In this document: positions 1 through 64,000 of the stretch, piece after piece | How the letters are laid out: every line of letters starts with the position of its first letter | Numbering within the stretch: position 1 is the first letter of the stretch | NCBI RefSeq assembly: GCF_040267685.1 | Contig: NZ_CP158367.1 | Location: 1,860,001-1,924,000 of the forward strand | DNA from: Proteinivorax tanatarense | GTDB lineage: Bacteria > Bacillota > Proteinivoracia > Proteinivoracales > Proteinivoracaceae | Direction of reading: 5' to 3' | Length of the DNA stretch: 64,000 bases | The notes under the pieces: generated by a model | Database searches by the model: none | What the model was told of the DNA's origin: nothing | Seen by the model: only the letters and a program-made list of their open reading frames with translations | Translations under genes and position numbers: made by a program

Positions 1-1246
1 TCCTTTTTATGCCATCTTCTATACTTTCTTTTTGTCCTGGCATGGAGAAAATTTCCTTGATTTTATCTACTTCTTGTTTATACATTTCTGCTAACTTTTC
101 AATTTCATTTTCAAAATCTTCTTCAGTTACTTCGATATCTTCATTTTTAACTACCTCTTCAATCACAAGGTTTGTTTTCACATCTTTTTCTGCTTGAGGC
201 TTAAGCTCAGTTTTCATAGTTTCTAAGTCTCCACCTGTAAATTGCAAATATGTTTCTAGATTCATACCTTGAGCAGATAATCTTTGCTCCATCTCTTTGA
301 CCATATCTTCCAAACGATTCTCAACCATTACCTCAGGTATGTCAACTTTAGCGTTTTCAGAAACCTTGCCTATAACTTCTTCTTCAAACTCTCTTTGAGC
401 TTGAGTTTCAGCTTGCTCGTCAAGCTTTTGTTGAACATCTTTTTTTAACTCTTCTAACGTATCAAAATTATTGTCTTTAGCAAACTCATCATTCAGTTCA
501 GGAAGCTTTTTCTTTTTTATTTCGTTTATTTTCACTTTAAATGTTGCTTCTTTACCAGCTAAGTTTTCAGCATGATATTCTTCAGGGAAGGTTACTTTAA
601 CATCAACTTCTTCTCCTATTTTCTTGCCAATAAGTTGCTCTTCAAAACCTGGAATAAACGATTTTGAACCAATTACTAACGGATGATTTTCACCTTTACC
701 ACCTTCAAACGCTTCTTCACCTATGTATCCTTCAAAATCAATAACAGCAGTGTCACCTTCAGAAACTTCCGCTCCCTCATCTGCAACAACTAGCTCAGCA
801 TTCTTTTCTTGCATACCTTTCAGCTCAGTTTCTACATCTTCTTCGCTAACTTCTTTTACAGTTTTTGTAATGCCTAGCTCCTTATACTCTCCCAGCTCAA
901 CTTCTGGTTTTACAGTTACATTGGCTGTAAAAATAAAAGGTTTGCCAGCTTCTATCTGCTCTACATCAATTTCTGGTTGAGATACTGGTTCTATATTACT
1001 TTCCTCAACAGCTTTAGGGTAAAATTCTTGAAGCATAAAGTTTGCCGCTTCTTCATAAAACACCTCTACACCAGCTCTGTTTTCGATAATTTTTCTAGGA
1101 ACTCTTCCTTTTCTAAACCCAGGAATTTCAATATCTTTTCTCATTTTTTTGTATGCTTTTTCGATTGCTTGCTCTACATTTTCTGCAGGAACCTCAATAG
1201 TTAATACCCCTTGATTATTCTCCTTCTTTTCCCAATTTACTTTCAT
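1..1246 (-). CDS. tig: Trigger factor, ribosome-associated chaperone and peptidyl-prolyl isomerase (C-terminus outside window)
   Basis: Reverse translation from the ATG at 1246 gives 415 residues without a stop, running off the left edge. The N-terminal ribosome-binding domain carries the ribosome-docking motif GFRKGRVPRKII near residues 44-55. The central FKBP-type isomerase domain (about 150-240) has IDFEGYI and the conserved FPEEYHAENLAGK stretch. The rest is the helical C-terminal chaperone domain, which lacks only its last part (family length about 430). An AGGAGG site lies just upstream of the ATG. Trigger factor binds the ribosome exit tunnel and folds nascent proteins in the cytoplasm. 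It has its own promoter at 1292-1321. Confidence 0.97.
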   Translation of the reverse strand, partial: MKVNWEKKENNQGVLTIEVPAENVEQAIEKAYKKMRKDIEIPGFRKGRVPRKIIENRAGVEVFYEEAANFMLQEFYPKAVEESNIEPVSQPEIDVEQIEAGKPFIFTANVTVKPEVELGEYKELGITKTVKEVSEEDVETELKGMQEKNAELVVADEGAEVSEGDTAVIDFEGYIGEEAFEGGKGENHPLVIGSKSFIPGFEEQLIGKKIGEEVDVKVTFPEEYHAENLAGKEATFKVKINEIKKKKLPELNDEFAKDNNFDTLEELKKDVQQKLDEQAETQAQREFEEEVIGKVSENAKVDIPEVMVENRLEDMVKEMEQRLSAQGMNLETYLQFTGGDLETMKTELKPQAEKDVKTNLVIEEVVKNEDIEVTEEDFENEIEKLAEMYKQEVDKIKEIFSMPGQKESIEDGIKR

Positions 1247-1291
1247 TAAAGTAACCTCCTTAGATTGCTTGTATAATCGTTTAACCATCTA

Positions 1292-1321
1292 ATTATAACA
1301 TATAAAAATCTGGTTAGCCAA
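1292..1321 (-). promoter_or_regulatory. Probable sigma-A promoter of tig
   Basis: On the minus strand a perfect TATAAT (1292-1297) is preceded, after 18 bp, by TTGGCT (1316-1321). It lies about 45 bp upstream of the trigger factor start. The -10 is strong and the -35 matches 4 of 6 bases. Assignment is by motif only. Confidence 0.6.
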
Positions 1322-1435
1322 TAAATCAAGGATTAATATCTCCCTTGATACTTTAACCATCATTTTATCAAATATAAGTAAAGTGGTCAAAATTATGTAG
1401 ACAAAAATATGCACTTAAAAATTTTCGATTTAAAT

Positions 1436-1465
1436 ACAAAAAAAAAGAGCCTTAGCATCTCTTTT
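1436..1465 (-). terminator. Intrinsic terminator of the tRNA operon
   Basis: A 7-bp stem (1443-1449 with 1459-1465) and 9-nt loop is followed on the minus strand by a run of U. It sits just downstream of tRNA-Gly, the last gene of the tRNA operon. Confidence 0.75.
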
Positions 1466-1474
1466 ATTACAGTA

Positions 1475-1549
1475 TGGAGCGGAAGACGGGATTTGAACCC
1501 GCGACCCTCGCCTTGGCAAGGCGATGCTCTACCACTGAGCCACTTCCGC
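1475..1549 (-). tRNA. tRNA-Gly (anticodon GCC)
   Basis: Full cloverleaf on the minus strand: acceptor GCGGAAG paired with CTTCCGC, D-arm with GTGGTAGAG, anticodon loop TTGCCAA, T-arm GGTTCAAATCC and encoded CCA. It is the last gene of the six-tRNA operon. Confidence 0.97.
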
Positions 1550-1553
1550 AATG

Positions 1554-1638
1554 TGGTGCGAGAGGGGGGAGTCGAACCCCCACGCCTAACGGCACTAGAT
1601 CCTAAGTCTAGCGTGTCTGCCAGTTCCACCACTCTCGC
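1554..1638 (-). tRNA. tRNA-Leu (anticodon TAG)
   Basis: An 85-nt class II tRNA with a long variable arm. The acceptor GCGAGAG pairs with CTCTCGC, the anticodon loop CTTAGGA reads TAG, the T-loop is GGTTCGACTCC and CCA is encoded. Confidence 0.97.
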
Positions 1639-1639
1639 G

Positions 1640-1715
1640 TGGTGAGCCATCCGCGATTCGAACACGGGACACCCTGATTAAAAGTCAGGTGCTCTACCGA
1701 CTGAGCTAATGGCTC
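1640..1715 (-). tRNA. tRNA-Lys (anticodon TTT)
   Basis: The acceptor GAGCCAT pairs with ATGGCTC. The anticodon loop CTTTTAA reads TTT, the T-arm contains GTTCGAATC and CCA is encoded. Only one base separates it from tRNA-Leu. Confidence 0.97.
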
Positions 1716-1718
1716 AAT

Positions 1719-1794
1719 TGGCTGGGCCGGCAGGACTCGAACCTACGCATGCGGGAGTCAAAGTCCCGTGCCTTACCGACTTGGCGACGGCCCA
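1719..1794 (-). tRNA. tRNA-Gln (anticodon TTG)
   Basis: The acceptor TGGGCCG pairs with CGGCCCA, with discriminator G. The anticodon loop CTTTGAC reads TTG, the T-arm contains GGTTCGAGTCC and CCA is encoded. The U1-A72 end is typical of bacterial tRNA-Gln. Confidence 0.97.
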
Positions 1795-1815
1795 GCAATG
1801 TTAAGATATTTTATT

Positions 1816-1892
1816 TGGGGTGAGTGAAGGGATTTGAACCCTCGGCCCCCAGAGCCACAATCTGGTGCTCTAACCAACTGAGCTACACCCAC
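1816..1892 (-). tRNA. tRNA-His (anticodon GTG)
   Basis: The acceptor GTGGGTG pairs with CACTCAC. The discriminator is C and the base before the 5' end is G (1893), which gives the extra G-1:C73 pair diagnostic of tRNA-His. The anticodon loop TTGTGGC reads GTG and CCA is encoded. Confidence 0.97.
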
Positions 1893-1901
1893 CATGTAAA
1901 A

Positions 1902-1977
1902 TGGCACGCCCGGGAGGATTCGAACCTCCGACTCACGGATTAGAAGTCCGTTGCTCTATCCCCTGAGCTACGGGCGT
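1902..1977 (-). tRNA. tRNA-Arg (anticodon TCT)
   Basis: The acceptor ACGCCCG pairs with CGGGCGT. The anticodon loop CTTCTAA reads TCT, the T-arm contains GGTTCGAATCC and CCA is encoded. It is the first gene of the operon, about 20 bp downstream of the promoter -10. Confidence 0.97.
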
Positions 1978-1999
1978 ACGTTTTTGTCGAACAGTATAT

Positions 2000-2028
2000 A
2001 TCTTAACACTTTTGTTTGTTGTTGTCAA
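2000..2028 (-). promoter_or_regulatory. Sigma-A promoter of the tRNA operon
   Basis: On the minus strand a perfect TTGACA (2023-2028) and TAAGAT (2000-2005) are separated by exactly 17 bp. The first tRNA begins at 1977. With the terminator at 1436-1465 this defines one transcription unit: Arg-His-Gln-Lys-Leu-Gly. Confidence 0.8.
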
Positions 2029-2122
2029 CACTTATTTTGTTTTTTATTTTGTTTTTAGCTAATGTCGTGCCACAACAACAAAACTAATTATACAAAAATT
2101 ATTGAACTCTGTAAAGTGTTTT

Positions 2123-2611
2123 TTAATATTTTTTTCTTTTTTTTATTTCGCAGCTAAATTTATTTCCTTCTATAGTGACATTTCCATAGCTGGCCTTTGA
2201 CATTCCACGTGGCATTACAGGACTGCCAGGGTTAAACAAGTTAACTCCTTCATATTTGTCATTATAACCTATGTGAGTATGCCCAAATAATATTAATTGA
2301 GCTTTCCTTTCTAATCCATAGTACAGTAAGTTTAAAAGTCCCGATTTAACACCAAAATCATGTCCATGAGTAAGCATGATGTTGACCTCTTCCACTTTTA
2401 TAAGCTCTATTTCTTTGCCATTACTAAAAAGGTCACAATTTCCTTTGACGCCTATAGCCTTAATATCAACTCTTTTTTTAAGCCATAAAAAGTCTTCATA
2501 ATTATCTCCTAAGTGAATTAACATATCTTTACTTTTTAACAATTCTAAAATTTCTTCTAAACACTTATGGTCGCCATGGGTATCACTAACAACCAAAATT
2601 TCCGTAGGCAA
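2123..2611 (-). CDS. yfcE: YfcE/MJ0936-family metallophosphoesterase
   Basis: A 162-residue calcineurin-like phosphoesterase. Metal-binding motifs are in order: DTHGD near residue 10, HLGDNYED near 34-41, GVKGNCD near 54-60, THGHDFG near 81-87 and GHTHIG near 110-115. Length fits the family (about 160-180). It starts with TTG behind a GGGGGG ribosome site, 2 bp after rdgB. Family members hydrolyse phosphodiester model substrates with Mn2+ and the physiological substrate is usually unknown. It is the last gene of the rph-rdgB-yfcE set, equivalent to B. subtilis ysnB. Confidence 0.93.
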   Translation of the reverse strand: MPTEILVVSDTHGDHKCLEEILELLKSKDMLIHLGDNYEDFLWLKKRVDIKAIGVKGNCDLFSNGKEIELIKVEEVNIMLTHGHDFGVKSGLLNLLYYGLERKAQLILFGHTHIGYNDKYEGVNLFNPGSPVMPRGMSKASYGNVTIEGNKFSCEIKKRKKY

Positions 2612-2613
2612 CT

Positions 2614-3198
2614 TTATTCCCCCCTAAGTTCAGGCAACAAGTTTTCCAAAGCTTTTTTTCTGTGGCTAATTCTGTTTTTTGTCTGAAAATCCAATTCCGC
2701 CAGTGTTTTTTGATATTCTGGCAAGTAAAAAACAGGATCATAACCAAACCCATTTTTCCCTTTTGGTGACTCTGAAATATAACCTTCTAATTTACCACTT
2801 ACAGTTATCTCTTGACCTTGTGGGAATACCATTACCATAGAAGTAAAAAAGAAAGCCATTCTATCATCATACTGAACCCTTTCTAAGTTCTTTAATAGCT
2901 TTTTATAGTTGGCTATATCATCACCTTCTTTAGCATATCTAGATGAATAAACTCCAGGCTCACCCTGCAAATAATCTACACAAAGCCCGGAATCATCTGC
3001 TAAAGTTGGTAACCCAGTTTGTGTGCTACCATACCTAGCTTTTATCAAAGCATTACCTTCAAATGTATTGGCATCCTCAACTGGGGAATCTAAATCAAAA
3101 TCAGAAAAAGTACAAAAAGCTTTGAAACTACTAGAAAGAATATTAGAAATTTCCTTTACCTTATTTTTGTTAGCTGTTGCAATTAATAACTTACTCAT
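2614..3198 (-). CDS. rdgB: dITP/XTP pyrophosphatase (Ham1/RdgB family)
   Basis: A 194-residue house-cleaning nucleotide pyrophosphatase that removes deaminated purine nucleotides (dITP, XTP). The start has TANKNKVKEI (the phosphate loop SxNxxK). LADDSGLCVDYLQGEPGVYSSRYA in the middle is the family's DSGL signature, with GFGYDPVF near 150 and SHRKKAL near 178. Length is normal. It lies 3 bp after rph and 2 bp before yfcE, as in B. subtilis rph-ysnA-ysnB. Confidence 0.97.
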   Translation of the reverse strand: MSKLLIATANKNKVKEISNILSSSFKAFCTFSDFDLDSPVEDANTFEGNALIKARYGSTQTGLPTLADDSGLCVDYLQGEPGVYSSRYAKEGDDIANYKKLLKNLERVQYDDRMAFFFTSMVMVFPQGQEITVSGKLEGYISESPKGKNGFGYDPVFYLPEYQKTLAELDFQTKNRISHRKKALENLLPELRGE

Positions 3199-3201
3199 AT
3201 T

Positions 3202-3942
3202 TTATTCCCCTTTTGACAATATCTTAAGTTCCCCTAATGCTTCTTTTTGAATATTAATAAGCTCCTTCACACCTTCTTTTGCTAATTTGTAAAGCTGTAA
3301 AAACTCTTCCTCAGAAAAGGGATTTTCCTCTCCAGTCCCCTGAACCTCAACGATATTCCCTTTGCCAGTAATTACAATATTCATGTCCACTGCGGCACTG
3401 CTATCTTCAACAAAAGCTAGGTCAAGCAAAATTTCCCCATCTACTAACCCAACACTGGTAGCTGCTAAATAGTCTACTATAGGAATTGTTTTTATTTTTT
3501 TTTCTTCCACCAACCCTTGCATTGCATCGGCTAAAGCAACAAACGCACCTGTAATGCTAGCAGTTCTTGTCCCGCCATCTGCTTGTATAACATCACAGTC
3601 AAGCCAAACAGTCCTTTCTCCCAAAGCCTCTAAATCTACAACAGATCTTAAAGCTCTGCCTATTAATCTTTGGATTTCTAAAGTTCTGCCACTTTGTTTT
3701 CCTTTGGCAGCTTCTCTTATATTCCTATTTCCAGTTGCTCTTGGTAGCATTGAGTATTCAGCTGTTACCCAACCTTTACCTTCACCTTTTAGAAAAGGGG
3801 GAACCTTTTCATCTACTGTTGCAGTGCAAATTACTTTAGTATCTCCAACTTCTATAAGTACAGATCCCTCAGCATGTTTAATAAAATTCCTTGTTATTCT
3901 AACTGATCTTAACTGATTTTTTTCTCTGTCATCAATACGCAT
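3202..3942 (-). CDS. rph: Ribonuclease PH, phosphorolytic tRNA 3'-end trimming
   Basis: A 246-residue phosphorolytic 3'-5' exoribonuclease that matures tRNA 3' ends. Hallmarks include the N-terminal R-D-R-KNQLR stretch, [34 protein letters not shown], the substrate arginines in [19 protein letters not shown], and [18 protein letters not shown]. The length matches the family. An ATG follows a ribosome site in the 10-bp gap after the P-loop/SAD gene. A tRNA operon lies downstream, but under its own promoter. Confidence 0.97.
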
Positions 3943-3952
3943 ATTATGCCTC

Positions 3953-4861
3953 CTATTTTAATAATTCTAAACCTGACTGCTCTGAACCTATGAGACCAGC
4001 CAAAAGATATTGTTGGTTTAAAGTATCCCACTTAAAGTCCTTTATCAAGTAAAATCCTGATATATCCCCTGTTTTTTTTACATGGATACGAGGACCTGTA
4101 CATGGAAATACGATATCTTCTCCAATATTAATATGTTCATCATCATGATGAGAAATACTTAAATTAGCATCAATTAATTCCTTAACTTTTTGCTCTAATT
4201 CGATTAAGTCTATATTAGGTTTAGTTTTAAATTCTAAAACAAATCCATGTTTAATATCACTATGATATGTTGGTCTGTCAAACCCCATATCCATCAACAC
4301 CAAAGAGGTTAGATCCTCAGCAGTGTGGGCCATTTTTCTGTATTTTATTGAATTAAAAACAATATCGCCAATTTCTTTAGCTTCCGGACCAAATACCCCT
4401 GGCCTTGTTATTATAACTTCCTCTCCAACACCTATAAGAACTTCGGCGTTAAAGCCTAAGTGAGGGTATAACAGATCAAAGTGTTCTACAATAACCCTCT
4501 TACCTTGTGATACAGCTTCTTTGATAGCTTCAGCTAACTCCCACGTCTGTGTAAAAGCCGACTCAAATCTTACGTCAAGATGGTATGTATGAGAACGAAA
4601 ATGTCCTTTTTGATACTGATGAAGTAGGGGTAACGGCCTTACATTTATACCTTCGTCGTCATTGGTCAACTCCAGCCCAGGAAAAATACCTCTAATTAAA
4701 ATTGATTTGCCTGCTCCCGAGTCTCCTATAAATCCTATAATATTATCATTAGGACTGATATATCTTTGGCTAAGATGATTACCCAGCCCTTGCAATCTAT
4801 GTTTTCCCCTTGGCGCAAAGTATGTAGCATGCATCAAATATTGATGGGTAGATGAATTCAT
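3953..4861 (-). CDS. P-loop protein with alanyl-tRNA synthetase second-additional-domain-like C-terminus
   Basis: Using the ATG at 4861, which has AGGAGGTG six bases upstream (a longer frame begins at 4882 without a good site), the protein has 302 residues. A Walker A motif GDSGAGKS lies near residues 46-53 and is followed by the acidic ELTNDDEG. The C-terminal half has histidines in [13 protein letters not shown] and the CTGPRIH motif, reminiscent of the zinc-binding SAD of alanyl-tRNA synthetase. There is no aminoacylation domain. The reaction is unknown. It lies directly before rph and after the fumarase-type hydratase terminator, suggesting a link to either RNA processing or the glutamate pathway; neither is proven. 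Confidence 0.7.
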
Positions 4862-4996
4862 TGTCGACACCTCCTTTTGCAATTATACATTATTTAAGCA
4901 TCTTTTTCCACAAAAAGTGTAAGTAATGTCGCTTTCCTAAAGCTTTTACAGGTCGTTGTCCTGTAATAAAGAATACTTAGTACTTAGGATTATAAC

Positions 4997-5049
4997 AAAA
5001 AAGGACTGTCTTAAGCAGAAATAATATCGCCTGCAAAGACAGCCCTTTT
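4997..5049 (-). terminator. Intrinsic terminator after the mesaconase/fumarase genes
   Basis: A long stem with G-U pairs (about 4997-5010 with 5036-5049) ends on the minus strand in a run of U. It lies immediately after the beta subunit gene and before the P-loop/SAD gene, so it probably ends the glutamate-pathway transcript. Confidence 0.75.
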
Positions 5050-5051
5050 AA

Positions 5052-5606
5052 CTATTTTAATAAATAATTATTTTTACCTTGTTTATAAAAATCATTTCCA
5101 TTACTGTCCACTGCTACGATTAGAGGTAATTTTTCAACCTCCATCTTTCTAACACCTTCCGCTCCTAAATCATCGTATGCTATTATTTCACTTTTTTTAA
5201 TCCGCTTTGCTATCAAGGCTGCAGCACCACCTACTGCACTAAAATAAACACCCTTATTCGCCACTATACTATCTATAACTTTTTGATTTCTCTGCCCTTT
5301 TCCTATCATCGCCTTTAAACCACATTCCAATAATTGTGGAGTGTACTTATCCATTCGACCACTTGTTGTTGGCCCTGCGGAACCTATTATCTGCCCAGGC
5401 TTTGCCGGGCATGGGCCAACGTAATAAATAACCTGCCCCTTTATATCGAAGGGCAATTTTTCACCCTTTTGAAGCGACTCAACAAACCTCTTATGTGCAG
5501 CATCTCTTGCTGAATAAATAGTCCCTGTTATTTCTACTAAATCTCCTGCCTTTAGTTTGGATGTTACTTCTTCTTTTAAAGGGGTCGTTAATTCCGTAAT
5601 ATTCAT
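5052..5606 (-). CDS. Class I fumarase-type hydro-lyase, beta subunit (probable mesaconase/fumarase)
   Basis: A 184-residue TtdB/FumA C-terminal family protein. Motifs include DLVEITGTIYSARDAAHKRF, the GQVIYYVGPCPAKPGQIIGSAGPTTSGRMD core, MIGKGQR and a C-terminal DSNGNDFYKQG. It forms the Fe-S hydratase with the alpha subunit encoded 16 bp upstream. Such two-subunit enzymes act on fumarate, L-tartrate or mesaconate and cannot be separated by sequence alone. The location in a methylaspartate gene set suggests hydration of mesaconate to (S)-citramalate, with possible fumarase activity. Confidence 0.88.
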   Translation of the reverse strand: MNITELTTPLKEEVTSKLKAGDLVEITGTIYSARDAAHKRFVESLQKGEKLPFDIKGQVIYYVGPCPAKPGQIIGSAGPTTSGRMDKYTPQLLECGLKAMIGKGQRNQKVIDSIVANKGVYFSAVGGAAALIAKRIKKSEIIAYDDLGAEGVRKMEVEKLPLIVAVDSNGNDFYKQGKNNYLLK

Positions 5607-5621
5607 ATATAAATCCCCCTT

Positions 5622-6464
5622 CTAAATAGTTTTCGTGGCATGCCTTGTAGCGTGGCAATTAATGTTAACTGCTACAGGCAATCCCGCTATATGAGTTGGG
5701 TAATATTCTATATTTACACCTATGGCTGTAGTTTTACCACCAAATCCTTGAGGCCCAATACCTAATTCGTTTATTTTAGTTAAAAGCTCCTCTTCTAACT
5801 GCTGATAAAACTGATTAACAGAAGGTTGATTTATGGGGCGTACTGCGGCTTTTTTAGCTAACAAAGCTGCTTTTTCCATAGTCCCTCCTAAACCTATTCC
5901 AACAACAATAGGTGGGCATGGATTACCTCCTGCTTTTTCCACAGAATCTAGCACAAAATCTATTACTCCTTCTTTACCATCGGCTGGCTTAAGCATTTTT
6001 AGAGTACTCATATTTTCGCTACCAAAACCTTTAGGTGCAACAGTTAGTTTCACTTGTTCTCCTTCTGTTAACTCTACATGTAGTATTGCGGGAGTATTAT
6101 CTTTAGTGTTCTCCCTATTTAATGGATCTTGAACAACAGACTTCCTTAGATATCCCTCTTTATAACCTTGTCTTACACCTTCGTTTATCGCCTCTTCAAG
6201 ACCTCCTCCAACTATAGCAACTTTCCTGCCTAACTCAACAAAAATAACCGCCATACCAGTATCTTGACATATAGGCATTTGCTCTCGTGCAGCTATTTCA
6301 CTGTTTTCAATAATTTGGCTTAGTAAGCTTTTAGCCAGTTTGTCATCCTCACTTTCAACCCCTGTTGCTAGTCCATCTTTTATGTCGTCTGCTAAAACAT
6401 AATTGCATGAAATAACCATTTCTTTGATTTCTCTTGTTATATCAGAAACATGGACTTCTCTCAA
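5622..6464 (-). CDS. Class I fumarase-type hydro-lyase, alpha subunit (probable mesaconase/fumarase)
   Basis: Family TtdA/FumA N-terminal domain, 280 residues from the TTG at 6464. That start has GGAAGG eight bases upstream, and its first bases overlap the TGA of the DUF4387 gene (TTGA overlap), implying translational coupling; a frame-extending ATG at 6485 is less likely. Cluster-ligand cysteines are visible in QMPICQDTG, GGNPCPP and INCHATRH. The sequence GIGLGGTMEKAALLAKKA is typical of the family. It partners the beta subunit downstream. The substrate is inferred from context to be mesaconate and/or fumarate. Confidence 0.88.
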   Translation of the reverse strand: MREVHVSDITREIKEMVISCNYVLADDIKDGLATGVESEDDKLAKSLLSQIIENSEIAAREQMPICQDTGMAVIFVELGRKVAIVGGGLEEAINEGVRQGYKEGYLRKSVVQDPLNRENTKDNTPAILHVELTEGEQVKLTVAPKGFGSENMSTLKMLKPADGKEGVIDFVLDSVEKAGGNPCPPIVVGIGLGGTMEKAALLAKKAAVRPINQPSVNQFYQQLEEELLTKINELGIGPQGFGGKTTAIGVNIEYYPTHIAGLPVAVNINCHATRHATKTI

Positions 6465-6799
6465 GAAATATCCCTTCCTTTCCACGGAATTTCTATATTT
6501 AATAGGGGACCATGTTGTTGAGCTCCATAAACATCTGTCTCCCCTATATCACCTGCTGCAATAGGCCGAACTATTGTAGCTTTTATTGCTTTAGATGGCG
6601 AATAGGGCACAACTGAAATAACTTTACTTTTATCAATGTTGTAAAGTTCAGCAATCAATTCTTCCGTGATATAATTGTTCTTCACCACATATTCAAATAT
6701 ATCTTCAGACTTAAAAATCAAATCAAAGGTCAGCTCGTAAGGTCCTGCATTTTTACTTCGTATAACTGTAGTTAATTCTGTTATGTTAATCTTGCTCAT
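6461..6799 (-). CDS. DUF4387 family protein
   Basis: A 112-residue DUF4387 protein. Recognisable blocks are IRSKNAGPYELTFDLIF near the start and AQQHGPLLNIEIP at the end. It begins right after the AtuA-like gene and its stop overlaps the start of the hydratase alpha gene. DUF4387 proteins are typically encoded beside AtuA-like (DUF1446) proteins. No reaction is assigned. The conserved pairing suggests a complex or consecutive steps on a carboxylic acid or its CoA ester. Confidence 0.85.
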   Translation of the reverse strand: MSKINITELTTVIRSKNAGPYELTFDLIFKSEDIFEYVVKNNYITEELIAELYNIDKSKVISVVPYSPSKAIKATIVRPIAAGDIGETDVYGAQQHGPLLNIEIPWKGRDIS

Positions 6800-8173
6800 T
6801 TATTCTACCCCCTTTTTGTAGTCTTGCAACCGACGAGTATCAAAAAGATTTTCAGGGTCAATATTCTTTAGCAAATGCTGAATAGTAAACTGGTATACAT
6901 CTCCTGCATAAATATCAGATGGAGAATAAGGAAATGCCAAGTTTCCTGCAGTCGCTTTTCTATTTTCGTAACCATAATGCAGCATGGTCGATCTAGTAAA
7001 ACTACAAATTGTGTCAGCTACTTCTTTTGTTTGAGCCACCACATCAATAACTAAACCTAGTTCATGACTTGTCGGAGTCAAATTAGGTTCTAACGCCCCC
7101 ATTACACCGTTTTTCCCATATACATGAAAGTTTAATGTATATTCATAGTTTCCATCTTGAAAGTTATCTTTTACTTGAAGCTCTACCTCTTTAATAATAT
7201 CGTCTATTTGTTTTATCATAATTGGATCTCTAGTCCCTGCTATAGATATAGTTCTTTTACCCACAGAAGCAGCACCTTCTAGCTTAATAGTATATTCATC
7301 CGCCGGTTCAAAGCGACTTCCTTTAACTTTCACTCTTCTGTCATCAAGCTGTTGATAAGTGGTTTCTTTTAGATTTAATGTACCTCCAGGCCCTGGCAAA
7401 AGGAAAGGATTAGTTTTCTCATATAAACTATGAGCTGCTACTGAGTCAGTAGTACAACTCCTCTGATCATTCATAGGTTCTAAAATAAAATAGTCTTCAC
7501 CTAAAGTTCCTAACATTGCATCTCTGCCGCTTCCAGGAGATGCAGCTATCGAGGCACATTCTAGTATTTTGCCCATATGCATAGCAAGTCCAGAATCATA
7601 TCCTAATTTTATTGGGTGTGCTGCAAATACTGCAGGATCATAAGCGCGCCCAGCCACAATAACATCTGCCCCCATATCTATTGCTTTTATAAAAGGTTCT
7701 ACACCCATTTGTCCAACGATATTAGTGCTTTCTTTTATGATTTCTGCATTTATCTCTTTTGCTGGAAATAGGGGTACTATATCATTTTTCTCCAACTTAT
7801 CGACTAAGTAACTTTTATCAAGCTGTGAATTTATTACTACAACTTTTAAGTCCAGCTTTTCTTCAGCTAATATTTCTTCTATTATTTCAACATTCCAATC
7901 TAAGTGCTCCTTACCTCCTGCTCCTCCTGCACTTCCAATAGAAACGGGAATATTTTGTTTTTTCGCTGCTTTTAACATAAACCTAAGATCCCTTTTAACT
8001 GCAGTCCGGTCAGTAAAAGATTTGCCAGCTCCAAGATAATAAGGGCCTGGATCTACAGAGCCTGCATCTACTGCAATTAAATCTGGACTTTTATCCATTC
8101 CTTTTTTAAATGACTCTACTGGAAATCCATACCCTAATATAGCCGTAGGTGCAAGAATTTTAAACTCCTTCAT
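6800..8173 (-). CDS. AtuA-like acyclic terpene utilization family protein (DUF1446)
   Basis: A 457-residue protein of the DUF1446/AtuA family. Visible blocks are AVDAGSVDPGPYYLGAG near residue 35, SIGSAGGAGG near 82, ADVIVAGRAYDPAVFAAHP in the middle and the glycine-rich LLPGPGGTLNL. AtuA is needed for acyclic terpene catabolism in Pseudomonas, but its chemistry is unsettled. Here it sits in the methylaspartate gene set, so a terpene role is unlikely. A role after citramalate or in CoA-ester handling is possible but speculative. It starts at ATG behind an AGGAGG site. Confidence 0.85.
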   Translation of the reverse strand: MKEFKILAPTAILGYGFPVESFKKGMDKSPDLIAVDAGSVDPGPYYLGAGKSFTDRTAVKRDLRFMLKAAKKQNIPVSIGSAGGAGGKEHLDWNVEIIEEILAEEKLDLKVVVINSQLDKSYLVDKLEKNDIVPLFPAKEINAEIIKESTNIVGQMGVEPFIKAIDMGADVIVAGRAYDPAVFAAHPIKLGYDSGLAMHMGKILECASIAASPGSGRDAMLGTLGEDYFILEPMNDQRSCTTDSVAAHSLYEKTNPFLLPGPGGTLNLKETTYQQLDDRRVKVKGSRFEPADEYTIKLEGAASVGKRTISIAGTRDPIMIKQIDDIIKEVELQVKDNFQDGNYEYTLNFHVYGKNGVMGALEPNLTPTSHELGLVIDVVAQTKEVADTICSFTRSTMLHYGYENRKATAGNLAFPYSPSDIYAGDVYQFTIQHLLKNIDPENLFDTRRLQDYKKGVE

Positions 8174-8232
8174 TTTTATAGCCTCCTTAAAGCTTTATGC
8201 CTCGTTTATAAAAAGTAATTTCGTAAACTACA

Positions 8233-9252
8233 TTAGTTAATTTTAGCAAAAGCAGGTCTGTCCATTATATTATTTAAGTCAGTACCTGCAGGTAAAACCT
8301 TTGGATGTCCTTCAACCAAAAGTTGAACTTTATCGATACGCTCTATCTCTGTTACCGTTAATATCAAAGATTCAACCACACCTTCTTCAATCTCACGTGG
8401 ATAAGAAATAAACTCCTGAGATAGGCTTACAACAGCAACATTTTCTTTTGTCTGAGTTTTAATAATCTCCACATCTTTTTCAAAGGGTTTAGAAAAATCA
8501 GTTCCTCCCAAATAAAGCGACACTGCAGTTTTTAGTTGATTTGTACTGGAGTTAACCACTTTAGTAACTGGAATATAGAGATTGGTCTCATTTCTTAAAA
8601 TAGGATAATATACAGTAACCATCTCAGAATTCTTTAGATCCACTTCATCTTCAACGCTAACATTAACACCTAAATTCCCTCGCGAAATTGGCAAGCTGAC
8701 TTTAGTACCGTTTGTAAGCTCATTAATAGTATTGCCATTTACCCTTATTTGAACTTTATCAATAGAAGAATATTGGGTTAAAGTATAAACAATTGAAGTT
8801 ACGGCCAACTTTTCTTGGTTCTTATCTTCAAATGAAAGAAGTTTTTCGTTAAAGTCAACTACCGCAGTTTTATCAGAAATACTAATCCCTAAAACTTCAG
8901 TTCCTTCCGGCAAAGGTAAACTTAAGTTAAACTCACCTATTTTTTGAGAAATTTCACTACCTTGAACAAGCTCCGTAACTGTAGCTTGTGCTATTCCTTC
9001 TTGACGTGGGTACGTAATAGTTACCGGCAATAGCATTTCAGTAGTATCGTCAACAACATAGAAATCAATCTCTAAATATTCATCTTCTGCACCAGAAGTT
9101 TCTTGAACTTGAACTTTTTCCTCTGGTTTTTCGGAGTCTTTTTCGTCATTTTTGTCTTCTTCAACTGGTCCAAAAATTCTATCTAAGCATCCCCCACACC
9201 CTAAAGTTATAAGTAAAACTAAAAAACCTATTAGTAAAAGTCTAATTTTCAT
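8233..9252 (-). CDS. GerM-like lipoprotein with two GerMN domains
   Basis: A 339-residue exported protein. A lipoprotein signal peptide (residues 1-23, lipobox within TLGCGGC) is followed by an acidic, lysine- and glutamate-rich linker (about 30-55) and two GerMN repeats (about 75-190 and 210-320), each with the pattern YLG/LVQG, VAVVSLS/TAVVDFN, then SIDKVQI/RIDKVQL. B. subtilis GerM acts in sporulation and germination as part of the forespore-mother cell channel. In Bacillus gerM lies between racE and rph, and here it sits between the same markers with pathway genes inserted on both sides. A hairpin overlaps its ribosome site. Confidence 0.88.
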   Translation of the reverse strand: MKIRLLLIGFLVLLITLGCGGCLDRIFGPVEEDKNDEKDSEKPEEKVQVQETSGAEDEYLEIDFYVVDDTTEMLLPVTITYPRQEGIAQATVTELVQGSEISQKIGEFNLSLPLPEGTEVLGISISDKTAVVDFNEKLLSFEDKNQEKLAVTSIVYTLTQYSSIDKVQIRVNGNTINELTNGTKVSLPISRGNLGVNVSVEDEVDLKNSEMVTVYYPILRNETNLYIPVTKVVNSSTNQLKTAVSLYLGGTDFSKPFEKDVEIIKTQTKENVAVVSLSQEFISYPREIEEGVVESLILTVTEIERIDKVQLLVEGHPKVLPAGTDLNNIMDRPAFAKIN

Positions 9253-9254
9253 GA

Positions 9255-9306
9255 TAACCCCTCCATAGATAATATATTTCTCAATATATATTCCATAAAG
9301 GGGTTA
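9255..9306 (-). promoter_or_regulatory. Hairpin covering the ribosome-binding site of the gerM-like gene
   Basis: TAACCCCT and AGGGGTTA (9299-9306 and 9255-9262) form an 8-bp stem in the mal to gerM leader, with an AT-rich inner stem. The 3' arm contains the GGAGGGG ribosome site, so the folded RNA would hide it. No U-run follows, so it is not a standard terminator. Translational control is inferred. Confidence 0.45.
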
Positions 9307-9335
9307 AAGATGCTAGTTTGTCCAATATATTAGAT

Positions 9336-10574
9336 TTACTTTAACAAAGCTAATGTTCTGGCCATTTCATTTTTAACTATCATAAGTCCTTCATCCACAC
9401 CCATACCAGGTTTCGCAAGTATCTGATCAGGTCTGGTAGCTAAAGCAATATGCACAGCAATCTGAGCTGCACGATCCGTTTCGTTGCATGTCCCTCCTAA
9501 ATATGCTCCCACACCGTTTGCTTTACAATAAAGTACCGCTTCTATAATGTTGTTAATTCCCCCTAAGTCTGGGGCTTTAATTTGAGCCATATGACAGCAT
9601 CTGTTATCAGCAAAATCCTTAATGTCTTCAAAAGTATTACACCACTCATCAGCAACTATTTCAACATTACTGCCTCTTTGCTGAAGTTTGTTATATAGCT
9701 CTTTTAGTTTTTCAATCTGTAGCTGCTTTTCTTCCATATCCATAGGTCCTTCAATCCTAAGGGTATGGGGAGCTGCCACTTTACCTAACCTGTCTAAATA
9801 GTCTGCCATTTTATCAATATCGTAATCAAATGCTATCCCGATAGTGCCATAAACATCTATATGAAAGATAGGCAAATATTCATCACTACCAGCTAGTTCC
9901 CTTACTCTTTCTTTTAACCAAGCAACATATTCTTCTAACTTTTCACCGTTCCTCCCCAATTTATGTTTAACATTATTTATCAATCCGTGGGGCATGACAT
10001 CGACACCTTTAATAACCATCTTATCAACATTCATGTACCTTTCATCGCCAGTTTGGGAAAATACTGGTATGGGCTCTGTACAAAGCTTTGTGTTATACTC
10101 TTGAGCTATAACTTCTGCCATAGTAATTTTTTTACTTTTAGCCACAGCATCTAAAATTGCTTGGGTAATGCCATAACGCAAAGCTGTGTGTATTGGTTTC
10201 CCATCATCTTTTTTTAGATTATCTATTTCTTCAGCTAAATCTTTGAAATTAGAAATTTCTCTGTTTTTTAATATTGGAGCTATTTTGTTTTCAACAATAG
10301 GTTGAAAATCCTCAGCTAGAAACAAAGGATCACGACCACCTGCACCAGAGTATTGTACTGCGGCACAGTCTCCATATGCAATCTGACCATCTTCAAGCTT
10401 GAACATGATAGACAAGCTTTCTCCTTGTTGCCTTATTGAAGTAAAACCATTTGTTACTGCTTCACCTTTGTAAGTGAACCCATCCTGAACTGCATCACCT
10501 TTTATAGCTCGTTGATCATCAAAGTAAAAACCTGTCAACCCACATGAAGTTACTACATCAATTATTTTCAACAT
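9336..10574 (-). CDS. mal: Methylaspartate ammonia-lyase
   Basis: A 412-residue enolase-superfamily enzyme that removes ammonia from (2S,3S)-3-methylaspartate to give mesaconate. N-terminal GLTGFYFDDQRAIKGDAVQDGF is characteristic. CAAVQYSGAGGRDPLF, the metal-ligand region HIDVYGTIG, DEWCNTFEDIKDF and catalytic-lysine region QIKAPDLGG are present, as is GGTCNETDRAAQ. The length matches the clostridial enzyme. It follows the mutase E gene by 16 bp. Together they form the methylaspartate pathway of glutamate fermentation. Confidence 0.97.
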   Translation of the reverse strand: MLKIIDVVTSCGLTGFYFDDQRAIKGDAVQDGFTYKGEAVTNGFTSIRQQGESLSIMFKLEDGQIAYGDCAAVQYSGAGGRDPLFLAEDFQPIVENKIAPILKNREISNFKDLAEEIDNLKKDDGKPIHTALRYGITQAILDAVAKSKKITMAEVIAQEYNTKLCTEPIPVFSQTGDERYMNVDKMVIKGVDVMPHGLINNVKHKLGRNGEKLEEYVAWLKERVRELAGSDEYLPIFHIDVYGTIGIAFDYDIDKMADYLDRLGKVAAPHTLRIEGPMDMEEKQLQIEKLKELYNKLQQRGSNVEIVADEWCNTFEDIKDFADNRCCHMAQIKAPDLGGINNIIEAVLYCKANGVGAYLGGTCNETDRAAQIAVHIALATRPDQILAKPGMGVDEGLMIVKNEMARTLALLK

Positions 10575-10590
10575 AACACCCTCCCAAAAT

Positions 10591-12045
10591 TTAGCTAGGT
10601 CTTCCCACTAAAAATCCTTTTCCTATAGCATATATGTCATCGATAACCATCTGGAAGCTAGGATCTCTATCTTCTGCTTTTCCACGTATTGCAATCTTTT
10701 CATTATGAAAATCTTGTATTTCTTTAGTTAATGGCAAATCGCCACTATCAAGCAATCTTATGGCACCATCATTATCTCTAGCAGGTAGTATTCTTCCTGC
10801 ATTAAATCTGCTTGGCGCAAAAGGAATGTCAATAATTCCGCTTTCAAATGCTCTAATAGCGCCTTTTGCCCAGTCTCCTTCTCCTATTTTGTAAGTTGCA
10901 TCTAATATAGCTCTTGTCTCTTTTTTAATCATTTCTTTTTCTAGCAACAACTGCTTACTTTCAGGGAGAGTCTGGTCTTTTAACATATTAATAATTTGTT
11001 TTGTTGTTCTAAGCCCTTGAGCGTTGGCCTCTTTGGTAGGAATACCCATGGCTTCATGAGGAGTTTTTACAATAACTTTGGTTGCCTTAGCTAGTGCTGC
11101 AGCAGATGCTCCCCAACTTATAACTCCAAAAGCTTTTGCTTCATCCTGCGGGAAACCACCCATCCATTGGTGGAATACTGTAGTTAGCTGTCTATTTTCA
11201 TGTCCATTATTAACTAAATATTCCTCTGCTAGTTCCTCCAAGGTCTGAATAGCCGCCACATCTTGGATTAGGTTACCACACTGACCATAACCTAATGTTA
11301 AATTCATTACTCCTTGCTCAGCCGCTAAAATAGCTTCTAAAATCGCCACGGAATGACTAATAGAAGGGGGAACTAATGTACCTGTAAGAGGGCCAAATGG
11401 TTCCCTATTAATTTCTACACCATTTTCTTGATAGTAGCCAACAAGTCTATCTACATATTGCCAGTAGTATATAGTTTTTTCCAGCGAAACATCTTTCGCA
11501 TAAGGAATGTTATAAGAAATTCCGCCACCTTCATAGTCTGTAAAGCCCGCTGCTAAGGCTATTTCCGCTAGAAGCCTTGCATCAGGAGTACCATGTCTAA
11601 CTTGCACCGGTGATTTTAAACTTTCAACTACCTTTCTACAGTTTTCCAAACCATGATTAACAGCAGGAAAACCATTAAGAAGAGATCTTCCACTTGATAC
11701 ACTTTCCTCAATACCTTTTTGAGCTTCTGCGTACCTATTCTGTCTTGTATAACTATCAATAGTTGAAGGAAGCAAGTCCGCCCCTCCTTCATCCTGAAGA
11801 AATTGCAACAGAGCAATATGTTCATTCACCAACGCAACACCTGCTCTAGGCTGAACAAGCGTAACTTTATTTTCTTTAGCTTCTTTTAGCTTTTTGGCAA
11901 AATTCTTAGCTTTCGGAATGGATTTTTGGTACTCAATTCCTTTTTTAATATCCGCTACCTCATTACCAGTTTCCCATGTCTTTAAAATTTCTTCCCGTTG
12001 AGCAAACAGTTTTTCAATTGGCCATTTTTTATTAACTACTTCCAC
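10591..12045 (-). CDS. glmE: Glutamate (methylaspartate) mutase, epsilon subunit
   Basis: The large catalytic subunit, 484 residues from the GTG at 12045, which has GAGGGAGG eight bases upstream; a longer frame to 12072 would overlap glmL without a good site. Substrate-binding stretches include [53 protein letters not shown] and [21 protein letters not shown]. With GlmS and adenosylcobalamin it interconverts L-glutamate and threo-3-methylaspartate by a radical carbon-skeleton rearrangement. Length matches the family (about 480). Confidence 0.97.
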
Positions 12046-12046
12046 C

Positions 12047-13426
12047 TTAATTTCCTCCCTCAATAAAGTCAAAATTATCTTGGACTATCGCTTTAGCTAC
12101 TTCTGGAAAGTCGTCTACCAATAAACCTATTGACGACAAGACATACTTTCTATCAACGCTAAAGTTACAACGCTTAGGCATTAGCACCATCGGTTCATCA
12201 GGGTTAAAAAGTGCCCCCTTTAGAATATACCCACTTTTGCTACTATTCACCAATGGTCCACCTGTCCCTATTACTACACCTACATTAGTCAAATCCTTGC
12301 CCGTTTGTATATAGCTTGCTCCTTGTGGTGTATAAACAGTTTCAACAGTTCCTCCATGACGTCGAACAGCTTTGTTAACTCCATGTCTTGCCAAATAGTT
12401 TTCGAACTCCCAAGTCACATCTTCATTCCAATAATCTTCATTTATATTTTTAATTATATTATCTAAATTTAAGTCCGGTAACTCCTTTTTAATTTTTGCT
12501 TCACCAATTTCCTCAATCAGAGCACATAGACTGTACCTCATTCCTAAATCCCCCTCAACCGTCCTTTTGGCGAAAGGCTGCGGAAGACCTCTATAAACAA
12601 CGCCAGTAGTATTGGGCATCCCATCAGTAAAGGAGTGAACATCTGTAGTTGCACCACCCATATCTACAATTATAAGCTCTTCAGACCCTAAAAGCTTGTG
12701 TTCTGAAATGAATTTTCCTGCTTGCAACACAGCCTCTGGGGTAGGCATGACAATACTGTTAATTTCTTTTTTTATTACATCAAAACCTTTTGCAGAAATA
12801 ATATTGTTGATAAAAACCTTTCTAATTTCTTCTCTAGCAGGCTCAATATTAATTTTATCCAGACTCGGCAATACATTATCTATAATAGAAAACTCTTTGT
12901 TTTGCTCAGACAGTATTTCATATAGCTCATCCTGAACATCCTTATTACCAGCAACTATAATCGGACAGTTAATATCTGATTGAGCTAATTTTTTTCCATT
13001 TTCAACTATAACCTCACTATTACCTCCGTCTGTCCCACCAGCTAATAAAATTATATCTGGATTTAAGTTTGTAATTTCTTTTAACTCTTTGTTGTTCAAA
13101 CGATAACTATACACATCCATCAACTTTGCGCCTGCACCTAAAGCAGCTGTTTTTGCAGCTTCCGCTGTCAAATCAGGAACAAGTCCAATAGCTACCATTT
13201 TTAGTCCACCTGCCGCACTGCTGCAAGCTAACTTCCTTCTATACTTCAATTTTACTTCTGCACTTTTTTCCAATTTATCTATAGCTTCAATAAGTCCTTT
13301 GTCGATTCCTAACTCAACAGTAGTGGGTGCTTTGGCAGTGGCAATTATCTTTCTAGCTTCAACATCTACAGCTGTAACTTTTGTAAAAGTACTACCAAAG
13401 TCAATTAAAAGCACTGCTTCAATCAT
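12047..13426 (-). CDS. glmL: Glutamate mutase reactivating factor-like ATPase (GlmL/MutL)
   Basis: A 459-residue actin/Hsp70-fold ATPase of the MutL family. Phosphate-binding motifs are visible at the N-terminus ([17 protein letters not shown]) and in the middle ([15 protein letters not shown]), with adenosine motif [12 protein letters not shown] near the C-terminus. Such proteins are thought to assemble or reactivate the B12-dependent mutase by exchanging inactivated cobalamin. It is encoded between glmS and glmE. Its stop is directly followed by the glmE GTG. It is unrelated to DNA mismatch repair MutL. Confidence 0.95.
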
Positions 13427-13430
13427 GCTG

Positions 13431-13847
13431 CTATTCCCCCTGAGATAAATCGTTTTTTAAGTCCTCTATAGAAGTTTCAGGAGCAGTTCCGGGGGGGTAT
13501 GCTCTATCAAACCCCATATTTAAAAACGTTTTCTTAACTGGCTCCCATTCTTTTTTTCCTACCACTAAGTTTCCGCCAACGTAAAGAAGTATATCTCCAA
13601 TACCCGCTTCTTCACACTTATCTCTTAATCCTCTACAGTCAATCTCACCATGCCCATATAGTGACGACACCAAAATTGCTACAGCTCCAGTTTCAACAGC
13701 GGCCTTTACAAACTCTTCTTGAGACGCTAAAACCCCAATGTTAACTACTTTAAAACCGGCTTGTGTAAAAGCATAGTCTAATATTTTATTTCCAACAGCA
13801 TGAACATCAGCACCGATAACTCCAATTACTATAGTATTTGAGCTCAT
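13431..13847 (-). CDS. glmS: Glutamate mutase sigma subunit, cobalamin-binding
   Basis: A 138-residue B12-binding domain. The diagnostic DxHxxG motif is seen as DVHAVG near residues 15-20. [17 protein letters not shown] and [11 protein letters not shown] provide the remaining cofactor contacts. Length matches clostridial MutS (137). It binds adenosylcobalamin base-off through the histidine and joins GlmE to form the mutase. ATG behind GGGAGG, 15 bp after murI. Confidence 0.97.
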
Positions 13848-13862
13848 TTATCTTCCTCCCAT

Positions 13863-14669
13863 TTAATTCTCTAGATCCACTCTAAATGCTTTGGTGTTAC
13901 CTTCCAACCATTTGTTAGCTACCCTTTCAAAACCTGCTGTTGCCCCACTAACAAAATACCTATGAACAGGGTTTCTTTTCTCATTATACAACGCCTTGTT
14001 CTTAGTAAGAATTTTCTTAGTCAGTTGAGCAGTTGCTTTAGCAGAGTTAACCAATCTCACACCTGGTCCCATCACCTCCTGAATAAGTCCCTCCATTATT
14101 GGATAATGTGTACATCCTAAAATTAAAGTATCAACCCCTTTTTCTTTAAGAGGTGTTAAATAACTTTTTGTCACTTCTTTAGCTTCTTTTGTGTTAATTA
14201 GGTTATTCTCTACCAACAATACAAATAAAGGACATGCTTTAGAATACACCTTCATACTAGGGTCTATATTCTTTATAGCGTCCTCGTATGATTTACTGTT
14301 AATAGTGCCTTCAGTTCCAATAACTCCAATCTTTTTATTTATCGTTGTATCAACAGCAGCCTGAGCCCCTGGCTCAATAACACCAATTATAGGGATGCTT
14401 AACTTTTGTTGATAATAATTCAATCCCACAGCAGTGGCAGTGTTACAAGCCACTATCATCATCTTTATATCTTGAGTATTTAAAAAATTTATTATGTCCG
14501 TTACAAGACTGCGAACCTCTTTAGGTTCCCTAGGTCCATAGGGCATCTTAGCGGTATCTCCAAAATATATCATTCTCTCTTTTGGAAGTATTTGGCTGAT
14601 TTCTTTTACCACCGTTAAACCTCCAACTCCTGAATCTAACAAACCTATAGAATTAGTATTAAAAGACAT
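13863..14669 (-). CDS. murI: Glutamate racemase
   Basis: A 268-residue cofactor-independent racemase interconverting L- and D-glutamate. Catalytic cysteines lie in MIVACNTATAVG (near residue 74) and LILGCTHYPI (near 185), with the N-terminal GLLDSGVGGLTV. It supplies D-glutamate for peptidoglycan. Being the first gene of the glutamate-fermentation group, it could also return D-glutamate to the fermentable L form (inference). It matches the position of B. subtilis racE. Its leader carries two strong hairpins. Confidence 0.97.
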   Translation of the reverse strand: MSFNTNSIGLLDSGVGGLTVVKEISQILPKERMIYFGDTAKMPYGPREPKEVRSLVTDIINFLNTQDIKMMIVACNTATAVGLNYYQQKLSIPIIGVIEPGAQAAVDTTINKKIGVIGTEGTINSKSYEDAIKNIDPSMKVYSKACPLFVLLVENNLINTKEAKEVTKSYLTPLKEKGVDTLILGCTHYPIMEGLIQEVMGPGVRLVNSAKATAQLTKKILTKNKALYNEKRNPVHRYFVSGATAGFERVANKWLEGNTKAFRVDLEN

Positions 14670-14712
14670 TTTTACCCACCTTTACTTTATTCCGCTAATA
14701 CAATACCAAGGT

Positions 14713-14775
14713 GTCCAATCAAAGATTGGACTAATGGATTATTCCATTAGCTATCTTATTCTAGATATTATTATA
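14713..14775 (-). promoter_or_regulatory. murI/glm operon leader: -10 element and two back-to-back hairpins
   Basis: A perfect TATAAT lies at 14770-14775 on the minus strand with no good -35. Downstream in the leader are two perfect 8-bp hairpins sharing one base: 14731-14750 (loop 4) and 14713-14731 (loop 3). They end 43 bases before the murI start. There is no U-run, so they are not terminators. They might be protein-binding sites or an RNA element. No known riboswitch was recognised. Confidence 0.5.
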
Positions 14776-14839
14776 AATTCCTCTAATCTTTACATGTTAT
14801 TAATATTTTTTTAATATATTTCAAAAAAACAACACCAAA

Positions 14840-14868
14840 TAAAAAAGCAGTCTGATATGACTGCTTTT
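14840..14868 (-). terminator. Intrinsic terminator after the marR-UPF0316 unit
   Basis: A 10-bp stem (14843-14852 with 14859-14868) ending in a U-run on the minus strand. It lies about 65 bp after the UPF0316 gene and separates that unit from the murI operon. Confidence 0.75.
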
Positions 14869-14934
14869 AACTGTGTTTGAAAGCAATTACTACCAAATAA
14901 ATATAATTTCATTTTAGTAACTTTTCAAACTGAT

Positions 14935-15456
14935 TTATTTTGCCTTTTGTTGTTTATAGTATCCTCCAACGGTTTTTTTAGCATCCATAATAGCTGTAAA
15001 AGCAGCATTATCTAGTTCCGAAATGAGAAAAAGAAGTTTATTTAAATTTTTCCTTGCAGAATAAACATTTAGAATGTTTTTAGGCCCATTTTTGCCAATT
15101 GCTTCTATAACAGTAACTCCATATCCCTCTTCTCTAAGCAAATTAATTATGGGCTGAGATTTTATGCTGGGAATCACTTGGACACACACATACCCTAGAG
15201 CCAGTTTCTCTTCTAGAAAAATCCCTACATAATTTCCAGCAGCAAACCCCAGAGCATAAATAAACAAATTAAGAGGCTCATCTAAGGAGTTAACTACCCA
15301 GCCTAATGCAACTATATAAATTATCACTTCAAAAAAACCAATAGCAGCAGCATGTAATCTTCTGCCTTTAACAATCAATAACATTCTTAAAGTTCCCATA
15401 GAAACATCTAGTACACGAGCAAAAAATATTAAAGACAGTTGTAGTAATAAAGTCAT
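14935..15456 (-). CDS. UPF0316 membrane protein (DUF5698 + DUF2179)
   Basis: A 173-residue UPF0316 protein. It has three predicted N-terminal membrane segments (about 3-20, 35-55, 60-80) with the conserved VSMGTLRMLLIVKGRR loop. A soluble C-terminal domain (about 95-165), which is DUF2179-like, contains EEGYGVTVIEAIGKNG. Function is unknown. It follows the marR gene by about 20 bp and is probably co-transcribed and controlled by it. Confidence 0.85.
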   Translation of the reverse strand: MTLLLQLSLIFFARVLDVSMGTLRMLLIVKGRRLHAAAIGFFEVIIYIVALGWVVNSLDEPLNLFIYALGFAAGNYVGIFLEEKLALGYVCVQVIPSIKSQPIINLLREEGYGVTVIEAIGKNGPKNILNVYSARKNLNKLLFLISELDNAAFTAIMDAKKTVGGYYKQQKAK

Positions 15457-15477
15457 TTTATCACTCTTCCTAGTAAT

Positions 15478-15927
15478 TTATGATTTATACTCTTCTTTCA
15501 TTAAATCGTAAATTTTTGACAAAGAATTTACTAATTGTTTTTTATCATCAGTTTCTACTTTAACCAGTATTTTTTCTAGATATCTTTTACGGCTTTCTAG
15601 TACCTCTTTAATCATTTGGTCACCGGTATCAGTCATTTTCAAACGCACTACTCTTCTATCTTTACCATCCCTGGTCCTTTCCACCAGCGAATTTCTTTCC
15701 ATACGATCAATTAAGTCAGTTGCTGTACTACTGGCCAAATACATGCGATTTCCTAGTTCTCCAATAGTCATATCACCGTATTCCTTAAGCAACAGTAAAG
15801 CATTAAATTGAGGAGGCGTTATAGCAAAATCCTCCAAAATATCTCTTCCTCTGCACCTTATCACAAAACTTACTTTTCTGATTAAATGCTCAATTTCCTC
15901 AACATGTTCACAATATTTCTTTTCCAC
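15478..15927 (-). CDS. MarR family transcriptional regulator
   Basis: A 149-residue winged-helix regulator. The HTH lies in DMTIGELGNRMYLASSTATDLIDRMERNSLVER, followed by the wing DGKDRRVVRLKMT. GTG start behind CGGAGGTG. Its promoter contains an inverted repeat between -35 and -10, consistent with autorepression. B. subtilis also has a MarR-family gene (ysmB) next to racE, so this may be the orthologue. The ligand cannot be predicted. Confidence 0.93.
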   Translation of the reverse strand: MEKKYCEHVEEIEHLIRKVSFVIRCRGRDILEDFAITPPQFNALLLLKEYGDMTIGELGNRMYLASSTATDLIDRMERNSLVERTRDGKDRRVVRLKMTDTGDQMIKEVLESRKRYLEKILVKVETDDKKQLVNSLSKIYDLMKEEYKS

Positions 15928-15954
15928 AAAAACACCTCCGCTCTCATTATCTCT

Positions 15955-15983
15955 AGGATACCAACAATAGTTGGCTTGGTCAA
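15955..15983 (-). promoter_or_regulatory. marR promoter with embedded operator
   Basis: Minus-strand TTGACC (15978-15983) and TATCCT (15955-15960) are 17 bp apart. The spacer contains the inverted repeat CCAACTATTGTTGG (15961-15974). An operator covering the spacer would block RNA polymerase. MarR binding is inferred. Confidence 0.65.
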
Positions 15984-16085
15984 CTTATTTAACTATTAAG
16001 CGTAAGAAAAATATTACATTCCTTATTAAATTGCTAGAATTTTATTGAATAAGGGGAATTATTTTACTATGTTGTACCTTTTTGC

Positions 16086-16110
16086 AGGAATATTCAATTA
16101 TTTGGCGAAA
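16086..16110 (+). promoter_or_regulatory. Candidate sigma-H promoter of the orphan kinase
   Basis: AGGAATA (16086-16092), an 11-bp spacer, and GGCGAAA (16104-16110) match the sigma-H pattern (RNAGGAWWW and RNNGAAT) closely. The kinase start is 54 bp downstream of the -10. A weaker sigma-A-like TTGAAT/TATGTT lies further upstream. Confidence 0.5.
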
Positions 16111-16163
16111 TAAAACCTTAAATATTGTTTTTTGAAATAGCAGTCAGGGAAGTAGGTGTATAT

Positions 16164-17366
16164 ATGGAACAAGATAGTTGTGTTGATCATAGCAAAACCT
16201 CACTTTGTCAAAAAACATTTCATGAAGTTTTTCCCATTAAAAATATATCAGAGGATAAAGAACATGATCTTATTTGCTATCACTCTAAGCTTATTAACGT
16301 TTCTAAAATTTTAAACAATCACTTAGAATCTATGGTTCCAAATAAAACCCTTTGTCTTATTTTTAATCAATCAGGCCATTTATTATCCAAGCATTACTGC
16401 CCTGCTTTCCCCATAGCTGATTCGGAAATAGTTATCGGTGAAGATTGGACAAAACCTAACAAAGAAAGCCCAATTAAAGAGGTTATAAAAAAAAGACAGC
16501 CCTTAACCGTTGAAAAATTAAAATATAAAAATAAGGTCATAGAGGATTGGACATTCTTTGCTGTACCCATAGTAGGGAAAATCAGCAAAATTTTTTATGG
16601 TATTATCTTAATTGGCATACCTAAAAATCATCTATTTTATAATTTTGAGCAAATTATCATTTTATCAAGTGATATTATGAGTGAAGCACTAGCCAGCAGT
16701 CACGATGTTAAAGAGGTGCAAGAAAGATTTAGTCAAATGTTTGCTAGTTTCGCTCATGAAATAAAAAATATTTTAACGTCTATCAGAGGATTCACGCAGC
16801 TTCTTCAAACCAAGCTAATCGATAAAAATAATGCAGTATATATCAATTTTATTTTAGAAGAGTTAGATAGAGCCCACGGTATACTAAAAAACTCTATCTA
16901 TTTTTCCAAAGCTCAAAAGGATCGAGCAAATATATGTAAGGTATCAGAAATCCTTCAAGACGTTTTAACAACACTAGCATCTGTAATCGAAAAAAGAAAT
17001 ATCACCATAAATGTTGATATTGATAAAGCTATACCGCCAATCACTGGCGATGGAGTTCAGTTTAGACAGGTTTTTTTAAATATCATTCAAAACTCTATCG
17101 AAGCCATGGAAAGTGGAGGGACCTTAGATGTTTCCTGCAGAGTAAGGAACCTACAACTTATTATAAATATTTCTGATACAGGTCCGGGTATCCCAGAAAG
17201 TATCAAAGAAGAGATATTCACCCCCTTTTATTCTACAAAACATGGCGGTACTGGTCTAGGTCTTTCTGTTAGCAAGCAAGTAGTGGAACATTACAAGGGT
17301 CATATTTATTGTAAAAGCAACAACAACGGTACAACATTTACTATAATCCTCCCAACAAACAATTGA
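16164..17366 (+). CDS. Orphan cytoplasmic sensor histidine kinase, candidate sporulation kinase
   Basis: 400 residues from the ATG at 16164, which has AGGTG just upstream (the frame extends to a TTG at 16125 without a site). There are no membrane segments. The N-terminal half (about 1-195) looks like a PAS/GAF-type sensor. HisKA follows with the phosphoacceptor in FAHEIKNILTSIRGF (H near 202). HATPase motifs are the N-box NIIQNSIEAM, G1 DTGPGIP and G2 GGTGLGLSV. No response regulator is adjacent. The architecture and sigma-H-like promoter resemble kinases that feed Spo0A; this link is inferred. Confidence 0.85.
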   Translation: MEQDSCVDHSKTSLCQKTFHEVFPIKNISEDKEHDLICYHSKLINVSKILNNHLESMVPNKTLCLIFNQSGHLLSKHYCPAFPIADSEIVIGEDWTKPNKESPIKEVIKKRQPLTVEKLKYKNKVIEDWTFFAVPIVGKISKIFYGIILIGIPKNHLFYNFEQIIILSSDIMSEALASSHDVKEVQERFSQMFASFAHEIKNILTSIRGFTQLLQTKLIDKNNAVYINFILEELDRAHGILKNSIYFSKAQKDRANICKVSEILQDVLTTLASVIEKRNITINVDIDKAIPPITGDGVQFRQVFLNIIQNSIEAMESGGTLDVSCRVRNLQLIINISDTGPGIPESIKEEIFTPFYSTKHGGTGLGLSVSKQVVEHYKGHIYCKSNNNGTTFTIILPTNN

Positions 17367-17495
17367 TTTTTGAGAGTAGGATAATTTTTTTTAATTCACA
17401 CCACTGTAAGTACCGTTGATTATAAGCGGCTTAATAGTTAATTGCATCGTTATACTTTTGATTGAAAAAAACATTATTTAAATTCATGAAAGTAA

Positions 17496-17527
17496 GGCTA
17501 TGGGGCAAGGTCCGATAGCCCTTTTTT
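17496..17527 (+). terminator. Possible terminator after the orphan kinase
   Basis: A GGCTAT/ATAGCC stem (17496-17501 with 17515-17520) followed by a T-run on the plus strand. It lies about 130 bp after the kinase and just before the repeat array. The stem is short. Confidence 0.55.
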
Positions 17528-17561
17528 GTGGTTCCCATTTCGCGTAGGGCACCTAATTACC

Positions 17562-19731
17562 TTAGAGACCAGACCCAGCATTAAATCAAGTTTCAAATGT
17601 CCAGCTCTTAGTCCCAGCAGAATGAGCATAATATCGACGTTTTCGTGGCTAATAAATGTTTTGTTCTTCCACTCAAGATATCTACATTTACTAATTCAAA
17701 AGCTTTAATTGGCCACGAAAACTTATAAATTAGCTACATGCTGGGACGGAATTCTTTTTTCCAAATAAGCTACATGCTTGGTCAATAAAAAATATGGATA
17801 ATTATTATGTTGATTATATCCTCTAAAATCTCTGTAAGTAGTATGATAATTATAGAAATCTCACTAACCATAGAGGTTCACAGACCTAGCATCAAAACAA
17901 GTTTCAAATATCCAGCTCTTAGTCCCAGCAGAATAAGCAAAATATCGACGTTTTCGTGGCTAATAAATGTTTTGTTCTTCCACTCAAGATATCTACATTT
18001 ACTAATTCAAAAGCTTTAATTGGCCACGAAAACTTATAAATTAGCTACATGCTGGGACGGAATTCTTTTTTCCAAATAAGCTACATGCTTGGTCAGTGAT
18101 AGAACAAATAATTATTTAGATAGTGGTTTTACTTAATTAATTCTACAATTGAAATGATAGATTTTAACCTTTGCCTTGAGAACCAATAGACCCGGCATTA
18201 AATCAAGTTTCAAATCCAGCTCTCAGTCCCAGCAGAATGAGCATAGTATCGACGTTTTCGTGGCTAATATTTTTTTTGACCTTCCACTCAAGATATATAC
18301 ATCTACTAATTCAAAAGCTTTAATTGGCCACGAAAACGTATAAATTAGCTACATGCTGGGACGAAATCCTTTTTTCAAACTAGCTACATGCTTGGTCAGT
18401 AATAGAACAGATAATTATTTAGATAATGGGTTTACTTAATTAATTCTACAATTGGAATGATAGATTTTAACCTTTACCTTGAGAACCAATAGACCCAGCA
18501 TCAAATCAAGTTTCAAATCCAGCTCTTAGTCCCAGCAGAATGAGCATAATATCGACGTTTTCGTGGCTAATAAATGTTTTGTTCTTCCACTCAAGATATC
18601 TACATTTACTAATTCAAAAGCTTTAATTGGCCACGAAAACTTATAAATTAGCTACATGCTGGGACGGAATTCTTTTTTCCAAATAAGCTACATGCTTGGT
18701 CAGTGATAGAACAAATAATTATTTAGATAGTGGTTTTACTTAATTAATTCTACAATTGAAATGATAGATTTTAACCTTTGCCTTGAGAACCAATAGACCC
18801 GGCATTAAATCAAGTTTCAAATCCAGCTCTCAGTCCCAGCAGAATGAGCATAGTATCGACGTTTTCGTGGCTAATAAATGTTTTGACCTTCCACTCAAGA
18901 TATCTACATATACTAATTCAAAAACCTTAATTGGCCACGAAAACGTATAAATTAGCTACATGCTGGGACGAAATTCTTTTTTCAAACTAGCTACATGCTT
19001 AGTCAGTAATAGAACAGATAATTATTTAGATAATGGGTTTACTTAATTAATTCTACAATTGGAATGATAGATTTTAACCTTTACCTTTAGAACCAATAGA
19101 CCCAGCATCAAATCAAGTTTCAAATGTCTAGATCTCAGTCCCAGCAGAATGAGCATAATATCGACGTTTTCGTGGCTAATAAATGTTTTGGTCTTCTACT
19201 CAAAATATCTACATATACTAATTCAAAAACCTTAATTGGCCACGAAAACGTATAAATAAGCTACATGCTGGGACGAAATCCTTTTTTCAAACTAGCTACA
19301 TGCTTGGTCAGTAATAGAACAGATAATTATTTAGATAATGGGTTACTTAATTAACTCTACAATTGGAATGATAGATTTTAACCTTTACCTTGAGAACCAA
19401 TAGACCCAGCATCAAATCAAGTTTCAAATCCAGCTCTTAGTCCCAGCAGAATGAGCATAATATCGACGTTTTCGTGGCTAATAAATGTTTTGATCTTCTA
19501 CTCAAAATATCTACACTACTAATTCAAAAGCTTTAATTGGCCACGAAAACGTATAAATAAGCTACATGCTGGGACGAAATCCTTTTTTCCAAATAAGCTA
19601 CATGCTTGGTCAGTGATAGACCAAATAATTATTTAGATAATGGGTTTACTTAATTAATTCTACAATTGAAATAAGGAATGAGGTCTAAGGCCCAGCAGAA
19701 TGAGCATGGTATCGACGTTTTCGTGGCTAAT
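17562..19731. repeat. Tandem array of seven ~303-bp units with nested inverted repeats, plus a truncated eighth
   Basis: Each unit has a ~210-bp element and a 93-99 bp spacer. Elements run 17572-17783, 17883-18093, 18189-18397, 18492-18701, 18796-19003, 19099-19309 and 19403-19611. A partial eighth ends at 19731. Each element holds three nested inverted repeats, in unit 4: GACCCAGCAT/ATGCTTGGTC (18492-18501, 18692-18701), GTCCCAGCA/TGCTGGGAC (18529-18537, 18657-18665) and GTTTTCGTGGC/GCCACGAAAAC (18557-18567, 18630-18640). GACGTTTTCGTGGCTAAT is invariant in all eight. Spacers are also conserved except the first. Short open frames are not kept between units, so it is non-coding. It lies between convergent genes. 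Confidence 0.95.
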
Positions 19732-19791
19732 ATATATTTTAACCTGCAAACCTTACCGTCAAGTTCACACACATACTTAGCCTACAAAGTA

Positions 19792-19818
19792 AAAAACGAG
19801 CTTTTTAAGCTCGTTTTT
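19792..19818. terminator. Bidirectional terminator between the array and the alpha-CTD/sigma-4/HARE gene
   Basis: A 12-bp perfect stem (19792-19803 with 19807-19818), loop TTT, with A-run and T-run on the two sides. It serves the minus-strand gene, whose stop codon (19817-19819) touches it, and insulates the array. Confidence 0.8.
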
Positions 19819-21616
19819 ATATATTACGTGGTTTTCTTAAAGTATAGTATCCTGATTTATATCTTTTAAATCTATGATCTTGAGTAAGGGCATTATAAAT
19901 AGTTTGTTCTTTTGTAAAATGAGTCTGTCCAACAATTCTAGCAATTTTTTTATAATACATAGGCTCTTTTTGTTCCTTTAATATATCGTAAATATAATCT
20001 GCAATATGGGGGTACTCTTTAATGCCCCACTCAACAAGCCCATATATTCCTCGGCCAACACGGGCAAAAACATCTTTATGATTAGCTAAAATAGCTCTAG
20101 CATACTGCGTAGTTATACTCTGACCATCTCGCTGATTAGCCTTTTTTATAATTTCTTTATAATGGAGAGCTCTTCCTTCCCTGCGGAGAGTGTTTATAAT
20201 TATATTAACCTTGGTTCCTTCTCGTTCCTCAAAGTTAACATTTCCCTGGGAGTTAACTTCAAAACAATTGGCGGAAGCTAAACAAGCAGGTATAAAATTG
20301 TCTAGCATTCCTGAAACAGGTGTATACCTCCGATTAAGGGTCAAGTAAATTTCCCTGTCTTTAAGTATATTTAATAGCTCCTTTTCTTTATAGCTACCTT
20401 TTTGAAGTATATCTACCCCTGTTTTTATAAGCTCGCTATAATGTTCAAGGGGTAAAACACCCATTCCCCATACATCATAATTTATTTGTTGATACATTGG
20501 ATCTATATCTAATATCATGGAGGAAAAGTTAGCAATATTAATTGAGGGAACTTTTAAGTACGTGTTTAGTTCATTGGTAAAATGATCATGGGTTAATACT
20601 CCCCCTTGAACTAAAGTATAAACATGAAGCCAGGCAATAAAGTGAATGTTACTAAAGTAGATATTACTCATAATTTTAGCCTTCATTTTTTTTATAATCT
20701 GTTGTATCCTAGCTCTTGTCAGACCATACCTATCTCCAATTTCTTGCAAAGTACATATCTCACCATCTAAACCATAGAAAAGGCTAAGCATCTTAAATTC
20801 TCTTGTATCGATACCATCAAATACTCTTTCTATCCATAAATCTCCATCTTTTGTTAGTAAGTAATCTCTTAGTATATGCAAAAGAGATTCAATTTCTCGA
20901 TAATTAAGGTTTCTTTCGTTTGCTTTGTTAAGAAAAGGTAACTGTTTTAACAAAGCACAGTTTACACTAAAAAGCTTGTTAAACATTCTACCTTTATACT
21001 CTTTATATAGTTCAAATTCATCTAAACATACAAGCTGGGACAAATTTTTTATATCTTCCCTATAACAAACATCTAAAATCTCTTCTTCTAACGGAAGTAG
21101 ATGTATAGGGTATTGCCCGATTAACAAGGATAATAGTTTTTCTCTCTCGTCTCCTATTCCCGTTCTCTGCCCCCAAAATTTATTTTTCCATTTTTTAGCA
21201 TCTTTTTCTTCTTCTATAATAAGGTTAATTTTATACATTATTTCCTCAGCAGATTTATTTCCTAAGTTTTTTATAGACAAAAGCTCTCTAACAGAAATAT
21301 TAAGTAGTTCCTTTACATTGTAAACTCCGCATTTTTTAAGACAGTTTTTTGCTCTAGACGATAACCCTATGTCATTAATGCTTGTATCACTCTTTATAGT
21401 AGTTCCTTTTCCTAACTGCCTTTTTAAGGTTTCTTTAATTTCCTGTATAGTATATTCTCCACAATTAGTAGTTTTAACTAGTTCTTCTTCGTCCATTAAC
21501 GCCAACTGCCCTAATGTTTTAATTTCTTTGTCATTTAACACTCGCTGAGCTCTTGCAGATAGCCCCAACTTAGAAATAGGCTTAAACAATACATTAGACT
21601 CAAAAAACTCACTCAC
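19817..21616 (-). CDS. RNA polymerase-like fusion: two alpha-CTD-like modules, sigma region 4-like HTH and two HARE-HTH modules
   Basis: A 599-residue protein from the GTG at 21616 (AGGGGGGAG site). Two helix-hairpin-helix modules like the RNAP alpha C-terminal domain lie at about 12-68 (LGLSARAQRVLNDKEIKTLG) and 80-132 (IGLSSRAKNCL...SIKNLGNKSAEEI). A sigma-70 region 4-like HTH lies at about 272-315 (LQEIGDRYGLTRARIQQI). Two HARE-HTH domains, as in the RNAP delta subunit, follow at about 470-531 and 538-594 (each ending GRGIYGL or KSGYYTL). No core-binding sigma region 2 is visible. It probably binds DNA or RNAP; targets are unknown. It stands alone, converging on the repeat array. Confidence 0.8.
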   Translation of the reverse strand: MSEFFESNVLFKPISKLGLSARAQRVLNDKEIKTLGQLALMDEEELVKTTNCGEYTIQEIKETLKRQLGKGTTIKSDTSINDIGLSSRAKNCLKKCGVYNVKELLNISVRELLSIKNLGNKSAEEIMYKINLIIEEEKDAKKWKNKFWGQRTGIGDEREKLLSLLIGQYPIHLLPLEEEILDVCYREDIKNLSQLVCLDEFELYKEYKGRMFNKLFSVNCALLKQLPFLNKANERNLNYREIESLLHILRDYLLTKDGDLWIERVFDGIDTREFKMLSLFYGLDGEICTLQEIGDRYGLTRARIQQIIKKMKAKIMSNIYFSNIHFIAWLHVYTLVQGGVLTHDHFTNELNTYLKVPSINIANFSSMILDIDPMYQQINYDVWGMGVLPLEHYSELIKTGVDILQKGSYKEKELLNILKDREIYLTLNRRYTPVSGMLDNFIPACLASANCFEVNSQGNVNFEEREGTKVNIIINTLRREGRALHYKEIIKKANQRDGQSITTQYARAILANHKDVFARVGRGIYGLVEWGIKEYPHIADYIYDILKEQKEPMYYKKIARIVGQTHFTKEQTIYNALTQDHRFKRYKSGYYTLRKPRNI

Positions 21617-21765
21617 CGTTCTCCCCCCTCATTTACACCTTTGTTACACTTATATTTCTTTTTTATAACAAAATCTTTGTTATGTACAATTCTATATTTG
21701 TTGTTAATATCCTTTTTTATTTTTAATCTTTTTTGAAACTTTCGTACTAATCTTTTGAAAAAAAT

Positions 21766-21802
21766 GTAAATAAAAACTACCTTGAGGTTAACTCAAAGTA
21801 GT
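21766..21802 (-). terminator. Intrinsic terminator of queG
   Basis: The stem ACTAC-TTTGAG/CTCAAGGTAGT (about 21776-21786 with 21791-21802), ending in U-rich sequence on the minus strand, lies 10 bp after queG. Confidence 0.7.
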
Positions 21803-21811
21803 CCTGTATAA

Positions 21812-22729
21812 CTAATTACGTTTACTTAAAATAGACTCAGCATTTCTTTGTAACACCTTTTTCCCTCGCCACCCGAATGCCTTCAAACCATAATTATTCC
21901 TAAATTTCTTATTGCTTAAACTTAGTAAGAAATTCAAGTCAATCCACTCCGGTGAAGCAATATTGTTTTCTTTTTTTACCCCACTATTAAATGAGCAAAC
22001 AAGCTGACATGTATCACAACCATAGACTCGATTTTCCGCTTTTTTTAAAACTTCTGTTGAAGCTTCTTTTTGAATAAGTTGATTGGCTAAACATTTGTTA
22101 TAATCTATACCACCCTTTTCTTTAATTGCTTGAACAGGGCAGCTGTCAATACATTTTCTACAGCTGCCACAACTTAGTTCTAAGGGTGCATCAGCTTCAA
22201 TAGCAATATTAGTTAAAATATGACCCAACCATACAAAGGAACCAGCAGATAAGGTTATAAGATTCGTATTTTTCCCACAAAACCCTATTCCAGCAAGGGT
22301 AGCTATATGTCTATCCGATAAAGGTCCCGTATCCACAAAGGGAATAAAATTATGATTTCCTTGTACTTCAGAATTAATGTAATCTATCAAGTCTCCCATC
22401 ATTTTCTCCAGCTTTTTATGATAATCCTCTCCCCAAGCAGAAGGAGTAATATATCCTTGATTTTGATTAGGCGGATGCTCCAACGAAGCATTGACATAAC
22501 CAGTATAGGACACCGCTAAAGAAATAATAGTTTTACAATCTTCCATTATTAAAAAAGGATTAGTTCTTTTTTCAACATCATCGGTAACAAAAGGTGGGTT
22601 ACGTCCCTTGTCTGACAGTTGTAACAGTGTATCTTCATATTCCTTAAATTTCCTTGCTTTCACAAAACCAGTTTCCACAAATCCAATTTCCCAAGCCTTT
22701 TTTTTAATTCTTTCTTTTAAATTACTCAA
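21812..22729 (-). CDS. queG: Epoxyqueuosine reductase
   Basis: 305 residues from a TTG at 22729 (AGGTG six bases upstream; a GTG at 22738 lies inside that site). Two 4Fe-4S clusters are marked by CGSCRKCIDSCP (near 190) and CDTCQLVC (near 245). The N-terminal half is the cobalamin-binding domain with DTGPLSDRHIATLAGIGFCGKN. The enzyme performs the last step of queuosine synthesis in tRNA, reducing epoxyqueuosine. It uses B12, as glutamate mutase in this window also does. Length is slightly short of the 310-380 norm. Confidence 0.9.
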   Translation of the reverse strand: MSNLKERIKKKAWEIGFVETGFVKARKFKEYEDTLLQLSDKGRNPPFVTDDVEKRTNPFLIMEDCKTIISLAVSYTGYVNASLEHPPNQNQGYITPSAWGEDYHKKLEKMMGDLIDYINSEVQGNHNFIPFVDTGPLSDRHIATLAGIGFCGKNTNLITLSAGSFVWLGHILTNIAIEADAPLELSCGSCRKCIDSCPVQAIKEKGGIDYNKCLANQLIQKEASTEVLKKAENRVYGCDTCQLVCSFNSGVKKENNIASPEWIDLNFLLSLSNKKFRNNYGLKAFGWRGKKVLQRNAESILSKRN

Positions 22730-22819
22730 TTTTATCACCTAATAATAGCTTACCACAAATAGCTAGCTACAACCAATATTGAATCCTAAATCAATCTGTA
22801 TGTTTTTCCAGAGGTCAAC

Positions 22820-23479
22820 TCAGTTATTCAGCTCTTTCCTCTCACCAGTGACCATATAAATCAACCACTCACATATATTAGTTGAATGGTCTCCTATTCT
22901 TTCAAGAGAACTGCTAACAAACATTAGTTGTGTTGCTTGCTCTATATTTTTACATTCTTTATCCATATATAGCATAAGTTCACCAAGAATTTGTTTATGA
23001 TAACTATCTATCTGATCATCATCTTTACATACCTCATAAGCAAGCTCAACATCCTCATTTATAAAACTTTTTAATGCTTTGTTTACCATCTTTTCAGTTA
23101 GTACCGCCATATTGGGTATGTCAACTAAAGGTTTTATCAACGGTTCTTTATCAATTTTAATACAAATTTTAGCTATGTCAACAGCATGATCTGATATTCG
23201 CTCTAAATCTGTAATAATTTTTAAAGCCGTAGCAATTTTTCTTAAATCATTAGCCATAGGCTGTTGCCTTGCAATTAAAGTCAAACAAGTTGACTCAATC
23301 TCTAATTCTAAAGCATCAATTCTTTCATCACCACCAATAACCTCTTTAGCCAATTTTATATCTTTTCTTTGTAGAGCAGTTACAGCATTTGAAATACTTT
23401 GCTCCACTAAGTTTCCCATATACAATAATTCTTCAATTAAATTTCTCAACTCTTTATGAAAATCTTGTCTAGCTACCAT
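22820..23479 (-). CDS. phoU: Phosphate transport regulator PhoU
   Basis: A 219-residue all-helical protein with two PhoU repeats (about 5-105 and 110-210), each carrying the metal-binding E/D-rich motif: LERISDHAVDIAKI and LERIGDHSTNICEW. It links the Pst transporter to PhoR and damps the Pho response. It is the last gene of pstSCAB-phoU. Confidence 0.96.
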   Translation of the reverse strand: MVARQDFHKELRNLIEELLYMGNLVEQSISNAVTALQRKDIKLAKEVIGGDERIDALELEIESTCLTLIARQQPMANDLRKIATALKIITDLERISDHAVDIAKICIKIDKEPLIKPLVDIPNMAVLTEKMVNKALKSFINEDVELAYEVCKDDDQIDSYHKQILGELMLYMDKECKNIEQATQLMFVSSSLERIGDHSTNICEWLIYMVTGERKELNN

Positions 23480-23491
23480 TTTTCATCCCCC

Positions 23492-24253
23492 TTAGCCGAA
23501 TCGGCCTGTAATATAATCCTCAGTCCTTTTATCTTGAGGATTTGTAAACATAGTTTCAGTATCTGAATACTCAATCACTTCACCGTGTAAGAAAAATGCA
23601 GTTTTGTTTGAAATTCTTGCTGCCTGCTGCATATTATGAGTAACTATAATTATGGTATAATTGCTACTTAACTTTTTAATTAACTCCTCTACTTTAGTTG
23701 TGGCAACTGGGTCTAAGGCAGAGCAAGGTTCATCCATAAGCAAAACATCAGGTTTAACCGCTAAAGCTCTGGCAATACATAAGCGTTGCTGTTGTCCTCC
23801 TGAAAGAGAGAAAGCAGACTTATTCATCTTTTCTTTAACTTCATCCCACAGAGCTGCCCCTTTTAAGCTAACTTCTACTATCTCATCTAAGTTAGTTTTA
23901 TTCTTTATTCCATGAATCCTAGGACCAAATGCTACATTATCATATATAGATTTTGGAAAAGGATTTGGTTTTTGGAACACCATGCCCACTTGTTTCCGTA
24001 AATTTACTACATCTAAACTTTCAGAGTTGATATCTCTTCCCCTATATTTAATACTCCCCTCCACTTTTGCTGATGGGATAGTGTCTATCATCCTATTTAA
24101 ACTTTTTAAAAACGTGGACTTTCCACAACCAGATGGACCTATAATAGCAGTTACTCCTTTTTGATCTATTATTATGTCAGCTCCTTTAATTACTTTTTCA
24201 CTTCCATAACTGATATGCAGATCCTTTATTGAAAAAATTTTTTCCTTTTTCAT
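23492..24253 (-). CDS. pstB: Phosphate ABC transporter ATP-binding protein PstB
   Basis: A 253-residue ABC ATPase. Walker A is GPSGCGKST near 39-47, the Q-loop lies in [12 protein letters not shown], the signature is LSGGQQQR, Walker B is [13 protein letters not shown] and the switch histidine is in [21 protein letters not shown] is typical of PstB. It powers phosphate import through PstA/PstC. Confidence 0.97.
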
Positions 24254-24271
24254 TTTATCTCCCCCTAAACT

Positions 24272-25141
24272 TTACCATTGTTTTGATTTGCTATAATATA
24301 CCCTTAATCCAATAGCTACTGAATTTAAAATTAATACAATTGCCAACAATACAAGTGCGGTTCCATAAGCTAGGTGTCTAACTTCCGAGATACTTGAATG
24401 CTGGGTAGACAAAATATACAAATGATAAGGCAGTGCCATAAATTGGTCTGTCACACTGCTAGGCAGTATAGGTAAAAAATATGCTGCACCTGTTAATATA
24501 ATAGGTGCCGTTTCCCCCGCTGCTCTTCCTAAACCTAAAATTGTCCCAGTGGCCATGCCAGGTATAGCTGCAGGAAGAACGTTTAATTTAACTGCTTGCC
24601 ATCTTGTCGCACCTAATGCCATAGCCCCTTCTCTAAAACCTAACGGCACCGATCTAAGTGCCTCTTCAGCAGTGGTAACAATTACAGGATAAGTCATCAA
24701 TGATAAAGTTAAAGCAGACGCCATAAGTGAATTACCCAACTTCATCCCAACTACAAATATCCCTAATCCAAATAAACCGTAGACTATAGAGGGAATTCCT
24801 GCCATATTCCTAATACTCAATCTTATCAATCTATTAAGTTTTCCTTGAGTTGAAAACTCATTTAAATAAATTGCTGCTCCTACACCTAATGGCACTGCTA
24901 TTAATAAAGTGAGTAGCGATACATATACAGTCCCTATAATTGCTGGCATAATACCGCCAGCAGTCATCCCTTGTCGCGGTATATCCGTTAAAAACGTCCA
25001 ACTAATAGCACTAGCACCTTTCTGAACTATAGACCCTACAAAGTAAACCATAGCTAAAACAGCCAGTAAAGCGTTAAGTCTTAAAAAGTTTATACCTAAC
25101 AGACTTATAAAGTTTATTTTGGGGTTATTATTTTTATTCAT
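24272..25141 (-). CDS. pstA: Phosphate ABC transporter permease PstA
   Basis: A 289-residue inner-membrane permease with six predicted segments. The EAA-like cytoplasmic loop is REGAMALGATRWQAVKLNVLPAAIPGMATGTILGLGRAAGETAPI, ending in the PstA-type GRAAGETAP. It pairs with PstC and is driven by PstB. Its gene lies 1 bp after pstC. Confidence 0.96.
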   Translation of the reverse strand: MNKNNNPKINFISLLGINFLRLNALLAVLAMVYFVGSIVQKGASAISWTFLTDIPRQGMTAGGIMPAIIGTVYVSLLTLLIAVPLGVGAAIYLNEFSTQGKLNRLIRLSIRNMAGIPSIVYGLFGLGIFVVGMKLGNSLMASALTLSLMTYPVIVTTAEEALRSVPLGFREGAMALGATRWQAVKLNVLPAAIPGMATGTILGLGRAAGETAPIILTGAAYFLPILPSSVTDQFMALPYHLYILSTQHSSISEVRHLAYGTALVLLAIVLILNSVAIGLRVYYSKSKQW

Positions 25142-25142
25142 T

Positions 25143-26099
25143 TTAATTGCCTCCCTCTATCCCTTTATTTAGTACCATGTCGGCAATTAAGTTAATTATA
25201 AACGTCATAATAAATAAGAGCGCTCCTAATACAAATAGAGAATGATAGTGAAGGCTTCCCCAAGGAACATCAGAACCTTCAATAGCTATGGTAGCTGTTA
25301 AAGTTCTAACAGAACTTAAATAATCTGGAAGTATTATTCCAAAGTGCTCTTTTAGTGGCATTCTAATAGCATTGCCAGTTGCCATTAGAACAGTCATGGT
25401 TTCACCTACAGCTCTACCAAATCCTAACATTACTGATGCTATAATACCAGATTTAGCTGCTGGCAAAGTTACTTTTGTCATGGTTTCCCATTCATCTGCC
25501 CCTAAAGCTAATGCTGCATCTCTATAATCACTTGGTACAGCTTTTAGAGCGTCTTCAGAAACACTGGTTATTGTTGGTAGGGTCATAACACCTAGCATTA
25601 TAGCACCAGTTAACGCGGTAAGCCCATTACTCAATCCAAAAATATTAGCAACTGCTGGAGCCACAACAACTAGTGCGATAAATCCAAATACAACCGATGG
25701 TATACTAGCTAACACTTCTAACATTGGCTTTACAACATTTCGAACTTTGCTATTAGCTATTTCTGATAGATAAAGAGCTGTAGAAACTCCCCACGGCAAT
25801 GCTATAATCAAAGCACCAACAGCTACAACTATGGTGCCTAACATCTGTGGCAATGCACCGTACCCTGGTTCTGGTGAGCTGGGCATCCATCTTTTCCCTA
25901 GCAAGAAATCTGAGAGCCCAATCTCTAAAATTGCTGGCATTCCCATCTTTATTAAAAATCCTAAAATAAAAGCTACTATTACTATGGCAAAAAGGCCGCT
26001 GAGGGTAAGACCCTTCAGCACAAACCATTCTCGCCAATACTGTCTATTTCTACATTTGCCAAGTTCTAAACTTTTTTTAGACAAATCTTTTTTTGCCAT
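25143..26099 (-). CDS. pstC: Phosphate ABC transporter permease PstC
   Basis: 318 residues from the ATG at 26099, which has GGAG eight bases upstream; the frame could extend to a GTG at 26147 with a poorer site. A basic N-terminus precedes six membrane segments. The EAA loop reads YRDAALALGADEWETMTKVTLPAAKSGIIASVMLGFGRAVGETM. It is preceded by hairpins in the pstS-pstC gap. Confidence 0.94.
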   Translation of the reverse strand: MAKKDLSKKSLELGKCRNRQYWREWFVLKGLTLSGLFAIVIVAFILGFLIKMGMPAILEIGLSDFLLGKRWMPSSPEPGYGALPQMLGTIVVAVGALIIALPWGVSTALYLSEIANSKVRNVVKPMLEVLASIPSVVFGFIALVVVAPAVANIFGLSNGLTALTGAIMLGVMTLPTITSVSEDALKAVPSDYRDAALALGADEWETMTKVTLPAAKSGIIASVMLGFGRAVGETMTVLMATGNAIRMPLKEHFGIILPDYLSSVRTLTATIAIEGSDVPWGSLHYHSLFVLGALLFIMTFIINLIADMVLNKGIEGGN

Positions 26100-26146
26100 T
26101 ACCTCAACTCCAATTTTAAATTTTTCTGTGAGATCCTCACTTAACA

Positions 26147-26200
26147 CTTCCCGTTAAATGAGGGAAGGGCAACATCCAGTTAAATCCTAGTGATTTAACT
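26147..26200 (-). promoter_or_regulatory. Two hairpins in the pstS-pstC gap
   Basis: CTTCCC/GGGAAG (26147-26152 with 26162-26167) and AGTTAAATC/GATTTAACT (26178-26186 with 26192-26200). Neither has a U-run. They may protect the pstS message or reduce read-through, giving more binding protein than permease, which is common in pst operons. Confidence 0.4.
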
Positions 26201-26236
26201 AACAACCGTAAGGCCCCCACAGATTGAAGTTTCATT

Positions 26237-27136
26237 TTATTCTATACCTAGCTCATTAAATGTTTGATTGTTTACATCGATATACTCCTGAGTTAGAGCA
26301 TAAAATCCAGTATCTCCTAATACCTTCTCTCCTTCAGAAGATAGAACCCATTTAAGGTATTCTAGCAACTCTCCTTCTGGTGTTCCGTTTACATAAAAAT
26401 ACATTGGCCTAGCTATCGGATAAGAACCATCATCTATATTGCTGCTTTCTAACGGAGTTACAAAGGGGCCTTCGCTTGACAGTCCAACATTAACTGCATT
26501 TACTCCTGAGTCTACGTACCCTACACCAAAGTAGCCTATGCCAGCTTTATCACTTGAGATACCTTCATAAATTGCAGAAGAGCCTGACATATACTTAGTA
26601 TCATTTGCCCAGTCTTCTTGGTCTAAAATATTCTCCCAAAAATATACATACGTTCCTGAATTACTTTGACGAGAATAAACACTTATTTCTCCTCCGTCTT
26701 CCCAACCTAACTCTTCCCAATCTGTCACTTTTCCTGTAAAAATATCTTTTAGCTCTTTAACTGTTAATTCTTTAACTGGATTATCTGGATGTACAACAAC
26801 CGCTAAACCATCTTGTCCTACAACAAATTCATTTATCTCCACATTATTCGAAGCTGCATTTTCCATCTCGCTATCGGTAATATCTCTAGAGGATTGTGCA
26901 ATATCTACATTATCATCTTGAATTGCTGCAATACCTGTCCCAGAACCGCCTCCAGTTACTGAAATTGTTGTTTGAGGATTTTTTTCCATATACTCTTCTG
27001 CCCAGTGTTGACCTAGGTTAACCATAGTGTCAGATCCTCTAACCTCTATATATCCATCTTGTGATCCTCCACAACCTACTGCCACTAGAGCAAAAAAGCT
27101 TAATACCATACCATACCCTAAAATTTTCTTTAACAT
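26237..27136 (-). CDS. pstS: Phosphate-binding lipoprotein PstS
   Basis: A 299-residue secreted binding protein. The lipoprotein signal ends at the lipobox LVAVGCGG (Cys 22). Phosphate-binding loops are GSDTMVNLGQ and TGGGSGTGIAAIQ near 60, SSRDITDSE and RQSNSGTYVYFWE. First gene of the pst operon, under a PhoP-box promoter. Confidence 0.96.
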   Translation of the reverse strand: MLKKILGYGMVLSFFALVAVGCGGSQDGYIEVRGSDTMVNLGQHWAEEYMEKNPQTTISVTGGGSGTGIAAIQDDNVDIAQSSRDITDSEMENAASNNVEINEFVVGQDGLAVVVHPDNPVKELTVKELKDIFTGKVTDWEELGWEDGGEISVYSRQSNSGTYVYFWENILDQEDWANDTKYMSGSSAIYEGISSDKAGIGYFGVGYVDSGVNAVNVGLSSEGPFVTPLESSNIDDGSYPIARPMYFYVNGTPEGELLEYLKWVLSSEGEKVLGDTGFYALTQEYIDVNNQTFNELGIE

Positions 27137-27183
27137 TTAAATTCCTCCTTTGTTGATATTGCGTTTTATTTAACTTCAACTTA

Positions 27184-27237
27184 ATTATAACTATCCTTTG
27201 TTATATCAAAATAATGACTATGTTAATTTAGTGTAAA
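27184..27237 (-). promoter_or_regulatory. pstS promoter with four-repeat PhoP box
   Basis: Minus-strand direct repeats TTTACA (27232-27237), TTAACA (27221-27226), ATTATT (27210-27215, weak) and ATAACA (27199-27204) are spaced by exactly 5 bp, i.e. an 11-bp period. This matches the TTAACA-N5 repeats bound by Firmicute PhoP. A perfect TATAAT follows at 27184-27189, with no good -35, as expected for an activated promoter. Confidence 0.75.
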
Positions 27238-27240
27238 CAA

Positions 27241-27272
27241 AAAGAAGTTTGCTAAATTTAGCAAACTTCTTT
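27241..27272 (-). terminator. phoR terminator, a perfect 32-bp palindrome containing the stop codon
   Basis: 27241-27256 and 27257-27272 are exact reverse complements. On the minus strand a U-rich tract follows. The last codons of phoR (KEVC and stop, ending at 27258) lie in the 5' arm. Confidence 0.8.
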
Positions 27273-29024
27273 CTGTTTAGGTAAAGTAGCCCAAAAACTA
27301 GTGCCATCTTTATTGGAAACTACTCCTACATTTCCTCCAAACCCTTCAACTATGTGTTTAACTATTGAGAGTCCTAGCCCCGTTCCACCTAATTTTCGCT
27401 CTCTAGATCTATCAACTCTGAAAAATCGCTCAAAAACCCGCTCTTGATCGGCAATTGGTATGCCAGGTCCATTATCCCTCACAATTAATCTAACAAATCC
27501 ATTGTCTTCTTTTACAGCAGAAATTTTAATATCAGATCCTTCAGGTGTATATTTTATTGCATTCTCTACATAATTAAGCATTACTTGCTCTAGATAATCA
27601 CAATAAACCCCTACATCTAAATTGTCATTTATATTCACATGAACTTTATGCTTTTTGTCCTTGATTTTATTGTTTAACAAATCTAAAACCTTTAATACCG
27701 CACTTTTAACATTACAAACACCACTTTTCCTTTCTTCATCTCCCTCTAATTTTGAAAGTGCAAGTAAGTCATTTAAAAGTTCTGACAATCGAGTAGATTC
27801 ATCTTTGATTATCCTTAAAAAATGATTTTGAGTTGCACAGTCAAGCTCTTCTTCCAGCAAAGTTTCAGCAAACCCTTGAACGGCAGTCAAAGGAGTTCTT
27901 AGTTCATGTGAGACATTAGCAACTAGGTCTTTGCGAATAAGCTCTAGTTGCTTTAAATCGCTTACATCATGAATTACTATAACAGCTTCTTCATTTACTG
28001 CATACTGACTCTTATATACAACTGCTCCCGCAAGATGCAGAAACTTTTTGTCCCCATTTTTCTGTTTTAAGGTTATTTCTTTATTTTTCTGCTCCCCCGT
28101 TTCCATTATTTCATTGGCAAACTCATTTATATTATAGTTCTCTATTAGTGAATTAAGATAAGTAGTTTCATTGTAATTTTGATATTCAAAAATTTTTCCC
28201 GCTGCACTATTTGATGTTAATACTACACCATAATTATTTACTACTAGAACACCCACTGGCAAGTTATCTAATATTCTTCTTAACCTAAGTCTTTCTTTAT
28301 CTAAATCATCCACCATCTCACCTAAGTTTCTACCCATATCGTTAATAACTTCTTCTAATTCTCCTATTTCATCATTTGAGTAAATCTCTTTTATGCTGGA
28401 AAACTTGCCTTCGCCAGCTCTTTTAGCTTTATTCATAAGTACCCTTAGTGGCTTTGTAATCGCTTTAGATAAAACTCCTCCAATAACCCAAACCAAAACT
28501 AAACCGACTAAAAGTCCACCATAAACAACAAACCTTATTTGAGTAATTTTATCGTCTATTTCTTCTAATGACTTAGCCAATCTGACAAACCCAACTAATT
28601 GGTCTTTTGAGTCATATATAGGTGCTGCGCTATAAAGCATCTCGCTACGGATAGTTTCACTATATCTTTTTTCAGTGGCTACTTTCCCTTGTTTAGCTTT
28701 TTGAATTTCCGGCCTGTCCAGATGATTGTCCATAAACTTATAAGGTTTTGAAGTTTCAGCTATAGGCTGGCCATCTATACCTATTATCGTCACCCTGGCC
28801 TCTAAATTTTGACTAGCGCTAAAAGCAAAGTTATGTAAAGATTCTTCATCCATATCTGTTATAAAGCTTGATAGTAATAGAGAATTATTACTTAGATTTT
28901 GACTGAGTTCAGATATATACTGATCAGCAAAAAAAATTGATAAATAGGTTCCTAAAATAATAACTATTAACAAAAATAAAATCCCATAGGTCAGAGTTAA
29001 CTTGCCACGAATGGAGAATTTCAT
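27258..29024 (-). CDS. phoR: Phosphate-sensing histidine kinase PhoR
   Basis: 588 residues: TM1 about 10-30, extracytoplasmic sensor (about 35-165), TM2 about 167-187, HAMP (about 190-240), PAS (about 245-355), HisKA with NVSHELRTPLTAVQGF (H near 370) and HATPase with NYVENAIKYTPEG, DNGPGIP and GGTGLGLSI. Located directly after its regulator gene. It phosphorylates PhoP under phosphate limitation, by family knowledge. Confidence 0.93.
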   Translation of the reverse strand: MKFSIRGKLTLTYGILFLLIVIILGTYLSIFFADQYISELSQNLSNNSLLLSSFITDMDEESLHNFAFSASQNLEARVTIIGIDGQPIAETSKPYKFMDNHLDRPEIQKAKQGKVATEKRYSETIRSEMLYSAAPIYDSKDQLVGFVRLAKSLEEIDDKITQIRFVVYGGLLVGLVLVWVIGGVLSKAITKPLRVLMNKAKRAGEGKFSSIKEIYSNDEIGELEEVINDMGRNLGEMVDDLDKERLRLRRILDNLPVGVLVVNNYGVVLTSNSAAGKIFEYQNYNETTYLNSLIENYNINEFANEIMETGEQKNKEITLKQKNGDKKFLHLAGAVVYKSQYAVNEEAVIVIHDVSDLKQLELIRKDLVANVSHELRTPLTAVQGFAETLLEEELDCATQNHFLRIIKDESTRLSELLNDLLALSKLEGDEERKSGVCNVKSAVLKVLDLLNNKIKDKKHKVHVNINDNLDVGVYCDYLEQVMLNYVENAIKYTPEGSDIKISAVKEDNGFVRLIVRDNGPGIPIADQERVFERFFRVDRSRERKLGGTGLGLSIVKHIVEGFGGNVGVVSNKDGTSFWATLPKQKEVC

Positions 29025-29026
29025 GG

Positions 29027-29725
29027 TTATTTGCTCCTTTTATAACTATACCCAACACCTCTTAAAGTTTTTATAGGTATAGGTTCTTCTCCATCAGTTT
29101 CCTTTAACAGAACCTGTCTTATTTGTCGTACGTGTACATCTACTGTTCGGCTATCTCCTAGATAATCATAACCCCACACCTTACTTAATAACTCCTCGCG
29201 ACTACAAACCTTCTCCTCATTTTCCACTAAATATGTAAGTAAGGTAAACTGTTTTGGCGTTAGAGAAAGACGTTTTCCTTTATACCTGCAACTATATTGT
29301 TCTTTATCTATTTCAAAGTCACCATTTACTAGATAATTGCTATTAGACATTTTATAATCCAGCCTTCTAAAAGCTGCTTTAATCCTGACACTTAACTCTT
29401 TTGGACTAAAAGGTTTAGTCATGTAATCATCTGCTCCAACCTCTAAGCCAACTATCTTATCTATTTCCTCTCCTTTTGCGGTTAACATAATTATATAGAC
29501 ATTATAACCATGATTTTCTCTTATGCGTTTACAAACCTCAATCCCATCCAGCTTTGGTAACATTAAATCCAGCACTATTAAGTCTGGCTTATCCTTTGAA
29601 ATTTTAGTGACAGCTTCTTCTCCATCCAAAGCTGTTGAAATATTATAACCTTCTTTTGATAAATTAAATCTAATTAACTCTAAAATAGAGTTTTCATCTT
29701 CTACTACTAAAATTTTTTTATTCAT
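29027..29725 (-). CDS. phoP: OmpR-type response regulator PhoP
   Basis: A 232-residue receiver (phosphoacceptor Asp in LIVLDLMLPKLDG, near 53; K in MTKPFSPKEL) joined to a winged helix (about 130-228) ending VDVHVRQIRQVL and RGVGYSY. Gene order phoP-phoR and the PhoP box before pstS support the assignment. It begins 4 bp after cheB, so it is probably in the same transcript. Confidence 0.93.
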   Translation of the reverse strand: MNKKILVVEDENSILELIRFNLSKEGYNISTALDGEEAVTKISKDKPDLIVLDLMLPKLDGIEVCKRIRENHGYNVYIIMLTAKGEEIDKIVGLEVGADDYMTKPFSPKELSVRIKAAFRRLDYKMSNSNYLVNGDFEIDKEQYSCRYKGKRLSLTPKQFTLLTYLVENEEKVCSREELLSKVWGYDYLGDSRTVDVHVRQIRQVLLKETDGEEPIPIKTLRGVGYSYKRSK

Positions 29726-29729
29726 TTGT

Positions 29730-30779
29730 CTACCTCACTTTTTCAGTGATTTTATCCGCCATTTTATCTATAGGGACTATAGCATCTTGCAGATTATTTT
29801 CAACTACCTGACGAGGCATGCCATATATGGTACAAGTCTCTTCACTTTCAGTTATCACCCTTCCCCCATGTTTTTTTACAGTCCTACTACCTTCAAGTCC
29901 ATCTTTACCCATACCAGTAAGTATTGCTGCAGTCAAATTACCCTTGAATATTGGAGCAGCTGAATTGAACAAATAGTCAACAGCTGGACGACACCCATGT
30001 AGGCTAGGATTTTGATCCAATTTAGTAATTGTCTTCCCTTCCTTTTGGTCAAGGGTTAAATGATAATCTCCTGGTGCGAGGTATATTGCTTGATCTTTAA
30101 TAACCTCCCCGTCCTCAGCTTCTTTTACTGGATATTTAGATATATCATTTAGACGCTTTGCCAATGTCTTTGTGAAAAATGCAGGCATATGTTGCACTAT
30201 AAGTAGAGCTCCATCTAAATTATCTAAATCTGAAAGTAATTGTGTTAGAGCTTTAGGTCCCCCCGTAGAACATCCAATAACCACAGCCTTCTTTGCTTCT
30301 TTTTTTTCTATCTGAGATATGCTGCTTTTTTTAGACTTAACAGTTAAATTCTTTTGTTTGGATATCACTGGTTTAACCTTACTTTCTTTTAATTTAGCTT
30401 CAGCAGCGGTTTCAATTTTCTCTAATAACATTTCTTTAAGCCCAAATACTTCAAAGCCACTTTTAGGTTTTTGAAGAAAGTCTACCGCTCCAAGTCTCAA
30501 TGCTTCGATGGTAGTATCCGCCCCTTGTTTGGTAAGTGAACTAAACATAATAACCGGTGTTGGGGCCTTTTTCATAATTAGCTCAAGGGTATCTAAACCG
30601 GTTAAAATTGGCATTTCCACATCTAACAATACAACGTCAGGCCTATGTTTTTGTATCTCACCCAATCCTATAAATCCGTTTTCTCCTTCACTAACCACTT
30701 TAACATCTGTATTTTTTAATGTATCCTTCAGAACTTTGCGCATAAAATTAGAATCATCAATTACTACTGCTTTTATCAT
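29730..30779 (-). CDS. cheB: Chemotaxis protein-glutamate methylesterase CheB
   Basis: 349 residues. The receiver domain has the phosphoacceptor in VVLLDVEMPILTG (D near 54) and an FLQKP motif. A linker rich in K and S (about 130-165) leads to the methylesterase domain with catalytic GCSTGGPKAL (S near 171), QHMPAFF and LTGMGKDGLEG. CheB demethylates or deamidates chemoreceptors. No other che genes are nearby. Its placement before phoP is unusual. Confidence 0.95.
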   Translation of the reverse strand: MIKAVVIDDSNFMRKVLKDTLKNTDVKVVSEGENGFIGLGEIQKHRPDVVLLDVEMPILTGLDTLELIMKKAPTPVIMFSSLTKQGADTTIEALRLGAVDFLQKPKSGFEVFGLKEMLLEKIETAAEAKLKESKVKPVISKQKNLTVKSKKSSISQIEKKEAKKAVVIGCSTGGPKALTQLLSDLDNLDGALLIVQHMPAFFTKTLAKRLNDISKYPVKEAEDGEVIKDQAIYLAPGDYHLTLDQKEGKTITKLDQNPSLHGCRPAVDYLFNSAAPIFKGNLTAAILTGMGKDGLEGSRTVKKHGGRVITESEETCTIYGMPRQVVENNLQDAIVPIDKMADKITEKVR

Positions 30780-30897
30780 TATTTATCACCCTTATAATGA
30801 AATTTTAAAATAAAAACATTATTAAATTCTTTAACCTCTTAATATTGATTTTACACTAATATTCCATAAAAAAAAAGACATCTTAACATTAATTATT

Positions 30898-30937
30898 AAA
30901 GGATGGCTCAACCTTTGCTGAGACACCCTCTTTTAGT
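30898..30937 (-). terminator. Intrinsic terminator of the FMN-binding lipoprotein gene
   Basis: An imperfect 11-bp stem (AGGGTGTCTCA with TGAGCCATCCT) just after the stop at 30944, followed by U-rich RNA on the minus strand. Confidence 0.65.
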
Positions 30938-30943
30938 ATTAAA

Positions 30944-31300
30944 CTACCTTGCATCTTCTAAAGCATCATCTACTGCATCTTTTATGCCTACACTAGTCTC
31001 AGTTGCTCCTGAAACGTTATCCACCTCGGTATTTTGTTCTTCCACTATAGCAGGGGGGATTTGTTCTAGGGCTGGATCAGCAACTCCTTCTGACTCTGAG
31101 TGTTCTTCCACATTAACAGCTTGAATTAAACCATTTTCTATGATTACCTCTACCCGAATTTCACCCCCATACCCTTGCCCTGTCCCTGAATAAGTACCGT
31201 CTGTATATTGACCTTCTACTGCAGTATCACCACCAGGGGAACAAGCTATTAAACATAAAATAAATAATGAAATACCAACTAAAACTAAAAATTTTTTCAC
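30944..31300 (-). CDS. FMN-binding domain lipoprotein
   Basis: A 118-residue exported protein from a GTG start. The lipobox is LIACSPGG (Cys 20). The FMN_bind domain has DGTYSGTGQGYGGEIRVEVIIENG and DNVSGATETSVGIKDAVDDAL. SGAT-[ST] is the flavinylation motif whose threonine can carry covalent FMN. Such proteins act in extracellular or membrane electron transfer in Gram-positives. No flavin transferase (ApbE) is in the window. Confidence 0.88.
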   Translation of the reverse strand: MKKFLVLVGISLFILCLIACSPGGDTAVEGQYTDGTYSGTGQGYGGEIRVEVIIENGLIQAVNVEEHSESEGVADPALEQIPPAIVEEQNTEVDNVSGATETSVGIKDAVDDALEDAR

Positions 31301-31469
31301 TTAATTCACCTCCTAGTTTAGTTTTTCTTTTAAAAGTTATTTGTATACCCATCCTTGCAACAATAAATCTGAATCATAATATGTTTGCAAGGTATAACAT
31401 AACCAGAAATGTAAAACAATAACAGTAGCTACCTTTTTAAAAATATTCAAGTCACGGGAGGCGAAAATA

Positions 31470-31634
31470 ATGGGTGGAAAATCCACTAGTTACGTAGTTG
31501 TTGGGTTAGGGGTTATAGTATCCCTACTAGGGTGGTTTATGCGAGGTGAGCTCGGCGCCGGCATCTTAGGATTTGGTCTTGCTCATATCGTATTAGGTTT
31601 ATTGGATACTGCTAGACCTACTGTAAATGACTAA
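31470..31634 (+). CDS. Small membrane protein, 54 residues
   Basis: The frame starts at ATG 31470 behind GGGAGG eight bases upstream and ends at TAA 31634. It encodes a hydrophobic protein with two likely membrane segments (about 8-23 and 28-45) around a short RGE loop, and a polar tail. It is followed directly by a strong terminator, which supports a real gene. No family was recognised. An ATAATAT-N14-CATAACC stretch upstream loosely resembles sigma-E promoters. Confidence 0.65.
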   Translation: MGGKSTSYVVVGLGVIVSLLGWFMRGELGAGILGFGLAHIVLGLLDTARPTVND

Positions 31635-31639
31635 CAAAT

Positions 31640-31680
31640 AGACATTAAAAAAGCGGCTGTTAGCCGCTTTTTTAATGTCT
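31640..31680. terminator. Bidirectional terminator between the small membrane protein and ZIP genes
   Basis: A perfect stem of about 19 bp (31640-31658 with 31662-31680) with loop GTT, and A and T runs within the arms. It serves the convergent genes on both sides. Confidence 0.85.
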
Positions 31681-31696
31681 GCTAATCCATATTAAG

Positions 31697-32419
31697 TTAA
31701 ACTATTAACATCCCCACTAAAAAACCTGCTAATAAACCTAGGTTTCCAATATGATTATGCTGTTTGTGCGACTGTGGAATTAGCTCATCTCCCGCAATAT
31801 ATATCATAGCACCAGCTGCCAAACTTAGTGCCATAGATACAAAATTTGCCGATATATTAAAAAGTAAAAATCCTATAGCTGTACCTACAGGAGTCATAAG
31901 GCCAGCAAATAAGGTCATTAAAACTACTTTTCCTCTTTTTACTCCACCTTTTAAAAGGGGAACAGCTGTAGCCATACCCTCTGGGATATTATGTATTGCT
32001 ATAGCAATAGCTATCGAAACTCCCAGTGTTCCCTGGGCTTCAAACCCAGCGCCTATGGCTAAGCCTTCTGGTAAGTTATGAAGAGCAATACCAAAAAATA
32101 TAAGGTACCCCATCTTTTTCATTTCGCTTTTTTTTACATCCTGTTCACCTGAACCTATATGAGCGTGTGGAACTAAAAAATCTAACACTAACATCAACAA
32201 TGCTCCTAAAACAAAACCAACCGCAGCCATAACTGTTCCCCCAAGTTCCACAGCTTCTGGTATAAGTTCCAAAGTAGAAATGGCTATCATAATACCTGCA
32301 GCGAATCCCAGCATAGTTGACGCCACTTTATCTGACGGTTCTCCCCAAAAAATTACTAGTAGAGCACCAATGGCGGTAGATAAACCCGCCATTGTGCTTA
32401 TTAAAAGATCATTAAACAT
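31697..32419 (-). CDS. ZIP family metal transporter
   Basis: 240 residues with about eight membrane segments. Metal-binding motifs are HNLPEGLAIG (TM4, near 118) and HNIPEGMA (TM5, near 143). A histidine-containing loop after TM3 (VPHAHIG) precedes them. Imports Zn2+ or related divalent metals. Follows pmbA by 6 bp; TldD/PmbA is a metalloprotease pair, but a functional link is only a guess. Confidence 0.93.
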   Translation of the reverse strand: MFNDLLISTMAGLSTAIGALLVIFWGEPSDKVASTMLGFAAGIMIAISTLELIPEAVELGGTVMAAVGFVLGALLMLVLDFLVPHAHIGSGEQDVKKSEMKKMGYLIFFGIALHNLPEGLAIGAGFEAQGTLGVSIAIAIAIHNIPEGMATAVPLLKGGVKRGKVVLMTLFAGLMTPVGTAIGFLLFNISANFVSMALSLAAGAMIYIAGDELIPQSHKQHNHIGNLGLLAGFLVGMLIV

Positions 32420-32425
32420 ATCAAA

Positions 32426-33775
32426 TTACCCGGAAACTGCTATCTTTTTGATTTTTATAGAGGGAGAACCTATATAACCATTTTGAGGGATACCAAACTT
32501 AAGATCACTGCCTATTTCTTCGATATCATTAATAACTTCAAAGAAGTTACCTGCTATAGTAATTTGATCAACCGGTCTAACTAACTTACCATTTTCCACA
32601 AGATACCCCGCTGCTGCCAACGAGAAATCACCAGAAACGGTATTAGCTCCAGAGTGTAACCCTTGAAGGCTAGTTATGATTAATCCTTCGTCAAGGTCTT
32701 TAACCATTCCATCATATTCTTTAGACTGAGGCTTAATAAACATGTTTGTAGGCGCAATTCCTATAGCTCCTTTATACGATGCTTTTGAAGCATTTCCTGT
32801 AGATTGAACACCATCTTTTCTAGCAGTCTTTAGGTTGTGTAAAAAAGTTTTAAGCCTACCATTCTCCACAACATTTTTAGTGTAAGTTGCAACACCTTCA
32901 GCATCAAACGGGGTTGACATAAGCCCTTTTTTATAAAGGGGGTCATCTACAATTGTAACTAATTCATTGGCTATTTTTTCTCCAATACGGCCCTTTAATA
33001 GTGAAAGATCTTTTTGAACTGATTCGGCAGAAAAAGTTGAACTAAATGTTGCAAGTAAATTTGCTGCCGTAGTATTCTTAATAATCACTGGATAGTTTTT
33101 TGATTTAACGCTAGAAGCTCCTAATGCAGATACTGCCTTATCAACTGCTTCTTGAGCAACCTTTTTAGCATCAAAATCCTTTAACTCTGTTGTAGCAACA
33201 ATTTCCATATCGCTTTTAACGCTTTCACCTTCTTTTACAACAACTGAAACTACACAATATGCCAAATTATATTTAGCTGATTTTTCCAACCCTTTGCTGT
33301 TAGCAATAAGTTTTTCTCCAACATCTTTAGCCACTTGACACATATTAACAGACACTACTCGCTTATCTAATTGCAAGGCTTCTTGTTCTAAGTCCTTTGC
33401 AAAAGTTATTATTTTTTCTGCAGTAAACTCTTCTAACTCTTTGTGATATCCATCAAACTCACTATAAGAGGGTGAACCAGAAAAAATTTCTACAACATCC
33501 TTATCTTCAATAATTTGTGCATTTTCCTTCGCTTCGTTGATTAACATTTCTATAGAGCTATCATCTATTTTCTCTGTATATGAATAGCCCATTTTATCAT
33601 TAAAAGTTCCTCTAAATGATAGCCCTGAAGAGTCAGACACTGAGTAATTATCTACCTCTTTATTGAAAATTTTCACTTTTAAACTATCAGATCTTTGAAA
33701 ATAAATTTCCATATCCTTAAAACCTTGTTTTTTACCTTCATCAAATAACTTATCTTTAAAATTTGTTAAAATCAT
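32426..33775 (-). CDS. pmbA: PmbA/TldE metalloprotease partner subunit
   Basis: 449 residues of the TldE/PmbA family. It lacks the HExxxH metal site of TldD, as expected. Features include SLKVKIFNKEVDNYSVSDSSGLSFRG near the start, GLMSTPFDAEGVATYTKNVVENG in the middle, and SGANTVSGDFSLAAAGYLVENGK. Forms a heterodimer with TldD that degrades unfolded peptides and matures some peptides. ATG behind GGAGGAG; 4 bp after tldD. Confidence 0.94.
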   Translation of the reverse strand: MILTNFKDKLFDEGKKQGFKDMEIYFQRSDSLKVKIFNKEVDNYSVSDSSGLSFRGTFNDKMGYSYTEKIDDSSIEMLINEAKENAQIIEDKDVVEIFSGSPSYSEFDGYHKELEEFTAEKIITFAKDLEQEALQLDKRVVSVNMCQVAKDVGEKLIANSKGLEKSAKYNLAYCVVSVVVKEGESVKSDMEIVATTELKDFDAKKVAQEAVDKAVSALGASSVKSKNYPVIIKNTTAANLLATFSSTFSAESVQKDLSLLKGRIGEKIANELVTIVDDPLYKKGLMSTPFDAEGVATYTKNVVENGRLKTFLHNLKTARKDGVQSTGNASKASYKGAIGIAPTNMFIKPQSKEYDGMVKDLDEGLIITSLQGLHSGANTVSGDFSLAAAGYLVENGKLVRPVDQITIAGNFFEVINDIEEIGSDLKFGIPQNGYIGSPSIKIKKIAVSG

Positions 33776-33779
33776 TTAC

Positions 33780-35168
33780 TTACTCCTCCTTTCTACCGCC
33801 AACGGTTATTTCTGAAACTCTTATCATGGGTTGTCCTACATTAGTAGGAACAGCACCACTAACAGAACCACACATCCCTTGAGCATGTTGCAAGTTGTTT
33901 CCAACCATATCTATCTTACGTAAAACATCAATTCCTCTTCCTATTAAAGTTGCACTTCTAACAGGTTTTTCTATTTTGCCGTTTTTTACTATATAACCTT
34001 CGTTTACAGCAAAGTTAAATTCGCCTGTAGCTGGATTAACAGAACCTCCACCCATGTTTTTAGCGTATAAGGCATACTCTGTATTAGCTATTATTTCCTC
34101 TGGGCTGGATTTTCCATTATCAATATAAGTATTTGTCATTCTTGAAGTTGGAGCAAACCTATAGTTTTGCCTTCTGCAAGAGCCAGTAGCCTCCATACCC
34201 ATTCTCTTTCCATTTAGTTCATCTATCATATACCCTTTTAACACGCCATCTTTAATTAAAACATTTCTCTGTGTTTTATTTCCTTCATCATCAACATTAA
34301 TAGAACCCCACTCATTTGGCATAGTTCCGTCATCTATAGCTGTAACCAGTTCTGATGCCACTTGTTCACCCAGTTTATCAGAAAAAACCGAAGTCTTTTT
34401 AGCAACAGAAGTGGCTTCAAGGCCATGGCCACAGGCTTCATGGAAAATAACGCCGCCGAAGGCATTATCAATAATAACTGGCATTTTGCCACTGGGGCAA
34501 GGTTCTGCATTTATCATTGTAGTAGCAATTTTTGCAGCTTCTGTAGCATAGTTTTCAACATCAATTTCATCGTAAAACTCAAAACCTTTTAAAGCTCCTG
34601 GACCAAAGAATCCTGACTGCTTTTCAGTACCCTTAGATGCAATAGCTTGAATAGGTAGGCGAGTCCTTATTCTTCTATCTTCAACAATCTTTCCATCGGT
34701 ATTGGCAATAAGGACTTTTTGGTCATTATCAAGATAATTTACAACCACTTGAGAAATTTCTTCGCTGTAATTATTAGCTACGTTATGAGCTTTTTTCATG
34801 ATAGCCACTTTTTCTTTTTGGCTAATATCTTTAGGAATTTTAGTTACGGGATGGGAGTTTTTAACATCCTCTTTTTGAAAATTTAATACTAAATCCACTT
34901 TACTGCCTTTTATAGCCATAGCAGCATTTTTTGCTACAGATAACAGGTTTTCTCTAGAGGTGTCATTGGTATAAGCATACACAGAATTTAAACCATTGAA
35001 AATTCTAATGCCCAATCCATAATCTCTTCCAGATATTGTTCGTTCAACAACCCCACCTATCATAGTTATTGAATTATTTCGAGTGTCCTCTAAAAAGATT
35101 TCTGCAAAGTCACCACCGGTTGCTAAAGCTTGATCTAAAACATCGCCAATTAATTTATTATCTAACAA
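33780..35168 (-). CDS. tldD: TldD metalloprotease catalytic subunit
   Basis: 462 residues with the zinc-protease motif HEACGHGLEA (HExxxH, near 244). The flanking GGVIFHEACGHGLEATSVAKKTSVF and MGGGSVNPATGEFNFAVNEGYIV are typical. TTG start behind GGGAGG. Heterodimer partner of PmbA, encoded downstream. Length is normal. Confidence 0.95.
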   Translation of the reverse strand: MLDNKLIGDVLDQALATGGDFAEIFLEDTRNNSITMIGGVVERTISGRDYGLGIRIFNGLNSVYAYTNDTSRENLLSVAKNAAMAIKGSKVDLVLNFQKEDVKNSHPVTKIPKDISQKEKVAIMKKAHNVANNYSEEISQVVVNYLDNDQKVLIANTDGKIVEDRRIRTRLPIQAIASKGTEKQSGFFGPGALKGFEFYDEIDVENYATEAAKIATTMINAEPCPSGKMPVIIDNAFGGVIFHEACGHGLEATSVAKKTSVFSDKLGEQVASELVTAIDDGTMPNEWGSINVDDEGNKTQRNVLIKDGVLKGYMIDELNGKRMGMEATGSCRRQNYRFAPTSRMTNTYIDNGKSSPEEIIANTEYALYAKNMGGGSVNPATGEFNFAVNEGYIVKNGKIEKPVRSATLIGRGIDVLRKIDMVGNNLQHAQGMCGSVSGAVPTNVGQPMIRVSEITVGGRKEE

Positions 35169-35358
35169 ATTTTTAACCTCCCTTAAAAATAGTTCGCTAC
35201 CCTACAGAAATATATTCTATCTTTACAGTTATATTCCTGCAATATATTCAAAATTTTCCTCTATTTTTATGAAATTTAACATAAAGGATATTTTATATAG
35301 TTATTCCCTATGTTATAATTATTTAATAAACAATTATAAATTTATCGGAGGAATTATT

Positions 35359-35811
35359 ATGGCAAGAATATCAAATACGAAACATAAACCAGCTAGCAGC
35401 TCAAAGCTTACTTCTTTAATAAAAACTCCCCCTAAAAAGGACGTACCCAATGAAATCAATGAATTTGACTTACAGTTTAAAATAAGCAGTGTTAAAGCAC
35501 AGCTTGACCAAATCTTAAGTGATATAGATGAACAAGGGCGAACCCTTTCAAAGTCTATGACTTTGGATCATCTCCGTGAGTACCATAGTTTAGTTGCAAC
35601 ATATATTAAAAAAGCTACCTCCGAAATGTATGAACTAAAGATACAAAATGGAGAATATTATAATCCTCATAAATTATATATAACAGTAGATAAAATAGAC
35701 ACTGAATTAGAGAATATAACCAGTGAAATGTTGAATACCGAAAAAGATAGAATGTACATTTTAGAAAAAATAGATTACATAAAAGGTTTATTACTTAATA
35801 TTTCAGTATAA
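35359..35811 (+). CDS. YaaR family protein (DUF327)
   Basis: 150 residues from the ATG at 35359 (GGAGGAATTATT upstream; the open frame extends to 35269 without a site). DUF327/YaaR signature: DLQFKISSVKAQLDQILSDIDEQGRTLSKSMTLDHLREYHSLVATYIKKATSEMYEL. Predicted mostly helical and coiled. Function is unknown. Divergent from tldD. The stop codon is inside the hairpin that follows. Confidence 0.85.
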   Translation: MARISNTKHKPASSSKLTSLIKTPPKKDVPNEINEFDLQFKISSVKAQLDQILSDIDEQGRTLSKSMTLDHLREYHSLVATYIKKATSEMYELKIQNGEYYNPHKLYITVDKIDTELENITSEMLNTEKDRMYILEKIDYIKGLLLNISV

Positions 35812-35848
35812 CAAAGACGTCTAGCAGGTGCTAGACGTCTTTGTTATA
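35807..35848. terminator. Long perfect hairpin at the YaaR stop codon
   Basis: A 19-bp perfect stem (35807-35825 with 35830-35848) with loop AGGT. It overlaps the TAA at 35809-35811. The downstream U-run is weak, so termination may be partial. Confidence 0.65.
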
Positions 35849-35859
35849 GCCGATTAATT

Positions 35860-35877
35860 AGAGTTAGGCCTAACTCT
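35860..35877. repeat. Perfect 18-bp palindrome
   Basis: AGAGTTAGGCCTAACTCT, two 9-bp arms without a spacer. It lies in the convergent gap between the YaaR and GNAT genes. Its lack of a loop fits a dimer-binding site better than a hairpin. Its purpose is unknown. Confidence 0.5.
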
Positions 35878-35941
35878 TTAGTTCATGAATGCAACATTTT
35901 ATATACACAGCGATTGCAATTGTTTTAGTTAACAAGCATGT

Positions 35942-35968
35942 AAAAACCCCCGCTAACTAGGAGGTTTA
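35942..35968 (-). terminator. Intrinsic terminator of the GNAT gene
   Basis: AAACCTCC pairs with GGGGGTTT around an 8-nt loop, followed by U on the minus strand. The TAA of the gene (35966-35968) lies in the stem. Confidence 0.75.
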
Positions 35969-36703
35969 GTTTGCTAGACGATATTCTTTACCTTGTTCTT
36001 TAAACCCTAATTTTTTTATCATTTCAATTGCCGCTTGATTTTCAACACTTACATTAAAAACCACCATATCTTCCCTTTTCAGCACATCATCAACGGCTGC
36101 ACTTAAAACCTGTTTACCATAACCTCTTCTTCTAGATAGCGGATGTACCTCTATTTTATAAACTTCTGCTATATTCTTTGTAATTGTATCAACATAAGTC
36201 CACGCTACTAGGTTATCATCCTGTTTTATACCATATATTTTCTGTTTTTGCAAAAGAAAGTCCTTCAACTCTTTAGAGTACCACTCTTCTAAGTTTGAAT
36301 CATTAAACTCTAAGTTAATCACATCTTTTATTTTGCCTTTTTTAAAATTTTCTTGGGTAACATAGTAATAACTTCTTTCTTTACAGCTTATATCATATAT
36401 TTTTTCTACAAAATAATTTTTTACCCAATTTTGATAACAATGAATATATAAATTTTTATTTTTTGCGATTTCTCTACAAAAAATTTCTAAATCTTTTCCT
36501 TGTTCACAATAAACCCAATAAAATTTATTTTGTTTAACCAAACATCCTGTTCCATCCGTTGTTGTATATACTTCCCACCGCGAACTTTTTTTAGTTTGCT
36601 CTAAAATCCAAATAATATCGTAATTTTTAAGCAAACCTTCGTTTTGAAATTTTTTTATAAACTTGTTAATCTCTTTATTATCAAGTTTTTTAATGTTTCC
36701 CAT
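35966..36703 (-). CDS. GNAT family N-acetyltransferase
   Basis: About 245 residues. Four start codons cluster at 36703-36712; the last (36703) has AAAGGA nine bases upstream and is preferred. The C-terminal GNAT domain (about 165-240) has the acetyl-CoA loop SRRRGYGKQVL (R/QxxGxG/A) and the VFNVSVENQAAIEMIKKLGF motif. The N-terminal half, rich in aromatic and basic residues, has no clear match. The substrate is unknown. Confidence 0.82.
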   Translation of the reverse strand: MGNIKKLDNKEINKFIKKFQNEGLLKNYDIIWILEQTKKSSRWEVYTTTDGTGCLVKQNKFYWVYCEQGKDLEIFCREIAKNKNLYIHCYQNWVKNYFVEKIYDISCKERSYYYVTQENFKKGKIKDVINLEFNDSNLEEWYSKELKDFLLQKQKIYGIKQDDNLVAWTYVDTITKNIAEVYKIEVHPLSRRRGYGKQVLSAAVDDVLKREDMVVFNVSVENQAAIEMIKKLGFKEQGKEYRLAN

Positions 36704-36756
36704 CACCATCATTCCTTTATTTTTACATTATTATCTACAACTAAATAAAACTACCA

Positions 36757-36785
36757 TTATATTTATTTGCTAATTTCATAAACTA
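36757..36785 (+). promoter_or_regulatory. Sporulation mother-cell type promoter before the coat genes
   Basis: TTATATT (36757-36763), 13 bp, then CATAAACTA (36777-36785). The -10 fits CATANNNTA (sigma-K) and the -35 fits the ATATT of sigma-E. The first coat gene starts 33 bp downstream. Confidence 0.55.
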
Positions 36786-36818
36786 TATTTGAAAGATATT
36801 TAAAAAGGAGGTTTTCAG

Positions 36819-37058
36819 ATGCAACAACAAAATCAGCAGCAAGGTCAACAACAACAGGGACAACAAAGTCAGCAGTTATCTCAAAAAGAGCTTGCTTATA
36901 TCGAGGACCAGTTAGGAGCCGAAGAGCTGGCTATTCAAAAGTGCAGAACTTATGCCCAACAAACAACAGACCCAGAAGTTAGAGAGCAGTGTCAGAACAT
37001 GGCGGACAAACATCAACAACACTACAACACTTTGTTAAAACATTTGCGCTCTAGCTAA
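36819..37058 (+). CDS. Glutamine-rich small spore coat-like protein
   Basis: 79 residues. Residues 1-22 are almost all glutamine with G and S. The rest is a short helical hairpin (SQKELAYIEDQLGAEELAIQKCRTYAQQTTDPEVREQCQNMADKH) like half of a CotF/ferritin-like fold, with one pair of cysteines. ATG behind AAAGGAGG. First of two coat-like genes behind a sporulation-type promoter. Coat location is inferred. Confidence 0.72.
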   Translation: MQQQNQQQGQQQQGQQSQQLSQKELAYIEDQLGAEELAIQKCRTYAQQTTDPEVREQCQNMADKHQQHYNTLLKHLRSS

Positions 37059-37082
37059 TAAAAAAAGGGAGAGTGAAAATCA

Positions 37083-37445
37083 ATGCAAAAAAAACAACAA
37101 AACCAACAGCAGAATCAACAACAAAGTCAACAGCAGAACCAACAATCTAATTCAGGGCAACAGTTATCAGCACAAGAAATTTTAAATGACGCTTTGACAA
37201 ACGAAAAACACCTCACAGGCTTATACAACACCGCAGCCAACGAAGCATCTAATGCCTCACTAAGACAAGATATGCTGAACATCCTTATGGACGAGCATAA
37301 CATGGAAGCCTCCATCTTTAATACCATGCAGCAACGAGGTATGTATGATGTTAAGCAAGCAAGTTCTCAAGAAATAACTCAAGCACAGCAAAAATACGCC
37401 ACAAAGCAACAACAGCAACAAAAAACTCAAAACCAAATGTTTTAG
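37083..37445 (+). CDS. CotF-like spore coat protein with glutamine-rich ends
   Basis: 120 residues. A central CotF-type helical domain (about 28-95) contains SAQEILNDALTNEKHLTGLYNTAANEASNASLRQDMLNILMDEHNMEASIFNTMQQRGMY, a classic pattern of clostridial coat proteins. The N-terminal 27 and C-terminal 20 residues are mostly glutamine. It is in one unit with the preceding gene and followed by a terminator. Confidence 0.85.
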   Translation: MQKKQQNQQQNQQQSQQQNQQSNSGQQLSAQEILNDALTNEKHLTGLYNTAANEASNASLRQDMLNILMDEHNMEASIFNTMQQRGMYDVKQASSQEITQAQQKYATKQQQQQKTQNQMF

Positions 37446-37450
37446 ATTGC

Positions 37451-37478
37451 AAGTAGCCTCTGTACAGAGGCTACTTTT
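37451..37478. terminator. Terminator after the coat genes
   Basis: A near-perfect palindrome, AAGTAGCCTCTG with CAGAGGCTACTT (37451-37475), ending in T on the plus strand. It probably also serves the convergent HD-GYP gene. Confidence 0.8.
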
Positions 37479-37484
37479 ATATTT

Positions 37485-38656
37485 TTAAAAGGCAGCTTTA
37501 AGCTGAGAAAATGCATCATAACACAATTTATTGGCTTGTACATCTTTTTCTATAATTTTCAGGGCATTTTCAGGGTCTAAACCTTCTCTATAAGGTCGTT
37601 GCTCAGTTAAAGCTTGAAAAATATCTCCAACAGTCATAACACAATCAAGTGTTGACAAATCAGCTGCCCGCAACTTCTCAGGATACCCACTCCCATCTAA
37701 CTTCTCATGATGATTTCCAGCTATTTCAGCGATCTCCTCCAGACCTTTAATACTTCTTAATATATTTTTTGTGTAGTATACATGACTCTTTATTTGTTGA
37801 AATTCTTTAGGAGTAAGCTTGCCATTTTTTTCTAGTATGTCATTGCTAACTTTAACTTACCTAAATCATGTAATAGAGCTGCTAACTTCACTTTATTTGT
37901 TGTCTCGCAACTATAATTATTCTTTTTAGCTATTTTAACCATAACATCTGCTAGCCCTTGGGAATGTCTTTTTGTAAACTCACTTTTACTATCGATTAAT
38001 CTACTAAAAACACTCCCCACCTTTAAAAGACTTTCCATATCCATTGTCTTTGTATTAGCAGAAGATTTGTAAATATATGGTAAGGAGTTTTCTATGTTAG
38101 GCTGTTTTAAATCAAACCAAAATGCTTCTGTTTCCATTAAAAAGTTCAACGCTTCAACTACTTTAGGACTAAACTGTACTCCCTGCCTTTTATTTACATA
38201 GTCCTTAAAAAGAGACTTGTTCTTTTCTATTGAAGCAGAGGCAATATATTGTATTTCCAGCTGGTCAGCTACAAAAATTATTTGGGAGTATAAAGGAATT
38301 TTATCCCCTGCAATAAAGTGTGGTCCACTTCCATCCCAATGCTCATGATGGTATAAAATTGTTTTATCTAAATGACTATAAAAGGGTAGTTCTCTGACCA
38401 GCTCTGTGCCAAAGATACAATGATTCTTTACTCTTTCTTTTTGAAAATGAGCTTGGGAAAGGGTACGGGTTACACCGATATCATGGAGTAAGCTGGCAAC
38501 ATATAAATCAGTTAAATCCTTATAGTTAACACCTAGCCTTTCTCCAATCTTAACTGCAATATACCCAGTTCTTTTGGCGTGTGAAAGATGCTTGTTTTCA
38601 GCTAAATCTAACGCCATAGAAAATGAAGAAACCAAAGCAATTACATCTATTTCCAT
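37485..38656 (-). pseudogene. Tandem HD-GYP domain protein broken by a one-base frameshift
   Basis: Read as one gene, this has two HD-type domains. The first (about 20-150) has HAKRTG, LLHDIG and HHEHWDGSGP. The second starts with LLHDLGKLK near residue 265 and continues in another frame as VSNDILEKNGKL, then NHHEKLDGSGYP and ALTEQRPYREG. At about 37851-37854 one A is missing on the minus strand; adding it gives 391 codons including the stop. As read, the frame stops after LKLAMTY. HD-GYP proteins hydrolyse cyclic di-GMP. It could be a true mutation, a phase-variable site or a sequencing error. Confidence 0.85.
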
Positions 38657-39285
38657 GTTTTTTTCCTCCTCTTAGACAAAAATAAAATAACAGTTAAGGT
38701 CAATGTAATCAACAATAATAACTTTGAAAAACTACTGATTATAGAACTTTCCTCTCTAATATCGTATGTCAACTGAATCTGTACCACATCTTCATGATCC
38801 ACCCTATCATAAAAAATATAGTTATATGGTATTTCCATATTTAAATTATATCTACTTGGTTTAACATTAGATGAGGGAATTGGGTTTTCAATAAAAATGT
38901 ATGTTGTCTCTAACGGATCTGCTATACCTTCAACATTGACCTTTGGTTTTAAAATTTGAACTGGTTCGTTTTCATAGTTTAAAACTTGAATCATAGGAGT
39001 GGGGACTATTATTAAGCCCTCTGTTTTTAAGTTTTCAAAAATCAAAATAATATTAGAAGTAGAACTGTTAATTTCACCATTAAGAATTTTACCATTTTCA
39101 CTTGCTTTTAAAGGATTTTCATACCCTAAACTAACCCTTACATGCTTATCTTGATAAACTTCGTAAAATTGTGGTTCTTCTTTGGGCATAGTTTTTGGCT
39201 CTTCGGTAAAAATAAACAAACCTGTTATACACAAAAATAGTAATACCACCCCAATATATAAACCCCTAGAATTGTTTCTTGCCAA
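38647..39285 (-). CDS. Predicted two-segment membrane protein, unknown family
   Basis: 212 residues from a TTG with AGGAGG seven bases upstream. One membrane segment near the N-terminus (about 10-27) and one near the C-terminus (about 185-203) enclose an extracellular beta-rich domain of about 150 residues. The tail is SKRRKKTWK. Resembles a single-domain surface protein anchored at both ends. No family was recognised. It overlaps the HD-GYP gene by 10 bp, suggesting a joint unit. Confidence 0.6.
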   Translation of the reverse strand: MARNNSRGLYIGVVLLFLCITGLFIFTEEPKTMPKEEPQFYEVYQDKHVRVSLGYENPLKASENGKILNGEINSSTSNIILIFENLKTEGLIIVPTPMIQVLNYENEPVQILKPKVNVEGIADPLETTYIFIENPIPSSNVKPSRYNLNMEIPYNYIFYDRVDHEDVVQIQLTYDIREESSIISSFSKLLLLITLTLTVILFLSKRRKKTWK

Positions 39286-39639
39286 GTTGGCCCCTCCTTT
39301 GCGAGGCTTACCCTTTCAATATAATTTATTCTATCAATACCAGAAAAAACCTTTTTATCTATGTCTAAAATCAGTGAAAGTTGCTTCCCCCTCAGCTGAT
39401 TGTTAGTTAGCCGATTCAAAAATCTACAACTTAATATAACAGTGTTTTTATAGCTCCCCCAAACTACTTATTTGAAATGTCATTTTTCTTTTGTTGGTAT
39501 AGGGGTGCTTTTAATGGTTGTTGCCCTTTTAAATAGTTTAAGTCTTCCCACCATTTAACCCTGCGATAAAAGTTTAGGCATTACATTCTATGTTATGAAA
39601 AGCAGTAAGTATGAATAAATCCCTTAAACTTATTTAATT
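39286..39639. other. Intergenic stretch without a recognised gene
   Basis: About 350 bp between thiI and the two-segment membrane protein gene. It must contain the promoter of the latter. A 64-codon open frame on the minus strand overlaps that gene and has no ribosome site or family resemblance. No riboswitch class could be identified. Confidence 0.6.
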
Positions 39640-39671
39640 AAAATAATCATGGGAAGCCCATGATTATTTTT
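39640..39671 (-). terminator. thiI terminator containing the stop codon
   Basis: A 14-bp perfect stem (39640-39653 with 39657-39670), loop AAG, with U-runs on the minus strand. The thiI TAA (39664-39666) lies in it. Confidence 0.85.
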
Positions 39672-40839
39672 CTCGATAAAAAACTTCAGTGTTAATTTTA
39701 TTTACTGCTTCTTCCACTAAGGATTCTATATCTAAGTTTTTTTCTGCTTCGATACATTGCTGTAAATTTGGTTTCGTTTTGGGGTTTTGGGGGGTGAACA
39801 CCGTACAGCAATCCTCGTAAGGTTGTATTGATATTCCATAAGTTCCTATATCATGGGCTTTGTCAATTATCTCAGTTTTATCCATTGTTACCAGTGGCCT
39901 AAGTACAGGTATATCTACTACCTGGTTAATTACATTCATACTTTCTAGCGTTTGAGAAGCAACCTGTGCTACATTTTCTCCGGTAACTAGTGCCAACGCT
40001 TTTCTATTTTTAGCTACCTCTTCAGCTATCCTAAACATAAACCTTCTCATAATTGTTATAATCATGTCCTCATCGCAATTTAACTTTATTGCCTTTTGTA
40101 TTTCTGTAAAATGAACAGTATGTAAGCGTACCCTACCGCAGTATTTGCTTAGCACTCTACAAAGATCATCAACTTTTTCTTTTGCTTTATCGCTAGTAAA
40201 TGGGTAAGAATGAAAATAAAGCCCCTCTACATCTATTCCTCTTTTGGCAGCCAACCATAACGCAACAGGACTATCAATACCTCCCGACAGTAGACATATA
40301 CCTCTTCCTGTCACCCCTATAGGAAGACCCGTTGGACCAGAAATTTTTTCAGCATAGATAAAAGCATCTTCATCCCTTACCTCCACCCCAATAGAATAAT
40401 GAGGTTTTGTTAAGTCTACACCTAGTTTGTTATAATTTTTCAATACTGCTGCCCCTAAGTCTCTACCAATTTCCATAGAGCTCAGGGGAAATGTTTTATC
40501 GGACCTCCGACACTCCACTTTAAATTTTATACCATCTTTATCGGGAATTGTTTTTTCGGCAAGCTTTATACATGCAAAAGACATACTTTCCATATCTTTC
40601 TTTACTCTAACTGCAGGGCTTAAAGAGACTATCCCAAAAACTTTTTTCAACGCCTCAATTAGCTGAGGACCATCATTTTTTACCGGCACGTACAGCCTTC
40701 CGGCATGAGACTCTATTTTCCTTTTTTCTAGGTGAGAAATACTATCTTGCATCCTTTTTATTAAGGTATTAATAAAAAAACTTCGGTTTCTTCCCTTTAA
40801 ACTTATCTCTCCATATCTAACTAAAACAACATCATACAT
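39664..40839 (-). CDS. thiI: tRNA 4-thiouridine synthase / ThiS sulfurtransferase ThiI
   Basis: 391 residues. N-terminal ferredoxin-like and THUMP domains (about 1-165) include VRYGEISLKGRNRSFF. The PP-loop ATP-binding motif is SGGIDSPVALWLAAKRG near 185. It lacks the E. coli-type C-terminal rhodanese domain, as usual in Firmicutes. Uses sulfur from the NifS-like partner encoded 11 bp upstream to make s4U8 in tRNA, and may feed thiazole synthesis. Confidence 0.96.
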   Translation of the reverse strand: MYDVVLVRYGEISLKGRNRSFFINTLIKRMQDSISHLEKRKIESHAGRLYVPVKNDGPQLIEALKKVFGIVSLSPAVRVKKDMESMSFACIKLAEKTIPDKDGIKFKVECRRSDKTFPLSSMEIGRDLGAAVLKNYNKLGVDLTKPHYSIGVEVRDEDAFIYAEKISGPTGLPIGVTGRGICLLSGGIDSPVALWLAAKRGIDVEGLYFHSYPFTSDKAKEKVDDLCRVLSKYCGRVRLHTVHFTEIQKAIKLNCDEDMIITIMRRFMFRIAEEVAKNRKALALVTGENVAQVASQTLESMNVINQVVDIPVLRPLVTMDKTEIIDKAHDIGTYGISIQPYEDCCTVFTPQNPKTKPNLQQCIEAEKNLDIESLVEEAVNKINTEVFYREK

Positions 40840-40850
40840 AATCTTACCTC

Positions 40851-41999
40851 CTACATAAATAACTGCAAATCTTCTACAATCTGTGCAGTTTTTTCAATAG
40901 TATATTCTATTTCTTTATCTGTTGTGTTATAGCTTAAGCTAAACCTTATAGCTCCTTGTCTGTATTGTTTAGGTAAATTTATCGCCTTTAAAACATGGCT
41001 GTCTTTAGCTTTAGATGAACATGCTGACCCAGTAGAAACATAAATATTAACCTCCTCTAACGCCCTAACCAACACTTCACCTTTAAAATTCTCAAAAGCC
41101 ACGTTTAAAATATGGGGTGCGCTATTATCAGGAGTTACTATAATTGACTTAGCTACTCTTTCTTTAATACCTACTTTAAGTTTTTCTTTCAATTGAATTA
41201 TTTTATCAACGTAGTCCTTTTGATTTTTATACATCTTATCTGCTGCTATTGCCATTGCATAACAACCTGGAACATTTTCAGTGCCGGGTCTTAATCCCTT
41301 TTGCTGCCCCCCTCCATATAACAAAGGTGTTAACCCCACCTTTTCTTTTACAAATAAAGCCCCTACTCCTTTAGGTCCGTGAAATTTATGACTACTAATA
41401 GAAAACAGGTCAATATTACATTCATTAAGATTTATATCAATTTTCCCATAACCTTGTACTCCATCAACATGAAATACACATTTGGGATTAACTTCCTTAA
41501 CCATAGAACCTATTTTTCTTAAAGGCTGTACTGTCCCTATCTCATTATTTACCGCCATAATAGAAATCAGAACAGTTTTCTGGTCAACCTTTTGCCTAAG
41601 ATCGTCTAAATCAACCAAACCCTTGTTATCAACATTCACATATTCCACAACATAACCTTGTTTTTTTAGTTCTTTGAAACGTTCTAAAACGGAAGCATGC
41701 TCTATCGGTGTTGTAACAATTTTTTTACCTCGCTTTTGGTAAAAATTTAAAGTGCCTAAAATTGCTAAGTTATTACATTCAGTGCCTCCCGAGCCAAAAA
41801 TTATATCATATTCCCGTTCTACGTTTAAAGTATCTAGCAATATCCCCTTCCCTTTTGCCATGATTTTCTCCGCTTTTACCCCTAAGCTATGTACAGAGGA
41901 AGGGTTAGCAAATACTTCTTTTTGATATTCTGAATATACCTTCAATATATCATCGTCGATTTTAGTTGTTGAACAGTTATCTAAATAAACTTCTTCCAT
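40851..41999 (-). CDS. Cysteine desulfurase, NifS/IscS family
   Basis: 382 residues from an ATG at 41999 (a second ATG at 42002 is adjacent; AAGGTG lies upstream). PLP-enzyme motifs: YLDNCSTTKID at the start, GGTECNNLAI, HVDGVQGYGKID, the Schiff-base lysine in SISSHKFHGPKGVGAL (near 200) and the catalytic cysteine in STGSACSSK (near 320). Its pairing with thiI matches the Bacillus NifZ-ThiI couple, so thio-tRNA supply is the likely main role. Confidence 0.94.
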   Translation of the reverse strand: MEEVYLDNCSTTKIDDDILKVYSEYQKEVFANPSSVHSLGVKAEKIMAKGKGILLDTLNVEREYDIIFGSGGTECNNLAILGTLNFYQKRGKKIVTTPIEHASVLERFKELKKQGYVVEYVNVDNKGLVDLDDLRQKVDQKTVLISIMAVNNEIGTVQPLRKIGSMVKEVNPKCVFHVDGVQGYGKIDINLNECNIDLFSISSHKFHGPKGVGALFVKEKVGLTPLLYGGGQQKGLRPGTENVPGCYAMAIAADKMYKNQKDYVDKIIQLKEKLKVGIKERVAKSIIVTPDNSAPHILNVAFENFKGEVLVRALEEVNIYVSTGSACSSKAKDSHVLKAINLPKQYRQGAIRFSLSYNTTDKEIEYTIEKTAQIVEDLQLFM

Positions 42000-42050
42000 C
42001 ATAATCACCTTCAATTTTTTGATTCATACTTAATCTACCATATTTTTTCT

Positions 42051-42090
42051 AAAAAAACAAAGGAAAGGTTAAAATCACCCTCCCTTTTGT
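42051..42090 (-). terminator. Probable terminator of the solute-binding protein gene
   Basis: An imperfect stem (about 42057-42069 with 42077-42090) with a 7-U run on the minus strand. It contains the TGA of the gene at 42075-42077. Confidence 0.5.
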
Positions 42091-43412
42091 ATTCCCTCTA
42101 TTAATTTTTCTATACTTGAACCTTCTTTCCAGTATTCATCTAAAAGTGGCTGTATACTTTCTATCACCTTACTTTCTTCCTCTAGATCTTTAAAAAATCT
42201 GCTCCTTATCGGCATCCCATATTCTATGGTTTTAATAGCAGAATGAATACTTATCTTGTCTAAAGGGCTAACTTCTTTCCAATGGCCATGCATCCTTGTA
42301 TCAACGGGGACATAACACGAATTAGTAGTATAAAAGTCAACAAAATACCCCGACATAAATTGAATAAACTCAACCACCAACTTACTATGATCGTCCCCTT
42401 TATAATCGCTGTCTACAAAAGGGATTGCAGAAACAACCTCCATACCATATCTGGGTTTTGCTAAATCAATTTGGGGATACGGTAATAATATACAATCAAT
42501 TTTATGATTGCTACCTGGAGACTTTATTTCATTATTACTAAGCTTTTTATTTCTTTCTAGTGTCTTTAAATATACCCAACTATCCACTCCACCTAAGATA
42601 GCAACCTTATCATGCCAAAAGTTCTTTAGCCAGTTATCGCTATAAGCAACAATACCTTTTTCCCGCCACTTATCAATATCTTGATAAATTTTTATAAATC
42701 CTTGATCATACCAGTTAAGTTTCCCATCTGCTTCCACTGCAGTAATATTTGCTTGAGTTAGCATCGATGAGGTAAAAAAACCTTGATAATCCATAACATG
42801 CATTTGTTTTTCTGAAGATATTCCTTTTAATGTCTCTTCAAATTTTTGAAAATCCCAACCCCCTTTAGAAATTTCCTCCTCTTCTCCTATATAGTTGTTG
42901 TTAACAACCAAATACTCTCCCTTTGCAATGATGGGATAAGCTAACACACTCCCATCATGACTTTTTACATAATCAACTGCTCCTGTCAAAAAGCTTTCGT
43001 TAAAATCAATGTAATTTTCAAGAGGAAACTGACTCTCTTTATCTAAAAAAGGTGTTCCATTCCAATCTATTACCACATCTGCCATTTTATTTTGCTTTGC
43101 AGCTTTTTCTACCCTCCTGTTAAATGTACTTTCTTCCATAAGGGTATATGTAATCTTTACATTCTCATACTCTTTTTCAAAATCGCTAATTACTTTACTC
43201 CAAAATTTATGTTGTTCATCTTTATCTATATACATATTAGGATTACTGATTTCCCACACCTTAATTTTATACTGCTTAGTTAAGTCAATTTTTACGTCAG
43301 GATCATGGTTTCTTGACTGAGAGCTATCTAAAATTCCGGTAAATTTAATTAAACCTAAAAAAAACAATACACTAATTAAACCTGTTACAGCCCAAACGGT
43401 TTTTTTCCCCAT
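42075..43412 (-). CDS. Extracellular solute-binding protein, family 1-like, without transporter partners
   Basis: 445 residues from the ATG at 43412 (AGGTG six bases upstream, overlapping the end of the upstream gene). An N-terminal membrane anchor or signal (about 5-25, no lipobox cysteine) is followed by a sugar-binding-protein type fold: DFEKEYENVKITYTLM, KMADVVIDWNG, and the C-terminal VSAIPFVDSD region. No ABC permease or ATPase is adjacent. It follows the L,D-transpeptidase gene, so it may have a cell-envelope or sensory role instead of import. Confidence 0.78.
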   Translation of the reverse strand: MGKKTVWAVTGLISVLFFLGLIKFTGILDSSQSRNHDPDVKIDLTKQYKIKVWEISNPNMYIDKDEQHKFWSKVISDFEKEYENVKITYTLMEESTFNRRVEKAAKQNKMADVVIDWNGTPFLDKESQFPLENYIDFNESFLTGAVDYVKSHDGSVLAYPIIAKGEYLVVNNNYIGEEEEISKGGWDFQKFEETLKGISSEKQMHVMDYQGFFTSSMLTQANITAVEADGKLNWYDQGFIKIYQDIDKWREKGIVAYSDNWLKNFWHDKVAILGGVDSWVYLKTLERNKKLSNNEIKSPGSNHKIDCILLPYPQIDLAKPRYGMEVVSAIPFVDSDYKGDDHSKLVVEFIQFMSGYFVDFYTTNSCYVPVDTRMHGHWKEVSPLDKISIHSAIKTIEYGMPIRSRFFKDLEEESKVIESIQPLLDEYWKEGSSIEKLIEGIQKGG

Positions 43413-43421
43413 TGAAATCAC

Positions 43422-44387
43422 CTACCTTAAACCTAATAAATAAATAATGTTTGCATCTGTCTTACCTGTTTCTGGCAAACGATATTTACTCTGTAATTTT
43501 TTAACCGCTTGTTCTTCCTCTTCCTTAAAAAAAGAATCTGCAGGCTCTTCGTATACCCCTTCTTCTTTGAGAGCACGCTGTAAATATACAACTGCTTGAC
43601 CTCCGGCCCCTTTTTGATATACATCTCTAAACTTAGGTGGAGTTCTTTCTGAGTTTAAAATAACAGGAGTTCCTACCTCGACCCACTCATAAAGCTTTTC
43701 AACATCTCTATTAAATAATCTTATGCATCCAGCACTACCATGGCTACCAATTGCTCCAGGGTTATTGGTGCCATGGATCCCATATCCGCCCCATGGAACT
43801 GTCAGCCCCATCCATCTGGTGCCAAAGCCACTCCCTTTAGGGTACCCTTTATTTTTAACATAAAAATCTCCAACTGGTGATGGGCTTTGTGGCAAACCTA
43901 TAGTGACTGGAAATTTAGCAAATTCTTTTCCATCTTCCAACACTGTAAGTTGTCTCCTATCTAAATCTACTATCAATACTAAGTCACCTGTAGGATCTTC
44001 ACTAGAAGTTATCTTTGTTTCTGATTCTCCCTTAAACATGGCAGCCCAGACCTCATCACAAACTATACCGTTAGGCTCAATTCCGTTGTCATGTTGTAGC
44101 TGTTTTACAGCTTCTATGGTTTTATATTCATATACTCCATGATGCTCACCTAAATAGTAACCTGCTTTTTCTAAGCCTAATTGTAGCTCTGTCACATCTA
44201 GCCCTTCCAAAGGTGGGTCCTCTGGCCTAATTTGCCTTTTCTTTCTACAAAGTTGTTCTGCTTCTAAATAAATTTCTTCATTATACACAGGAATTATAAT
44301 TTTAGTGGTTGATATTATAAATAAACTAGCTAAAAACATTATTATCCCAGCAAGAATAAAGTATTTTTTCTTAATTATAATAATCAT
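43422..44387 (-). CDS. L,D-transpeptidase with two peptidoglycan-binding domains
   Basis: 321 residues. An N-terminal membrane segment (about 8-25). PG_binding_1 domain (about 60-115: LQLGLEKAGYYLGEHHGVYEYKTIEAVKQLQ). YkuD catalytic domain (about 130-250) with HGTNNPGAIGSHGSAGCIRL, the catalytic His and Cys. A second PG_binding_1 at about 262-318. It forms 3-3 crosslinks in peptidoglycan or attaches proteins. Domain order PG-YkuD-PG with a membrane anchor. Confidence 0.92.
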   Translation of the reverse strand: MIIIIKKKYFILAGIIMFLASLFIISTTKIIIPVYNEEIYLEAEQLCRKKRQIRPEDPPLEGLDVTELQLGLEKAGYYLGEHHGVYEYKTIEAVKQLQHDNGIEPNGIVCDEVWAAMFKGESETKITSSEDPTGDLVLIVDLDRRQLTVLEDGKEFAKFPVTIGLPQSPSPVGDFYVKNKGYPKGSGFGTRWMGLTVPWGGYGIHGTNNPGAIGSHGSAGCIRLFNRDVEKLYEWVEVGTPVILNSERTPPKFRDVYQKGAGGQAVVYLQRALKEEGVYEEPADSFFKEEEEQAVKKLQSKYRLPETGKTDANIIYLLGLR

Positions 44388-44449
44388 TAAATCACCTCAC
44401 CTAATATATTAAAGACTATTCATTGACATAACAAAATATAACTTAACGC

Positions 44450-44490
44450 TAAAAAACCATCAATTACTTAAAAAAGTAGTTGATGGTTTT
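44450..44490 (-). terminator. Intrinsic terminator of the Hsp20 gene
   Basis: A 16-bp stem (44453-44468 with 44475-44490, one G-U) followed by U on the minus strand, 4 bp after the Hsp20 stop. Confidence 0.85.
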
Positions 44491-44493
44491 ATT

Positions 44494-44847
44494 TTAATCG
44501 TAAAATGAAAGTAACGGAGCTCTTATGTGTAACGTTCCATTATCGTAATCTACAAAAGCTAAGGTGTCATCAATGGGCTCTGCAAGAGGAATATTTCGAT
44601 AAAAGCTGCCTTGCAGTCTCTCCATAACCCGAAATTTTTTACCCTCCCTTTGAAACTCTTTTTTGGTTTCACCCTCTACTATAATTTCATCTTTATTTAT
44701 AGAAACCAACGCTTCATCTGGATCTATGCCAGGAATATCTATAAAAACTTCTATCTCATCATTGTACTCATATATGTCTACGCTAGGCTTAAAAGGAGGG
44801 AGTGGCAAGACTTCTTTAACCTTTCTTCTAACGATAGCTCTTTGCAC
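44494..44847 (-). CDS. Small heat shock protein, Hsp20/alpha-crystallin family
   Basis: 117 residues from a GTG at 44847, behind a GGCGGTGA site; the frame extends to a TTG at 44868 with no site. The alpha-crystallin domain (about 25-110) contains PSVDIYEYNDEIEVFIDIPGIDPDEALVSINKDEIIVEGE and FYRNIPL. The N-terminal arm is short. It binds unfolding proteins without ATP. In spore-formers some Hsp20 proteins belong to the coat, so that is an alternative. Confidence 0.88.
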   Translation of the reverse strand: MQRAIVRRKVKEVLPLPPFKPSVDIYEYNDEIEVFIDIPGIDPDEALVSINKDEIIVEGETKKEFQREGKKFRVMERLQGSFYRNIPLAEPIDDTLAFVDYDNGTLHIRAPLLSFYD

Positions 44848-44860
44848 TATTATCACCGCC

Positions 44861-45871
44861 TTAAACAATATATAGTATTTTAGCCTTAGGAAAAAGAGCT
44901 GTTATGTTATCCCTAAAAAAAGTTTCAATCTCATTATACTGTTCTTTATGGTAGACATATTTAGTATAACCAAACTGCCCATATTTTAGTTTTCGCTCTT
45001 GTTCTTTTAACGGTAAGGTTGATTTTGGAAACACTTCTAAAATATTATCTTTTGCTCTTTGGGTGAATCTATGAGCAATTAATTCAAAAGTTAAGTTTGG
45101 AACATCATATATTTTTTGTTCTAAATTTTTTAGCAGTTCTAAATACTCATCTTTCCAATTAGGATATATAAAAATTGGTGCTATTAAAAATCCCATAGGA
45201 TATCCACTTTTAGAAACTTTTTTTGCTGCTTCAATCCGTTGCTGTGCACTAGCAGTTTTGTGCTCGTACTGACTGATAATCTTTTCTGTGTTAAGGCTAA
45301 ATCTAAATTCTGTATTGCCATTATGGTTTATGTTTAGTAATGACTCCACTTCAGCAAATTTTGTAACAAACCTGAATTTCCCATTTTGTTGTTTGCCAAA
45401 AAATTCTATAGCATCTGCTAAGTTATTAGTATATTTTTCTACTGGCAATGGATCTGAGGTAGCCGCTCCTTCAAAAATTATATCTTCTTCTTTTTTGACA
45501 TCCATATACTTTTTAGCCTTTGTTAAAATTTCTTCGGTATTCACGTATACCCTTATATACGGCTTTTTGCCTAAAGTGGTTTGCAAATAACAATACTGAC
45601 AAAGTCCTGGACAGCTGGTTACAAGTGGCAACTGATAGTGTGCCGAAGGTTTACAGGTTTGAAAGTTTGTAGTTTTACGCACTGCAACTACTAAAGTTCT
45701 TTTAGCCTCAGAATATGCTTCACTTGGTGTGGCTCCAGGGATATTAGTCACCCTATTGCTTTTAAGAACATCTATTTCAATACCTTCGTCCCTAAGCTTA
45801 TTATAAATTTTTTTCCCTTTTTCATAGTCTAAGCTCTCTTTATGAAAAAAAGCTCTGCTAGGCTTATACAT
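44861..45871 (-). CDS. SPL-family radical SAM protein (spore photoproduct lyase-like)
   Basis: 336 residues from the ATG at 45871 (AGGAGGTG seven bases upstream). A cluster motif CPGLCQYCYLQ (CxxxCxxC, near 85-95) is followed by the SPL-type barrel and DYEKGKKIYN near the start. SplB repairs the 5-thyminyl-dihydrothymine photoproduct of UV-exposed spores, using its 4Fe-4S cluster and S-adenosylmethionine. Sequence resembles clostridial SplB closely in length and motif. Ends close to Hsp20, same direction. Confidence 0.87.
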   Translation of the reverse strand: MYKPSRAFFHKESLDYEKGKKIYNKLRDEGIEIDVLKSNRVTNIPGATPSEAYSEAKRTLVVAVRKTTNFQTCKPSAHYQLPLVTSCPGLCQYCYLQTTLGKKPYIRVYVNTEEILTKAKKYMDVKKEEDIIFEGAATSDPLPVEKYTNNLADAIEFFGKQQNGKFRFVTKFAEVESLLNINHNGNTEFRFSLNTEKIISQYEHKTASAQQRIEAAKKVSKSGYPMGFLIAPIFIYPNWKDEYLELLKNLEQKIYDVPNLTFELIAHRFTQRAKDNILEVFPKSTLPLKEQERKLKYGQFGYTKYVYHKEQYNEIETFFRDNITALFPKAKILYIV

Positions 45872-45917
45872 GTAGCACCTCCTTACCAATATCTTGCCAC
45901 TTAAAAGAAAAGATTAT

Positions 45918-45975
45918 GTTAAAAGGTGTTGTTTCAAAACGGATAATTACCCCATTTTAAAACAACACCTTTAAA
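45918..45975 (-). terminator. Terminator of the second GerMN gene
   Basis: AAGGTGTTGTTT pairs with AAACAACACCTT (about 45920-45933 with 45959-45973), with a large inner loop. A U-rich tract follows on the minus strand. Confidence 0.6.
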
Positions 45976-46057
45976 TACCCAATATAATACTTCTCTATTC
46001 TATCTGTTCATAGCCTTAGTCTAAATAACTTAAACTGTCCTTAAAATTTATACGCAA

Positions 46058-46603
46058 CTATCTCAAATAAGTTTTTACATCCTCGCTTTTTAACGGCTCG
46101 TGTATATCAAAAGAGCCTGCTAACGTTTCCACCCTTTCACTCTCAATAAGAATTTGAACAGATTCAATATATTCTATTTCTGTTAAACTAAAAACTAAGG
46201 AGCATATAGTCATTATCTCCCTACTTGCTCCTCCCCAATGTAATGATAGTAATGATTCCTTAAAATTAACGAAGGCAATCCCCTCTATAACTTCAACACC
46301 ATATAACTCGGCACCCTTAGGGAATGTTGGATACAATTCAGAGGAGTTGGGCCCTTTAATGAGTTCCTCTACAATGACTTCTTCTATTCTATTACCTACC
46401 TTTACTTTACGCTTTTCTAAAACCATTTGATCAGCTTCATTGTTTGCAAAGTAAAGTGACAAACTTTTTATACTATCATTTTGCTGGTCTGGGATTATAA
46501 ACTCATGGCTATTTTCACTGGTAGTAATAGTTATCGCGATAATTCCAGTTACCGCTAAAACTGTAATCAAAAAAATTGCTGAAAAAAAAATGTTTTTTTT
46601 CAA
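46058..46603 (-). CDS. GerMN domain membrane-anchored protein
   Basis: 181 residues from a TTG. An N-terminal membrane segment (about 7-27) is followed by one GerMN domain (about 48-165): SLYFANNEADQMVLEKRKVKVG, VEELIKGPNSSELYPTFPKGAELYGVEVIEGIAFVNF and ICSLVFSLTEIEYIESVQIL. Related to the gerM-like lipoprotein at 8233-9252 but with one domain and no lipobox cysteine. Probably sporulation or envelope related. Confidence 0.85.
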   Translation of the reverse strand: MKKNIFFSAIFLITVLAVTGIIAITITTSENSHEFIIPDQQNDSIKSLSLYFANNEADQMVLEKRKVKVGNRIEEVIVEELIKGPNSSELYPTFPKGAELYGVEVIEGIAFVNFKESLLSLHWGGASREIMTICSLVFSLTEIEYIESVQILIESERVETLAGSFDIHEPLKSEDVKTYLR

Positions 46604-46812
46604 CTATACTCCCCCTTTAATACTATAAAAAAGTAGACCATTGGAAACTCCACACTTCTTATACAAAAGCTTTTTTATATTTTAAGAGTTCCCCGAGCTT
46701 CTAAATCTAAAAATCTTAGTTTATTTCTATTAGCACTTTCAATTAGAGCTTAAAATGTGAGCATTATTCACTTACCTACTATTAAGTATGTTTTGCTTCT
46801 TAAAGCAATACA

Positions 46813-47505
46813 CTAAATCCACTTTACATCATTTTTAACAACTTTCCCAGGGTTTCCTGCTACTAAAACATTTGCTGGAACATCCTTAGTTATAGTCGAG
46901 CCAGCGGCAACCACCGAGTTATCAGATATATTTACTCCTTTTAAAATTGTGGAATTACAACCTACCCAAACATGATTGCCAATCTTAATCTTTTGAGGTA
47001 GTATCTTTTTGTTTTTATATATTAATTTATGAAAATCACAATCAATAATAGATGTTCCCCATGAAATGGCTGTATTTTTACCAATTATTACCTCTGAAGA
47101 ACAAAAAATCTTTGTATCAGCAGTTATATAGGTAGAGTCATTTATCGTTAGTTTACCGCCTTTTCCTACAACAATCTGAACTCCAGGTCCTAGTTTTACC
47201 TTTCCGTTAATCTCTAATTCCCCACCGGGGAAAATTACTATGTTTGCTGATGAGCTTGATAAATTTGTTATATATCTACCGCCAACATAGAGCTGCCCAT
47301 TAATACTCACCTTCCCACCAAGCTTTCTTACAAAGCGACTTCTCCAGTCAACAACTAGTTGGAGGGGTTTAAGGGGATTTAGACCTAAGATAATTCTTAG
47401 CCCAAAGCTATAAATTAAGTTCACTAAAATAACCGGATGATTTATTAAAGTTTTAACTACCTTTCTTCTATTTAAGTGTTTGTCACTCACTAATGATTTA
47501 AACAC
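46813..47505 (-). CDS. Hexapeptide-repeat acyltransferase (LbH)
   Basis: 230 residues from a GTG at 47505, which has GGGAGGAG eight bases upstream (a further ATG at 47523 has no site). A left-handed beta-helix of hexapeptide repeats occupies about 75-225, including IGNHVWVGCNSTILKGVNISDNSVVAAGSTITKDVPANVLVAGNPGKVVK, the O-acetyltransferase signature. Likely acetylates a surface sugar. No other glycan genes are adjacent. Confidence 0.87.
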   Translation of the reverse strand: MFKSLVSDKHLNRRKVVKTLINHPVILVNLIYSFGLRIILGLNPLKPLQLVVDWRSRFVRKLGGKVSINGQLYVGGRYITNLSSSSANIVIFPGGELEINGKVKLGPGVQIVVGKGGKLTINDSTYITADTKIFCSSEVIIGKNTAISWGTSIIDCDFHKLIYKNKKILPQKIKIGNHVWVGCNSTILKGVNISDNSVVAAGSTITKDVPANVLVAGNPGKVVKNDVKWI

Positions 47506-47577
47506 TTGTAAAACTCCTCCCATATTATCAGATTATAATAATATAGGATGTAACAAATCCCCTAATATATCCATGTA

Positions 47578-48990
47578 TTAAAGAGTTTTAAACCAAGTTC
47601 CTTGCTTTGGCAACTTAATTGTAAAAATTGTTCCTGTTTCCAATCTACTTTCTACATCTACTCTTCCTTCATGTAATTGTGCAACATCCTTTACTATAGC
47701 CAAACCAATTCCTGTTCCCCCTGTTTCTTTATGCCTTGCCTTATCTACACGATAAAATCTATCAAAAAGATAAGGTAATTCTTTTGTAGGAATACCTTTC
47801 CCACAATCTTTGATTGATAAATGCAGTTCCCTTCTTTTATCAGTAAGGCGAACTTCAACCACTCCATTTTCTTCACTATACTTTATAGCATTATCTAGTA
47901 AATTTAAAATCATTTGCCGTAGTTTTTCTCTGTCACCAAAAATTTTTTCTTTTAATTGCCCACCTTTAAAATTGATGCTAATATTTTTTTTATCCGCTAA
48001 AGGTTGCATAGAGTTAACTGTTTCGTTAACTAAAAATGCAAAAATAAAATCTTTTTTATTTACTTTTGTACTTATATTCGAAACCTTGTTAAACTCCAAT
48101 AACCGACTAACTGTTATGTTCATTCTATCTATTTCAGTTACAATATCACCTAAGAACTCTTGATAAGTTTCCTTACTTTCTTCATCGCCCAAAGATTCCG
48201 CTAAAGCCTTTATTGAAGCCAAAGGAGTCTTTAAGTCATGGGATAAGTCCGCCAAAAAACTCAGTCTATTTTCATCATTTTTTTCTAATTGCTCTGCCAT
48301 ACTGTTAAAGTTTTGTGTTAAAGCGCCTATTTCATCATGTGACTTAATCGGAACTCTTGTATCTAAAAGACCCATGCTCATTTTTTTTGAACCATCTGTT
48401 AACTGCTTAATTGGTTCTAAAAGAGAATTAGAGATTATTATGGAAAAGACTATAACAAAACCTGCGAAAATTATTGAAATAGTAAATATCATTATTCTAA
48501 CATCACTAACAGCTTTTTTAATGTCATCTACTGAAGATGAGGTGAAAATTGTTCCAATTACTTGACCATCTCTTAATACTGGTACAGCAATATATTTTAC
48601 CCAACCATTGTCCTGCAAATAATATGTCCCTGAGCTGCTATTACCTTGTAAGGCACCACTAACCTCACGATGAGTTAACTGGCTTCCTAAAAGCTGACTC
48701 TCAGTAAAAGAATCTAGTAACACAGTTCCGTTAGCATCAGTATAAATTAACCTACCATCCATTCTAGGAAAATAGGAATCAATAATTTCACTTATCTCAT
48801 AAAGGTTTTTATCTAAATTATCTGAAATGAGAGTGGACACTATATTAGCCTTTTCCAATTGACCTGCTTTGTGAGTTTCAAAAAATTTTTTTTCTGTTGT
48901 GGTTGTAACTAAAAAATTAGTCACTATCATTACAGCAGTAAATAACAGCGCATAAGCAATAGTAATTTTCCACTTAATACTTAAATTCAT
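47578..48990 (-). CDS. Sensor histidine kinase, HAMP type
   Basis: 470 residues: TM1 (about 8-28), extracytoplasmic sensor (about 30-165), TM2 (about 166-188), HAMP (about 190-240), HisKA with DLSHDLKTPLASIKAL (H near 250) and HATPase with NLLDNAIKYSEEN, DCGKGIP and GGTGIGLAIV. Intact. It is encoded directly after a regulator gene interrupted by a stop codon. Signal unknown. Confidence 0.92.
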   Translation of the reverse strand: MNLSIKWKITIAYALLFTAVMIVTNFLVTTTTEKKFFETHKAGQLEKANIVSTLISDNLDKNLYEISEIIDSYFPRMDGRLIYTDANGTVLLDSFTESQLLGSQLTHREVSGALQGNSSSGTYYLQDNGWVKYIAVPVLRDGQVIGTIFTSSSVDDIKKAVSDVRIMIFTISIIFAGFVIVFSIIISNSLLEPIKQLTDGSKKMSMGLLDTRVPIKSHDEIGALTQNFNSMAEQLEKNDENRLSFLADLSHDLKTPLASIKALAESLGDEESKETYQEFLGDIVTEIDRMNITVSRLLEFNKVSNISTKVNKKDFIFAFLVNETVNSMQPLADKKNISINFKGGQLKEKIFGDREKLRQMILNLLDNAIKYSEENGVVEVRLTDKRRELHLSIKDCGKGIPTKELPYLFDRFYRVDKARHKETGGTGIGLAIVKDVAQLHEGRVDVESRLETGTIFTIKLPKQGTWFKTL

Positions 48991-49668
48991 TTAGTTATTT
49001 CCTCCAAAAAAATAACCTACCCCCCATTTTGTGAGGATATATTTTGGACTAGCAGGATCTTCTTCAATTTTTTCTCTAATCCTTCTCACATGTACGTCAA
49101 CAGTTCTGATATCTCCAAAAAACTGGTAACCCCATATCATTTCCAATAAATTTTCCCTTGTGTATACCCTACCAGGGTGAGCAGCTAACAAAGTTATTAG
49201 ATCAAACTCTTTAGCGGTCATTTCTACAACTTCTCCCTTATTCAAAATCTGCCTATTAGATGGTATAATTGTGATATCTCCGAATTGCATTTCCGTGGGC
49301 TTATAAGACTTTGGTGCCCTTCTTAAAATAGCTTTAACCCTCGCTATAAGTTCTCTAGTGTTAAAGGGTTTAGTCATATAGTCATCTGCTCCAAACTCTA
49401 ACCCCAAAATTTTATCTATGTCATCTCCCTTTGCTGTAAGCATAATAATCGGTATATCAGAAGATTTGCGATATTTTTTACATAGTGTTAATCCATCTAC
49501 TTTGGGAAGCATTAAATCTAATATAATTTAATTATATTGATTCAACTCAAATTTTTCCTTAGCTTCCTGACCGTCAAAGGCACAGTCAACTTGAAATCCT
49601 TCTTTTTCTAAACTATGAGTTAAGCCTTTTACCAATAGCTTTTCGTCATCAACAACTAAAATTTTCAT
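48991..49668 (-). pseudogene. OmpR-type response regulator interrupted by an in-frame stop codon
   Basis: The frame from ATG 49668 reads a normal receiver start (MKILVVDDEK...) for 46 residues, then a TAA (49528-49530), then continues in the same frame as IILDLMLPKVDG, with the phosphoacceptor Asp, and a complete winged-helix domain to 48991. The total is 226 codons, a normal length. At the stop the family has D-L, so TTA to TAA (one base) explains it, and the previous codon is AAT in place of GAT. A shorter product could start at the downstream ATG (49512). It pairs with the kinase at 47578-48990. Confidence 0.88.
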
Positions 49669-49779
49669 TATTTCACCACCTAAAAATAATCATCCATTAC
49701 ATATTTATTACTATTCTATATTAATTTTTTATTTCCTCTTTAATTTATTCATATTAAAAATGAGTAAGGAGTGATAGCA

Positions 49780-50694
49780 GTGATTTATATTTTTTTATCA
49801 TTATTATTAGGATTTACAGTGTCATTTCTACTAAAGAAAGAGTTTAAAAAAACAATATCTACAGGCATCACCTTATCTTTATTAGGTCTACTATTCTCTA
49901 TGGGTGTCGCATTAGGTAGAGATCAGCAGCTTTTAGCTAACTTTTCCCACATTGGAGCTAAAGCTTTGCTAATTTCTATTTCATCAATTATAGGTAGTAT
50001 AGGATGTCTTTGGATAACAAATTTAAAATATCAATTCGACTTAAGCTCACCATCTTATGAAAATGATAGCGCTGAGCCCCCCTCCCAAGGGCTGAAACTC
50101 ATTCTATACATACTTTTAGCACTTTTTATTGGAATGACAATAGGAGCTGTAGGGCCGGCTAACATTGCGATGATTGTCGAGCATGGCGGAATGTTTTTTC
50201 TTTACATACTTCTTTTTTTAATTGGATATGACCTTTATAGTAATCGCCAAACATTACAAAAAGTAAAACAACAAGGACTTAAAACTTTGCTTATCCCAGC
50301 TTCAATTGCTATAGGTTCAATAATTTCTATGCTTCCCATTGTCATTTTGCTTCCTTTTAACTTTTTTGAGCTAGGGGCTGTAGCTTCAGGGTTTGGGTGG
50401 TATAGCCTGTCCTCTGTAATCATATCACAATCTTATTGCAGTTATTTAGGTATGATTGCATTGCTATCAAATATTATTAGAGAAGTTTTGGCACTAATAA
50501 TAACTCCTATAATTCCAAAGTTTCTTCCAAAGGTTATAGCGATAGCACCTGCTGGAGCTACATCAATGGACACACTATTGCCTGTAATTGTTAAATCTAC
50601 CCATGTGGGTATTACTCCTATATCAATTTTAACTGGTACTATTTTATCAATGCTGGTTTATATTTTAGTTCCTTTGTTTTTAGTGTTTTTATAA
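49780..50694 (+). CDS. lysO: LysO-family lysine exporter-like membrane protein
   Basis: 304 residues from a GTG at 49780 (AAGGAG eight bases upstream; another in-frame GTG lies at 49771 inside the site). About eight membrane segments. LLFSMGVALGRDQQLL, SGFGWYSLSSVIIS and APAGATSMDTLLPVI match DUF340/LysO. E. coli LysO (YbjE) exports lysine. Here it may export an amino acid released in peptide fermentation (inference). Confidence 0.85.
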   Translation: MIYIFLSLLLGFTVSFLLKKEFKKTISTGITLSLLGLLFSMGVALGRDQQLLANFSHIGAKALLISISSIIGSIGCLWITNLKYQFDLSSPSYENDSAEPPSQGLKLILYILLALFIGMTIGAVGPANIAMIVEHGGMFFLYILLFLIGYDLYSNRQTLQKVKQQGLKTLLIPASIAIGSIISMLPIVILLPFNFFELGAVASGFGWYSLSSVIISQSYCSYLGMIALLSNIIREVLALIITPIIPKFLPKVIAIAPAGATSMDTLLPVIVKSTHVGITPISILTGTILSMLVYILVPLFLVFL

Positions 50695-50843
50695 TAAATT
50701 TATCAAATATCTAAACGTTAACTTCCCAATTACATAATTAGACAAACTGCTTAGAAAGCTTTCTCTAATTTATTGTTGACTATTTCCCGCAAACTGTTAA
50801 AGGTGGGTCATACAGGTATTTATTCTGCTATAAAAGGGACAAA

Positions 50844-50892
50844 TAAAAACAAGAGGCTATCCCACCACAGATGAGACAGCCCCTTGTTTTTA
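50844..50892. terminator. Terminator between lysO and the thiamine-binding gene
   Basis: A long imperfect stem of AAAAACAAG-GGCT type with AGCC-CTTGTTTTT. It is bidirectional and serves convergent genes. Confidence 0.7.
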
Positions 50893-50894
50893 AT

Positions 50895-51194
50895 TTATAA
50901 CTTTTCTTTTACCGACTTTATTTTTCTGTCCATAGATGATTTTATATCTCTACGATCATCTATTCTTATTTGAGTGCTAACCCTCTTTGCTTCATTTTCA
51001 AAGGGAACTTCATGCATTTTTCTAATCAGCTCTAAGCATTGATCCAATTCCCCCTCTAAAATAGTGCCCATTGGTGTCAAATCAAAACCTACCTTGTCTT
51101 GACCTTTAAGAAGCTCATGAATACCCGCAACATATTTGCTCAAGCTAGTAGTTTTAGTTCCAAGGGGTACAATAGTAACTTCTACAATGACCAT
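50895..51194 (-). CDS. MTH1187 family thiamine-binding protein (UPF0045)
   Basis: 99 residues, MTH1187/YkoF-like fold. Typical motifs are IVEVTIVPLGTKTTSLSKYVAGIHELL, GFDLTPMGTILEGELDQCLELIRKMHE and RVSTQIRIDDRRD. Members bind thiamine or its pyrimidine moiety and may act in salvage. Located 22 bp after copA, probably in the same transcript. Confidence 0.88.
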   Translation of the reverse strand: MVIVEVTIVPLGTKTTSLSKYVAGIHELLKGQDKVGFDLTPMGTILEGELDQCLELIRKMHEVPFENEAKRVSTQIRIDDRRDIKSSMDRKIKSVKEKL

Positions 51195-51216
51195 AAATCT
51201 ACTCCTCCTTACTAAA

Positions 51217-53697
51217 CTATTTTACATAACTTGGATCTACATTCACCTTTTTTAGTCGCAAAGAATTATAAACTACATTTAGTGAACTGATAGACATAGC
51301 TGCCGCACCAATCATTGGATGTAATAAACCCAACATAGCAACTGGTATCGCTATAGCATTATAAAACCATGCCCAAAAATAATTTTCCTTTATTTTTCTA
51401 AATGTTGCAGTAGATAGGTTTATAGCAGAGATTATCCCACTTAACTCTCCTTTAACCAGCGTGACATCAGCTGCTTCTATGGCTATATCTGTACCAGTTC
51501 CTATAGCTATGCCAACATTAGATTGTTTTAAAGCTGGTGCATCATTAATACCATCACCAACCATGGCCACAATATTATATTTCTCTTGTAGTCTTTTAAC
51601 TTCATTAACCTTACCATCAGGCAAAACTTCGGAGATAACTGAACTAATCCCCACCTTTTTACCTATGGCATTAGCAGTTCTATTGTTATCACCAGTAATC
51701 ATAGCTGTTCTGATTCCCATTCTTTCTATTTCTGCTATAGCCTGTGCTGAATCTTCTTTAATTGGATCTGCGACAGCCACAATACCCATCAAGGTATTCT
51801 CTTTAGCTACCATCATAGCCGTTTTTGCCTCATTTTCAAGTTGAACAAGTTTATCTTGCTGCTTTGAGAAATTAACATCATTTTCCTTCATCAACTTTCT
51901 ATTCCCTACTAATACTTTCTCTCCATCAACATATCCAACAACGCCTTTTCCAACGATAGCGTTAAACTCATTAACTTTACCTAAGTCAACATTATTGGCT
52001 TTGGCGCTTTCGACTATGGCATGGGCTAACGGATGCTCTGAAGCATTTTCTATAGTAGCGGCTACATACAGCAAGTCGTTTTTATCAACACCCTCCATAG
52101 GTAGCAAATCAGTAATCTCTGGCTTGCCTTTTGTAATAGTACCTGTTTTATCAAAAGCAATAACTTTAATGTCTTTAAAGGTTTGTACAGCTTCTCCATT
52201 TCTAATTAAAATTCCTTTTTCTGCACCCATGCCACTTCCCACCATCAAAGCAGTAGGAGTGCCTAATCCTAGTGCACAAGGGCAAGAAATAACTAACACC
52301 GCTGTAGATGTTATAAAGGCTAAAGCCAGCGGACTGAGATCAGGATTTACCCACGGAAGAAACTGTGCACCCCAGTTAATAATGCTCATATGAAACTCAG
52401 GAAATAAGTTAAATGACACAAAAACTAAAACCGTTAACCCGATTATAACTGGCACAAAATATCCAGTTATCTTATCAGCAAATTCTTGAATAGGTACTTT
52501 AGAACCTTGGCATTCTTCTACCATTTTAATAACCTGTGATAAAAATGTCTCGTTACCCACCTTTGAAACCCTTACCTTCATGGTTCCCTGTTTATTAATT
52601 GTAGCTCCAATTACTCCATCGTCAATCTCTCTTTTAACAGGGATAGATTCTCCTGTCGCCATAGATTCATCAACCAAAGAACTTCCTTCTACCACTACGC
52701 CATCAGTAGGTATCTTTTCTCCTGGCCTAATGACCATAATATCTCCTACCTGAAGCTCTTTAGTTGGCACTTCAACTTCCCTGCCATCTTTTATTACCCT
52801 TGCTGTTTTGGCTCCCATCTGAATTAATTTTTTAATAGCTTGGGATGCTCTTCCCTTAGCTCTTATTTCTAGATATTTGCCGATTAAATGAAAAGTCATT
52901 ATAGTAGTAGCCATTTCAATAAAGGTTTGAATGTCAGCAATAAACAGTCCCGACAGTCCTATAATATAAGGTGGAACCGACCCCAAAGAAACCAAAACAT
53001 CCATATTCGGTGACTTATTCTTTAATGCATTATAACTGCCTTTGTGCACATGGAAACCTAACCAAAAAATATTTGGAAAAGCTAAAGCTGCAGTTATAAG
53101 TAAATATCCTGGTATTGGTATCACAAACATGTGAACCATCATAATAGCCATAACAGTACCACTGATTATTGCCGAAAGAGCCATTTTTTGTTTGGCTTTA
53201 AGTACCTTTACCTCTTCCTCATCAGTTTCTTCTTCCTGCCTATCTTCCTCTAATGAAAGCTCAAAACCCAGCTCAGAAGATTTATCTTTAATCTTTTGCA
53301 GTTTAATATGATTGGGATTATACTTTACCGTCAATTTTTCTGCAGGGAAATTAACATTAGCAGAAATTATTCCTTCTTCTTTAGATAAAGTTTTTTCCAA
53401 CCTATTAGAACAAGCAGTACAAGTCATTCCACTTACATTTAACACCACTTTTTGAAGCTTTTCATCAGCATCTTCATATTTAACATCATAACCTAAACCC
53501 TCTATTATACCTGTAATTTCTTTAACGCTTATTTTAGTATTATTGAAATATATAAAGCCCTTTTCAGTAGCAAAGTTAACCGATACATCTATTACACCTT
53601 CTTTATCTGCTAAGGCTTTTTCAACATTGGCGGCGCAGCTAGAACAAGACAGACCGCTTAATCCAAAATGCAGCTTTTCTGATTCCTTACCTCCCAT
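51217..53697 (-). CDS. copA: Copper-exporting P1B-type ATPase CopA
   Basis: 826 residues. Two N-terminal metal-binding HMA domains (about 8-70 with SCSSCAAN, 78-140 with TCTACSN). P1B ATPase core with TGES (phosphatase motif), CPCALG (Cu site in the membrane), DKTGT (phosphoacceptor Asp) and GDGINDAPA. HP dipeptide SEHPLAHA is present. Exports Cu+ from the cytoplasm. Promoter with CsoR-like operator. Confidence 0.96.
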   Translation of the reverse strand: MGGKESEKLHFGLSGLSCSSCAANVEKALADKEGVIDVSVNFATEKGFIYFNNTKISVKEITGIIEGLGYDVKYEDADEKLQKVVLNVSGMTCTACSNRLEKTLSKEEGIISANVNFPAEKLTVKYNPNHIKLQKIKDKSSELGFELSLEEDRQEEETDEEEVKVLKAKQKMALSAIISGTVMAIMMVHMFVIPIPGYLLITAALAFPNIFWLGFHVHKGSYNALKNKSPNMDVLVSLGSVPPYIIGLSGLFIADIQTFIEMATTIMTFHLIGKYLEIRAKGRASQAIKKLIQMGAKTARVIKDGREVEVPTKELQVGDIMVIRPGEKIPTDGVVVEGSSLVDESMATGESIPVKREIDDGVIGATINKQGTMKVRVSKVGNETFLSQVIKMVEECQGSKVPIQEFADKITGYFVPVIIGLTVLVFVSFNLFPEFHMSIINWGAQFLPWVNPDLSPLALAFITSTAVLVISCPCALGLGTPTALMVGSGMGAEKGILIRNGEAVQTFKDIKVIAFDKTGTITKGKPEITDLLPMEGVDKNDLLYVAATIENASEHPLAHAIVESAKANNVDLGKVNEFNAIVGKGVVGYVDGEKVLVGNRKLMKENDVNFSKQQDKLVQLENEAKTAMMVAKENTLMGIVAVADPIKEDSAQAIAEIERMGIRTAMITGDNNRTANAIGKKVGISSVISEVLPDGKVNEVKRLQEKYNIVAMVGDGINDAPALKQSNVGIAIGTGTDIAIEAADVTLVKGELSGIISAINLSTATFRKIKENYFWAWFYNAIAIPVAMLGLLHPMIGAAAMSISSLNVVYNSLRLKKVNVDPSYVK

Positions 53698-53737
53698 AAA
53701 TTAAGTCTCCTTTCATATTTGTTATGTCTATATCGTC

Positions 53738-53766
53738 AGTATACCCCCTATAGGTATGTTAGTCAA
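53738..53766 (-). promoter_or_regulatory. copA promoter with CsoR-like operator in the spacer
   Basis: Minus-strand TTGACT (53761-53766) and TATACT (53738-53743) are separated by 17 bp. Between and overlapping them lies the GC-rich inverted repeat ATACCTATAGGGGGTATA (53740-53757), which resembles CsoR operators of Firmicutes. CsoR would repress copA until Cu+ binds. No csoR gene is in the window. Confidence 0.7.
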
Positions 53767-53853
53767 CAATAAACTCCCAGAAAATAATAGAACTATACAA
53801 TTTTATAGTTTACTTATATACTTAATTATAGAGTATTTAAAGGGGTGTTTAAA

Positions 53854-54810
53854 TTGGGCTTTAGATTTAGAAAAAGCATAAAATTAAGTAAAGGTGTCAG
53901 ATTAAACTTAAGTAAAAAAGGAGTGGGAGTTAGCACAGGTATAAAAGGGGCTAGGGTTGGAGTTGGACCTAGAGGAGTTAGACAAACTGTTTCTATCCCG
54001 GGAACTGGAATGTCATTTGTTAAAGAAAATCGTTTATCATCCACAAAAGCAAACTATGATGCACCTAACTCGGGTCAAAACACATTTACAGACTCTACTA
54101 CATTACCACACAAAAAAGTTAAATACCCAAAAAAAATTTGGTTCTTTATTATACTGGGCCTATTAACTATTCCCATTTTTATAGGTATGCCCATTTTAAT
54201 ATATGGATTATACAACATAAATCGATATAAACAAAAAGATGAAGTTAAGGCAATCAGTCTGTTCAATGACGCAATCAAAAAACTAGCAAATGATGAACAT
54301 AGCTTAGCTATAGATTTATTAAGTAAAGCCTATAGGTATAATCCAGATGATGAAGACATCATGTACTATTTAATGATGTACTCCTATGAATACCTTAATG
54401 ACTATGAAAACTCACTTAAGTTAAGCCAAAAACTATTGGTACTTAATGAAGACAACGTTTTTTACAAGTATTGTTTAGCCAGCTCTTATTACAAATTGAA
54501 AAAATATAATAAAGCCATAAAGCTGCTTCAAGAACTGCAATCCAATAAAGAACTACAAGAAGAAGTGATTATTTTACTTGGCAAGTCTTTTTTTAAATTA
54601 GGAAAGTATAACCTGGCTCTTGAGGTTCTTAACAGAGGTCCAGTTCGAAGAAGAAATCCAGACCCCAGCATGATGGAAGCAAGGTACTATCTAGGATTAA
54701 CATGCTTAAAGTTAGGTAACAATAGCAGAGCCAAAACCCATCTATCAGCCGTTTATTCAAATGACATAAATTATAAAAACATTCAAAGCTATAAGCATCT
54801 AATAACATAA
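53854..54810 (+). CDS. DUF4236 protein with membrane segment and TPR repeats
   Basis: 318 residues from a TTG at 53854 (AAAGGGGTG site; frame extends to GTG 53845). N-terminal DUF4236 (about 1-55: FRFRKSIKLSKGVRLNLSKKGVGVSTGIKGARVGVGPRGVRQTVSIPGTGMSF). A membrane segment (about 95-120). TPR-like repeats (about 135-310) with motifs such as AIDLLSKAYRYNPDDEDIMYYL. Function is unknown. The combination suggests a membrane scaffold. Divergent from copA. Confidence 0.82.
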   Translation: MGFRFRKSIKLSKGVRLNLSKKGVGVSTGIKGARVGVGPRGVRQTVSIPGTGMSFVKENRLSSTKANYDAPNSGQNTFTDSTTLPHKKVKYPKKIWFFIILGLLTIPIFIGMPILIYGLYNINRYKQKDEVKAISLFNDAIKKLANDEHSLAIDLLSKAYRYNPDDEDIMYYLMMYSYEYLNDYENSLKLSQKLLVLNEDNVFYKYCLASSYYKLKKYNKAIKLLQELQSNKELQEEVIILLGKSFFKLGKYNLALEVLNRGPVRRRNPDPSMMEARYYLGLTCLKLGNNSRAKTHLSAVYSNDINYKNIQSYKHLIT

Positions 54811-54947
54811 AGCAAATATCGCAATCAGCTTCTTTTTCATCGCTTCTGCCAGTTAAATCAATCTAGTTCTTTGTTTAACTCCCACTTGCAATTCTTAGAT
54901 TTCCAATGAATTATTAAAATAATTGTCTTATAACCAATAACCTAATT

Positions 54948-54990
54948 AAAAAAGTCCCAGTCCTCACCAAAGTGTGAGGTCGGGACTTAA
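54948..54990. terminator. Terminator between the DUF4236-TPR and DUF456 genes
   Basis: AAGTCCC with GGGACTT plus TCCTCAC with GTGAGG (54952-54967 with 54974-54988), a run of T on the minus strand. It touches the DUF456 stop codon. Confidence 0.75.
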
Positions 54991-55484
54991 TTTATGAAAA
55001 AAAATATTAAATTATAAATTGCGGTAATAACAAATAAAATCCAAACAATTAGCTTGGCAGCAACTGTGGTTACATATCCTAGCAAAGATCCTAAAGCTAT
55101 ATTAGCAGCTTTTTTCCAGTGATATCCATGTATGAGCTCTCCTATAAAAGCACCAGCAAAGCAACCTATCAGCATACCTGGCAAATTAAATACTATAAAT
55201 CCTATAACCATCCCTAAAATATTGCCAATTAGCCCAGCTCTAGATCCTCCTTTAAGCTTTACACCTACAGTTGACGCTAGATAATCAAACACAAAAACAA
55301 AAAGGCTTAAAATAGACAAAACTACAAAAATTCCTGTTGAAACTTCAAAGATCTCCCACCACCAAAAATCTAAAGCCAGTAATAGCCACAGCAACTGTAA
55401 AGATGGAATTCCAGGAATAAAAATACCCACCATAGCAACGGCCAGGGCAGCTAACACAGCTATAACAATTAATATGGCCCCCAT
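54987..55484 (-). CDS. DUF456 family membrane protein
   Basis: 165 residues from the ATG at 55484 (GGGGAGGAG seven bases upstream). About four to five membrane segments with glycine-rich turns: GIFIPGIPSLQLLWLLLAL, SRAGLIGNILGMVIGF and GCFAGAFIGELI. DUF456/YqgC-like. Function unknown. Follows the flavodoxin gene by 22 bp. Confidence 0.85.
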   Translation of the reverse strand: MGAILIVIAVLAALAVAMVGIFIPGIPSLQLLWLLLALDFWWWEIFEVSTGIFVVLSILSLFVFVFDYLASTVGVKLKGGSRAGLIGNILGMVIGFIVFNLPGMLIGCFAGAFIGELIHGYHWKKAANIALGSLLGYVTTVAAKLIVWILFVITAIYNLIFFFIN

Positions 55485-55506
55485 ATTAACTCCTCCCCAC
55501 AATTAT

Positions 55507-56007
55507 TTATAAGTTTATCAGTTGCTGCAACTCTTTAGCCCAATTAACAATTAGCTGTTGGTTTTCATCTTTATCCTTAGTTGCTGGCTCAAAAAAGTCT
55601 GTCTGAGAAGTCACTTTGTTTCCATCTAAAACACGAGCTAAATTTTTAAGAGTTTTTCCAACTTGCCCACCATGGCAACAAAACATTGCAATATTTTTGT
55701 CTTTTATTTTATTTTCTTTTAGAAAAGTTCTTATGGGAGGAGAGTATGTCCAAGCCCAAACTGGGGTGCCTATTATTATGTTAGAGTAATCATCCACACT
55801 AACATTTATAGACTGTATTTGAGGCTCTTTACCCATAAAAACTTGTGTTCCTCCCCAAAAATACCTTTTAAACTTACCACCAGTAATTTCTTTAACTGGC
55901 TCTATTCTAACAACGTCCACTTCACCATCTAAGTTATCTGCTAAGGTCTCTGCAACCAACTTACAGTTTCCATCCAAAGAGTAGTAAACAACTAATGTTT
56001 TATTCAT
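55507..56007 (-). CDS. Flavodoxin family protein
   Basis: 166 residues. The phosphate-binding loop is VVYYSLDGNCKLVAETL and the isoalloxazine-binding loop GTPVWAWTYSPPIRTFL lies near 80. IAMFCCHGGQVGKTLKNLARVL follows. An FMN electron carrier, maybe for pyruvate oxidation (PFOR in this window). Overlap-free, in tight operon with the metallophosphoesterase and DUF456. Confidence 0.9.
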   Translation of the reverse strand: MNKTLVVYYSLDGNCKLVAETLADNLDGEVDVVRIEPVKEITGGKFKRYFWGGTQVFMGKEPQIQSINVSVDDYSNIIIGTPVWAWTYSPPIRTFLKENKIKDKNIAMFCCHGGQVGKTLKNLARVLDGNKVTSQTDFFEPATKDKDENQQLIVNWAKELQQLINL

Positions 56008-57183
56008 TTAACTCTCCCCTTTATCCTCTAGATTTAATGTTATTTGGACTATCTCTGCTTTATGTCCAGTTCTAATAGGTGGCCCCCACGTTCCTGCCCC
56101 TGAGGTAACAATACTGGTAAACTCCCCTTTTTTTCGTAACCCCCAATGATTTTCAAAAAATAGGGAGGTAAAAAAGTTGTTAGGAAACAGCTGCCCTCTA
56201 TGAGTATGACCAGAAAGCTGCAAATCCACACCTATTTTTCTAGCTTCCTCTAATTTAGTAGGCTGGTGAGTCAATAATATAACAGGATTATCAAAATTTA
56301 TATCATTCATCCAAGATTTTAAAGGCTTTTGAGCATGACCACAGTACCTTGCACCCGTTGGATCTATTCTACCAGCAATAATCAAACCATCCATAATATT
56401 CACATGCTCATCAACTAAAACTTTTATATTTGCTCGTTGAAGACTATCTATTATTTTAGCGTGACCTCCTCCAAAATAATCATGGTTTCCCAAAACAGCA
56501 TAGATCCCTATTTTAGCAGATAATTTAGCAAAAGTTTTCTCCATCTTTTGCTGAATAAAAGGACGAACATCTTCATCAACCACATCACCTAATATAGTTA
56601 TTATATCAGGCTCTAAACCGTTAATTTCATCTACAAATTTTTGTAACATATTATTGTCCACAATTGTCCCTAGATGAAGGTCTGAAATTACTACTATATT
56701 AATTTTATCATACTTTGAAAGGCTTTTAGAAATATTTACATTATATCTATTAATTTCAATCTGACTAGCATTTTTATAGCCTCGCACTATTAATAAAGAC
56801 ATAAAAGTCAAAAATAAAATTCCAAACCAAAGCAAAAATACCTCATTATCCCAAAGAGAAAAGTTTGGTTTAAAAATCCTTGTCACTAATATTGCTAAAT
56901 CAATAATTATAAAACTAATTAAAAAGTAAAATAACAACGCTAACCAATATGCCCCCACTATTTTTGCCCTTCTAATGGTTATTGATGGGAATAACTGGTT
57001 AAAAACTCTAGAAATTATATATGTATAGACCACTATCCAAAAGAACATCCAATAAAGAACTGGCTCTAAAAAAGGAAGCAATGTATTAACAAATGCCCCC
57101 AATCTAAGACCGACATAAAGGTTAATTACAGTATAAACTGCTATAAAAACAACTACTATTATAGAAAAGATTATCTTCCTCAT
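56008..57183 (-). CDS. Membrane-anchored metallophosphoesterase
   Basis: 391 residues from the ATG at 57183 (GAGGG eight bases upstream; the frame extends to 57264). Four N-terminal membrane segments (about 5-145), then a calcineurin-like domain: VISDLHLGT (near 168), ILGDVVDED, VLGNHDYFGGG, LLTHQP and LSGHTHRGQLFP, then a final SGAGTWGPPIRTG. Resembles YkuE-type enzymes, which remove lipid pyrophosphate or act on UDP-diacylglucosamine-type substrates. The substrate is uncertain. Confidence 0.87.
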   Translation of the reverse strand: MRKIIFSIIVVVFIAVYTVINLYVGLRLGAFVNTLLPFLEPVLYWMFFWIVVYTYIISRVFNQLFPSITIRRAKIVGAYWLALLFYFLISFIIIDLAILVTRIFKPNFSLWDNEVFLLWFGILFLTFMSLLIVRGYKNASQIEINRYNVNISKSLSKYDKINIVVISDLHLGTIVDNNMLQKFVDEINGLEPDIITILGDVVDEDVRPFIQQKMEKTFAKLSAKIGIYAVLGNHDYFGGGHAKIIDSLQRANIKVLVDEHVNIMDGLIIAGRIDPTGARYCGHAQKPLKSWMNDINFDNPVILLTHQPTKLEEARKIGVDLQLSGHTHRGQLFPNNFFTSLFFENHWGLRKKGEFTSIVTSGAGTWGPPIRTGHKAEIVQITLNLEDKGES

Positions 57184-57376
57184 TTGATAACCCTCACCCC
57201 CAAATAACAAAATAATAACCCCTACTATACTGCTTTCCAGTAAAGAAGGAGTAAAAATAAGCAAAACTCATTTTATCCAACAACTATATTCTATACAATT
57301 TTACACAATTTATCTATATATTTTTCAAAAGTTAACACCTACCGTCTTATCCTTCTATTTGCTTTTTTTCTAGATG

Positions 57377-57520
57377 TCATTTTTGTTTTAACTGAATATT
57401 TTGAGATCCAATATTATATATAATAATTTTTTGAGCAACACTAAACCCAACTACAGTGCCTATAGTAGCTGGTACAGCTAGGTGTAGCCCCACCAATTCA
57501 ACCAAGCGATTAACAACCAT
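57377..57520 (-). pseudogene. Remnant of a second ClC chloride channel gene (C-terminus)
   Basis: On the minus strand an open 47-codon piece aligns with the end of the intact ClC at 57668-58951: LVELVGLHLAVPATIGTVVGFSVAQKIIIYNI versus LVEMVGLQLGVPATIGSVMGYAVAQSSVIYNI. No further homology is seen before or after it. It lies in the 480-bp gap between the metallophosphoesterase and ClC genes. The rest of this gap has no gene. Confidence 0.8.
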
Positions 57521-57624
57521 TTTACTACACTAAAGCTAATAAGTTGATTCATATCCCCCAGCCTCTCATTAAAGCAAACTATAATTTAATTATAATACAA
57601 TATCACATAATCAACAAACAAATT

Positions 57625-57670
57625 TAAAGACCCATCCTTAACTTTCGTTTTAGTTAAGGATGGGTCTTTA
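57625..57670 (-). terminator. ClC terminator containing the stop codon
   Basis: A 19-bp perfect stem (57625-57643 with 57652-57670), loop TTCGTTTT, with U following on the minus strand. The ClC TAA lies at 57668-57670. Confidence 0.85.
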
Positions 57671-58951
57671 ATGTTCCTGTAAGTTTCTATCACTTTTCCT
57701 AATTGCTTTATTCTTTTTAAATTCTGCTCCCTCTCTGGAGGAAATATTATAAATCACTGAACTTTGAGCGACTGCATATCCCATTACGCTACCTATAGTA
57801 GCTGGAACTCCCAATTGAAGCCCCACCATTTCTACCAACATTATTGCAGCAGCAATGGGTACATTTGCTATCCCAGACAAAGAGGCTGCCATACCAGCTA
57901 TAACTAATGAAGCAGACAAGCCAGGATCTCCTACTGCGACAAAGCCTGAAACTATATTTCCACATACAGCACCGATAAATAAAGCTGGAATAACTAGTCC
58001 CCCACTACCTCCAGAAGACACTGTAAAAGACGTTGCTAACATTTTAGCAAACAATATTAATATCAAAGCTGTTATAGAAACCTTGTAATCTATCAAATAC
58101 TGAATAATAGAAGTTCCTGTTCCTGCAGCTTCTGAAACAAAGAAAATTACTAAACCTGTCATTATACCACCCAAAATAGGATGAAGCTTAGGCATAGGAA
58201 GGTTTTGAAATACCTTACCTGTAATGCTAAAAATTTTCATAAAAATTAACGAAGCTATACCTGATAAAAAACCAACTAACACAAAAAAAGGGACATTTTC
58301 AACACTTGGCAGAAAATCTGGAATGAGAAATAAGGGCTCTCCACTTTTAACCATTGCAAAAATAACAAATCCAAATGTAGAAGATAAAATAGCAGGAAAC
58401 AAATCGTAATACGGAAGTGAGGACTTATATAGAATTTCAACCACAAATATTCCCCCACCTAAAGGAGAACGAAATATGGCACCAACAGCTCCTGCAGCTC
58501 CACAGATAGTTAGTTTTCTATGATCATCTTTGGTCAAATGCTTCTTCAAAATTGGTATTTTTCTAACTAAATTATCTAAGCACCCTCCTATGACCAACAT
58601 AGGCCCTTCAACCCCACCACTCCCTTGAAACCCTAAGGTGGTAGCTGTAGCAAGCACCTTACTAAACAAGGTTTTTGTTTTAAACTGATATTCTTTTCTT
58701 TTATTTACCGCTAATAAATATTTATCTGTTCCAAATCCAGCCGCTTCGTCATCCCATAAGTAAATAAGGGAAAGTAAGCAGCCTCCAAATATAGGAGCTA
58801 ACCAAATTGGAAACACCCCTCCTACACTCTCCATCAAATCAATACTGCTTCTCAAAACATAAGCTGAAAGGCCGCCACCAACCCCCATAAGAGTAGCTAT
58901 AGTTAGCCATTTAACCATGTATCCACTTATAAACTGAAACTTTTTAGGCAT
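57668..58951 (-). CDS. ClC family chloride channel or transporter
   Basis: 427 residues with 10 or more membrane segments. Selectivity motifs are seen as GSGGVEGPM (near 115-123, for GSGIP-like G-S-G), GAAGAVGAIFRSPLGG (GxFxP region, near 155) and GGSGGLVIPALFIGA (near 315). The gating glutamate position reads GVEGP, so it may be an exchanger. No CBS domains. Length as usual for short bacterial forms. A remnant of another ClC follows. Confidence 0.9.
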   Translation of the reverse strand: MPKKFQFISGYMVKWLTIATLMGVGGGLSAYVLRSSIDLMESVGGVFPIWLAPIFGGCLLSLIYLWDDEAAGFGTDKYLLAVNKRKEYQFKTKTLFSKVLATATTLGFQGSGGVEGPMLVIGGCLDNLVRKIPILKKHLTKDDHRKLTICGAAGAVGAIFRSPLGGGIFVVEILYKSSLPYYDLFPAILSSTFGFVIFAMVKSGEPLFLIPDFLPSVENVPFFVLVGFLSGIASLIFMKIFSITGKVFQNLPMPKLHPILGGIMTGLVIFFVSEAAGTGTSIIQYLIDYKVSITALILILFAKMLATSFTVSSGGSGGLVIPALFIGAVCGNIVSGFVAVGDPGLSASLVIAGMAASLSGIANVPIAAAIMLVEMVGLQLGVPATIGSVMGYAVAQSSVIYNISSREGAEFKKNKAIRKSDRNLQEH

Positions 58952-59100
58952 GTCATCAAATCCTTTTTATATTAAATGAAATCTAATATTAACATTCCTT
59001 TAAATCAAGGTCAATAACCTATACTTTTTTCGAAAAAGTAAGATTTTAAATTAAATAACTAAAAAAACATTACTTTTATTTTGGAAAAACTATAAAATAG

Positions 59101-59279
59101 CTTGGTCAAAGATAAAACTTTAATTATTTTGCTAATGGGTTACTTAACAATGCTCAATTTTAAAATGAGGACACTTTAACCTTTACCAAGAGGAGCAATA
59201 AACCCGGCATCATATCTAATTTCAAGTCCAACTCTTAATCCCAGCAGAATGAGCAAGTATCGACGTTTTCGTGGCTAAT
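59101..59279. repeat. Solo decayed copy of the 303-bp repeat
   Basis: Similarity starts at CTTGGTC (59101), runs through a diverged spacer with TTAACCTTTACC and a first-arm relic (AAACCCGGCAT), then through CCCAGCAGAATGAGCA to CGACGTTTTCGTGGCTAAT (59261-59279), which is exact. It ends at the same point as the eighth unit of the array. The right arms of the inverted repeats are missing. It lies between the MCP terminator and the ClC start. Confidence 0.88.
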
Positions 59280-59339
59280 TAATGCTTTGTCCCAAGTCAA
59301 CAGCGCCAAGTTAAGCACACGTTCAGGCGCACCTAAAAA

Positions 59340-59381
59340 AACCTACTGAACCAAAAAATAAAATTTTTGGTTCAGTAGGTT
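59340..59381 (-). terminator. Intrinsic terminator of the chemoreceptor gene
   Basis: An 18-bp perfect stem (59340-59357 with 59364-59381) followed by seven U on the minus strand, 28 bp after the MCP stop. Confidence 0.9.
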
Positions 59382-59408
59382 AAATTACCTAACACAATTA
59401 ACTTATAA

Positions 59409-61232
59409 TTACACTTTAAATCGTCCCACTGATTTCTTAAGATCAGCAGCCAGCTCCGCCAACTGCTTGCTACTTATTTTAATTTCTTCCATAGATGCAG
59501 CTTGCTCCTCTGTAGCTCCAGATATGCTTTCCATTTCTTCTGCTACTTTTTCACTAGAATTTTTAACTTCGTTGATTGAGTTTTGAACCTCAATAGTACC
59601 ACTGTCCAGCTGCCTGGCCATATCTGCTGTAGTCTCTATTTCTTTACTAACCTTATCAATTATAGCTGTTATATGGGCAAATGATTGATTGGCCATCTTT
59701 ATGGTCTCCATACCGGCATCCACATCAGCTTTATTCTCGTTAATTTTTTCTACGGTACTGCTAACATTATTTTTATTATCATCCACTATATTAGTAATCT
59801 TTTCTATAGCTTCTTTAGACTCCTCTGCTAGCACCCGCACCTCTTCTGCAACAACTCCAAAACCTTTTCCAGCTTCTCCAGCCCTGGCTGCTTCAATTGA
59901 TGCATTAAGAGCTAAGAGGTTAATTTGGTTGGAAATACTTTGTATCACATCCACTACTTCTGTTATTTGATCAGAGCTTGACTCAACTAAGTTAAGAGAC
60001 TCTACCATTTTTCCCACTGAGCTGTTTATATTATTCATCTGATCATTAACTTTTGATATATTATCTGCACCTTCCATAGAGCTATTTTTCATCTCAGTGT
60101 TTAAACTAGCTATTTGATTTGCAGCTTTACTTAAATCATGGATAGATTCCACCATACTATTCATAGTATAAACTGCAGTATTCACCGCCTTTAGCTGGCT
60201 TTCTGCATCGCCGTTAACCTGCTCAGCAGAAGATGACACCTGGTTATTTGCTTTGCTGACTTCTTCTGCTCCACTATAAAGCTCAGTAGAACTTTCTGAT
60301 AGCGATTCGGATTTTTGTAATATTTCCTTAAGCATCACAGATATAGAAGAAATTATGCTGTCAACACTCCTGGCTACGTCGCCAACCTCATCTTTCCTCT
60401 TTAAAGTTTTATCATCAAGCTTATTTGTGAAATCACCACTGGCCAACTGTTTTGAGTTAGTTACCACTATGCGCAATGGTTTGGTAATAGTTTTTGATAA
60501 AACGAAGGCTGCTACAACACCTACTATTATCGCTACTATAAAGTATCTAGCTAAAAACCTTCTTAACACAGAAATAATATGTAGAAAATCCCTTTCTAGC
60601 TCGGCATACATATTTTCAATTGAATCTAGGTCATTATCACTAATAAATTCTGCACTTAATCCTGCTTCTTGTATTTCAATAATAAGTTCAGTAATACTTA
60701 AACCACCTAAATCTCCTAACAACTCATAACCATTAACTTCTCCAATTAACATTCCCACCACTTGTCCATCTTCCATTATGGGAGTTGACATTAGAACCTG
60801 AGCATTCTCTTTTTGAAAACTAGTTTGTGATATAACATTTTCCCCCGTAATACCAGCTAAAAAAATCTCTTCATCTGATAAATCTTTTTCTCTACCGTCC
60901 ACAAAAATAGCATTGCCCTCTTGATCTACAACAGCAAAACTAGTAAAACCACTGACATACCTTTTTTCATTTAACTTATTTTCCCACTCTTCCTCTTCGA
61001 TTGCTATTTTACTTGCGATGCCTTCTAAAAGCTCAAACTGTTCATTAACCTTGATTTCAAGAAGCTCATTTAAATCTTCAGTTCGATTAGCCGCAATGTT
61101 TTCCACTTCAGAAGCTAAAAAACTCCCGGTCACTCTCACTGTTAAATAACCTAGCACTGCGGTTACTAACAAAATAACTACTATAAACGAAATTGCCATT
61201 TTTAGTCCTAAAGTAACTTTAAATTCTCTCAT
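59409..61232 (-). CDS. Methyl-accepting chemotaxis protein
   Basis: 607 residues from the ATG at 61232 (AAGGAG eight bases upstream; an ATG at 61238 is too close to it). TM1 (about 10-32), an extracellular sensor of about 180 residues (single-CACHE-like, [29 protein letters not shown]), TM2 (about 228-248), HAMP (about 250-300), and a long coiled signaling domain with the hairpin tip [49 protein letters not shown]. Links to the flagellar or other motility machinery, which is not in this window. Confidence 0.95.
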
Positions 61233-61373
61233 ATCCATAACTCCTTATCTGTTAGTTGTCATACAACATAAATTCGACATTTTTTTTATTTTACCTTTTT
61301 TATGTTTTTAATTTCTATTTTAAATATCTTTTAATGTTGTTGAGCACAATAATGCTAACAGTAATTTCTATAA

Positions 61374-64000
<2,627 letters not shown>

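What the first reader, a model, noticed from the sequence alone, without database searches (positions are those of the whole stretch)
17562..19731. Undescribed-looking tandem array of ~303-bp structured units
Seven units plus a partial one occupy about 2.2 kb of non-coding DNA, where a few hundred bases would be normal. Each unit has three nested inverted repeats (10, 9 and 11 bp; arms up to about 210 bp apart) and an exactly kept GACGTTTTCGTGGCTAAT. It is not CRISPR (units too long, no short unique spacers), not an integron, not protein-coding and has no transposase. The even spacing and nested stems suggest a structured RNA, a protein-binding DNA array (chromosome organisation, replication control) or a selfish repeat. 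No counterpart was recognised.
Basis: seen in the sequence. Interest (0 to 1): 0.85.

Follow-up and report, generated by a model that had tools for sequence, protein, structure and literature searches.

The report
Nuclease-linked alternating DNA repeat array
The 2.2-kb array is not a structured RNA: it is an inserted block of about 80-bp DNA sites in alternating orientation, belonging to a repeat family scattered through this genome that travels with a small nuclease gene (GxxExxY), and GxxExxY genes in other phyla are also flanked by their own matching repeats.

Summary
The array is real, but its unit was misread. Each 303-bp unit is two copies of one ~80-bp half-site in opposite orientation (L and R variants) plus a spacer; the 'nested stems' follow from that alternation. 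The half-site alone does not fold, and there are no compensatory changes. About 95 half-sites occur in this genome and 144 in its sister species. A different genus of the same family has diverged copies. None was found elsewhere. In the sister species the same two genes are 78 bp apart (2,450 bp here), so the array is an insertion absent there; five other loci show the same. The only GxxExxY gene (PD-(D/E)XK nuclease, TIGR04256) in this genome lies inside a sibling array; so does the sister's only one, and two of six in the other genus. Those four proteins form one clade. Across sampled phyla, 42 of 66 GxxExxY genes carry a repeat shared by both flanks (1 of 24 control genes), and repeat type follows protein clade. 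I conclude this is a BIME-like, non-autonomous array whose cognate protein is probably GxxExxY. Mobilisation by that nuclease is inferred, not shown. Several copies sit in remnants resembling group II intron 5' ends, just after terminators, so intron carriage is the main rival.

The parts
17367..19796 (.). whole insertion relative to the sister species (orthologous intergenic region 78 bp there, 2,450 bp here)
   Evidence: synteny and empty-site comparison
17569..17659 (+). half-site, L type, unit 1
   Evidence: nhmmer
17703..17788 (-). half-site, R type, unit 1
   Evidence: nhmmer
17877..17970 (+). half-site, L type, unit 2
18014..18100 (-). half-site, R type, unit 2
18186..18271 (+). half-site, L type, unit 3
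18318..18404 (-). half-site, R type, unit 3
18489..18577 (+). half-site, L type, unit 4
18621..18707 (-). half-site, R type, unit 4
18793..18881 (+). half-site, L type, unit 5
18924..19011 (-). half-site, R type, unit 5
19096..19186 (+). half-site, L type, unit 6
19229..19316 (-). half-site, R type, unit 6
19400..19488 (+). half-site, L type, unit 7
19531..19617 (-). half-site, R type, unit 7
19678..19735 (+). partial L half-site (second box and tail only)
19750..19796 (-). degenerate segment resembling the group II intron 5' end of sibling loci L011/L012, directly after the terminator
   Evidence: local alignment score 22 to L011, 0 of 300 shuffles reach it; weaker to L012, L013, L014, L028; not reported by nhmmer at E 0.05
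19791..19819 (-). intrinsic terminator of the minus-strand gene 19817-21616, kept in the sister species; the insertion begins behind it
   Evidence: sequence
59199..59284 (+). second member of the family in the window: a single L half-site between two minus-strand genes

Best explanation
The array is a BIME-like, non-autonomous insertion built from ~80-bp half-sites in alternating orientation. Each half-site has two tandem boxes G[A/T]CC[C/A]AGCA... about 36 bp apart and a tail ACGTTTTCGTGG(C/T)(C/T)AA. The half-sites are most likely recognition sites of a GxxExxY protein, a small PD-(D/E)XK nuclease encoded once in this genome inside a sibling array at 1.684 Mb. Inferred mechanism: the nuclease binds and nicks or cuts at half-sites, and repair or recombination at the break copies half-site DNA to new intergenic places and expands it in tandem. 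The repeats thus behave towards GxxExxY as REP/BIME repeats do towards their RAYT transposase. Shown: family structure, dispersal, empty sites, physical and phylogenetic linkage to GxxExxY, and generality of GxxExxY-repeat linkage. Inferred: recognition, cleavage and mobilisation.
For: (1) Half-site family: 95 matches in this genome, 144 in the sister species, 29 at E<=0.1 in another genus of the family, 0 in two further genomes of the family and 0 in the other genomes of the class at E<=0.001. (2) Empty sites: orthologous intergenic 78 vs 2,450 bp for this array, and five more loci 104-167 vs 508-1,306 bp. (3) GxxExxY is present in exactly the three family genomes that have the repeats (1, 1, 6 copies) and absent from the two that lack them; only 14 of 299 phylum genomes have it. 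(4) The only GxxExxY gene here and the only one in the sister species are each flanked on both sides by half-sites, and two of six in the other genus are; these four proteins form one clade, 100/98. (5) 42 of 66 GxxExxY loci share a locus-specific repeat between both 400-bp flanks, against 1 of 24 cold-shock-gene controls and 2 of 198 swapped pairs. (6) Repeat type follows protein clade: CAC.GAG with ES.Y proteins 16:1, CAC.GAT with the other two classes 13:0, Fisher p=1.2e-7. (7) The catalytic pattern D67...E77-x-K79 and the E and Y of the name motif are invariant in 36 sequences; the predicted fold (pLDDT 95.5) matches Cas4 SSO0001 and other PD-(D/E)XK nucleases, best Z 10.3.
Against: No binding, cleavage or transposition was measured. 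No target-site duplication or precise element end was established. About a third of GxxExxY genes show no shared flank repeat, four of the six in the other genus lie outside this repeat type, and the motif classes were defined after seeing the data. GxxExxY could be cargo rather than mover. In L011-L014 and L028 the inserted DNA begins with group II intron-like sequence after a terminator, so an intron may have carried the arrays. A Y1/RAYT transposase elsewhere in the genome was not excluded.
Confidence: 0.55

Rival explanations
1. Group II intron carriage: the arrays are cargo in ORF-less, degenerate class C group II introns that insert after intrinsic terminators. The intron machinery spread them, and GxxExxY is a passenger in one array.
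For: Insertions start right behind a terminator T-run. In L011-L014 and L028 they begin with a shared segment such as GTGCGCTCAGC...AAAGTCCGCTGTGGGCTTGG. Rfam group-II-D1D4-3 is above its cut-off in L028 (35.3 vs 32) and below it in L014 (28.5). The window array has a degenerate version. L half-sites are opposite to flanking genes 14:2 (p=0.004), as a fixed orientation after terminators would give. Class C introns insert at terminators (PMC4424553).
Against: No group II domain V or Rfam intron hit in the window array or most sibling loci. The segment has strong matches at only five of about 22 loci and none in ~720 kb of the sister genome, although the sister has more half-sites. It does not explain why GxxExxY genes in other phyla have flank repeats.
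Confidence: 0.22
2. Conventional MITE: the half-sites are the inverted ends of a DDE or Y1 transposon, whose transposase gene lies elsewhere or is lost.
For: R-spacer-L blocks of ~225-265 bp have long inverted ends; empty sites exist.
Against: No transposase lies between any half-sites read here. The one IS3-type element found in an array of the sister species has unrelated ends and simply landed in it. Half-sites also occur singly and in alternating chains. A whole-genome transposase search was not run.
Confidence: 0.1
3. Host function: an array bound by a chromosome-organising protein in the replication terminus half.
For: 17 of 22 loci lie in 0.90-1.95 Mb around the GC-skew switch at ~1.51-1.53 Mb (p=4e-5); orientation is biased.
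Against: Positions are not conserved between sister species; copy number and spacing vary widely; terminus regions also collect insertions in general.
Confidence: 0.06
4. Structured RNA made from each 303-bp unit.
For: The whole unit folds better than shuffles, z -4.2.
Against: Inverted copies fold by construction; the half-site does not; 0 both-side changes and uncompensated breaks; no Rfam match over the array.
Confidence: 0.03

Closest known systems
REP/BIME repeats with RAYT (TnpA-REP) transposases (PMC2817692) and REPINs (PMC3116915)
   Same: Extragenic high-copy repeats, alternating orientation with regular spacers, singles, doublets and clusters; a cognate gene flanked by its own repeats; repeat sequence follows protein type.
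   Different: Half-sites are ~80 bp, not 20-40-bp palindromes, and do not fold; the associated protein is a PD-(D/E)XK nuclease, not a Y1 transposase.
GxxExxY protein family (TIGR04256 / PF13366 PDDEXK_3)
   Same: The gene in the sibling array is a full member (128 bits against a cut-off of 35).
   Different: The family is named but functionally uncharacterised; no link to repeats was found in the papers searched (only two incidental mentions).
Class C group II introns
   Same: Inserted DNA in several sibling loci starts behind intrinsic terminators with a GTGCG-type 5' end and domain I-like sequence.
   Different: No domain V, no intron-encoded protein, mostly below Rfam cut-offs.
MITEs
   Same: Non-autonomous, inverted ends, intergenic.
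   Different: No matching transposase found; single half-sites and alternating arrays; no target duplication established.

Membership tests
REP/BIME | dispersed extragenic repeats in alternating orientation | tested here: met
REP/BIME | 20-40-bp imperfect palindrome able to form a hairpin | tested here: not met
   half-site ~80 bp, no fold beyond shuffles, no consensus structure
REP/BIME | cognate Y1 (RAYT) transposase flanked by the repeats | not tested
GxxExxY (TIGR04256), for the gene in sibling array L009 | profile match above curated cut-off | tested here: met
   128.2 bits against 35; PF13366 127.1 against 22
GxxExxY (TIGR04256), for the gene in sibling array L009 | PD-(D/E)XK fold and active-site residues | tested here: met
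   D67, E77, K79 invariant; fold match to Cas4 SSO0001 Z 10.3
GxxExxY-associated repeats (proposed here), for the window array | repeat family physically linked to a GxxExxY gene | tested here: met
   same family flanks the GxxExxY gene at 1.684 Mb
GxxExxY-associated repeats (proposed here), for the window array | bound or cut by the cognate protein | not testable with these tools
   needs biochemistry
Class C group II intron | insertion behind an intrinsic terminator with GUGYG 5' end | tested here: inconclusive
   clear in some siblings (L012, L013), degenerate in the window
Class C group II intron | domain V and ribozyme core recognised by Rfam | tested here: not met
   no hit in the window; only a D1-D4 fragment in L028 and L014
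MITE | target-site duplication | tested here: inconclusive
   flanks too diverged to fix the ends
MITE | ends shared with a transposase-bearing element | not tested
   no whole-genome transposase search; none seen between the half-sites read
Rfam structured RNA | match to a family or covarying stems | tested here: not met
CRISPR | short repeats with unique spacers | tested here: not met
   spacers are near-identical between most units

The most novel reading that the evidence does not exclude
GxxExxY proteins are the enzymes of an unrecognised, phylum-crossing class of mobile DNA: a stand-alone PD-(D/E)XK nuclease that recognises and spreads its own clade-specific repeats. The window array is a large non-autonomous offspring of one such system.
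Probability: 0.35. Interest if true: 0.92.

Novelty: new variant of a known kind. Interest (0 to 1): 0.72.

Why it matters
GxxExxY is a widespread family of unknown function. A clear rule (most genes carry their own repeats on both sides, and repeat type follows protein clade) gives it a testable role and would explain a class of bacterial intergenic repeats that lack a transposase. If the nuclease moves its repeats, it would be a repeat-spreading system parallel to RAYT-REP but built on a restriction-type nuclease.

Tried and rejected
Structured RNA: rejected on half-site folding and lack of covariation. Known Rfam family: none over the array. Phage or plasmid origin: no match in phages, plasmids or IMG/VR. 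Wider distribution of this exact repeat: 10 single matches in 85,000 genomes, each one match only and in unrelated phyla, judged chance. The IS3-type element in a sister-species array was considered as the mover; its ends are unrelated. A first synteny attempt failed because the sister genome is reversed. PDB sequence search of GxxExxY: no hit. PADLOC: only hits with E of 0.002 or weaker.

Full report
What is there. The array is confirmed: 17571-19672, period 304, 6.9 copies, with a partial half-site behind it. Aligning all copies in the genome shows that the natural unit is not 303 bp. It is one half-site of about 80 bp, which occurs in two variants, L and R, on opposite strands. Each half-site has two tandem boxes, G[A/T]CC[C/A]AGCA followed by GAATGAGCA (L) or TGTAGCT (R), about 36 bp apart, and a tail ACGTTTTCGTGG(C/T)(C/T)AATTA. 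A 303-bp unit is L + R + spacer. Elsewhere there are single halves, pairs, and long alternating chains with other spacers.

It is not a folding RNA. The half-site has no consensus structure and folds no better than shuffles, as DNA or RNA. The strong fold of a whole unit (z -4.2) follows from two inverted copies. Across 18 distinct L-R units from five loci the three stems show no both-side change, and some L halves carry GTTTTAGTGGC with an unchanged partner. Because most pairs never vary, this is lack of support rather than disproof. No Rfam family matches the array.

Distribution. A sequence-only model of the half-site finds 95 matches in this 3.09-Mb genome, 144 in the sister species G001, and 29 (E<=0.1; best 2e-8) in G002, a different genus of the same family; none in two other genomes of the family or in the other genomes searched in the class. 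In G002 the motif GACCCAGCATGTAGC is kept exactly, in arrays of its own. A pattern scan of 85,000 genomes gave only single, chance-like matches; viral, plasmid and phage collections gave none.

It is an insertion. The sister genome is collinear but reversed. The genes on either side of the array have orthologs there that are 78 bp apart, against 2,450 bp here. Five further loci are likewise empty in the sister (L011, L012, L013, L014, L017). I could not fix exact ends or a target duplication. Strictly, the comparison shows presence/absence; deletion in the sister is possible for one locus but less likely for six.

The linked gene. One sibling array (L009, 1.6816-1.6858 Mb) contains a 125-codon GxxExxY gene (TIGR04256, 128 bits against a cut-off of 35). 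It is the only one in this genome. The sister has one, also flanked on both sides by half-site modules, in a different intergenic region nearby. G002 has six, two of them inside arrays of this repeat type. Genomes G003 and G004 have neither gene nor repeats. In a tree of 81 GxxExxY proteins the four from these arrays form one clade with support 100/98, apart from the other four of G002. Arrays plus 500-bp margins are roughly 1% of this genome (my estimate), so the co-location is unlikely by chance.

A general rule. I took GxxExxY loci from Firmicutes, the phylum of a Planctomycetota genome, the phylum of Desulfatitalea and plasmids. Of 66 usable loci, 42 share a repeat between the upstream and downstream 400 bp, against 1 of 24 cold-shock genes (Planctomycetota sample only) and 2 of 198 GC-matched swapped flanks. 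The repeats are typically two to four ~9-11-bp units starting CCAC or similar, e.g. ACCACAGAGGCACAGAGACACAGAGG (L141), CCACGAATTACACGAATTACACGAA (L136), GCCACAGATGAACACTGATT (L108). The window family's end, GGCCACGAAAACG, resembles them by eye. Repeat type follows protein type: CAC.GAG in 16 loci of the ES.Y class against one CAC.GAT; CAC.GAT in 13 loci of the other two classes against no CAC.GAG (Fisher p 1.2e-7). The classes were drawn after inspection, so a pre-registered repeat is needed.

The protein. D67, E77 and K79 (numbering of L009:5911-6276) and the E and Y of the name motif are invariant in 36 sequences. The model has mean pLDDT 95.5; the best structural matches are Cas4 SSO0001 (Z 10.3), other restriction-type nucleases, and Holliday-junction resolvases at lower Z. 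This supports a nuclease fold; it does not show activity.

Complication. Insertions sit just behind the upstream gene's intrinsic terminator. In L011-L014 and L028 they begin with a shared segment that looks like the 5' part of a class C group II intron; Rfam group-II-D1D4-3 passes its cut-off in L028 only. The window has a degenerate version on the minus strand, 19796-19750. Class C introns are known to insert at terminators (PMC4424553). This explains position and the 14:2 orientation bias, and makes intron carriage the main rival. Against it, strong matches to the segment are found at only five loci, none in ~720 kb of the sister genome, and there is no domain V.

Interpretation. The closest working analogy is RAYT-REP/BIME (PMC2817692): dispersed alternating repeats, a cognate gene flanked by them, and matching of repeat and protein types. 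Membership fails, because the half-site is not a short palindrome and the linked protein is not a Y1 transposase. I therefore call it a new variant of a known kind and keep 'new class of nuclease-driven mobile repeat' as the novel case.

Noticed in passing
L041 2580-4250 (sister species G001): An IS3-type element (two ORFs, ends TGCTCCC...GGGGGCA) has landed inside a half-site array; a close relative lies beside another array in L040.
   Followed up: partly
L043, L044, L021, L045, L047, L050: Other half-site subfamilies in both species are embedded in 700-820-bp composite repeats with further hairpin-like repeats (e.g. TCCTTCGGCTGCGCTCAGGATGACG, and CGATTCCCAATGGG-type blocks) that have no Rfam match.
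   Followed up: no
L097 (G002, 3.68 Mb): A GxxExxY gene sits inside a quite different ~280-bp inverted-repeat array (ACACGGC...GCCGTGT), suggesting independent GxxExxY-linked arrays in one genome.
   Followed up: partly
G000 genome-wide: 17 of 22 half-site loci lie in 0.90-1.95 Mb around the GC-skew switch near 1.51-1.53 Mb, i.e. the terminus half.
   Followed up: partly
window 19817-21616 (-): Predicted protein combining RNA polymerase alpha C-terminal domains, sigma-70 region 4 and a HARE-HTH domain.
   Followed up: no
window 37083-37445 (+): 12/24-bp tandem repeat (CAAAAACAACAA) at the start of a Coat_F spore-coat gene.
   Followed up: no

Follow-up and report, generated by a model that had tools for sequence, protein, structure and literature searches.

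A 599-amino acid protein of Proteinivorax tanatarense combines alpha-CTD-like, sigma region 4-like and HARE-HTH modules and is a putative transcription regulator

The window, a stretch of 64,000 nucleotides from Proteinivorax tanatarense (contig NZ_CP158367.1), contains an open reading frame of 599 amino acid chain length. Its neighbours at the locus are queG, phoU/pst genes and a histidine kinase gene. The gene and its signals are as follows:

19817..21616, reverse strand: the gene, 599 amino acids, GTG start (open reading frame call and sequence)
preceding gene 19817..21616, reverse strand: ribosome-binding-like stretch GGGGGGAG (sequence)
19792..19818, reverse strand: intrinsic terminator-like hairpin of 12 pairs with a T run, directly 3′ of the gene (hairpin prediction)
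21773..21805, reverse strand: intrinsic terminator-like hairpin after queG, which splits the gene from the upstream genes (hairpin prediction)

Since two predicted terminators flank the gene, it is probably transcribed alone, as a single-gene unit.

A 304-bp tandem array of 6.9 copies is found at positions 17571–19672 of the window. The initial annotation pointed to the convergence of the gene on this array. The convergence is present, but a link between gene and array is rejected: the array is missing from the corresponding place in the sister species, where the intergenic gap is only ~60 bp, related copies are dispersed over both genomes, and a terminator lies between the gene and the array. 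The array beside the gene is incidental. It belongs to a repeat family that is dispersed over ~70 related places in its own genome and occurs at many in that of the sister species; further related arrays are at genome positions 1681584–1685812 and 1937847–1938783. A phage or plasmid origin of the gene was also considered and rejected, as there are no matches to phage records, one distant plasmid match, and viral contigs give single-domain matches only.

Three Pfam models match the protein above their curated cut-offs: RNA_pol_A_CTD (E-value = 7.1e-31, two stretches, the best at residues 75–129), HARE-HTH (E-value = 1.9e-10, two stretches, the best at residues 471–530) and Sigma70_r4 (E-value = 1.1e-6, residues 267–310). 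The alpha-CTD and sigma-4 assignments also hold in sequence alignments with solved structures of these domains. AlphaFold, with 62 aligned sequences as input, gave a confident model of the full protein (mean pLDDT 92.1, pTM 0.75) in which the modules are seen; the C-terminal half alone gave a pLDDT of 90.7 and a pTM of 0.63. The chain consists of eight small modules, and the secondary structure of the model displays four consecutive winged helices in the C-terminal half, the last two of which are HARE domains. All lie on the reverse strand:

21407..21595, reverse strand: alpha-CTD-like module 1, residues 8–70 (Pfam RNA_pol_A_CTD stretch; fold match 1z3e_B)
21209..21391, reverse strand: alpha-CTD-like module 2, residues 76–136 (best Pfam stretch, 75–129; alignment with solved alpha-CTDs)
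20933..21112, reverse strand: degenerate third alpha-CTD-like HhH module, residues 169–228 (AlphaFold helices at 178–225; aligns with the last alpha-CTD of the f11 proteins described below)
20651..20845, reverse strand: sigma region 4-like HTH, residues 258–322 (Pfam, solved-structure alignment, fold match)
20459..20650, reverse strand: winged helix 1, residues 323–386, acidic, net −4 (AlphaFold model; charge count)
20222..20458, reverse strand: winged helix 2, residues 387–465 (AlphaFold model)
20027..20221, reverse strand: HARE-HTH 1, residues 466–530, basic, net +6 (Pfam, charge count, fold match)
19820..20014, reverse strand: HARE-HTH 2, residues 535–599, basic, net +7 (Pfam; TIGR04567 at 538–594; fold match)

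The proposal in the initial annotation that alpha-, sigma- and delta-type modules are combined in one chain is thus borne out; profile searches found all three, and fold matches agree. Two details are revised. The two alpha-type HhH modules it listed are those detected by Pfam, but the AlphaFold model adds the degenerate third, which Pfam does not detect in the window protein. The two HARE copies are likewise confirmed by Pfam, but winged helices 1 and 2 had been missed and there are four in total.

Fold matches were obtained with the alpha-CTD 1z3e_B (Z = 11.9, rmsd 1.2, 64 residues), the sigma-4/flap chimera 7kuf_B (Z = 9.2, rmsd 2.3, 82 residues), the delta N-terminal domain 2m4k (Z = 8.3, rmsd 3.1, 69 residues) and the delta chain 9a6y_A (Z = 8.7). 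These are matches of single modules, made with VIA-align; a Foldseek search of the whole model against the PDB gave no matches under an E-value of 0.001. The middling Z values of the winged helices support only a common fold for the predicted domains. Weak Foldseek matches also link the winged helices in tandem to SelB, whose similar array binds RNA, and HhH and winged-helix modules do not discriminate between DNA and RNA.

The whole protein has a pI of 8.8 and a total net charge of +10. The residues of E. coli alpha-CTD that contact the minor groove are R265, N268, C269, G296, K298, S299 and E302. Counterparts of all seven are kept in alpha-CTD module 2 (alignment with solved alpha-CTDs), and about half of them in module 1. 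Some of the modules may contact proteins, given the acidity of winged helix 1, and protein binding is also within the capacity of alpha-CTD, sigma 4 and HARE.

The protein was compared with the RNA polymerase subunits from which its modules are known. It displays a sigma region 4 HTH, by both Pfam and fold match, but no Pfam model for sigma region 2 or 3 matches even at an E-value of 10, and none of the NCBIfam sigma models over E 1e-6 hits region 2; their matches lie around region 4 or in the alpha-CTD part. A true sigma factor is rejected on the lack of region 2, as had been anticipated in the initial annotation. The alpha N-terminal domain (dimerisation and core assembly) was not found at E-values up to 10, and the genome has its own rpoA as a separate gene. 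The delta subunit consists of one HARE domain plus a long acidic tail. The HARE fold is common to delta (RpoE of Bacillus) and the window protein; however, the latter has two HARE domains that end a long array, its C-terminus is the basic HARE-HTH 2 with no acidic tail, and this domain scores 26.4 bits with the delta model TIGR04567, under the cut-off of 42. Delta is rejected on this score and on the tail. Because sigma region 2, the alpha N-terminal domain and the acidic tail are all lacking, the protein is none of these three subunits. A search that picked up the B. subtilis control gave no other HARE protein in its own genome, and thus no separate delta subunit was detected.

The sigma-4 module shows a change in the helix that reads the −35 element. 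The recognition helix is TRARIQQIIKK where the canonical sequence is TRERIRQIEAK. In the 62-row alignment, R-E-R-x-R-Q-I-E-K is kept in all 57 rows outside the window family, at positions R584–A592 of sigma70, and R-A-R-x-Q-Q-I-(I/V)-K is found in all five family members. The changes correspond to E585A and R588Q (sigma70 numbering), both at base-reading places. SigA of the window genome and of genome G004 retains the canonical −35 helix. That the change is confined to this protein, with SigA unchanged, suggests that the sigma-4 module of the family reads a different target sequence. Alternatively, the module may read DNA more weakly, not differently, now that the counterparts of E585 and R588 are lost.

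The gene occupies an unchanged position in the five family genomes examined, with queG upstream and the histidine kinase gene converging downstream in each. It is evidently inherited vertically within its family. The whole protein evolves at the rate of its neighbours (identities of 72/47/49%, vs. 66/48/53% for queG and 71/44/45% for the kinase). The two HARE domains are the most conserved parts, with 85%–86% identity within the genus and 64%–70% across genera; alpha-CTD modules 1 and 2 show 69%–75% and 39%–48%, respectively.

An alignment-based search of 398 genomes of the phylum yielded matches at E 1e-20 in ten: the five of the window family and five of another Firmicutes family, f11. The gene was not found in the class-level relatives sampled. 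A scan of species genomes showed Patescibacteria proteins of ~360 aa that cover residues 262–595 of the query. Of the 192 Patescibacteria species sampled, 113 have a protein with the order sigma 4, winged helix, HARE, mostly in single copy and sometimes in two. At Patescibacteria loci L031–L101 its −35 helix is strictly conserved. The Patescibacteria genomes checked also carry a separate sigma-70-type open reading frame, which matches the region-4 part of the model alone. The sampled homologues adjoin mostly housekeeping genes (secDF, topA, valS and a HIT gene) and some transfer-type ATPases, not defence clusters.

Related proteins occur in other settings too. An operon on an Abditibacteriota plasmid (L136:26–7720) encodes a sigma4-HARE protein annotated as rpoD, an Eco57I-type methylase, a DUF4007 protein and a small AAA protein, a predicted gene set resembling a BREX-like defence system. 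In a three-gene cluster (L042:2069–6092) an alpha-CTD–sigma4–HARE gene directly follows a GHKL ATPase gene, an arrangement reminiscent of MZA-type defence. Two Lachnospiraceae loci (L088:4935–7574 and L109:4959–7925) encode proteins of ~880–990 aa that have one or three alpha-CTDs and sigma 4 and whose long C-terminal part matches no Pfam domain clearly. The alpha-CTD/sigma-4/HARE combination is therefore not unique to the window protein; by sequence comparison its module order recurs in other phyla. A tree of the C-terminal half places the window family beside f11 and the Abditibacteriota protein, not Patescibacteria. Its support is weak (86/64) and the long branches are flagged as possibly false, thus no origin is claimed.

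The modules, their folds and order, their conservation, the single-gene unit and the SigA-unlike −35-reading residues are established computationally. The explanation favoured here, with a probability of about one half, is that the protein is a stand-alone, vertically inherited, DNA-binding transcription regulator which imitates the upstream promoter-reading half of the RNA polymerase holoenzyme. The alpha-CTD modules (minor groove) and sigma region 4 (major groove) would be reused for reading the upstream half of a promoter, with four consecutive winged helices added to them, the last two being the basic HARE domains. Transcription start would be impossible for such a protein because sigma region 2, the alpha N-terminal domain and any catalytic part are absent from it. 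It might instead grip selected promoter-type sites at several points simultaneously and, once bound, block, reposition or aid RNA polymerase at these sites. DNA binding, the choice of sites, the target sites themselves, contact with RNA polymerase and an effect on transcription are all inferred. Several properties favour the regulator: the domain content and folds fit, alpha-CTD module 2 keeps its DNA-contact residues, the HARE domains are basic and most conserved, the gene is present in all five family genomes and has its own terminator and another before it, the −35 helix is changed, and in Patescibacteria the relatives occur alongside a separate sigma-70-type frame.

A rather doubtful alternative, although the most probable of those weighed against a regulator, is an accessory factor bound to RNA polymerase, i.e. 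a delta-like or anti-sigma-like subunit with sigma 4 on the beta flap and HARE on the core as in delta. All three module types derive from RNA polymerase partners, the second HARE domain has both the score with the delta model and the delta fold matches given above, and the genome displays no separate delta; however, the delta cut-off is missed and there is no acidic tail. The predicted model offers a further lead. The sigma4-flap chimeras align over 76–92 residues of the C-terminal-half model, and the match ends at model residues 118–120, i.e. 372–374 of the protein. The helix of winged helix 1 (361–371) may for this reason occupy the beta-flap groove of sigma 4, the place where the beta-flap helix binds. 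A groove already filled in this manner would argue against sigma-like docking.

A role in defence or in sensing of modified DNA, as in BREX PglW, MZA MzaA and related operons, had been among the suggestions of the initial annotation. It agrees with matches of the PglW model from alpha-CTD to sigma 4 (E-value = 5.7e-13, PADLOC) and of the MzaA model to the sigma-4 module (27.3 bits), and with the occurrence of relatives in the defence-type operons L136 and L042. At the window locus it is unsupported: queG and the histidine kinase gene match no defence models, both are also the neighbours in all sister genomes, and no nuclease, methylase or GHKL-type partner adjoins the gene in any of these genomes. 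Inheritance is vertical and complete (5/5), and the mostly housekeeping surroundings of the Patescibacteria homologues also speak against defence, which is improbable. Hardly more probable is a chromosome-architecture (nucleoid) protein of low sequence specificity. Eight small nucleic-acid-binding folds per chain and a basic pI would suit such a protein, but against it stand the net charge of just +10, the acidity of winged helix 1 and the fixed change at base-reading positions of the sigma-4 helix, which suggests specificity.

A transcription regulator of the type favoured here can be set beside several known or recurring arrays. In the Patescibacteria protein the modules between sigma 4 and the second HARE, both included, are arranged as in the window protein over ~340 aa. 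It shares with the window protein the invariants T289, L290, R301, R303, Q306, H485, L510, G523 and Y525, but it has no alpha-CTD modules, retains the canonical −35 helix R-E-R-x-R-Q-I-E-K and shows only 19%–26% identity. The window protein displays the order and invariants of a family with sigma 4, four winged helices and HARE; it and its four orthologues lack the canonical −35 helix of that family. The f11 proteins (L007, L008 and L117–L119) follow the order of the window protein, from an alpha-CTD array through sigma 4 and winged helices to HARE, but have four alpha-CTDs, only one HARE and the canonical −35 helix. A literature search, which did not include the 2012 HARE-HTH paper of Aravind and Iyer, found no description of this architecture as a stand-alone protein and none of the Patescibacteria homologue.

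Parts of the module combination are already known from defence proteins. PglW of BREX type 2 has been described as having an alpha-CTD-like domain, then winged-helix modules (PMC12839542). It differs in its NERD nuclease, kinases, C-terminal iSTAND and BREX operon, none of which is seen in the window protein or locus; the whole-length PglW score is 42 bits vs. a cut-off of 990, and Pfam detects neither a kinase nor a nuclease domain. MzaA, from the MZA anti-phage system, has the sigma-4 module in common, but its 27.3 bits compare with a whole-length cut-off of 800, and its defence partner genes are not seen at the window locus.

Tentatively, and with less assurance than for the regulator itself, the window protein and its relatives may belong to a widespread, unnamed class of transcription factors in which mimics of the upstream half of the holoenzyme (alpha-CTD and sigma 4) are joined to a four-winged-helix HARE array. 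The class would be common in Patescibacteria and family-wide in some Firmicutes, its array would have been borrowed by BREX PglW and MZA, and its sigma 4 would be a plain DNA reader that an internal helix keeps off the beta flap. If true, bacteria with few known regulators, especially the ultra-small Patescibacteria, have turned the promoter-reading modules of RNA polymerase into an independent regulator, and this would help to explain the presence of alpha-CTD and sigma-4 modules in the defence proteins PglW and MzaA.
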